Shown here in pieces: positions 1 through 32,579 of a DNA stretch of 32,579 nucleotides. The number at the start of each line of letters is the position of its first letter. Positions within the stretch are counted from its first letter, which is position 1. Below the pieces are notes generated by a model. It had not been told where the DNA came from. It ran no database searches and saw nothing but the letters and a program-made list of their open reading frames with translations. Source of the stretch: Microcaldota archaeon (lineage in GTDB: Archaea; Micrarchaeota; Micrarchaeia; Micrarchaeales; Micrarchaeaceae); contig JAJZMY010000018.1 in NCBI GenBank assembly GCA_021848125.1, positions 1 to 32,579 of the forward strand, written 5' to 3'. A program made the position numbers and the translations under genes.

Positions 1-53
1 TTGAAAGATTAGATAGGAGAGAATTCATATTTAGGCCTGAAGAATTGGAATAA
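1..53 (+). CDS. nuoI: C-terminal end of a probable NuoI (partial)
   Basis: Only the last 16 complete codons lie in the window (reading frame from base 3, stop TAA at 51-53). They end in RREFIFRPEELE, which resembles the tail of the 2x[4Fe-4S] ferredoxin-like complex I subunit NuoI. That subunit normally precedes nuoJ, which starts 8 bases downstream here. No cluster-binding cysteines fall inside the window, so the name rests on the short tail plus gene order. Confidence 0.5.
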   Translation, partial: ERLDRREFIFRPEELE

Positions 54-60
54 TGATTTT

Positions 61-549
61 ATGATTATTGAAATATTTTTATTAACAATAATTCTTATAG
101 TTACTATTTTATCATTTTTAATTTTTCTATTTAAAAACATACTATATATTATTATTTCATTGTCTTTTTTATTTATATTTAATTCAATACTGTTTCTTTT
201 TTTGAATCAGCCTTTATTGGCAGTAATTCAACTGCTTATCACAATAGGTGGGATATCCACATATATGTTTATTGGTATTTCATCAGCTGAACTGCCTGAT
301 TTTAAATTCACTAATTTTACAAAATTTTTATTATTTGCGTTTTTAATATTTATTATTATAGTTTATCCTTTAAAATCTATTATATTTGCAAACAATAGCC
401 AAAATATTCTTTCAAGTCAGATAATAGCAAATAATTTGTCAGTGCAGATACCAAATTTTTATATAATTGCAATTGTTTTATTTGGTATATCAATTGCATC
501 AATATTATTATTAAAAGAATTGAATAATAAACAAAACAATGAAAAATAA
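61..549 (+). CDS. nuoJ: Complex I membrane subunit NuoJ
   Basis: This is a 162-residue, very hydrophobic protein with about five membrane helices. The family hallmark is the segment around residues 55-70 (AVIQLLITIGGISTYMF), matching the NuoJ helix that carries a pi-bulge near the quinone/proton coupling region. Length is near that of bacterial NuoJ, so the split into two NuoJ genes seen in some archaea does not apply. It is followed 6 bases later by nuoK in the usual order. The ATG at 61 has GAT exactly three bases upstream, the start signal shared with many genes here; an ATG at 53 gives only three codons. Family-level assignment is firm from sequence plus order. Confidence 0.9.
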   Translation: MIIEIFLLTIILIVTILSFLIFLFKNILYIIISLSFLFIFNSILFLFLNQPLLAVIQLLITIGGISTYMFIGISSAELPDFKFTNFTKFLLFAFLIFIIIVYPLKSIIFANNSQNILSSQIIANNLSVQIPNFYIIAIVLFGISIASILLLKELNNKQNNEK

Positions 550-555
550 CAAATT

Positions 556-861
556 ATGGTTTTTATGATTTTATTATTTATTTTAATTAGTTTTATTTTA
601 TTTTCAATAGGCATAAGCGGGATTGCATTTTCAAGACATTTTATATTAATGATAATTTCAGTTGAAATAATATTTGTCGCAAGTTCTCTGCTTGCTGTAA
701 GTTTTTTTACATATTTAATTTTAGGAAATATAATTTTATTGCTTTTAGCAATATGGTCTGTTGCAGCTATTGAAATAATAACATTAATAATTTTTTATAG
801 ATATATGTCAAAAGTAAAAGTTAGCCTAGATGTTTCAAAATTATCAAAATTAAAAAATTAG
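556..861 (+). CDS. nuoK: Complex I membrane subunit NuoK
   Basis: This 101-residue protein has three predicted membrane helices and the standard NuoK length. The two membrane glutamates essential in NuoK are visible as E37 (ISVEIIF) and E73 (AAIEIIT), matching E36 and E72 of the E. coli protein. The start at 556 is preferred over the in-frame ATG at 565 because it reproduces this spacing. It lies between nuoJ and nuoL in the canonical order and probably shares their transcript. Proton-path residues appear intact here, unlike in the downstream antiporter-like subunits. Confidence 0.93.
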   Translation: MVFMILLFILISFILFSIGISGIAFSRHFILMIISVEIIFVASSLLAVSFFTYLILGNIILLLLAIWSVAAIEIITLIIFYRYMSKVKVSLDVSKLSKLKN

Positions 862-889
862 AAAACATTAAAAATATTAAAAAGATAAA

Positions 890-2683
890 ATGTTTGTTTT
901 TCCATTATATATTTTAGTTCCATTGCTAATTGCGTCATTAATTGCTGTAATAAATAATTTTAAAAATTCCAAATTAATGTCCTATATCTCATTGATATCA
1001 GTATTAATTTCATTTCTTATTACACTTTTTGTTATTATTCAGCCAGGAAATATTTATACAATAAATTGGTTTAATTTTAATAATTTTAGTTTTAATTTTG
1101 TAATTTCAACATTTTTTCTAAATAAGCTTTTGCTGTTTCTTGTAAGCCTTATTTCTATTTTAATATTTATTTATTCAATTGGATTTATCAATGTTCCAAG
1201 CGAACAAAACAGATATTATTTTGAAATGTTAATTTTTACATCAGCAATGATGCTATTTTCAATTTCAGCCAATTTCATCTCTTTGATTATTGGATGGGAA
1301 TTATTAGGAATTACAAGTTATCTATTAATTGGATTTTGGTACCATAAGGAAAAACCACCAGATGCAGCAAGAAAAGCAATAACAACAATATTGATTGGTG
1401 ATATCTCGATGCTAGTTTCAATTGTAATTTTTTTTAATTTATACCATACCCTGAATTTTTATACAATTATTAATTCACCTATTCAACCATTATTATCAGT
1501 TCCATTAATCTTTTTATTAATTGCTATTTTTACAAAATCAGCGCAATTTCCATTTACTAACTGGCTGTCACCTGCAATGGAAGGGCCGACACCAGTTTCA
1601 GCATTCCTGCATTCTTCAACAATGGTAAAAGCAGGTGTATTTTTAATTATCATCTTACTGCCCTTATTCATAAAATCTCATCTGCTCTATCTAATTCTGT
1701 TTATTGGTTTAATAACAAGTATTATAGGGGCAACAAATGCCCTTGCAGAAAACCATATTAAAAAAATAATTGCATATTCAACAATTGAGGATTTAGGATT
1801 AATGATGGTTGCCTTAGGCTTAAATGCATTGTATGCTGCATTGGCATTATTTATTGTTCAAACTTTCTATAAGTCATTATTATTTTTATCCTCTGGCTAT
1901 ATTATGAAATCACATGATGAAAAATCCGATATTCATAGGCTCAGTATAAATTCAAAGCTTATTTTAATTTCATTATTTATTGGTTCAGCTTCTTTAGCCG
2001 GCTTATTTCCATTTAGTGGATTTTTTGGAAAAATCAGCCTGGATATTTTTGCAAGTTCTAATTTAATAGTATATTTAATTTTAGTATTAATAGATTTTCT
2101 TAGTGCTTTATATATTTTCAGATGGCTATTCATAATGCAAAAACCAAAAACTCAGAAGCATAAAGCTATGATAAGTTTTTCATCATTTTCAATGAAATTT
2201 GCAATATTTCTAAATTTAATTTTGCTTTTAAGCAGCTCATTTCTTTTTATTTTTGCACTAAATTATATTTTTCCAGCAAATATCTTAAAAATTGATTATA
2301 TGTCCTATTTAAAGGATGAAATCATATCAACAATTTTGATTTTAGTCGCTATTTTCACAACATATTTTTACTATAAATCAAAATCAATGGATTATTTAAT
2401 TAAAAAAGAAAAAAATGCAAATAAAAGTATAGCCCATAAATTTTTTTATAATAATGTTTTTATTTGGCTGGTATATTCATTGGCATATAATTTTATTTTA
2501 GCAATTTCAAACATTATGTATTATTTTGATAAATTATTTAATGAGCTGATTTATTATTTTGCATTAATTTTCATAAAGATCGGCAATGTTTTAAAACGTC
2601 TTGAAAATGGGCAAATTAATACATATATTTTATTTTTTGCTCTAGGACTGATTTTCCTTATTTTATTTTTTATTATTAAGTGA
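890..2683 (+). CDS. nuoL: Complex I antiporter-like subunit NuoL
   Basis: A 597-residue multi-helix membrane protein close to the usual NuoL length. Hallmarks are GWELLGITSYLLIGFW (E137, equivalent to E. coli E144), KSAQFPFTNWLSPAMEGPTP (K216, equivalent to K229) and the FLHSSTMVKAGV helix with H241. The tail contains LENGQINTYILFFALG, like the end of NuoL after its long lateral helix. The family pattern HLMTHAFFKALLFL reads FIVQTFYKSLLFL at 321-333, so both histidines of TM11 are lost while K328 remains. The NRxGD motif reads ILIGD at 167-171. The start is supported by GAT three bases upstream of the ATG. The stop is 6 bases before nuoM. Confidence 0.95.
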   Translation: MFVFPLYILVPLLIASLIAVINNFKNSKLMSYISLISVLISFLITLFVIIQPGNIYTINWFNFNNFSFNFVISTFFLNKLLLFLVSLISILIFIYSIGFINVPSEQNRYYFEMLIFTSAMMLFSISANFISLIIGWELLGITSYLLIGFWYHKEKPPDAARKAITTILIGDISMLVSIVIFFNLYHTLNFYTIINSPIQPLLSVPLIFLLIAIFTKSAQFPFTNWLSPAMEGPTPVSAFLHSSTMVKAGVFLIIILLPLFIKSHLLYLILFIGLITSIIGATNALAENHIKKIIAYSTIEDLGLMMVALGLNALYAALALFIVQTFYKSLLFLSSGYIMKSHDEKSDIHRLSINSKLILISLFIGSASLAGLFPFSGFFGKISLDIFASSNLIVYLILVLIDFLSALYIFRWLFIMQKPKTQKHKAMISFSSFSMKFAIFLNLILLLSSSFLFIFALNYIFPANILKIDYMSYLKDEIISTILILVAIFTTYFYYKSKSMDYLIKKEKNANKSIAHKFFYNNVFIWLVYSLAYNFILAISNIMYYFDKLFNELIYYFALIFIKIGNVLKRLENGQINTYILFFALGLIFLILFFIIK

Positions 2684-2689
2684 GATTAA

Positions 2690-4138
2690 ATGTTAATATT
2701 AAATCAACTAATATCGCAATTTTTATCAAATATCTTAGATATATGTATTCTAATTCCAGCTATTGCCATTATTTTTATTGCACTTTTGAAAGAAAAACAC
2801 AGCAGGCAAATCAGTATTTTATCAACAGGGCTGGTTTTGGCAATTTCTTTATTTTTGCTTATTTATTTTTATAAAATTGGAAATGTTAATATAACTAATT
2901 CAATTTTGTTTATTAAATCATTAAATATAAATTTTAATTTAGGCCTAAATCCAATATCATTTGTTTTATTCCTGATGGCTAATATTATTTTGTTTGCAAC
3001 TGCATTGGCCGGAAACGTACATAGAGCAGAGCAAAAGCTATCAAGTTTTCTTATTATTTTATTTCAAATATCAGGTATTGGTTTATTTCTTTCATTAAAT
3101 CTCTTCATATTCTTTATTTTTTGGGATATTGGTGTAATATCTTTATTTTTTATGATTAATATTCTCGGATCTCCAAATAGAAGAACAGCATCAATGAAAT
3201 TTTTAATATATGAAATTTTTGCAAGTTCATTGCTTTTGTTTGGCATTCTAATAATATATTTCTATACACCAATTCATTCATTTAATATTCAAAAAATAAT
3301 TACTAATTCAAATTTAATACCAGCAAATATACAATTGGTTATTTTTGTTTTATTGCTAATTGCATTTGCAATAAATTTACCAGTCTTTCCATTTCATTCA
3401 TGGCTTCCAGATGCCCATACTGAAGCGCCAACTCAGGGATCAATGCTTTTATCAGGAATATTAACAAAGTTTGGTGGATTTGGGATAATATTATTGTTTG
3501 AAATGCTGCCAATCTTTAAATTATATAGTAATTATATTGCAATAGCAGCAATTGTCTCAATATTTTATTCTGTTTTTGTTCTAATGAAACAAGACGATAT
3601 AAAAAGAGTTATTGCATATTCAACAATAACTGAAATGGGAATTGTATTATTTGGAATTTCTGAATTGAATAATTTTGGATTATTTGGAAGCATATATGCA
3701 ATGCTCAGCCACGGATTAATAATTGCATTAATGTTTCTGATTGCAGGATCTATTGAATTGATATATGGTACAAGAAGCATCAAAGTTTTAAAAGGAATTG
3801 TTAAAAATGCAAGATTGTCAGCATATTGTTTTTTGATTGGGACATTTGCAATAGTTGGAATGCCATTAACAACTGCATTTATTGCTGATTTATTGATTTT
3901 TATTGGTGCAATACAATCTTTTGGCTTATATGGTATTATTCCATTATTTGCAATATTGCTATTAGGTGCATTCATGTATTTTATAATTAACAAGTCTTTT
4001 CTATCCACTAAAAAATATTCAAAGAATATTGATTTTATTAGAATAGAGCAAAAATTCGTATATTTTATTTTATTGTTTTTTATATTTTTATTTGGTATTT
4101 TTCCATTTATAATATTAAAATTACTGAATCCAATATAA
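2690..4138 (+). CDS. nuoM: Complex I antiporter-like subunit NuoM
   Basis: A 482-residue membrane protein. The diagnostic NuoM stretch is PFHSWLPDAHTEAPTQGSM (235-252), followed by GILTKFGGFG with K260 (E. coli K265). Departures from the family at charge-relay positions are plain. The TM5 glutamate of FWE is D146 (FWDIG), the TM7 lysine of AFAVKMP is N229 (AFAINLP), and the TM12 glutamate is D400 (AFIADLL). H341 in the ML-SHGL segment is kept. The ATG at 2690 has GAT at -6 to -4. Gene order and length place it in the proton-pumping membrane arm. Whether the changes alter pumping is unknown. Confidence 0.95.
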   Translation: MLILNQLISQFLSNILDICILIPAIAIIFIALLKEKHSRQISILSTGLVLAISLFLLIYFYKIGNVNITNSILFIKSLNINFNLGLNPISFVLFLMANIILFATALAGNVHRAEQKLSSFLIILFQISGIGLFLSLNLFIFFIFWDIGVISLFFMINILGSPNRRTASMKFLIYEIFASSLLLFGILIIYFYTPIHSFNIQKIITNSNLIPANIQLVIFVLLLIAFAINLPVFPFHSWLPDAHTEAPTQGSMLLSGILTKFGGFGIILLFEMLPIFKLYSNYIAIAAIVSIFYSVFVLMKQDDIKRVIAYSTITEMGIVLFGISELNNFGLFGSIYAMLSHGLIIALMFLIAGSIELIYGTRSIKVLKGIVKNARLSAYCFLIGTFAIVGMPLTTAFIADLLIFIGAIQSFGLYGIIPLFAILLLGAFMYFIINKSFLSTKKYSKNIDFIRIEQKFVYFILLFFIFLFGIFPFIILKLLNPI

Positions 4139-4159
4139 ATATAATTAAAAAATGATTAA

Positions 4160-5548
4160 ATGCCCATTATAAATATTTCTGATTTTATTTTAATTATTTT
4201 ATCATTAATTTTTATATATAGTTTATTCTCGATTTTTAATAAAAATAAAAAAATTAATTTTATTATAATGCTTTTATTATTATTGTCATTAATATTAGTA
4301 TCATCTTATTTATTTTTATTAAGCACTAATATACTTATATTAAATTTATTTCATATATTTAGATTTTCATTATTTTTTATAAGTTTTTTCTCATTTTTAT
4401 TTATTCTTATATTAATATTGTCTTTTGAAAAAGAAACACAGTATTTTTATACATTATTGAGCCTAGTTATTATAGGTGTTTTGCTCATTCCAATTGCAAA
4501 TTCTTTAATTACAATATTTCTTGCACTTGAATTGATTTCAATTTCAACTAGTTTTTTAATACTAAGTAAAAATGAATATAAATTAGAGTCAGCGGTCAAA
4601 CTATTTTTACTAAGTGCAATATCAATATCAATATTTGCATTTGCAATTGTTTTAATATTTCCTTATAATGCACAATTAACCTTGACAAATATTATAAACA
4701 ATAATATAATTAGCAGCAATTATTTTATAGAATTAGCATTAATTTTATTTATTGTTGCGCTAGGATTTGAATCAGCATTATTTCCATTCAATTTTTGGGT
4801 TCCTGATGTTTATCAAGCTTCTGAATCAAATATAACTGCATTAATCTCAGGAATCAATAAATCAGTAGCCTTTGTTGCAATAATTTTAGTTTTATTTATT
4901 GTTTTTATTTCATATAAACAGCTTTTTTCAACAATTTTGTCTGTTTTGGCAATATTAACAATGTTTTTTGGAAATTTAATTGCATTGGTCCAAAAGAACA
5001 TAAAAAGACTTCTTGCTTATTCATCAATATCCCAAGCAGGATATATTTTAATTGGTATTGCAACATTAACACAATATGGACTTCAGGCATCAATTTTTCA
5101 AATCTTTGCACATGCGTTTATGATAATCGGCGCGTTTTCAATAATTTTTTGGCTTCAAAAACAGCACAATTTAAATACAATTAGTGATTATAAAGGATTA
5201 AGTTCAAGAAATAATTTTGCAGCAATATCTCTAACAATATTAATGCTGTCAATGGCTGGTATTCCACCTCTCCTCGGATTTTATGGAAAATTTTTATTGT
5301 TTTCAAGTGCAATAAATGCAAATATGCTGTTATTAGCCCTTATTGGAATTTTAAATAGTTTTATTTCTATTTATTATTATGGGAAAGTAATAACAGCTAT
5401 GTATAGAAAAACAAGAGCAAAAATAATAAGTTTTGATAAACAAGCGCTTATTGTGGCAAGCGTATGTGTATTTATAATAATTAGCCTTGGTATTTATCCA
5501 CAGCCTTTAATCCACATAACGCAAATTATAAGTAGTACAATTTTATAA
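4160..5548 (+). CDS. nuoN: Complex I antiporter-like subunit NuoN
   Basis: A 462-residue membrane protein, typical NuoN length, last gene of the nuo run. Hallmarks are FPFNFWVPDVYQASESNITA (about 208-227), LALELISI with E124 (E. coli E133), GINKSVAF with K234 (K247) and GIPPLLGFYGKF with K377 (K395). The TM7 lysine of the family motif (FK before the PFH-W segment) is E204 here (GFESALFPFNFW), and the PFH histidine is Asn. The start follows GATTAA directly before ATG. The convergent phosphoesterase gene begins its stop 29 bases downstream, so the nuo transcript probably ends in 5549-5576. Confidence 0.94.
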   Translation: MPIINISDFILIILSLIFIYSLFSIFNKNKKINFIIMLLLLLSLILVSSYLFLLSTNILILNLFHIFRFSLFFISFFSFLFILILILSFEKETQYFYTLLSLVIIGVLLIPIANSLITIFLALELISISTSFLILSKNEYKLESAVKLFLLSAISISIFAFAIVLIFPYNAQLTLTNIINNNIISSNYFIELALILFIVALGFESALFPFNFWVPDVYQASESNITALISGINKSVAFVAIILVLFIVFISYKQLFSTILSVLAILTMFFGNLIALVQKNIKRLLAYSSISQAGYILIGIATLTQYGLQASIFQIFAHAFMIIGAFSIIFWLQKQHNLNTISDYKGLSSRNNFAAISLTILMLSMAGIPPLLGFYGKFLLFSSAINANMLLLALIGILNSFISIYYYGKVITAMYRKTRAKIISFDKQALIVASVCVFIIISLGIYPQPLIHITQIISSTIL

Positions 5549-5576
5549 TAAATTAAAGATTGGTATTAATTATGTC

Positions 5577-6215
5577 CTATAATTTTACAATTTTGAAATT
5601 TTTGAAAATAAAATTATTATGTTCAATAATAATATAACCATATGACCTTTGTTTTTCATAAATTATCTTATCCCTGCTTAAAGTGCCACAGACATATGTT
5701 TTATTGTTAATTTTTCCAAGATAATGAAGATGGCCAAAAAATAGATATTTAGAAAAAGATATTTTAAATTTTGTTCGAATTAACAGACTTAGAAATAAAA
5801 TAGCAAGTATGTCTAATTTAAAAGACTTGGATGTTTTTAAAATTGATTTTCCAATTGACTCTTGCCTTAAACTTGTTTCAAGATTTCCATGAAAAAATAC
5901 CATATTCCCTTTTTTTATTAAAAATTTATTTTTATTTGCCAAGTTCAGTTTATTTAAAAAAATTAAGGTTTTTTTCTCATCAGAAAATGAATAATCATTA
6001 TCCCCAACTATCGCATATACTGAATTTATTGGAATTAATTTTTTTACTTTATCAAAAAAAATTTCATATAATTCAACAATTGTTTTATTTGATTTTGAAT
6101 TGTCTATTGTATCTCCAAGTAGCATCAAATTATCTGGATTTTCTTTTTTTATAATATCAAATGCATCATTTTTCGAATTTGGATAATGAACATCAGATAA
6201 AATCAATAGTTTCAT
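5577..6215 (-). CDS. YfcE/MJ0936-type metallophosphoesterase
   Basis: This 212-residue protein is a calcineurin-like phosphodiesterase. Metal-binding motifs are SDVH (7-10), GDTID (34-38), GDND (71-74), FFHGN (H109) and GHLH (161-164). The third motif is normally GNHD or GNCD, whose Asn binds metal; Asp72 stands in that place here. Between H109 and GHLH there is a longer than usual segment with a hydrophobic run at about 134-146 (LDILAILFLSLLI), which may be a helix on a membrane or a partner surface. The ATG carries GAT three bases upstream. It is a single gene, convergent with nuoN and divergent from the transporter. The substrate cannot be read from sequence. Confidence 0.82.
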   Translation of the reverse strand: MKLLILSDVHYPNSKNDAFDIIKKENPDNLMLLGDTIDNSKSNKTIVELYEIFFDKVKKLIPINSVYAIVGDNDYSFSDEKKTLIFLNKLNLANKNKFLIKKGNMVFFHGNLETSLRQESIGKSILKTSKSFKLDILAILFLSLLIRTKFKISFSKYLFFGHLHYLGKINNKTYVCGTLSRDKIIYEKQRSYGYIIIEHNNFIFKNFKIVKL

Positions 6216-6276
6216 AACATCAATTAATTCATATTTTTTAATACATTTATTTATAAAATTAAATATCTAATTATTA

Positions 6277-6288
6277 AAAATATAAATA
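6277..6288 (+). promoter_or_regulatory. Candidate TATA box for the MFS transporter
   Basis: AAAATATAAATA sits about 20-28 bases before the ATG at 6305, the distance expected for an archaeal TATA box with a nearly leaderless transcript. The background is AT-rich, so the match is suggestive only. Confidence 0.35.
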
Positions 6289-6304
6289 ATAATTTTCAGA
6301 TTTT

Positions 6305-7501
6305 ATGATTTATAAACAAAATGAAATAAACAAGTCCTTTAAATATCTTCTAGTTTCACGTGCAATGAGAAGTATTGCCCTTATTTTTACAACACTTTCA
6401 TTACCTTTATATTTTAAAGCTCTTGGATATAAGCTAGAAATAATAGGAATTTTTTATTTTATAATTATTTTTATAAATGCATTTATTGCATTAAGCCTCG
6501 GCAATTTAGGAGATAGAATTGGTTTCAAAAAAATATTAATTATTGCTGAATTATTGCCTTTAATAGGATTGTTATTATTATCAACATCTACTACACTAAC
6601 TCTGATTTTAATTGCAGCTGTTTTATGTGGTGTTAGTGGCACTGCCGGCGGTGTAAGAGGCGCAATGTCTCCAGGATCAACTGCATTAATAGCAAGTAAT
6701 TGGAAAGATCAAAATATTAGAATTAATAAAATAGCAAAAATGAATTTAATTGCATCTTTATTTGCTGTTGTTGGCGGAATACTGCTTTCATCCCAAAATT
6801 TAATTGCATTAAGCCTCGGAGATATAAATGCATTCAAAATTCTTTATCTGCTTTCCTTTAGTTTTATTTTTATTTCAGTAATTAGTTTGTTTTTAGTTAA
6901 AGAAGTAAAAAGACCAAAGAAACAAGCAAAATTTATGAAAAAAGAGAGTACAAATTACTCATTACGAATTTTATTGCCAAATATAATTAATGGCGCTGGA
7001 ATTGGATTAGTAATGCCCCTCCTACCCTTATGGCTGGCATTAAAATATAATGCATCTGCTTTTATGATTGGATTAATATTCGCGCTATCGTATATAACTA
7101 CATCAATTGCATCCTATTCTGCTTCAAGAATAAAATATAAAAATAGCAGATATATTTTAAATTTTGCAACATATACAAGACTTTTTCAAGGCTTATCTCT
7201 TATTTTAATTGCGTTTATGCCATTCTTATGGATTGTTGCATTTTTATTAATTTTAAGAACGTTTATTGCTGGAATTGGAATGCCTTCACGAGCAGTAACA
7301 AATATTAAAAATATCAGTAATGAAGATTATGGCACAGCAACTACAATGCAGGGAATGGGGACTAGATTTTCGCAAACATCATCAGGATTATCTGGCTATC
7401 TAATGGAACTTAGTATGTCGTCGCCATTATTTATTGGTGGTATTTTACAGACAATCGGAGCTTTTGTTTATTTCAAATTAATAAAAGATCAGATTAAATA
7501 A
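6305..7501 (+). CDS. Major facilitator superfamily transporter
   Basis: A 398-residue protein with about twelve hydrophobic helices in two halves. The loop GNLGDRIGFKK (66-76) between helices 2 and 3 is the MFS signature motif A (G-x3-D-R-x-G-R/K-K). A charged central loop near 201-215 (KRPKKQAKFMKKES) divides the halves. The substrate is not predictable; the family includes drug, sugar and metabolite carriers. It is a single gene between the phosphoesterase and the ribosomal cluster. The start has GAT at -6 to -4 (CAGATTTTATG). Confidence 0.85.
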   Translation: MIYKQNEINKSFKYLLVSRAMRSIALIFTTLSLPLYFKALGYKLEIIGIFYFIIIFINAFIALSLGNLGDRIGFKKILIIAELLPLIGLLLLSTSTTLTLILIAAVLCGVSGTAGGVRGAMSPGSTALIASNWKDQNIRINKIAKMNLIASLFAVVGGILLSSQNLIALSLGDINAFKILYLLSFSFIFISVISLFLVKEVKRPKKQAKFMKKESTNYSLRILLPNIINGAGIGLVMPLLPLWLALKYNASAFMIGLIFALSYITTSIASYSASRIKYKNSRYILNFATYTRLFQGLSLILIAFMPFLWIVAFLLILRTFIAGIGMPSRAVTNIKNISNEDYGTATTMQGMGTRFSQTSSGLSGYLMELSMSSPLFIGGILQTIGAFVYFKLIKDQIK

Positions 7502-7629
7502 AATAAAATCAATATATTAATTTATAAATTTAATCAATTTTTATATTTTCGTCGCAGGATTTAAAACGAAACATTTATTAAACTGTTATTTAATAAATAA
7601 TAATAATTCTATTTATATTAAATAAAAAG

Positions 7630-7836
7630 GTGTTTTATATAAAAATTAAAGAAATCAAAAATTCAGATAGTAATGGTTTAATTTCAAAATTAAATGATCT
7701 TGAACTTGAACTATCAAAGGAAAAGCAGAAAATAAAATCAACAGGAGTTGCAAGTAAAGTTGTCAAATCAAGAGAAATCAGAAGAACAATTGCCAGAATA
7801 AAAACAATTCTTTCACAAAGAGGTGTAAGTGTCTAA
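7630..7836 (+). CDS. rpl29: 50S ribosomal protein L29
   Basis: A 68-residue protein matching archaeal L29: KIKEIKNSD at the N terminus, LELELSKEKQ in the first helix and SREIRRTIARIKTIL in the second. It binds 23S rRNA near the tunnel exit. The start is GTG at 7630; no ATG is available. The resulting N terminus (MFYIKIKEIK) has the same length as in haloarchaeal L29. An ATA codon at 7639, nine bases after the GTG, would give the more common MKIKEI start, but ATA initiation is rare. The stop shares one base with the next ATG (TAATG). L29 is here linked to aIF1 but not to S17 or Rpp29, unlike in many archaea. Confidence 0.93.
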   Translation: MFYIKIKEIKNSDSNGLISKLNDLELELSKEKQKIKSTGVASKVVKSREIRRTIARIKTILSQRGVSV

Positions 7837-8141
7837 TGCCAGATATATGTCCTAAATGCGGTCTTCCAAAAGATATATGTGTGTGTTCTGTATTGGATAA
7901 AGAAGGCGAAAATAAAATAAAAGTCTATTTAAGAAAAGTAAAATTTAAAAAAATGATTACAGTTGTTGACGGTATCGATAGTAGTGAAATTACAGAATTA
8001 ACAAAAAAACTTAAAAGAATGCTCGCATGTGGTGGCACTGTCAGAGATTTATCTATTGAATTACAAGGAGATCATAAAAAAGATGTTGTTAAAGCTCTTT
8101 TGAATATTGGATATAAAGAAATAAATATAGATGCAGTTTAA
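7836..8141 (+). CDS. Translation initiation factor aIF1 (SUI1 family) with zinc ribbon
   Basis: A 101-residue protein. Residues 5-17 (CPKCGLPKDICVC) form a small zinc knuckle with C5, C8, C15 and C17, as in methanococcal aIF1. The SUI1 domain follows, with ITVVDGID, LACGGTVRD and IELQGDHKKDV as signature segments. The factor acts on the small subunit in start-codon selection. It overlaps the L29 stop by one base (TAATG), and GAGGTG lies just upstream inside L29, so translation is probably coupled. This L29-aIF1 pair is an established archaeal arrangement. Confidence 0.95.
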   Translation: MPDICPKCGLPKDICVCSVLDKEGENKIKVYLRKVKFKKMITVVDGIDSSEITELTKKLKRMLACGGTVRDLSIELQGDHKKDVVKALLNIGYKEINIDAV

Positions 8142-8182
8142 TTTTATTTTTATTAATTTATAAATCAAATCTTCTGATTTCA

Positions 8183-9088
8183 ATGACACTCGCTAATACT
8201 ATTAAACAAATCCTAAAATTAACCAGAATAGAACACAGTTTAATATTAGTGATAGCAGTAATATCTGGAGAAATAATTGTTTTGAAAAATCTTCCTAATT
8301 TTTATTTATTAATTCTCAGTCTAATAACACCAATATTTATTAGTATGTCTGCTTTTGCAATAAATGATTATTTTGATATTAAAACAGATCGCGAAAACAA
8401 AAAAAATAGGCCAATTGTTATAGGCGCCATCAAAAAAGAAACAGCATTATTTATTGCTTTAATATGTTTATTTATAGGGGTATTTTCTGCACTTTTTATA
8501 AACAAAAATGCATTTATAATTGCAATAATTTTTGGATTAATTTCAGTTTTATATAGCTACAAATTAAAAGATATTTTTCTAATTGGAAATATATTTATAG
8601 GATTGTCAATGGCAATCCCATTTATTTTTGGAAATTATGTTGTATCAAATACAATTTCATTAAATATAATTTTTATAAGTGCCCTTATTTTATTTGCCGG
8701 AATCGGGCGAGAAATTCATGGGATGATAAGAGATTACAAAGGGGATATTAAAATAAGAAAAACTAAAAATATTGTAAAATATTTTGGCATGAAAAATTCA
8801 GCAATATTAGCATTCTTTCTTTACTTGATTGCTATTTTTATCTCATTTTATTTATTTTTGTTTAATTTACCATTTAAATTCAATATTTTTTATTTAATTC
8901 CAATATTAATTGCAGACCTAATGCTTTTATTTATTAATACAATATATTTGAAAATAATTATGTTAAAGAGAAATGAAATGAATAAAAATACAGCCAATAT
9001 TAATAAATTTTATGACATGTCACGAAACTTGAGCCTTATTGCAATGACAATTGCACTAATCGGATTTATTATTTCGTCAATGGTTTAA
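8183..9088 (+). CDS. UbiA-family prenyltransferase, probable digeranylgeranylglyceryl phosphate synthase
   Basis: A 301-residue integral membrane protein with about eight or nine helices. The first prenyl-diphosphate motif is NDYFDIKTDRENKKNRPI (61-78); the second is the region REIHGMIRDYKGDIKIRKTK (about 176-195), the D-x3-GD pattern. The NRP and GD patterns match archaeal DGGGP synthase, which makes the second ether bond of membrane lipids. Heme O or quinone prenyltransferases share the fold, so the substrate is inferred. Quinone synthesis would also fit the nearby complex I. Its stop overlaps the next ATG by one base (TAATG). Confidence 0.85.
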   Translation: MTLANTIKQILKLTRIEHSLILVIAVISGEIIVLKNLPNFYLLILSLITPIFISMSAFAINDYFDIKTDRENKKNRPIVIGAIKKETALFIALICLFIGVFSALFINKNAFIIAIIFGLISVLYSYKLKDIFLIGNIFIGLSMAIPFIFGNYVVSNTISLNIIFISALILFAGIGREIHGMIRDYKGDIKIRKTKNIVKYFGMKNSAILAFFLYLIAIFISFYLFLFNLPFKFNIFYLIPILIADLMLLFINTIYLKIIMLKRNEMNKNTANINKFYDMSRNLSLIAMTIALIGFIISSMV

Positions 9089-9390
9089 TGAAAAATAGAA
9101 ATTTAGTTGAACAAATTGGAAATCAAAGAATAAATATTTTATTTAATTCAGCAGAATCCAGAATTGATAATAAGGAATTTAATCTTGCAAAAAAATATAT
9201 AATAAGACTAAGAAAAATCAGTTCGCATTATAAAATAAAAATACCAAAAAAAATGAAAAATAAAATCTGCAATAAATGCAATATGATCCTAGTTCCTGGA
9301 ATTACATGCAATGTAAAAATTGTAAGTGTCCATAGATATGTTTCTTATGAATGCAAAACATGCAGACAGCAAAAACATATTTTTTATTGA
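9088..9390 (+). CDS. rnp4: RNase P protein component 4 (Rpp21)
   Basis: This 100-residue protein has the Rpp21 layout. An N-terminal helical part (RINILFNSAESRID, KKYIIRLRKISSHYKIKIP) precedes a zinc ribbon with C61, C64, C89 and C92 and the segment MILVPGITC. The family helps the RNase P RNA mature tRNA 5' ends, paired with Rpp29. It overlaps the prenyltransferase stop by one base and ends the operon that starts with L29. The spacer after it (9391-9417) is nearly all T and A. Confidence 0.88.
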   Translation: MKNRNLVEQIGNQRINILFNSAESRIDNKEFNLAKKYIIRLRKISSHYKIKIPKKMKNKICNKCNMILVPGITCNVKIVSVHRYVSYECKTCRQQKHIFY

Positions 9391-9417
9391 TTTTTTATTT
9401 ATTTCAATATTTTTTAT
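9391..9417. terminator. T-rich spacer between convergent genes
   Basis: The 27-base gap between the convergent rnp4 and taw1 stops contains runs of T on the + strand (TTTTTTATTTATTTC, ATTTTTTATTT). Archaeal RNA polymerase terminates at such tracts without a hairpin. The function is inferred. Confidence 0.4.
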
Positions 9418-10386
9418 TTAAAATAATAATTCAAAATTAATTTTTGCATCTTTTTCAGCCTTTTTGTCTTTTGAAAGAAGCACAATCCTACTTTTTTTGT
9501 GTTCATTACTTACAACATATCCTGTTTTTTCTGCAATTATTTCTGCGAATTTTTTTACCTCTTCATGTAATGGCATATCAGAATATTCCAAATTTCTCAT
9601 AGGATCTCTAGCACCACCGACAAATGAGAATCCTTTAACTTCAATATACCAGGGTTTTGCAATTTTTATTAATTTAGCATAGCCTTCTGCATCTATCATA
9701 TTCAAATTTTTCACTAATGACATTCTTAATACTGTTCGTGTATTCATATTTTTCATTATTTTTAATGATTTTATAAATCTTTCCCACGAATCTTTTAATT
9801 TCGGTCGCGTTATATTAAAATATAATTCTTTGTTTGGCGCCTGCAATGAAATATAAAATTGAGTTGGTGGTTCCAAATTTTCAATCACTTTTGGTAGCGT
9901 TCCATTGCTGACAATGAATGTTGAAATTTTATATTTATGAAATAATTTTATAATCTCATTTATTTTCCTGTAGAACAAAGATTCTCCGGTAAGGCTTATT
10001 GCCACATGCACTGGATTATTTGCCTGGTTCCACCTTTCCAAATTATTATCTGATTTATAACCGCTGATTATCCTTTTTTGCTCTTTTATAAGACCTTTCA
10101 ATATTTCTTCAGGATCATCTTGTTCAACTGCATTTAATTCATTCCATTTTACATTCATTTCTTCAGGAATCATTCTCCAGCAGAACCTGCAGGCCAGATC
10201 ACAGCCAATTGAAAGGCTTATCTGCATACATTGCCATGATCTAATTCCGTAAAATTTATTTTTATAGCAAAGTTCTCTATTGCGCAGTGCATTTGCTGTG
10301 TACTCGCAAATTTTTACAGCAGAATGATTACCGACAAAATGATATCCCTGTTTCTTCATTTTATTTTTTAGAATTTCTGGCATCAT
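9418..10386 (-). CDS. taw1: tRNA 4-demethylwyosine synthase (Taw1/TYW1), radical SAM
   Basis: This 322-residue enzyme condenses pyruvate with N1-methylguanosine-37 of tRNA-Phe to form the tricyclic wyosine base. The radical SAM triad is C62, C66 and C69 (CDLACRFC, then WR). The second iron-sulfur cluster ligands are C27, C40 and C53, spaced as in Pyrococcus Taw1 (26, 39, 52). Starting at the second ATG (10383) would align the numbering for that cluster exactly. Further signatures are KQGYHFVGNHSAVKIC, CYKNKFYGI and SLTGESLFY. The start overlaps the upstream methyltransferase by 26 bases, suggesting coupling. In the family GI-SHRC the His is Trp51 here. Confidence 0.95.
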   Translation of the reverse strand: MMPEILKNKMKKQGYHFVGNHSAVKICEYTANALRNRELCYKNKFYGIRSWQCMQISLSIGCDLACRFCWRMIPEEMNVKWNELNAVEQDDPEEILKGLIKEQKRIISGYKSDNNLERWNQANNPVHVAISLTGESLFYRKINEIIKLFHKYKISTFIVSNGTLPKVIENLEPPTQFYISLQAPNKELYFNITRPKLKDSWERFIKSLKIMKNMNTRTVLRMSLVKNLNMIDAEGYAKLIKIAKPWYIEVKGFSFVGGARDPMRNLEYSDMPLHEEVKKFAEIIAEKTGYVVSNEHKKSRIVLLSKDKKAEKDAKINFELLF

Positions 10387-10981
10387 GATTATTTTTGTTT
10401 ATTTTTATTGAATTTTTCAATATCAAGCAGTATTGCTGCGCCCCAACATTAAATTTTTTTATAATTTTAAATTTCAAATCAATAAAATATGAAATGCATT
10501 TTTTTTCATCAATTCGTAGTTTATACGGCGGACCTGATTCTGTTTTCACTTTTTTCCATTCTACGACAATTAGAATTCCGTCATGTTTTAAAATCTGTTT
10601 TATTTTTTTTATTGATTTTTTTCTTAAGTTCGGATCAATATCATGAAAAACATTTGCAAGCAAGCCTGTATCAACAGATTTAAAAGGTATTGCAACATCT
10701 GAAATTTTTGAATTTATAAATAATATTTTTTTGTTTAATTTAATGTATTTTTTTGCTGCATCAAGCAAATTTTTGCTTGGATCTATGCAATAAAGTTTTA
10801 AAGCAAATTTTTTTATATAATTGCTATAAAAACCGCTTCCGCATCCAAAATCAGCAACAACTTTATTTTTTAAATACTGTATTGGGATTATTTTTTCAGG
10901 ATTCTCATTTTTCTTCCTTTCTGGATTTAATAACAATTTTGGATTGAAATGGTTAAAATCAGGTTTTATATCATGTTTCAT
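10361..10981 (-). CDS. Class I SAM-dependent methyltransferase
   Basis: A 206-residue Rossmann methyltransferase. The SAM-binding motif I is VADFGCGSGFYS (42-53), an acidic residue follows beta-2 (YCIDPSKN), and a VFHDID motif IV-like segment lies near 110. The N-terminal segment FNPKLLLNPERKK and the EWKK...GPPYKLR stretch resemble a broad uncharacterised UbiE-like group. The Lys/Asn-rich tail overlaps taw1. The overlap makes a tRNA role, perhaps in wyosine synthesis, attractive. The sequence lacks a recognisable Trm5, Taw2 or Taw3 signature, so the substrate is open. ATG at 10981 follows GTGAAATA. Confidence 0.8.
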   Translation of the reverse strand: MKHDIKPDFNHFNPKLLLNPERKKNENPEKIIPIQYLKNKVVADFGCGSGFYSNYIKKFALKLYCIDPSKNLLDAAKKYIKLNKKILFINSKISDVAIPFKSVDTGLLANVFHDIDPNLRKKSIKKIKQILKHDGILIVVEWKKVKTESGPPYKLRIDEKKCISYFIDLKFKIIKKFNVGAQQYCLILKNSIKINKNNHDARNSKK

Positions 10982-11065
10982 TATTTCACATTTTTATTTA
11001 ATTTAAAACAAAAGCACAATTATACAGTATTAAAATACACAATAAATAATTATACTTTTTGAATA

Positions 11066-11257
11066 TTATTTTTTATCCTTGCAAAAAATTTTATGGGATC
11101 CATCGCATATCGGCATTTGTTTTGACAATCCGCATGCGCAGATATGAATTTCAAAATCCAATATTTCTTTATTGTTTGTTAATTTTGCCTCCTTGAATTT
11201 TTTTATTTCCTTTAATTTTATTTTATAAAATGGTTTTGTCCTTTTTTGCTCTCTCAT
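11066..11257 (-). CDS. CDGSH iron-sulfur domain protein
   Basis: This small protein (63 residues from ATG at 11257) carries one CDGSH motif. C40, C42, C51 and H55 lie in CACGLSKQMPICDGSH, matching C-x-C-x2-S-x3-P-x-C-D-G-S-H of the 2Fe-2S mitoNEET type. The N-terminal 30 residues are lysine-rich. An upstream in-frame ATG at 11335 would add 26 residues but runs back through the hairpin repeat spacer. The ATG at 11257 has CGATGAT just before it, the start signal used here, so it is preferred. Function is electron transfer or iron-sulfur handling, not determinable further. Confidence 0.88.
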   Translation of the reverse strand: MREQKRTKPFYKIKLKEIKKFKEAKLTNNKEILDFEIHICACGLSKQMPICDGSHKIFCKDKK

Positions 11258-11290
11258 ATCATCGTTTTTATAATAAAAGAAGAATAAAAT

Positions 11291-11325
11291 AATAAAGCTT
11301 TTAAAAAAAGCTTTAGCAAAATGAA
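11291..11325. repeat. AT-rich hairpin repeat, copy 1 (AAAGCTTT type)
   Basis: AATAAAGCTTTT followed by seven As and AGCTTTAGCAAAATGAA. The half AGCTTTAGCAAAATGAA recurs exactly at 32557-32573, and AGCTTTAGCAAAA recurs at 16488-16500. It lies in the spacer between ftsZ and the CDGSH gene. On the minus strand it reads as a stem with T-runs, so it may help end transcription. Confidence 0.6.
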
Positions 11326-11337
11326 AAGTTTGCAAAA

Positions 11338-11361
11338 TTTAGCAGCAGCAAAGCTGCTAAA
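11338..11361 (-). terminator. Perfect 9-bp hairpin downstream of ftsZ
   Basis: TTTAGCAGC (11338-11346) and GCTGCTAAA (11353-11361) are perfect inverted repeats with a 6-base loop, 28 bases after the stop of the minus-strand ftsZ gene. On the minus strand the stem is followed by TTTTGC. It is one of the few GC-containing stems in the spacers and is a plausible terminator or 3'-end stabiliser. A role as part of the dispersed repeat next to it is equally possible. Confidence 0.5.
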
Positions 11362-11388
11362 GTTTTATCAGAAAATAACAACCAAAAT

Positions 11389-12393
11389 TCAAATAATATT
11401 TTCAATGCTTAAGTCCATTGTATTATTAGATGCATTGCTTTTGTATATTACTTCGCCTAATCTTGGTTTTACTCCAGTCAATATTGAAACTACTTTTATC
11501 TGGTCATGCACTTCAGGAGATAATCTAGCACCAAAAATAACATTTGCCTTTGCATCCATATCGCTTGTTACTCCTTCACCAACTTCAGTTGCTTCCCCTA
11601 TTGTTAATGATGTACTGCCATTTACTTGAATTAGTGCGCTTTTTGCTCCGCTTCTTTCAACATTTAATAATGGATGGGACAATGTTGAAGTTATTGCTTT
11701 TTCAACTTTATCAGATCCAGATCCAGAGCCAATGTTAATCATAGCAGTTCCAGTATTTCCAAGTATTGCTCTTACGTCAGCAAAATCCAGGTTTATTAAG
11801 CTTGGCAATGTTATTGTATCTGCAATTCCTTTTACTGCATTTGCAGTTATGCTGTCAATCAGTTCAAATGCCTTTTCAATCTGCAAGTTAGGCGCATAGC
11901 TCAATAACAAATCATTTTCAAGTATTATTGTTGTGTCTGCATTTCTGCTTAACTGGTTTATTGTCCAGTCTGCTTTTTGCTTTCTGCTTCTTTCTATTGC
12001 AAACGGATATGTTACAAATGCAACAACAAGGCATCCCTGCTCCTTTGCAATCTTTGCTATTACTGGTGCTGCTCCGCCTCCAGTTCCTCCGCCAGCTCCT
12101 GCTGCCAAAAATAGCATATCATATCCTTTAATAGCTTCTTCAATTTCATTTCTGCTTACTTCTGCTGCCTTTGCGCCTATTTCTGGAAATCCGCCAGCGC
12201 CCAATCCTCTTGTCAATTCCTTGCCAATAAGTATTTTTTTATGGGCATTTATCATGTGCAGGTGCTTGACATCTGTATTAACAGCAATTGTCTGCGCACT
12301 TTTTATACCATAACTGTATAGTCTATTGATTAAATTGCTCCCCTGACCTCCAACTCCAATTACACCTAATTTCGCTGAAAACTCATCTTCCAT
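11389..12393 (-). CDS. ftsZ: FtsZ-family cell division GTPase (variant T4 loop)
   Basis: This 334-residue tubulin-superfamily GTPase has the FtsZ segments VGGQGSN (T1), AVNTDVKHL (T2), GLGAGG (T3) and NLDFADVRAIL, the catalytic T7 loop with both Asp residues. The tubulin signature GGGTGTG reads GGGTGGG at 101-107, so a glycine replaces the usual Ser, Ala or Thr. The protein ends soon after the C-terminal domain, with a short tail ending DLSIENII. It is the downstream member of a tandem ftsZ pair, 99 bases after the first. The ATG is preceded by AGGCGATAAA, identical to that of its neighbour. It may be a regulatory or specialised partner, by analogy with dual-FtsZ archaea. Confidence 0.93.
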   Translation of the reverse strand: MEDEFSAKLGVIGVGGQGSNLINRLYSYGIKSAQTIAVNTDVKHLHMINAHKKILIGKELTRGLGAGGFPEIGAKAAEVSRNEIEEAIKGYDMLFLAAGAGGGTGGGAAPVIAKIAKEQGCLVVAFVTYPFAIERSRKQKADWTINQLSRNADTTIILENDLLLSYAPNLQIEKAFELIDSITANAVKGIADTITLPSLINLDFADVRAILGNTGTAMINIGSGSGSDKVEKAITSTLSHPLLNVERSGAKSALIQVNGSTSLTIGEATEVGEGVTSDMDAKANVIFGARLSPEVHDQIKVVSILTGVKPRLGEVIYKSNASNNTMDLSIENII

Positions 12394-12417
12394 TTTATCG
12401 CCTTTTAAATATTAAAT

Positions 12418-12438
12418 AAAGCTTTTCAAAAAAGCTTT
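12418..12438. repeat. Inverted repeat between the two ftsZ genes (AAAGCTTT type)
   Basis: AAAGCTTTT (12418-12426), three bases, then AAAAGCTTT (12430-12438), a perfect 9-bp inverted repeat. It is related to the repeats at 11291 and 32511. It sits upstream of the second ftsZ start on the minus strand. Confidence 0.6.
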
Positions 12439-12451
12439 ATCAAAAAAAATA

Positions 12452-12471
12452 AAACTTTTAATTAAAAGTTT
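12452..12471. repeat. Perfect 20-bp palindrome after the first ftsZ
   Basis: AAACTTTTAATTAAAAGTTT is an exact palindrome located 22 bases beyond the stop of the upstream ftsZ. On the minus strand it is followed by TTATTTTTTTT, so a terminator between the two ftsZ genes is likely. A dimeric regulator site cannot be excluded. Confidence 0.5.
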
Positions 12472-12492
12472 AAAAAAATAAATAAATTAAAA

Positions 12493-13560
12493 TCAACCTA
12501 TTATGTCAATGTCTGAATATGCAGAAGGTTTCTTTTCTTCTAATCTGCCAATTATGCTTGAACCTTTGACTCCAGTAACTATTGCAACAATTTCTATTTG
12601 GTCGTCATATCCTGGAATAAGCCTTGCACCCCATTTGACATTTGCTTTTGGATCCATTTTATCTGTTATTATTTCTCCAGCTTTTATTGCATCGCCAATT
12701 GTCAATGATCCTCCACCTGATATATGCACTAATGCTCCAGATGCTCCTTCAAAATCAACGTCAAGTAATTTGTTCTTTAGAACTGCTTCAGATGCAATTG
12801 TTACTTTATCAGTTCCTCTTCCAGAGCCAACTGAAATAAAGCCCACATCGCCGTTTCCCATTATTGATCTGACATCTGCAAAATCAATATTAATCAAGCT
12901 TGGCTGTGTTATTGTCCATACTAGTCCGCCGATTGCTTTTGCAAGAACTTCATCAGCAAGCGCAAATGCATCGTTCATTGGAAGATTTGGAACTAGCTTT
13001 ACCAGCCTGTTGTTGTCTAAAATAATAACACTGTCGCAATTTTTTCTAAGTGCCTGGATTCCTTCCTCTGCTTTTACCTTTCTAACTCTTTCCAAATTAA
13101 ATGGGTATGTTACCATTGCCACAACTATTGCTCCCTGCTGCTTTGCTATTTGTGCTGCAACTGTTATTGCCCCTGTTCCAGTTCCTCCGCCCATTCCAGC
13201 GCATAGGAATACTAGCTGTGAACCATTAAATACTTGTTCTAGCAAATTTCTGTCAACTTCTGCTGCCTTTGCTCCAATTGACGGATCTCCGCCAGCGCCT
13301 AATCCTCTTGTTATGCTTCTTCCTATTAATATTTTTTTGATTTTGTCATCAATTATTTTAAAATGCTGTGCATCTGTATTAACAGCAACGAAATCAGTCC
13401 CTTTTACTCCTGCTTTAAGCAGCCTGTTTACAATGTTGTTTCCAGCTCCGCCAAAACCAGCAGTAATTATTTTTATCTGAGTAGAACTAAAATCTTCATC
13501 ATCAGAAGATTTTTTTTCTGCTTGTCCGCTTCCAAAAATATTATCCATAAGATCGCTCAT
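12493..13560 (-). CDS. ftsZ: FtsZ cell division GTPase
   Basis: A 355-residue FtsZ with canonical motifs: GFGGAGNN (T1, about 35-42), VNTDAQHF (T2), GLGAGG (T3), the tubulin signature GGGTGTG (124-130) and NIDFADVRSIM (T7). A flexible acidic N-terminal extension of about 28 residues precedes the GTPase domain. The short C-terminal tail ends SDIDIIG, possibly the peptide that binds a membrane anchor. It polymerises into the division ring. It lies first in a tandem pair with a variant FtsZ. The start is supported by AGGCGATAAA directly before the ATG. A 460-base AT-only spacer upstream probably holds its promoter. Confidence 0.96.
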   Translation of the reverse strand: MSDLMDNIFGSGQAEKKSSDDEDFSSTQIKIITAGFGGAGNNIVNRLLKAGVKGTDFVAVNTDAQHFKIIDDKIKKILIGRSITRGLGAGGDPSIGAKAAEVDRNLLEQVFNGSQLVFLCAGMGGGTGTGAITVAAQIAKQQGAIVVAMVTYPFNLERVRKVKAEEGIQALRKNCDSVIILDNNRLVKLVPNLPMNDAFALADEVLAKAIGGLVWTITQPSLINIDFADVRSIMGNGDVGFISVGSGRGTDKVTIASEAVLKNKLLDVDFEGASGALVHISGGGSLTIGDAIKAGEIITDKMDPKANVKWGARLIPGYDDQIEIVAIVTGVKGSSIIGRLEEKKPSAYSDIDIIG

Positions 13561-14020
13561 TTTATCGCCTTTTTTTTTATTTTATTTAAATATATTATAT
13601 TTAAATTAATTTAAAATAAGGAAATAATATTCTTAAATCTTCTGTTTATTTTAATTTATTATAATAATAATGGAAGTGCATAATTAATATGTAATAAATA
13701 AACAGAAAAATAAACAAAATTATTATTTATTTTAGTATTTAAAATAAGAAAAATTAAATGATTTTATATTAAATTATAATAATTTATATTAAAATATCAA
13801 TATTATATAACAAAAATCTGATTTAAATATTAATTGAATTTATGCATTAATTTTTTAAGAAAATAAATATTTTAGATTAAATAAAATAAATAAAATAAAA
13901 ACCAAAATTTTATAAATTAGTTATTTATTATATTTATATTATTTTATGTTATTTATTAATTAATAATTAATAAAATTTATTTCGCACATAATTAATAATA
14001 AACAAAATAATAAAGATAAT
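13561..14020. other. 460-base AT-only spacer between divergent ftsZ and a membrane protein
   Basis: No coding frame of note is seen. The spacer is almost entirely A and T, with several TATA-like stretches on both strands. It must contain the promoters of ftsZ (-) and the gene at 14021 (+). It also holds a 12-bp inverted repeat, TTCTGTTTATTT at 13640-13651 and AAATAAACAGAA at 13696-13707. Regulation or an unwinding element is possible, but nothing here proves a replication origin. Confidence 0.5.
13640..13707. repeat. 12-bp inverted repeat in the ftsZ upstream spacer
   Basis: TTCTGTTTATTT (13640-13651) and its exact reverse complement AAATAAACAGAA (13696-13707), 44 bases apart. These are among the few G/C-containing words in the spacer. 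It could be a paired operator or a hairpin. Confidence 0.45.
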
Positions 14021-14671
14021 ATGGATTTAGTATTAAAAGTTGGTCTGTTTGCCATAATAATTGCATTAGTCTTTATCACAATATACCTTGTTTTTGGAAA
14101 TATGATTTTAAAGCCAAGCCAAATCGGGCAGCAGCAAGCAGAACAATTTGTTATCAATGATCTTAATAAAACATATCCAAATGCAAATATAACAATAATA
14201 AATGAATCCAGATCAGCAATTGAAAACAACAGCTGGAATATTGTTTTAAGAATTATTCTCAATCAAACAAAAGTCTGCCCCACCTTATTTATAATAGGAT
14301 TTGATTATCCTGCAACAGGGCTCGAACCAAGCATATATAATATGTATACAGACAAGTGCATTATTTATGGGATATCAAATAATTCATTGAACCAGTATTC
14401 TTCTTATATAATAAGCACGCCGCAAGTAGCAGTAGTAAGGGCATATAATTTATCAGGATCATTAAAGAATTATGTTAATACCTATGGATATAATAATGTA
14501 TCATCCAATGCAAAATTTTATCATTTATTAAATGCTTCTCTAACACCTTTAAACAAAACATTCTCAAATATATGGATTATTAATTTGACAGCAGCAAATG
14601 CCAAGTTTTCCCAATTTGCGCTGCTTAACACAAATGGAACAGTTATTAATAATTTTACAATTAAAAAATAA
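14021..14671 (+). CDS. Membrane-anchored, sequon-rich extracellular protein, unknown function
   Basis: This 216-residue protein has one N-terminal membrane helix (about 5-27, preceded by few charges) and a long outward-facing domain. The domain contains about thirteen N-x-S/T sequons, for example NKT, NIT, NES, NQT, NLS, NVS, NAS, NGT and NFT, so heavy N-glycosylation is likely. Two cysteines (in KVCPT and DKCII) about 30 residues apart could form a disulfide. The early segment QQQAEQFVINDLNKTYPNA loosely resembles PepSY-like domains, but that is weak. The ATG has AAGATAAT before it. I do not recognise the family. It is a single gene, divergent from ftsZ. Confidence 0.75.
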   Translation: MDLVLKVGLFAIIIALVFITIYLVFGNMILKPSQIGQQQAEQFVINDLNKTYPNANITIINESRSAIENNSWNIVLRIILNQTKVCPTLFIIGFDYPATGLEPSIYNMYTDKCIIYGISNNSLNQYSSYIISTPQVAVVRAYNLSGSLKNYVNTYGYNNVSSNAKFYHLLNASLTPLNKTFSNIWIINLTAANAKFSQFALLNTNGTVINNFTIKK

Positions 14672-14926
14672 TTTTAAAAAATCATTATTATATTTTTTTT
14701 AAGTATTTTTGAATTGCATTAATCCAATCATTAAAATTTTCAAATTACTTTTAAGAAGTTATAATAGTGGTGGGGGATAAATTGAAAATATATTTTAATT
14801 TGTCGATATAAAAGTAAAAATAAAATATTTACACCCTACAAAATTTAAGAGTTAAGATTTATAACACTTCAAAAATCTGTGAAGGTGATAATTTTATATT
14901 ATTTTTCTAAATCTTCTATTGCTAAA
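14672..14926. other. Spacer with orphan ribosome-binding-like G-runs
   Basis: No gene is visible in this 255-base gap. It contains GTGGTGGGGGATAAATTG (14767-14784), a strong Shine-Dalgarno-like site in front of a TTG that opens only a 9-codon frame (14782-14811), and GAAGGTGATAATT at 14881-14893 with no usable frame. These G-rich words stand out in the AT background and may mark a small RNA or a decayed gene. Confidence 0.4.
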
Positions 14927-15337
14927 TTATTTTATAACTTTTAATAAAATAGATTTTGTTACTGAATTTATAATATGAGAATAGTCCCTAAAATGCGCAT
15001 TTGCATTGATATTTAAAGTATATTCGCCCTGATCAGTGTCTATATTCCCAAAAATTTCTATTCGTAATTCTTTTTCCTGATTAGACAGTATTTCACCAAC
15101 TTTGACCTGTTTTTGTTTTGAAAATAAATTTTCACTCAAGCCTAATTTTGACGGGACTGTCAAGTCTAATGATGTAAGCAATGGGTCTTTTGTTATATTC
15201 TTTATTCTTACAAATAATACCAAGGAGTTTGTTTTATTTGCATATAGCCTATACGGAACTAATTCTGTTGCAACAATGTATGGTGAATTTTTAACTAAAT
15301 CATTTGCATTTTTCTTTCCAAATAAATTAAATTTCAT
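14927..15337 (-). CDS. Conserved archaeal protein with Ig-like/CARDB-like beta domain
   Basis: This 136-residue protein begins MKFNLFGKKN and continues with a beta-rich domain: TELVPYRLYANKTNSLVLFVRI, DPLLTSLDLTVPSKLGL and IDTDQGEYTLNINANAHFRDY. The layout of alternating strands, with a phrase about ligand-free linkage to rates of loading absent, resembles the arrestin- or CARDB-like Ig folds found as small cytosolic proteins in several archaeal lineages. There is no signal peptide and no cysteine. The ATG is preceded by GTGATGAT, a strong start signal. Function is unknown and no operon partner is present. Confidence 0.7.
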   Translation of the reverse strand: MKFNLFGKKNANDLVKNSPYIVATELVPYRLYANKTNSLVLFVRIKNITKDPLLTSLDLTVPSKLGLSENLFSKQKQVKVGEILSNQEKELRIEIFGNIDTDQGEYTLNINANAHFRDYSHIINSVTKSILLKVIK

Positions 15338-15453
15338 ATCATCACTTTATTTTTATTATTAAATTTATAATTAATAATTTAATATTTAATAATATAATTA
15401 TAATAATATTATAAAATATTTTTTATTAATATTTAAATATTCTATTAAAAAAA

Positions 15454-15467
15454 TTATATATATAAAT
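15454..15467 (+). promoter_or_regulatory. Candidate TATA box for the gene at 15482
   Basis: TTATATATATAAAT is centred about 22 bases before the ATG at 15482, fitting an archaeal promoter with a very short leader. Confidence 0.4.
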
Positions 15468-15481
15468 AATGGGTCAATGAT

Positions 15482-15883
15482 ATGGTATTTAAATTTAATC
15501 AAAATAAATTTAATAAATTCTCAGACACTATTTATAAGATATCAAAAAAGAATAAATTAGAAAACCAACATAAAAAATATATTTTAATGGCAACAATAAT
15601 AGCAAGTTTCTCCCCGACCCATTCATGGAAAACAAGCAAAGCAATAGAGAACGGTTTTATTGCAATTAATGATAAAGATATTAAAGACGAATTCAGTGCT
15701 GCAAAATCAAATAAATGGAAAAATATTAGTGCGAATGATGTAAAAGAAATTGCAAATAAGAATATATGCAATAATGTTTTTTCAAGATGGCTAGAAGCAT
15801 ATGTTGAACCTGAAAAAAAGAAAGAGTACAACGAAGCATGGTCTATATTAAAAAACGAAATATTTGAAAAAACCTGCGATTAA
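15482..15883 (+). CDS. Hypothetical basic soluble protein
   Basis: I do not recognise this 133-residue protein. It is rich in Lys and Asn and probably mostly helical. It has no membrane segment except a short hydrophobic stretch (YILMATIIASF, about 33-43). Two cysteines (NICNN and the C-terminal KTCD) are present. The coding frame is long and uninterrupted, with amino-acid use like its neighbours and a good TATA-like box and TGAT in front of the ATG. It is probably a real lineage-specific gene. It has no operon partner. Confidence 0.6.
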   Translation: MVFKFNQNKFNKFSDTIYKISKKNKLENQHKKYILMATIIASFSPTHSWKTSKAIENGFIAINDKDIKDEFSAAKSNKWKNISANDVKEIANKNICNNVFSRWLEAYVEPEKKKEYNEAWSILKNEIFEKTCD

Positions 15884-15966
15884 ATATTTGCGAAAATTGA
15901 ATAATTTATAATTGTTATTCTATATTTTTCCTTTTATTTAATAATTTATCTATTTTATAATATATA

Positions 15967-15978
15967 TTTTATAATATA
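15967..15978 (+). promoter_or_regulatory. Candidate TATA box for the upstream ATG at 15998
   Basis: TTTTATAATATA lies about 25 bases before the ATG at 15998. Its position supports initiation there, rather than at 16075, for the small membrane protein gene. Confidence 0.35.
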
Positions 15979-15997
15979 CAAATATAATTAAACAAAG

Positions 15998-16464
15998 ATG
16001 ATTGTATTTCAGAAAAAAAAGTAAATATAATTGAATATCTGCAATCAAATCAATTATTTTCAAAAATAAAGTGGATGAGATTTTCATTAGCTTTAGTTGC
16101 AATACTAGTTTCTGCTGCGCATCTTTTTGCAAGTTTTAGCGCAGAAACTCCACAAATCCTTTTCTGGCTTGAAATAGAAGTAGTTATTTATATTGTAATT
16201 TCGATTATTTTTTTGCTAGGGTTAAAAATGTGGTATATATTTGCAATACTTTTTTCATGTTTTAATATTATTTTATTCTTTACTTCTGCTATTATTCCAA
16301 TACCCTTCATAAGCAATGGCCAATTAACTGGTAATTTAACATTTTTACAATATACCTTTGGTCAAACATTTGCATTGTCTGGCTGGATCTATCTTATTAT
16401 AATGACTACATTATTAAATAAAATAGATCGTGGAAGTAGATTAAATGACTTATTGCTAAGCTAA
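15998..16464 (+). CDS. Small four-helix membrane protein, possible -1 frameshift near its start
   Basis: The uninterrupted frame gives 129 residues from ATG 16075, with four membrane helices and an unknown family. That same frame stays open back to 15988 and reads VNIIEYLQSNQLFSKIKW just before the ATG, which looks like protein rather than spacer. An ATG at 15998, with a TATA-like box 25 bases upstream, opens MIVFQKKK and then meets TAA at 16022. Its last sense codons AAA AAG form the slippery heptamer A AAA AAG. A -1 slip there, or one extra A in the run of eight, joins the two frames. Without a shift, the gene starts at 16075. A misassembled homopolymer is the simplest alternative. Confidence 0.55.
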
Positions 16465-16487
16465 TAAGATCTATTTTTTTAGAAAAA

Positions 16488-16500
16488 AGCTTTAGCAAAA
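16488..16500. repeat. Partial copy of the AGCTTTAGCAAAA repeat
   Basis: AGCTTTAGCAAAA matches the copies at 11309 and 32557. It lies in the spacer between the convergent membrane protein and rpl31e genes. The following ATTTATCAG also resembles TTTTATCAG after copy 1. Confidence 0.5.
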
Positions 16501-16515
16501 ATATTTATCAGTAAA

Positions 16516-16884
16516 TTATTTCTTTTTCAGTTCTGTTTTTTCTGCTTTTTTGTTTTGTGCTCCAGTAGTTTTTGAAATCAGTTTTTCATATTCTTTGAAT
16601 TTCTTATTTTCTTTTATTACTATGTTTTTTGCTTCACTTACATGAGTTAATAAAACATTATTGTTCTCAATATTTGCATCAAGTTTTATTTTATTCATTT
16701 TTTTAGCATAATATGTCTGTATTGCAGCGTTTAAGGGCTGGGCTATTTTTACATTTTCTATTGGGGTTTTTGTAAAATGCGATATTCTTTCCCTTATATA
16801 TTTTATTGCCTTGTTTCTTCGTTTATTTCTCGGCTGAGTAACAAGATACTTTCTGATATTTAATGTAAATAATTTATGAACCAT
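16516..16884 (-). CDS. rpl31e: 50S ribosomal protein L31e with lysine-rich C-terminal extension
   Basis: This 122-residue protein matches L31e over about residues 8-75: RKYLVTQPRNKRRNKAIKYIRERI, VKIAQPLNAAIQTY, then KMNKIKLDA. Archaeal L31e proteins are usually about 80-95 residues, so about 35 extra residues, ending in AEKTELKKK, form a charged tail. It is the last gene of the S19e-PDCD5-L39e-L31e operon, 7 bases after L39e. The aIF6 and L20a/L18a genes that often follow in other archaea are not here. The ATG is preceded by GATGAGAAT. Confidence 0.92.
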   Translation of the reverse strand: MVHKLFTLNIRKYLVTQPRNKRRNKAIKYIRERISHFTKTPIENVKIAQPLNAAIQTYYAKKMNKIKLDANIENNNVLLTHVSEAKNIVIKENKKFKEYEKLISKTTGAQNKKAEKTELKKK

Positions 16885-16891
16885 ATTCTCA

Positions 16892-17056
16892 TCATTTTTC
16901 TTCCTTTATTTTTAATTTATTCTGCCTCCAATTTCTTGAAAACTTATTTGTCTGAACCCTTCTGTGTGTTTTTAATATTGCCAATAAAGGTATTCTTCGA
17001 TTCTGTTTAAGTTTTTTCCCAAGCTTTCTCTTTTTTAAATTAGATTTTTTTGACAT
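16892..17056 (-). CDS. rpl39e: 50S ribosomal protein L39e
   Basis: This 54-residue protein is too short for ordinary gene-length cutoffs. It begins MSKKSNLKKRKLGKKLKQN and contains RRIPLLAILKTHRRVQTN and RNWRQNKLK. These match the L39e pattern LGKKLRLAKALKQNRR-P-W--KTNRRV--H---RNWRR-KL of the exit-tunnel protein. It lies between PDCD5 and L31e exactly where archaeal operons carry L39e. GTTGAT stands directly before the ATG. The usual family length is about 51 residues. Confidence 0.95.
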   Translation of the reverse strand: MSKKSNLKKRKLGKKLKQNRRIPLLAILKTHRRVQTNKFSRNWRQNKLKIKEEK

Positions 17057-17092
17057 ATCAACACATATTATTTATTTCAATTCATCTTTTAT

Positions 17093-17404
17093 TTATTTAT
17101 GTTTAAATTCAATCCTTGTTTCAGGTTTTCTAGTCATTTTATTTATAAATGCAATAAATTGGTCTTCAGATAGTTTGTTTGTTATTCTTCCTTCTTGTAT
17201 AAATGAAATCAGTATATTAATTATCTGCATATATAATTCATAATTTGATATTCGGATATTCATCAGCCTTTGGTATGCGCCGGAATCCAAAAATTGTTTC
17301 ATTAATTCTTTTCTCTGCTCCTCAATTTGCATTTGTTTTATTGTTTTGGATAGTCTTTTTTTTAATTCTGCATTATTGTCAGCATCCTCATTATTGCTGT
17401 TCAT
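17093..17404 (-). CDS. PDCD5-family DNA-binding protein
   Basis: A 103-residue, helix-only protein. The core pattern QRKELMKQFLDSGAYQRLMNIRISNYELYMQIINILISF and the tail KPETRIEFKHK match archaeal PDCD5/TFAR19 proteins. These have a three-helix bundle and bind DNA or, in eukaryotes, act in apoptosis. It starts 14 bases inside the S19e gene, so the two are translated together. Its presence in this ribosomal operon is the standard archaeal arrangement. The residues IQEGRITNKLSEDQF form the conserved turn. Confidence 0.92.
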   Translation of the reverse strand: MNSNNEDADNNAELKKRLSKTIKQMQIEEQRKELMKQFLDSGAYQRLMNIRISNYELYMQIINILISFIQEGRITNKLSEDQFIAFINKMTRKPETRIEFKHK

Positions 17405-17819
17405 TGTGGTTCACTTTTACTAATTCATTGCTAATCTTATCTAAAAAAGACTGGCCTTTTGAAGTAATACTTCTGCCTTTAGATGTTTTTTTAACAAATT
17501 CTGCTTTTTCCAATTCAATTAAAATATCTCTGATAATGCTGCCACCTGCATTAAATCTATGTCTCCTGTGAACAACATGTTCTTTTCGTGATCCATATTT
17601 TGTTCTTAATCTTGAAACTCCAACAGGTCCATTAATATAAATCTGACGTAAGATTGATGCGCTTCTTACAAACCAAAAGTCAGGATCATTTGGCATTCTT
17701 TCCTTATTTGCGCCTGTTTTTACATAATTGACATATTCTGGTTTTGCAATTATTTTTTTTAATTTATTCGCAGCTGAATTTATAAGTTGCGATGGTTTAA
17801 CTTCGTATATATAAGCCAT
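17391..17819 (-). CDS. rps19e: 30S ribosomal protein S19e
   Basis: A 142-residue protein with the S19e pattern: PDFWFVRSASILRQIYINGPVGVSRLRTKYG (about 46-76) followed by HRFNAGGSIIRDILIELEKA and ITSKGQSFLDKI. It is a winged-helix small-subunit protein needed for 16S maturation. It is first in the operon S19e-PDCD5-L39e-L31e. The ATG is preceded by ATGATAAT, the local start signal. The 203-base upstream spacer (17820-18022) is AT-only and must contain the operon promoter. Confidence 0.95.
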   Translation of the reverse strand: MAYIYEVKPSQLINSAANKLKKIIAKPEYVNYVKTGANKERMPNDPDFWFVRSASILRQIYINGPVGVSRLRTKYGSRKEHVVHRRHRFNAGGSIIRDILIELEKAEFVKKTSKGRSITSKGQSFLDKISNELVKVNHNEQQ

Positions 17820-18022
17820 ATTATCATTTTTTTAAAAGTTAAGAAAAATTGATTTGTATTTGCTAATTATATCTATTAATCATTAATTAAAATATTAATT
17901 AAAAGACAGATATAGTATTATAAGTAAAATGTATAAAAATATTTGCAATAATACTCAAATTAAATAAATATTATTTATAAATAAAATTTAAATATATTGT
18001 TTTAAATTATATTTATCCTAAT

Positions 18023-20704
18023 TTAATTTTTATTAAGGTTAAATTTCAATTTTCCCTCGCATATTTTTTCAGTTCCTCCTCCAGAAAATTCAGAATTTTT
18101 TATAATTCTGCCAGAATTCTTTTTAATAAAATCAATTGCACTTTCATGTGAAGACGAAATACAGACTACATCGAAATCATTGTTATATAGGAGAACTAGT
18201 AATTTTTTTTGCCCAGTAATTTCCATTCCAATATCTCTAAGTATTTTTCTGTCATAATTTAATTGTTTGATTATTTTACCATCTTTTTTTGATTCCATCT
18301 GATCTAATAATATATATGACAAATACTTTACCAAATCGCTTGAAATAGTCTGCATATTTTTTTTATATTTATTAAGATCATTAAACTGCTGTAATGCTTT
18401 TGAATAAACTTTGTCAGGATCTGCATTAATTGCCTCTGCTATGTTCTCTATCTCATTCTGGATTTTATTAAAATAATCAAGAGTTGCTAATCCTGCAACG
18501 AATTCTATCCTATCAATGCCATCATGTATTTTCATTGTTTTGATTATTTTTACAAGCCCTATGCTCGATTCTCTATTTACTAGATGCAGACCCCCGCATG
18601 CCTCTGCATCTATTATATTATTGTTCAGGTCTTTTATTTCAACTATTCTCAGTTTTTTTGCAGGAACTCCATGGCCCTGGTAAATTGTAAATCCAAATCT
18701 TGTTTCAGCATCATTTCTTTCAAGCTCCTCAATATTTACCTTAATTCCATTTATAATATTATTATTTACAGTATCCTCTATTCTTTTCACTTCATCTTTT
18801 GTCAATTTTTGATAGTGTGCAATATCAATATGTGCTTTTGAATATGTTTTTAATGATCCTTCCTGCCATGCATGCTTTCCCAGGATTTTCCTGCAGGCAT
18901 TGCTTATTAAATGCGTTGCAGTATGGTGTGCCATAAGCCTTAATCTTCTTTCTTTATCAACAATGCAACTGACCTCCTGGTTTATTTTGAAACCTGGATT
19001 TTGCTCCAATTCATGAATAATGACCCCATTCATTATTTGCACATTTTTTACTTTAATATTATTGATTGTCCCTGAATCAGATTCCTGCCCTCCGCCCTCA
19101 GGATAAAAAACTGTTTTATCCAGTATAACTATATTTTTATGGATTTTAATTACATTTGCTTTTGTTTCTGTCTTGAACAAATAATATAATTTTTCAGTCA
19201 TTGCAATATTAGAAATATCTATATCTATTTGGTTTTTATTTTTTATTTTTTCTACAAAATCATTTTTCAATAATTCCAAATAAGAATCATCAATATCTAT
19301 ATTTAAATTTTTTTGCTTTGCAATGTTTGTTATAAATTGCGGTGTTATTCCATTGCTTTCATATAATGTTTTTAATCTAGACTGGTTTAAATTTTCTTTT
19401 TTTTCTAGAATTGAATTAACAATTTTTAATGCCGAATCTTTATTGTTCTGGTATCTTATCTTTTCAATATCAAAAATCTCTGATATCTCACTTATATTTT
19501 GGTCAATGTCATTGTATATATTCTTAAGATCTTTTGCATGGATTTCTATTACCTTGATTAAATCCATATTAATATTGTATGTCTCCATAATGTCAAAGAT
19601 TCTTCTTAAAATAATTCTCAAATTATATCCCCCCCCAACATTGCTTGGCAAAGCACCGTCATTTATTGCAAATAATAATGTTCTCAAATGATCAGAAATT
19701 ATATAAGATGCCTGCATTGGCTTTATAATTTCATTCAAATCCTTTGTATCAATTAATTTATTTACTGTATTGATATCTTTTGAATTTTTTTCACTCAAAT
19801 CAATATTTCCAGAAACAGATGCAATTTTTGAGTACAGATTATAATCAGGCTTTAATCCTGTTTGTTTATTAATGTAATTTATCTCATTTTTAAATACTGC
19901 ATCATAAGCTGTCTGAGATCCAGAATAAAACCATACAAGTCTTTCAAATCCCCATCCAACATCAACGACTTTTGAATCAAGTTCTTTTATTCTATTGCTA
20001 TATTCAAATTCAGTAAATACGCTGTTTACTAATTCAAGCCCATTTGAAAAGCTTTCCAGGCATGGACCAAATTCTGAAAAATCCCCCATTGCCCATACAT
20101 CTTCAACATATGTGAGATTTTTTTTGTCCACATTTAGTTTATCTATTAAGAAATCAAAATTCAGCTGAATTGTTTTGTCTTTCCAGTATCCGTGTTTTGG
20201 ATAATCAAATGAATGCTGTCCAGCCATCATAAATGATGTAAAATGCCTTCCAGTTATCCCAATATTAGATATGTCATTAAAACGCAGACATATCTGCGGA
20301 ACAATTAAAGGATTTGCAGGATATTCAAAAGTCATTTTATTGTTTTCAATTCTCTGAAAATCTTGTATTGAAGCAATTGTATAATACAGATCATTTCTCC
20401 ATCTGCTGACAACTGGATATTTTTCTATTATCGAATGCCCATTTTTTTTAAAAAAATCAGAAAAAATTTTCCAAAAATCTTTATATTCTACTTCATTGGT
20501 TTTATTTTTTATAAAAGAATAAGGTTCATGGGCAGAATCTCCGCATAATTCCCTATCAGAATCAAGGGTCCAGAAAAATTTTCTGCAGATTCTGCATTGT
20601 TTTCTTTCAAAACCTTTTTCTTTGAATAATTCAACATAATAATATTTTTTATAGTTTTTTGAAAAATCTTCCCTTAAATTTTCTTTATTTAATGCTATTT
20701 CCAT
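18023..20704 (-). CDS. alaS: Alanyl-tRNA synthetase, archaeal type
   Basis: This 893-residue enzyme attaches alanine to tRNA-Ala and edits Ser/Gly mischarging. The N-terminal zinc site typical of archaeal AlaRS is C37-x2-C40, C54 and H59 (QCRICRKFF...ELCGDSAH). The class II aminoacylation core follows. The editing-site ligands are H593, H594 and H598 (MAHHTATH) with C703 and H707 (ACGGLH). The C-Ala segment ends near SGGGTEKICEGK. Starts at 20824 and 20707 are also open, but GGTGGAATGATG places the best ribosome site five bases before the ATG at 20704. This gives a normal N terminus (MEIALNKENLREDF). It overlaps the upstream nuclease gene by 20 bases. Confidence 0.96.
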   Translation of the reverse strand: MEIALNKENLREDFSKNYKKYYYVELFKEKGFERKQCRICRKFFWTLDSDRELCGDSAHEPYSFIKNKTNEVEYKDFWKIFSDFFKKNGHSIIEKYPVVSRWRNDLYYTIASIQDFQRIENNKMTFEYPANPLIVPQICLRFNDISNIGITGRHFTSFMMAGQHSFDYPKHGYWKDKTIQLNFDFLIDKLNVDKKNLTYVEDVWAMGDFSEFGPCLESFSNGLELVNSVFTEFEYSNRIKELDSKVVDVGWGFERLVWFYSGSQTAYDAVFKNEINYINKQTGLKPDYNLYSKIASVSGNIDLSEKNSKDINTVNKLIDTKDLNEIIKPMQASYIISDHLRTLLFAINDGALPSNVGGGYNLRIILRRIFDIMETYNINMDLIKVIEIHAKDLKNIYNDIDQNISEISEIFDIEKIRYQNNKDSALKIVNSILEKKENLNQSRLKTLYESNGITPQFITNIAKQKNLNIDIDDSYLELLKNDFVEKIKNKNQIDIDISNIAMTEKLYYLFKTETKANVIKIHKNIVILDKTVFYPEGGGQESDSGTINNIKVKNVQIMNGVIIHELEQNPGFKINQEVSCIVDKERRLRLMAHHTATHLISNACRKILGKHAWQEGSLKTYSKAHIDIAHYQKLTKDEVKRIEDTVNNNIINGIKVNIEELERNDAETRFGFTIYQGHGVPAKKLRIVEIKDLNNNIIDAEACGGLHLVNRESSIGLVKIIKTMKIHDGIDRIEFVAGLATLDYFNKIQNEIENIAEAINADPDKVYSKALQQFNDLNKYKKNMQTISSDLVKYLSYILLDQMESKKDGKIIKQLNYDRKILRDIGMEITGQKKLLVLLYNNDFDVVCISSSHESAIDFIKKNSGRIIKNSEFSGGGTEKICEGKLKFNLNKN

Positions 20705-21575
20705 CATTCCACCATACTTTACATTCTTTTCCGAAAAATTTGCATAAAGAGCATTTCCATTTTTCAGATTCCTGGACTGGAATTGCCTTTCTTTCCCCAT
20801 TCCAGTATTTAACTGAAAAATCAATTACTGAATTTGTATAATTTTCATCATATTCAAATTTAAACAATTTTAACTCATTTCCTGTATTTTGATTTATATA
20901 TCTTAAATATAAAATATTGCTCAAATTTTTTATTTCAGAAATCATTGCGAAAAATTTGCCAGCAATAACATCCAGACTCTGCAGATCTTTTTCAATGTTT
21001 AATGCATCCAATTGCCTTACAAATTCCTGTGTAAGCTGTAATCTATCCAAAGAATACAAATTTTTAAATGCTTTATAATCAAATTTTTTACTTATTATAT
21101 TGCCTAACATTTTTCTATAAACCATTATTTGAATTTTATGCGTCAATGTTTGCGCTTCAGAAGGAACATTACCATTTGACCTTGTTTTATCCTCAATTAA
21201 TAATGTTGAATTATTTTTTAATTCCAATTGATCTATTTTTCCTATTAATTTAAAACTGTTGAGTGTTCCATAAAGTGTAATTTCTCTTGCTTTTTTATTT
21301 TTATCTAATGAATTTAATGCAGTATAACATTTATAAAAATCCTTGAACAAATAGTCAGCATAATTTTTCGGTTGCAATATTAATGGAACACTTATTTTAT
21401 TTTCAAGGTCATCATGAAGTGTCTTTCCCGCAGAAATCTGGCTTGTTAATTTTTGTCCATACAAATAATTTAGCTCCATTTGCAGTTCGCACCAGTATTG
21501 TGAAGCAATATCAGTAACTCTAATGCTGTATTTATTCAATTTTTTCATTGTCGGCGAAATGTACAAGTCTATCAC
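20685..21575 (-). CDS. PD-(D/E)XK exonuclease of the Exo5/Dem1-Cas4 type
   Basis: This 296-residue protein has the RecB-like nuclease core: VTDIA at 20-24, H54, GKID with D115, and LLIEDKTR with E128 and K130. Four cysteines bracket the domain, C29 and then C275, C278 and C285 (CSLCKFFGKEC). This spacing is known to bind a 4Fe-4S cluster in exonuclease V and Cas4. No CRISPR array or cas gene is nearby, so an Exo5-like repair role is more likely than spacer acquisition. Start: GTG at 21575 overlaps the DedA stop (ATGTGA). A TTG at 21566 four bases after GTGAT is an alternative. An ATG exists at 21548. Confidence 0.82.
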   Translation of the reverse strand: MIDLYISPTMKKLNKYSIRVTDIASQYWCELQMELNYLYGQKLTSQISAGKTLHDDLENKISVPLILQPKNYADYLFKDFYKCYTALNSLDKNKKAREITLYGTLNSFKLIGKIDQLELKNNSTLLIEDKTRSNGNVPSEAQTLTHKIQIMVYRKMLGNIISKKFDYKAFKNLYSLDRLQLTQEFVRQLDALNIEKDLQSLDVIAGKFFAMISEIKNLSNILYLRYINQNTGNELKLFKFEYDENYTNSVIDFSVKYWNGERKAIPVQESEKWKCSLCKFFGKECKVWWNDGNSIK

Positions 21576-22210
21576 ATTTTTTTGGATTTAATTCTATTAA
21601 AAGGTTTATTTTTTATTTTTATTAAAAATATTCTATAAATAAAATATAGTAATAACATAAATAAACTAATAATTATTAATAAAATATATAAATGGGCAAT
21701 ATTTTGAGATAAAAAATAAAATCCAAATAGCATAAGACTGAGATTCCAGATGAAAATTCCAATAAAAGAATAAAAAACGAATTTTTTCAAATTCATATGG
21801 CTGAAGCCTGCGGGAAAACTTATCAATCCCCTTACAACTGGGATTAATCTTGCAAAAAACACAGCAAAACTGCCATTTTCATTAAACCATTCATTAAACG
21901 TGTTTATTGTTTCTTTTTTAATATGAAACCATTTAAGATGTTTATATACTAAATCCTTTTCAATAAAATATGCAATATAATAATCAATCAATACGCCGAT
22001 TAATGAGCCTAATACTGAAAAAACAAAAATTACAATAAAGTTTTTTAAAATACCCTCTTTAACAAGAATTCCTGCAAAAGGCATTATTACTTCACTTGGT
22101 ATCGGAAGCGATGCAGATTCTAAAAGCATTGAAAAAAATATTGCAATGCCCCCATAATTCTTAATAAAATTTTCAATTATTATTCTTATTAATTGGATTG
22201 ATATAATCAT
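21572..22210 (-). CDS. DedA/SNARE-associated family membrane protein
   Basis: A 212-residue membrane protein. It shows the DedA signatures ESASLPIPSEVIMPFAG (about 31-47) with its re-entrant loop and ARLIPVVRGLISFPAGFSHM (about 121-140). These two segments pseudo-symmetrically line the substrate path in DedA/Tvp38 proteins. Some members move phospholipids or polyprenyl phosphates across the membrane. The Lys/Arg-rich tail would lie inside. The stop overlaps the next start (ATGTGA), so it is coupled to the nuclease. The ATG has GATCTA directly upstream. Confidence 0.88.
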   Translation of the reverse strand: MIISIQLIRIIIENFIKNYGGIAIFFSMLLESASLPIPSEVIMPFAGILVKEGILKNFIVIFVFSVLGSLIGVLIDYYIAYFIEKDLVYKHLKWFHIKKETINTFNEWFNENGSFAVFFARLIPVVRGLISFPAGFSHMNLKKFVFYSFIGIFIWNLSLMLFGFYFLSQNIAHLYILLIIISLFMLLLYFIYRIFLIKIKNKPFNRIKSKKM

Positions 22211-22312
22211 TAGATCATTATTTTTTTTAAGTATTAACCTTATTAATATTTTAATAGTTTATTAATTATTTGATTATAATTATAAGTATAATAAATTATA
22301 TAATTGAATTCA

Positions 22313-23344
22313 ATGAAAATAATAAAATTTTATAAAGACGAAAGTTTAATCAAAATCAAGATTGAAACATTTAATGATTTATTAAATGCGCAGAGGGTTA
22401 TTTTCAGCAATGATATTGTAAAATCAAAGTCTTTAAGAAAATTTAAACCTGAAGAAAAAGATAAAGGCGAATTAAAAGAAGTAATGATATATTTGGAGGT
22501 TGAAAAGACAGAAATAGACAAGGACTCGGAAAAATTGAGAATTGTCGGCAAAATTATTGACGGTAGCCCATTAAAATATATCCAATTGCATAGCTACCAT
22601 ACATTAAATATTGAAAAAAATAATATAATTGAAATTAAAAAGCAGGAGCACTGGCCAGGTTATTTATTAAAAATAATTGAAGATGCAGTAAAAGAGTCAA
22701 GAAGGCCAAATTTAGGAATTATTTTAGTTGATGATGAAAAAACAATTTTTGCATATTTACTCGGCTACGGCATTGAATTTATTAATGAAATCTACAGCAA
22801 TTTAAGCAAAAGAATGACATCAAAAGATTTTCAAGAATCTAAAACTAAATATTTTACAAAAATAATTGAATTAATAAAAAACATGAATGTTGATCAAATT
22901 ATTATTGGAGGGCCTGGATTTACAAAAGATGACATCAAAAAATTCATTGAGGATAATCACTTATTACAAAAATTAAACAAGCAGCTTTTTTTTACAAATG
23001 TAAGTAATGTTGAACGTTCCGGTGTTTATGAGCTTATCAAAAGCAATGATGTTGAAAATATATTAAAGAATCAAAAAATAAGACTGGAATTCAAATTAAT
23101 GGAAGAATTTTTAAAGCAAGTAAGTTTAGATAAGGCATTTTATGGCATTAGTGCAATTGTCAATGGGATTCAAAATTATGAGATATCAAGAATTTTGGTT
23201 AATGACGATATGCTTGATAATCAGGAAATCAAGCAATTACTGGCTGATGCAGAAAAAAATAATATTAAAATAATTATTTTTAATTCAAAAGATGAGGTTG
23301 GAACCCAGCTGCATAACTTTAATGATATTGCCGGATTAAATTGA
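22313..23344 (+). CDS. pelA: Pelota (Dom34), mRNA surveillance and ribosome rescue factor
   Basis: This 343-residue protein (ATG at 22313; a TTG at 22304 would add three residues) has the three-domain pelota layout. A Sm-like N-terminal part starts MKIIKFYKDESLIKIKIET and carries SLRKFKPE. The central eRF1-like domain has IIGGPGFTKDDIKKFI (199-205 core). The C-terminal L7Ae-like domain shows ISRILVNDDML, IIFNSKDEVGTQL. SNVERSGVYELI is the helix seen before the C-terminal domain. It rescues stalled ribosomes with aABCE1/aEF1A. It is a single gene, divergent from the DedA operon. Confidence 0.92.
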   Translation: MKIIKFYKDESLIKIKIETFNDLLNAQRVIFSNDIVKSKSLRKFKPEEKDKGELKEVMIYLEVEKTEIDKDSEKLRIVGKIIDGSPLKYIQLHSYHTLNIEKNNIIEIKKQEHWPGYLLKIIEDAVKESRRPNLGIILVDDEKTIFAYLLGYGIEFINEIYSNLSKRMTSKDFQESKTKYFTKIIELIKNMNVDQIIIGGPGFTKDDIKKFIEDNHLLQKLNKQLFFTNVSNVERSGVYELIKSNDVENILKNQKIRLEFKLMEEFLKQVSLDKAFYGISAIVNGIQNYEISRILVNDDMLDNQEIKQLLADAEKNNIKIIIFNSKDEVGTQLHNFNDIAGLN

Positions 23345-23379
23345 AATATTTGCAATAGTCACAGAGTATGATTATTAAA

Positions 23380-24144
23380 TTATTGATAATATTGAAATTT
23401 GTGCCCAGGCAATAAATTTTGCTTATTCTGTTCAAGCCATTTTCTTGCATTTTTATAATCAGGCATTGCATTATAAACCAAATTCCAAAAATCTTTTGAA
23501 TGATTTCTTTGTTTTGTATGAGCTAATTCATGGATAATTACTGCATTGATTACATTGTCAGGTGCAAAAACAAGCCTAAAGTCTATATTTATATTATTAT
23601 TTTTGGAGCAGCTTCCCCAGTTGCTTATATTATCTTTTAATTTTATTTCATTTATCTGTGATTTAAAAAACATATTGTTAATTTCATTTACTTTTGAAAT
23701 AATTTGCGGCATTATTTTATAAGATATTATACGCCTAGCCAAATTAGCAATGGTTTTTTCTTTTGTTGAACTTGCCAAACGCTCTGAGACCCTGATTTTT
23801 ATTATTTTTTCATCAAGTTTTGCACTTGAATGTTTTGTGTTAGCATCAGCAATACTAATAACAAAATGGTTATTTAAAACATCAAATTCCTGGCCATTAT
23901 TAAATTTAAGAACTGATTTTTCCCTTTCTTCAAATATTTCTTTATGTTTTTGCAAATATTTTATTATTCTTGATTTTAAGTTCAAATACATTTTAAAATT
24001 TTCTCCCCTTGAAATACCCATAGGGATTTGTATTATTATTTTATTTTCCTTAAATTTTGCAGATCCTCTTTTGCAATTAGTTATAAGTCTTTCAATATTG
24101 AATAATTTATCATCTATTTTTACAATTTCATTCAAACTTCTCAT
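23380..24144 (-). CDS. YgjP-like (DUF45) zinc metalloprotease
   Basis: A 254-residue protein with the YgjP/M48-like metal site HELAHTKQRNH: H205, E206, H209 and H215. This follows NWGSCSKNNNINIDFRLVFAP, the usual preceding beta-hairpin motif of the DUF45 family. A DFWNL segment follows, as in YgjP (HS-DFW). The N terminus is basic with a beta-rich first domain. The family is predicted intracellular; some members are tied to restriction loci, but no restriction gene is present here. It is a stand-alone gene. The start ATG at 24144 follows GGGATTAG. The substrate is unknown. Confidence 0.9.
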   Translation of the reverse strand: MRSLNEIVKIDDKLFNIERLITNCKRGSAKFKENKIIIQIPMGISRGENFKMYLNLKSRIIKYLQKHKEIFEEREKSVLKFNNGQEFDVLNNHFVISIADANTKHSSAKLDEKIIKIRVSERLASSTKEKTIANLARRIISYKIMPQIISKVNEINNMFFKSQINEIKLKDNISNWGSCSKNNNINIDFRLVFAPDNVINAVIIHELAHTKQRNHSKDFWNLVYNAMPDYKNARKWLEQNKQNLLPGHKFQYYQ

Positions 24145-24150
24145 CTAATC

Positions 24151-24192
24151 CCAACAAGGAAGCCCACACTTTTCAGAGGTAGGCAGTTTACA
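24151..24192 (+). mobile_element. Possible remnant of an IS200/IS605-type right end
   Basis: AACAAGGAAGCCCACACTTT followed by TCAGAGGTAGGCAGTTTACA has the look of the sequence that ends IS200/IS605 or TnpB elements, whose right ends carry a GGAAGCC-hairpin-GG-x-AGTT pattern. GCCCAC (24162-24167) can pair with GTAGGC (24179-24184) apart from one mismatch. No transposase or TnpB frame is nearby, and the space upstream is occupied by an intact gene on the other strand. The resemblance is from memory and could be chance. Confidence 0.3.
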
Positions 24193-24213
24193 TAAAATTA
24201 TGGCTAATAAAAA

Positions 24214-24942
24214 TTAGTACATTGTAGAGTCTTTTGTAAATACTTTAATTCCATTCGGAGTTATTTGATACGGAACGATTTCAAAGCTATGGCTGTTTCT
24301 TCTCATTTTTATTATTTCTATTTCAGATATTCTTCTTTTGTTTGCAATATTCTGGTATAATGCGATTATTCCGTCAAATATAAAAAATTCAGATTTAAAT
24401 TGCAAATTAGCAATATTCCTCTCTGATAATTCTGCTGTTAATAATGTTGTTACATTTGATCTTTGCAGAATTTCAGTTAAAAGGTACATTGATCTTTTAT
24501 ATATTGGCAGTTCATTTGTCAATAATGTAAAAACAGACAAAGAATCTATAACAGCAACTTCTGCTTTTTCATTGCTGATTTCTGAAGATAATTGAGATAT
24601 TAAATTATCAACTTCGTATACATTTTCTTTGCTTGATGCCCTTATCATTAATGCAGTTTCTCTTCCTGACATGACTAGGTTCCCATTGTCTATTACTTTT
24701 TTCATATTATCCTTGTATTCCGGCATTGCAGAAGTAAAACCCTCAATAACTTTTTCTATTGTTTCTTCTAAACTAAAGAAAATTGCTTTTTTTCCAGCAA
24801 GCGCGTTATGAAATAAAAATTCAAGTGACATCAATGTTTTTCCAGTTCCAGGACCTCCTGCAATTACTATTTGGTTTCCTTTTGGAATACCACCATGCAG
24901 CAAAGAATCAAGCCCTGTTATCCCACTAGCTATTAAATCCAT
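24214..24942 (-). CDS. KaiC/RadA-like RecA-superfamily ATPase
   Basis: A 242-residue single-domain ATPase. Walker A is GGPGTGKT (29-36), the SLEET segment supplies the catalytic glutamates, and Walker B is VAVIDSLS. A HGGIPKGN loop precedes the P-loop, as in KaiC-like proteins. One KaiC domain of about 240 residues is typical for the many archaeal KaiC-like proteins, which act in signalling rather than a clock. It is a single gene with GATAAT just upstream of the ATG, followed by an unrelated protease gene. No target is identifiable. Confidence 0.9.
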   Translation of the reverse strand: MDLIASGITGLDSLLHGGIPKGNQIVIAGGPGTGKTLMSLEFLFHNALAGKKAIFFSLEETIEKVIEGFTSAMPEYKDNMKKVIDNGNLVMSGRETALMIRASSKENVYEVDNLISQLSSEISNEKAEVAVIDSLSVFTLLTNELPIYKRSMYLLTEILQRSNVTTLLTAELSERNIANLQFKSEFFIFDGIIALYQNIANKRRISEIEIIKMRRNSHSFEIVPYQITPNGIKVFTKDSTMY

Positions 24943-25112
24943 ATTATCTATAATTAATTGTTTATTTTAATTATTTTTAAATATTTAAATTTATTTAAAT
25001 GTTTTTAATTTTAATGTTTTAATTTTTTAATAAATTAATTTATTATTTATTCTTATATTTATTAATAATATATTTTATATGTTATATTATTAATTAATTA
25101 AAAGTTTACAAA

Positions 25113-25126
25113 ATGGTGGATAAATG
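25113..25126 (+). promoter_or_regulatory. Strong ribosome-binding site of the first peroxiredoxin
   Basis: AATGGTGGATAAATG places GGTGGAT two bases before the ATG at 25124. It is the clearest Shine-Dalgarno site on the + strand in this part of the window and fixes the start. Confidence 0.6.
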
Positions 25127-25717
25127 TTAAAAATTAATATGCCTGCACCTGATTTTTCTACATTTGCGTATTTTCCAGAAGAAAAGCAAATAAAGAAAAT
25201 AGAATTAAAAGATTATCTTGGAAAATGGCTAATTTTATCTTTTCACCCAGGCGATTTTACATTTACTTGTACAACAGATCTTGCTGCATTTAATAATATA
25301 TTTCAGCAATTGAAGGATAATAATGCCTTTATTTTTGGAGTAAGCATTGATTCAGCATATGTCCATAAAATTTGGATAGAAACAAGCAAATTAATGAAAG
25401 ATTTAAAATATCCAATACTTGATGATTCAAATCAGAAAATAAGCAGGAATTATGGCGCTTTAAGTGATAATGATTTTCTATCTGATCTGGAAAGATTAAC
25501 AGTGATTATAGATCCGGATGGAATTGTAAAATATATTGAAACTGCAGATCCAAGGCTTGGAAAAGATTCTAATCAAATTCTGCATAAATTTTTAGGACTG
25601 AAATATTTATATGAGCACCATCCAACAGATAATTTATTTATTATTCTTCCAGCAGACTGGAAAAATGTTGATGAATCAATGACTATTAATATTCCTGACG
25701 ATATTGGAAAATTTTAA
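25124..25717 (+). CDS. AhpC-type peroxiredoxin lacking the resolving cysteine
   Basis: A 197-residue thioredoxin-fold peroxidase with the active site FHPGDFTFTCTTD (C49 peroxidatic, P42 and T46 in place). It has no other cysteine. The C-terminal segment where 2-Cys AhpC has HACVIPANW or similar reads FIILPADW, so it must act as a 1-Cys enzyme or use a partner. A 2-Cys paralogue is encoded at 28309. It is followed 26 bases later by endonuclease III and then endonuclease Q on the same strand, a possible oxidative-damage transcript. The start is set by GGTGGATAA. Confidence 0.92.
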   Translation: MLKINMPAPDFSTFAYFPEEKQIKKIELKDYLGKWLILSFHPGDFTFTCTTDLAAFNNIFQQLKDNNAFIFGVSIDSAYVHKIWIETSKLMKDLKYPILDDSNQKISRNYGALSDNDFLSDLERLTVIIDPDGIVKYIETADPRLGKDSNQILHKFLGLKYLYEHHPTDNLFIILPADWKNVDESMTINIPDDIGKF

Positions 25718-25743
25718 ACTATAAACAATAAAATATTAATTTT

Positions 25744-26394
25744 ATGGAGAGCTTATTAAATGCCTCAAATATAGATATTGCTGTCAGCAAGCTTATTAAT
25801 AAGTATCACAATGCCAAATATTATTTGAATTTTAATAGCCCTAATGAACTTCTTGTTTGTGTAATGCTTTCTCCACAGACAAAAGATGAAACAATCAATA
25901 AAATAACACCAAAATTATTTTCAAAATACAAAACACTGAAAGATTTTTCAAATGCAGATCCAGATGAATTAATAAATTATGTCAGAAATGTAAACTTTGC
26001 AAAAAATAAAATAAAAAATATTATTAATGCAAGCAAAATAATTGTAAATGAATATAATGGAAAAATCCCCAATAATATAGATCAGTTATTAAATCTTCCA
26101 GGAATTGGAAGAAAAAGCGCGATTAGTATATTAATCAATGCATATAATATTATTGAGGGAATACCTGTTGATACATGGGTTATAAAATTGAGTTTTAGAA
26201 TTGGTTTAAGCTTAAGCAAAAATCCAGATAAAATAGAAGCAGATCTTGAAAAGATTATTGACAAGAAATACTGGGGTAAAATCAGTTATGTATTAAAGCA
26301 GCATGGTAAAGAAACATGCAAATCAGTTCCAATTTGCAGCAAATGCATTATTAATGATTTATGCAAAAAGAATAATGTGGTGAAATCTTTATGA
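25744..26394 (+). CDS. nth: Endonuclease III (DNA glycosylase/AP lyase)
   Basis: This 216-residue enzyme removes oxidised pyrimidines. MLSPQTKDETINKITPKLF is the N-terminal motif. The helix-hairpin-helix is LPGIGRKSA with the lyase K124, and the catalytic aspartate is D143 in VDTWVIKLSFRIGL. Canonical VDTHV has His where W145 stands. The four cluster cysteines C192, C198, C201 and C207 are spaced x5-x2-x5, one residue shorter than the usual x6-x2-x5. The stop overlaps the endonuclease Q start (ATGA), so the two repair enzymes are coupled. No clear ribosome site precedes its ATG. Confidence 0.93.
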   Translation: MESLLNASNIDIAVSKLINKYHNAKYYLNFNSPNELLVCVMLSPQTKDETINKITPKLFSKYKTLKDFSNADPDELINYVRNVNFAKNKIKNIINASKIIVNEYNGKIPNNIDQLLNLPGIGRKSAISILINAYNIIEGIPVDTWVIKLSFRIGLSLSKNPDKIEADLEKIIDKKYWGKISYVLKQHGKETCKSVPICSKCIINDLCKKNNVVKSL

Positions 26395-27587
26395 AAGTAA
26401 TTGCAGATCTTCATATTCATTCAAGATTTTCAAGAGCGTGCAGCAACAAGATAAATCCAGTTTCATTGGAAAAAGCAGCAAAACTAAAAGGAATAAATCT
26501 CATTTCTACTGGAGATTTTTTGCATAAGGACTGGCTGCTAGAATTAAAGCAGAATCTTGTTAAGGATAATGAATCAGGATTTTATAAAATAAAAAATTCA
26601 AATGAAAATATAAAATTTGTTTTAGGAACTGAAATCTCAACATTTTTCTGGGAAAAAAGCAAGTCAAAAAGAATACACACATGTGTATTGATAAAAAATA
26701 TCGAGTCTATTGAACAGATAAGAGACCAGTTATCAAAATTTGGACACATTGATGCAGATGGAAGACCTATTCTGTCAATTAGCACATCTGAGCTTATGGA
26801 TATATTATTAAATATTGAAAAAAATGCATTCATATTTCCCGCACACATATGGACCCCGTTTTTCGGAGCGCTTGGAGATATGTCTGGATTTAATTCAATT
26901 AAAGAAGCTTATCAGGATCAAGAAAAGCACATATATGCATTGGAAACTGGTTTAAGCTCTGATCCTATAATGAATTGGAGGGTGTCGCAACTTGACAAAT
27001 ATGCTCTTATTTCAAACAGCGATGCTCATTCATTGGATAAAATTGGAAGAGAGGCAAATGTATTTAATGTTGAAAATTTTAGTTATGACAATGTAATCAA
27101 TGCAATAAAGGAAAAAAATATTAAAAAATTTGAAAAAACAATTGAATTTTATCCAGAAGAAGGCAAATATCATTTTGATGGGCACAGGCAGTGCAATTTT
27201 TCCCTAGACCCTCAAAATGAAAACAATGAGATCTGCCCAATATGCAAAAAGCAATTAGTAATTGGTGTGTTGCACAGAGTTAATGAACTTGCTGACAGGC
27301 CAGTCGGATTTATCCCAAAAAATTCAATACCATATGAACATCAGATACCTCTAAAAGAAATTATATCTATTGTAATTAAAAAAGGCGTAAATACCCAAGG
27401 TGTTGAAAAAAAATATAATGCCCTTATTCAGGAATTTGGCACTGAATTCAATGCTCTTAATTCAAGTTTTGATGCTATCTCTAAAATTGATCAAAATATT
27501 GCAGAAGCAATAGAAAAAATCAAGAAAAATGAAGTAAAAATCATTCCAGGATATGACGGAGTTTTTGGAAAATTTGAATTATTGTAA
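26391..27587 (+). CDS. endoQ: Endonuclease Q-like PHP-domain DNA repair nuclease
   Basis: This 398-residue protein has the PHP fold of EndoQ, with metal ligands D6, H8 and H10 (DLHIH), E81 (GTEIS), H152 (PAHIW) and D211/H213 (SNSDAH). A zinc finger follows with C268, C282 and C285 near GHRQCNFSL and ICPICKK. After it come the GVLHRVNELADRP segment and the helical C terminus typical of EndoQ. The family nicks DNA 5' of deaminated bases (uracil, hypoxanthine, xanthine) and AP sites. The ATG overlaps the nth stop by four bases. Family identity is recognised from layout and length; it was not tested by alignment. Confidence 0.87.
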   Translation: MKVIADLHIHSRFSRACSNKINPVSLEKAAKLKGINLISTGDFLHKDWLLELKQNLVKDNESGFYKIKNSNENIKFVLGTEISTFFWEKSKSKRIHTCVLIKNIESIEQIRDQLSKFGHIDADGRPILSISTSELMDILLNIEKNAFIFPAHIWTPFFGALGDMSGFNSIKEAYQDQEKHIYALETGLSSDPIMNWRVSQLDKYALISNSDAHSLDKIGREANVFNVENFSYDNVINAIKEKNIKKFEKTIEFYPEEGKYHFDGHRQCNFSLDPQNENNEICPICKKQLVIGVLHRVNELADRPVGFIPKNSIPYEHQIPLKEIISIVIKKGVNTQGVEKKYNALIQEFGTEFNALNSSFDAISKIDQNIAEAIEKIKKNEVKIIPGYDGVFGKFELL

Positions 27588-27732
27588 ATAGAATTGATAA
27601 AATAATGTCTGGTTAGATTTTTGACATTTGCCGAAGCGCTAAAAAAATTTAAATATCTATCTTTTGTCCTTATAATTGTATTAATAATTGTTTTTAATAG
27701 TAATATTAAACATTTTTAATATATATGAGGGT

Positions 27733-27903
27733 ATGTTTATAAATAATGGAAAATGCATTGTATGCGGGAAAATTTCCAAAATAATGGCACTCGGAACTGA
27801 AATTAAAAACCATGGCCTATGTATTGATTGCATTAATGCAATAAATAAAAATATTGTGAATATGAAACAGCAATTTCCTCTATTTTCTAAAAATAAATTC
27901 TAA
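27733..27903 (+). CDS. Zinc-ribbon miniprotein, unknown function
   Basis: A 56-residue protein (ATG at 27733; a TTG at 27688 would add 15 hydrophobic residues that look like spacer). Two CxxC pairs, C8-C11 and C30-C33, suggest a zinc ribbon. The sequence between them (GKISKIMALGTEIKNHGL) is otherwise unremarkable. ATGAGGGT just before the ATG is a weak ribosome site. The stop lies 3 bases before the left target repeat of the 297-bp insertion. Not recognised as a known family. Confidence 0.5.
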   Translation: MFINNGKCIVCGKISKIMALGTEIKNHGLCIDCINAINKNIVNMKQQFPLFSKNKF

Positions 27904-27906
27904 ACC

Positions 27907-28219
27907 TATAAATCGAGGCTGTTGAAAATTTATATGCACAGAAGAATTTTGGTTTTATCTTTCCACTAATAAATCGGCAACAAGGACTACCATGATGGTC
28001 ATTGATCAAATATATTTTGTAAATAAGGCATAAAATAATTCTAAATTAGCGCTTGCATTAGCATCAGCTATTTTGAAAATAATATTTTTCAATACAAAAT
28101 GAAAAAAATAATTTTTAGAGTTGTAAAATAATTTAGTATGTATTTTTTTAATTTTGCGGTTCCTTATATTTTATTGAAATTGTTTGAAAATTTAAGATTT
28201 TCAACAGCCTCTATAAATC
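27907..28219. mobile_element. MITE-like insertion with 15-bp inverted ends and 8-bp target duplication
   Basis: The core element (27915-28211, 297 bp) starts GAGGCTGTTGAAAAT and ends ATTTTCAACAGCCTC, perfect 15-bp inverted repeats. It is flanked by identical TATAAATC copies at 27907-27914 and 28212-28219, the signature of an 8-bp target duplication. The ends share CTGTTG-AAA with IS6-family inverted repeats, a family that also makes 8-bp duplications; that link is inference. No transposase-length frame exists inside, only short ones, so it is non-autonomous or a deletion derivative. It separates the zinc-ribbon gene from the second peroxiredoxin. Confidence 0.85.
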
Positions 28220-28308
28220 AATTAAGCAATATATTTATTAATTTTTTTAAGCTATTATTGATTATAAATAAATTCTATTTTTATAATTAATAAAATTAAA
28301 GTGATAAA

Positions 28309-28899
28309 ATGCAATTAGAAATAAATCAAAAAGTTCCAGAAATAAAAACAAAGGTGTATTTTCCTGAAGAAAAAGAAATGAAAGACTTTTCTCTTGATGA
28401 TTATAAAGGAAAATGGGTAATTTTAACTTTCTATCCAGGCGATTTTACATTTGTATGCGCAACAGATATAGAAGCATTAATGGAAAAATATGATGAGTTT
28501 ATAAAAAATAATGCAGTGGTATTTGGGATAAGCACAGACAGTATTTTTTCTCATAAAGTATGGAGCGAAACATCACCAAGAGTATCAAAAAGCAAAATTC
28601 CATTAATAGATGATTTTACAAAGAAAATATCACAAGAATACGGATTTTTAAATAATGAAACAGGTGCTGCAAGAAGAGGGCTTGTAATAATAGACCCTAA
28701 TCAAAAATTGCAATATTTTGCAGTATATAATGACGGACTTGGCAAGGATGTAGAACATATATTTTCTTCATTTATGGGATTAAAATATATGCAGGACAAT
28801 CCTGTTCCAGATGGACATGCATGTGTAATTCCTGCAAATTGGAGACCTGGAAATAAAACACTTGATATAGACATTAATAAAGATACTGGAAAGCTTTAG
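28309..28899 (+). CDS. 2-Cys AhpC-type peroxiredoxin
   Basis: A 196-residue peroxiredoxin with active site FYPGDFTFVCATD (C50 peroxidatic) and a C-terminal resolving C172 in HACVIPANWRPG, the AhpC/Prx1 pattern. It shares length, motif order and the ending GKL with the cysteine-poor paralogue at 25124. GTGATAAAATG gives a strong start. It is a single gene, with the 297-bp insertion ending 98 bases upstream. A TATA-like AATATATTTATT near 28229 may be its promoter. Reductant (thioredoxin-like or AhpF-like) genes are not in the window. Confidence 0.93.
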   Translation: MQLEINQKVPEIKTKVYFPEEKEMKDFSLDDYKGKWVILTFYPGDFTFVCATDIEALMEKYDEFIKNNAVVFGISTDSIFSHKVWSETSPRVSKSKIPLIDDFTKKISQEYGFLNNETGAARRGLVIIDPNQKLQYFAVYNDGLGKDVEHIFSSFMGLKYMQDNPVPDGHACVIPANWRPGNKTLDIDINKDTGKL

Positions 28900-28930
28900 T
28901 GCTTTCCACTATGCATTCTATAATAATATA

Positions 28931-28979
28931 ACTTAACTTTCCAATCCTGGCATAAATATCGACGTTAAGTATGTATGCC
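28931..28979. other. Interleaved inverted repeats, possible pseudoknot in convergent spacer
   Basis: In the spacer between the convergent peroxiredoxin and phosphoesterase genes, ACTTAAC (28931-28937) matches GTTAAGT (28964-28970), and GGCATA (28949-28954) matches TATGCC (28974-28979). The pairs cross, as in an H-type pseudoknot. The segment is less AT-rich than other spacers. A 3'-end structure or small RNA is possible; chance pairing is also plausible. Confidence 0.3.
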
Positions 28980-28994
28980 CCCAACCTTATTCAA

Positions 28995-29744
28995 TTAATC
29001 CACTATAATGCGCCTTAAATTTGATATGCTGCCAAAATCAATTGTAGACCCATAGCCAATTGCAATTGCATTGAATTTGTCAATGTTTATTTTTTTTAAT
29101 ACTGGAGAAAGCAAATGAGATTTAGGTTCAATATTTATATCAGTACCAGACATAAAATAATTTATTGCTGGAAGTACAAGAAGTTTTCTTTTTTTATAGG
29201 CTCCAAACAAAAAGCACTTTAATTTTTCTTTTTTTCTTATTTTGCTTATTATTGATATTGCAGGGTGCTCATGGCCCATTATAAGCATTTTTGTATTATT
29301 TGAAATATTTTTAGGCATTTCTTCCCCATGAAAAAAAAGATATTGTTTGTATTTCATTTCCTGTGAGTATATCTCAATATCAAATATTGTTTTATACCTG
29401 TCAACAAAATTATCATGATTCCCTTTTATAAGAATAAGTTTTGCATTATTGCTTTTTATAAATTTTATAAATTCCAGCATTTCTTTATATTCCTCAGCAT
29501 CTATTGAAGCAAATTCATTTTTTATATCTCCTGTAACTATTACTTTGTCTGCTTTTTTGATATTTATTGCGTCTAATATCATTTTCATTGCTTTTTTAAG
29601 ATTTGCTTTTGGCGCATAAATTCCTGCTTTTGCAGCAATTCCCTCAAATCCAAGATGAAGGTCTGAAATTATTAGCGCATTCATTGATTTTATATAAGCA
29701 ATAGGCAATCCATTAATAAGTTCAATGTCTTGTGTAAGCTTCAT
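28995..29744 (-). CDS. Calcineurin-like metallophosphoesterase, Lhr-associated type
   Basis: A 249-residue phosphoesterase with a full metal site: DLH (28-30), GD (72-73), GNHD (108-111), H139 in FFHGEE and GHEH (157-160). It resembles the archaeal MJ0037-like or SbcD-like phosphoesterases that often sit next to Lhr-type helicases and are proposed to process nucleic acid ends. Here it is directly downstream of the Lhr helicase (87-base gap) on the same strand, which supports that pairing. The start has GATTTT before the ATG. The N-terminal extension of about 20 residues before the first motif is family-typical. Confidence 0.88.
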   Translation of the reverse strand: MKLTQDIELINGLPIAYIKSMNALIISDLHLGFEGIAAKAGIYAPKANLKKAMKMILDAINIKKADKVIVTGDIKNEFASIDAEEYKEMLEFIKFIKSNNAKLILIKGNHDNFVDRYKTIFDIEIYSQEMKYKQYLFFHGEEMPKNISNNTKMLIMGHEHPAISIISKIRKKEKLKCFLFGAYKKRKLLVLPAINYFMSGTDINIEPKSHLLSPVLKKINIDKFNAIAIGYGSTIDFGSISNLRRIIVD

Positions 29745-29831
29745 AAAATCATTTATTTATTTTAATATTAGATTATGCTTTATTTGTTTTTATAAATACT
29801 AATTATATTCTTTATTTTTTAAAGAAAAGTT

Positions 29832-32489
29832 TTATTTGCCCTCTATTTTTTCCAGTACAAGTTTATGCAGATGCCTGAGATATTCTCTTTTTTGCTTCAT
29901 GACAAGTATGTCTTCATATCCAAAACTTATTATATTATGTGCAAACGGCGAAGGCACTGGAGTTGATACTAATCTACATTCAATTTCCTTGGCTTTTATT
30001 TTGTTTATTATTTCTTTTGCTTTTTTAAGGTCCATAACCTCATTAAAGATTTCTCTGTATGTTTCTTTAATAATAGGGAAATTCGGATCTATTTCCTCTG
30101 CTACCTTTAATAGTACTCTTGAATTTATCTGCTGCTTATTAACAGTTATTTTATAATTTTTGTATTTTTTCAAAATCATGAAGCTTCTAACAGCAACATG
30201 CCTGAACCTGTTTTTCAGCAGTTCTGTTCTTTTTAGATTTTCTTTTAGCAATTCTTCAATATTTTGTGATGAAAGAGCATTGATTATATTTGAGACTGTT
30301 TTATTTGTGAAATCTATTTTCTGGCTTGGCTTGAGGATAAATCCATTATCATTAATCATTATTCCTATGTCTATATTAAATCTATTGCCAAGTTCTATTG
30401 CGAACAGCCTTGATAATGCATCATTTATTCTTCTTCCATAAAGCGAATGAAATATTATATAATTAATTTCTTCTGCAGCATCAAAGGTCTGCTCTATAAG
30501 CATTATTTTGTCATTAGGGATAATTTTTGTAAACAAGAACTGCTCCATAAAATAATTAAATACTGTATTCTCAGAAGTTTTATCAAGATTAAGATCACTA
30601 AGAATTTTATTTATTTTTTTGCTCTGCTTGATCTTTTTTATATTCATACCTATTTCACTGCTGTCTTCTAAAATTGCCCCAAACATCTGCCCTCTCAATT
30701 TATTAATGCTCATTGCAAGTTCATATGATAAAGGCAGCTGCTCTGAAAACCAAGGAGGAATTGTTGGCGCAGCAGTATCAGCAAGAGAAACATAGCAGTT
30801 TATGCCGCTTGATGATTCAAACTTATAAAGATGTCCGCCCAATGCAAAGATGTCATTTGGTTTCAGCCTTTCAAAAAATTCCTCCTGTACACTGCCTATG
30901 TGCTTTCTTCCTGCAAATACATTAATCAATGCCTCATCAGGTATTGTGCCCTGGTTCAGCATGAAGATTAATTTTGCATTTCCCCTTCTTGCAAATGTAT
31001 TGTTTGCTTTGTCAAGCCATATTTTTCCATAAACTCTTCTGCTTTCAAGTTCAACATAGTTCCCGGCAAGGTAATCCAGCAATGAGATAAAATCCTGTTT
31101 TTCGAGCTCGTGGTATGGGTATGCATTTCTTACAAGATTATATGCCTCATCAATATTCCATTGCCTTGTTAATGACATTCCAAGTATGTGCTGGGCAAGC
31201 ACATCCAGCGGATTCTGAGGCACTTTGAATGCATCCAGGTTTTTGCTTTTTGCAGAATGTATCATTACTGCGCATTCAACCAGGTCGTCCCTGTCCAGCA
31301 CTATTACCTCCCCCCTTGCAGTATCCTTGAATGAATGGCCTGATCTTCCAACTCTTTGTATGAGCCTTGTAACGCTTTTTGGCGAGCCCAGCTGGACAAC
31401 ATTATTAATAGTGCCTATATCAACTCCAAGTTCCAGGCTTGTTGAGCTTACAACGCATTTAAGGCTGCCTTTTTTCAGCATTTCCTCTACATTCAATCTA
31501 GATTCCCTTGACAAGGATCCATGGTGAGCTGCAATATCCAGGTCATAATTGAATCTTTTCTTTAGATTGAATATAACTCTTTCAGTATTGCTCCTGGTGT
31601 TTGTGAATATAAGAGTTGTCTTGTTATGCTTTATTACAGAATCCAGGATTTTATACGTCTCATTTTCAATCAATGCATCATTGCTGTATATCAAATCAGG
31701 CACTGGCGTCATAAGCTTTATTTCAAATATCTTGCTCCAGGACGCATCTATGATTACGCATGCCCTTGGCTTATTATTTTCATATCCAACAAGGAATTTT
31801 GCAGCTTCTTCAAGAGGATATAATGTTGCGCTCATGCCTATGCGCACAAGTTTTTTTTCAGCAATCTGCGCAAGCCTTTCAACACTTAATGCCAAATGGA
31901 TTCCTCTTTTATTATTTGCAAGCTCATGCACTTCATCGATTATTATAAACTGCACTGATTTGAAATTTTCTGAAAATTTTTGAGAACTAAGCATTATTGA
32001 AAGACTTTCAGGAGTAGTTACAAGAATGTTCGGCGGCTTTTTTAACTGTTTAGTTCTTTCGCTTTGTTCTGTATCCCCTGTTCTTATTCCTATTGTGACT
32101 TTTTGTATGTTTTCCTTTATTATATTTATGCCCTTTTCTTTAATAATAAGATCATAAATCTGCTGCAATGGAACAGTGAGATTTTTATAAATATCATTGT
32201 TGAGCGCTCTTAAAGGCGAAACATATATGCAGTAAATTTTATTTTCAAGCCTGTTCTCTAAGGAATAATTAAACAATGTATTGATTATTGATAAAAAACC
32301 AGAAATAGTTTTTCCGCTGCCTGTTGGAGCTGTTATAATTATATTCTTGTTTTCAGCTATGATTTTAAATGCAAATTTCTGCGGCAGGGTAAGTTCATGA
32401 AAATTTTCAGTAAACCATTGCCTCACATATTTATTAAGCACTGACAAGTTTTCTTCATCACTAAATGGTTTATCATAATATTCGAACAT
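29832..32489 (-). CDS. Lhr-type DEAD/DEAH-box DNA helicase
   Basis: This 885-residue superfamily 2 helicase carries APTGSGKT (54-61, motif I), TTPESL (158-163), DEVH (185-188, motif II), SAT (220-222, motif III), and in the second RecA domain TSLELGVDIG and QRVGRSGH (motifs V/VI). The long C-terminal part contains winged-helix and Lhr-specific segments. Archaeal Lhr proteins (aLhr1/aLhr2) are of this size and act in DNA repair and recombination. The gene is visibly less AT-rich than the rest of the window. The ATG is preceded by GGGTAATAAC. A phosphoesterase follows on the same strand, a known functional association. Confidence 0.92.
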   Translation of the reverse strand: MFEYYDKPFSDEENLSVLNKYVRQWFTENFHELTLPQKFAFKIIAENKNIIITAPTGSGKTISGFLSIINTLFNYSLENRLENKIYCIYVSPLRALNNDIYKNLTVPLQQIYDLIIKEKGINIIKENIQKVTIGIRTGDTEQSERTKQLKKPPNILVTTPESLSIMLSSQKFSENFKSVQFIIIDEVHELANNKRGIHLALSVERLAQIAEKKLVRIGMSATLYPLEEAAKFLVGYENNKPRACVIIDASWSKIFEIKLMTPVPDLIYSNDALIENETYKILDSVIKHNKTTLIFTNTRSNTERVIFNLKKRFNYDLDIAAHHGSLSRESRLNVEEMLKKGSLKCVVSSTSLELGVDIGTINNVVQLGSPKSVTRLIQRVGRSGHSFKDTARGEVIVLDRDDLVECAVMIHSAKSKNLDAFKVPQNPLDVLAQHILGMSLTRQWNIDEAYNLVRNAYPYHELEKQDFISLLDYLAGNYVELESRRVYGKIWLDKANNTFARRGNAKLIFMLNQGTIPDEALINVFAGRKHIGSVQEEFFERLKPNDIFALGGHLYKFESSSGINCYVSLADTAAPTIPPWFSEQLPLSYELAMSINKLRGQMFGAILEDSSEIGMNIKKIKQSKKINKILSDLNLDKTSENTVFNYFMEQFLFTKIIPNDKIMLIEQTFDAAEEINYIIFHSLYGRRINDALSRLFAIELGNRFNIDIGIMINDNGFILKPSQKIDFTNKTVSNIINALSSQNIEELLKENLKRTELLKNRFRHVAVRSFMILKKYKNYKITVNKQQINSRVLLKVAEEIDPNFPIIKETYREIFNEVMDLKKAKEIINKIKAKEIECRLVSTPVPSPFAHNIISFGYEDILVMKQKREYLRHLHKLVLEKIEGK

Positions 32490-32510
32490 GTTATTACCCT
32501 TCTATTTAAT

Positions 32511-32573
32511 AAAGCTCTTTAAAAAGAGCTTTTGCAGAAATAAAGCTTTTAAAAAGAGCTTTAGCAAAATGAA
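32511..32573. repeat. AT-rich hairpin repeat, copies upstream of the helicase
   Basis: AAAGCTCTTT (32511-32520) and AAAGAGCTTT (32523-32532) form a perfect 10-bp inverted repeat. A second imperfect unit follows, with AAAGCTTTT and AAAAAGAGCTTTAGCAAAATGAA to 32573. The end AGCTTTAGCAAAATGAA is identical to that of the copy at 11291. It lies 22 bases upstream of the helicase start; its neighbour gene is outside the window. Confidence 0.6.
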
Positions 32574-32579
32574 CTTCTT

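Follow-up and report, generated by a model that had tools for sequence, protein, structure and literature searches.

A MITE beside a peroxiredoxin gene in a Micrarchaeota genome and its very probable descent from a DDE_Tnp_1-type insertion sequence

A 297-bp segment with perfect inverted ends lies upstream of a peroxiredoxin gene in a Micrarchaeota genome, and it raises the question of whether it is an inserted mobile element and, if so, to which kind of transposase its ends belong. The window analyzed here is the whole 32,579-nucleotide stretch, contig 22 of a 776-kb MAG (genome G000; 41 contigs, 94.7% complete). The segment is flanked by the target-site duplication TATAAATC, with the left copy at 27907..27914 and an exactly matching right copy at 28212..28219. 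The left terminal inverted repeat GAGGCTGTTGAAAAT (27915..27929, plus strand) is the perfect inverted match of the right one, ATTTTCAACAGCCTC (28197..28211, minus strand), and 267 bp separate the two. Neither a reading frame of at least 60 aa nor a transposase reading frame is found inside. The preliminary description of perfect 15-bp inverted ends, identical 8-bp flanks, a length of 297 bp and no internal transposase is confirmed to the base. Since the base preceding the right repeat agrees too (both sides read CTATAAATC), a 9-bp duplication is readable as well. The 8-bp parse is preferred because both ends are then symmetric and because the autonomous relative L163, described below, has exactly 8 bp.

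Such an arrangement could also arise by chance in AT-rich DNA or represent a conserved intergenic structure rather than an insertion. At about 73% AT, the surroundings favor chance repeats, and the 297 nucleotides fold well (z -3.7), partly owing to the inverted ends. However, nowhere else in the window does a perfect 15-bp inverted repeat lie between exact 8-bp direct repeats, a 12 + 8 pattern gives no further case, and none of 60 dinucleotide-preserving shuffles contains the 15 + 8 arrangement. The segment also belongs to a dispersed multicopy family, orthologous loci are without it, and the same ends occur on an element that carries a transposase. Chance or a conserved structure is extremely improbable against these observations, and the segment is treated below as an insertion.

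Judged by sequence similarity, the genome contains about 17–20 related copies. A BLAST search with the element against its own genome gives 21 similar stretches at 17 loci, 73–100% identical; the copies were examined through the loci surrounding these matches. The 15-bp ends recur. Twelve exact ends are present in the genome, compared with about 0.001 expected by base composition (our own estimate), and with up to two mismatches there are 32, against 3 for a reversed control pattern. All three sampled congeners are positive (5, 7 and 15 matches), and a weak match is found in only 1 of 56 more distant relatives. With 60 relatives compared, the family is almost confined to the genus. Virus, plasmid and phage collections contain no copy of the element, and the elements match no Rfam family, except for a tRNA adjoining a G003 copy.

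Complete copies are 184 bp (G000:C21 and C18), 257 bp (G002:C33), 297 bp (the window), about 340 bp (G002:C76 and C14) or 375–376 bp (G000:C2 and G003:C49) long. Both ends are common to all of these lengths, and the copies differ through internal deletions. In the window copy, the right segment (28083..28211, plus strand) is common to the 184-bp and 376-bp forms, with 86–87% identity over about 130 bp to the G000:C21 and G000:C18 copies; its last 107 bp are 88% identical to the G000:C2 copy. The middle part (28004..28082, plus strand) has little or no similarity to other copies in the family alignment and is presumably the deleted or decayed coding region. Among the complete copies only the one in the window has a perfect duplication, while G000:C21 matches at 7 of 8 positions and most others have none. 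The missing duplications might be due to decay, to recombination between copies or to assembly errors at repeats. Its perfect duplication places the window copy among the most recent, and the earlier term "recent" is correct in comparison with the others.

Many family members are solo ends or are located at contig ends, which is what repeats would give in short-read assemblies, and the inspected copies of the window's genome are sited between reading frames. These persistent intergenic solo ends could be explained if the family were kept as regulatory or structural DNA of the host, for example as promoter or terminator modules, and one old copy does seem to occupy the same site in both G001 and G003. 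However, selection against gene disruption leaves intergenic positions too, and the copies vary in length and content, and no constant placement with respect to gene starts is apparent. We consider a role as host DNA very unlikely and prefer to read the copies as a MITE family.

The surroundings of the window element are as first described, between a zinc-ribbon gene and a peroxiredoxin. The zinc-ribbon frame (27739–27906, four cysteines) ends beside the element and has no significant Pfam match, and the peroxiredoxin upstream region starts at 28220. The closest named relatives of this peroxiredoxin are in the Candidatus Micrarchaeota MAGs FK4.bin48 (locus L070, genome G003) and FK1.bin87 (locus L071, genome G002), with 87–88% protein identity. 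FK1.bin87 has the same order of genes (endonuclease III, PHP-type protein, peroxiredoxin and phosphoesterase), but both the element and the small zinc-ribbon frame are missing from the locus. In FK4.bin48 the element is absent and the peroxiredoxin has a different upstream neighbor. Nucleotide homology to both relatives begins at the insertion's right edge (28219/28220), and identity over the whole 679–689-bp matches is 84% for FK4.bin48 and 80% for FK1.bin87. The segment is therefore neither single in its genome nor carried whole by the relatives at this place, and the view of it as a MITE, a non-autonomous insertion, stands on both grounds. The comparison of strains for an empty site succeeds in part: two congeners are without the element at the orthologous locus, but the left flank, including the zinc-ribbon frame, has no counterpart in the relatives, so that the comparison yields no strict empty site with both flanks and a single TATAAATC. 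The proposal that the insertion altered the peroxiredoxin promoter is not borne out. The 89 bp before the start codon (28220..28308, plus strand) lie downstream of the insertion and are conserved in the alignments to both relatives, so the native upstream region is intact and uninterrupted. Nothing in these alignments supports promoter damage; an effect on the peroxiredoxin from farther upstream is conceivable.

The origin of the ends is indicated by L163 (G055:C11), a 1,225-bp insertion sequence from another Micrarchaeota family of the same order, which came to light when 301 genomes of the class were searched with the enzyme of element L104. L163 has the ends GAGGCTGTTGAAAAT and GAGGGTGTTGAAAAT and an exact 8-bp duplication, CTAGATAT. 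Its transposase gene is frameshifted; the two pieces score 27.7 and 41.9 bits with DDE_Tnp_1 (PF01609), and DUF772 (PF05598) scores 26.7 bits, all above Pfam cut-offs. Closer to the window, in the same genus, G003:C4 has the GAGGCTGTTGAAAAT end, a leader and then about 105 transposase codons before it is truncated, and its enzyme is 61% identical to that of L163 over 85 residues. The left segment of the window element (27915..28003, plus strand) is homologous to this 5' end, covering end repeat and leader, with 85% identity over 89 bp to G003:C4:815-903, from where the G003 sequence runs into the DDE transposase reading frame. In the 376-bp MITE form, one frame still encodes GHWYGNGRMYGK, and the counterpart in L163 is GHWYGNGVAYGK. 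Ends with one mismatch or slightly more diverged adjoin a transposase of this kind in G040, G237, G018 and G049. The parental ends are GAGG(C/G)TGTTGAAAAT, with 8 bp of target duplicated.

From the ends, the duplication length, the leader and the enzyme codons we infer that the window element is very probably a MITE derived by internal deletion from an approximately 1.2-kb Micrarchaeota insertion sequence with a DUF772 plus DDE_Tnp_1 transposase (IS5/IS1182-like). Descent from a DDE_Tnp_1 element is shown on the level of sequence comparison; for the window copy, which is without recognizable transposase codons, it rests on the ends and the left 89 bp. The element has the features of a MITE: it is short with inverted ends, has a target duplication and no transposase gene, is multicopy and dispersed, and has an autonomous element with the same ends as its source (L163, G003:C4 and the transposase codons in the 376-bp form). 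The parental element and the DDE_Tnp_1 elements of IS5/IS1182 type are alike in having both Pfam domains in the transposase, short inverted ends and a length of about 1.2 kb. They differ in that L163, with its GAGG.TGTTGAAAAT-type ends and 8-bp duplication, is below the NCBIfam cut-offs. The IS5/IS1182/IS4 models of NCBIfam give sub-threshold scores only (e.g. 28.6–34.1 bits vs 270), and L163 passes no curated IS5, IS1182, IS4 or IS982 model, a test weakened by the frameshift, as the gene was scored in two pieces. Because the curated family models match far below their cut-offs, the parental group is left unnamed.

The preliminary description had placed the element near the IS6 family on the basis of a CTGTTG-AAA core in its ends and the 8-bp duplication. 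Typical features of IS6 are a target duplication of 8 bp and the end motif cTGTt...caaa, archaeal members are often without the initial GG, and two MITEs of 227 and 336 bp are recorded (PMC7986276, PMC6807381). The ends studied here loosely resemble this type (GG...cTGTt.caaa), and the duplication fits IS6 but is common to other families too. However, PF13610 has no match at E ≤ 10 in the window's genome. Matches occur in 14 of 80 relatives, among congeners just one 17-bit remnant, and none of the PF13610 loci fetched from these relatives has the element's ends at up to two mismatches. The same ends and duplication length bound a DDE_Tnp_1 element instead, and codons of its enzyme are present in MITE copies, so we judge an IS6 origin highly improbable and do not retain the assignment. 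The likeness to IS6/IS26 and its archaeal-branch MITEs is limited to the 8-bp duplication, the CTGTT.AAA-like ends and the MITE size range; the transposase domain is different, and the IS6-type matches in relatives are without these ends. A family guessed from end motif and duplication length can mislead, as these IS6-looking ends belong with a different transposase.

In DDE insertion sequences, the enzyme binds both ends and joins the element to the cut target strands. By analogy, a DDE_Tnp_1-type transposase would bind both shared ends of the window element, the target strands would be cut 8 bp apart and the element would be joined to them; the window copy was probably inserted in trans by such a transposase. 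PF01609 is present in all four congeneric genomes (above cut-off in three). The class-wide search finds no enzyme of the L163 kind in the window's genome at E ≤ 1e-10, and fragments and damaged copies in related archaea, but no intact congeneric parent, were found. As no such intact transposase was found in its genome, the copy is probably stranded, unless the roughly 5% missing from the assembly encodes one. The G000:C2 and G003:C49 copies are 94% identical over 376 bp and have unrelated flanks, compared with 84% identity of the peroxiredoxin region in the same two species; this comparison, which rests on one pair of copies, suggests that a copy moved after the two species had diverged or was passed from one to the other. 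It is unlikely, in our estimate, that a genus-wide MITE family in these very small DPANN genomes is still moving, perhaps between species, with transposase from other lineages or lost elements and no intact resident enzyme.

Published archaeal MITEs come from Sulfolobus, Halobacterium, Haloquadratum and Desulfurococcus, among other hosts (PMC10969869). Like the copies described here, they are short and multicopy, with inverted ends, a duplicated target and no transposase, but they represent other families and hosts, and DPANN are absent from that review. For Micrarchaeota, our open-access searches by title or abstract yielded no report of MITEs. The window element is an ordinary, known kind of element in a poorly studied group. 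Its MITE family is documented here together with the parental insertion sequence in Micrarchaeota, and its copies can usefully serve to mark recent change among strains of Micrarchaeota.

Several other transposases were considered as the parent and rejected. An IS1595 parent (PF12762) has no match in the four congeneric genomes. A DDE_Tnp_1 element of the window's own genome (L101, G000:C8) has an IS5-type transposase and other ends, and the L102 transposase has ends of about TTAGGATCCTGACA. L104 of G002 is related and decayed; with its ends TA(C/G)TGTGTTGAA and a 9-bp duplication it is a sister insertion sequence instead. This element occupies L104:1292-2545 (G002:C47), its duplication reads GGATTTTAG, and it has leader sequence in common with the MITE of 376 bp. 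L105 seems to derive from the L104 element by internal deletion. Related DDE_Tnp_1 elements with ends TAGG(A/G)..(T/C)TGA(C/A)A are seen at L138, L143, L145, L148, L149, L152, L154 and L156. Such TAGG(A/G)-ended elements are found in many Micrarchaeota, several with 7–10-bp duplications, and make up a fairly large group that no curated family name covers.

The leader between end repeat and transposase start is about 95–100 nt long and G+C-rich for these genomes. It is seen in L060 (reverse complement; G003:C4), L104, L105, L163, L005, L054, L008 and L020, with a common TTAGCGGAGC-like core. Its hairpin is strong in some copies, with z of -3.9 in L105, -2.1 in L060 and -1.3 in L163. The leader has no Rfam match; it may be a structured 5' region that controls expression of the transposase.

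Two 250-bp stretches of the window's genome, L017 and L021 (G000:C3 and C35), are 90% identical, and in both the MITE left end reads in frame into a peptide weakly resembling an integrase core (rve_3). The two probably arose by duplication of a fusion with the remnant of another transposon. Exact but unpaired 15-bp ends are present at G000:C4:720 (L023) and G000:C41:38783 (L032), where they adjoin toxin-antitoxin-like genes (AbiEii-type nucleotidyltransferase, HepT-like).
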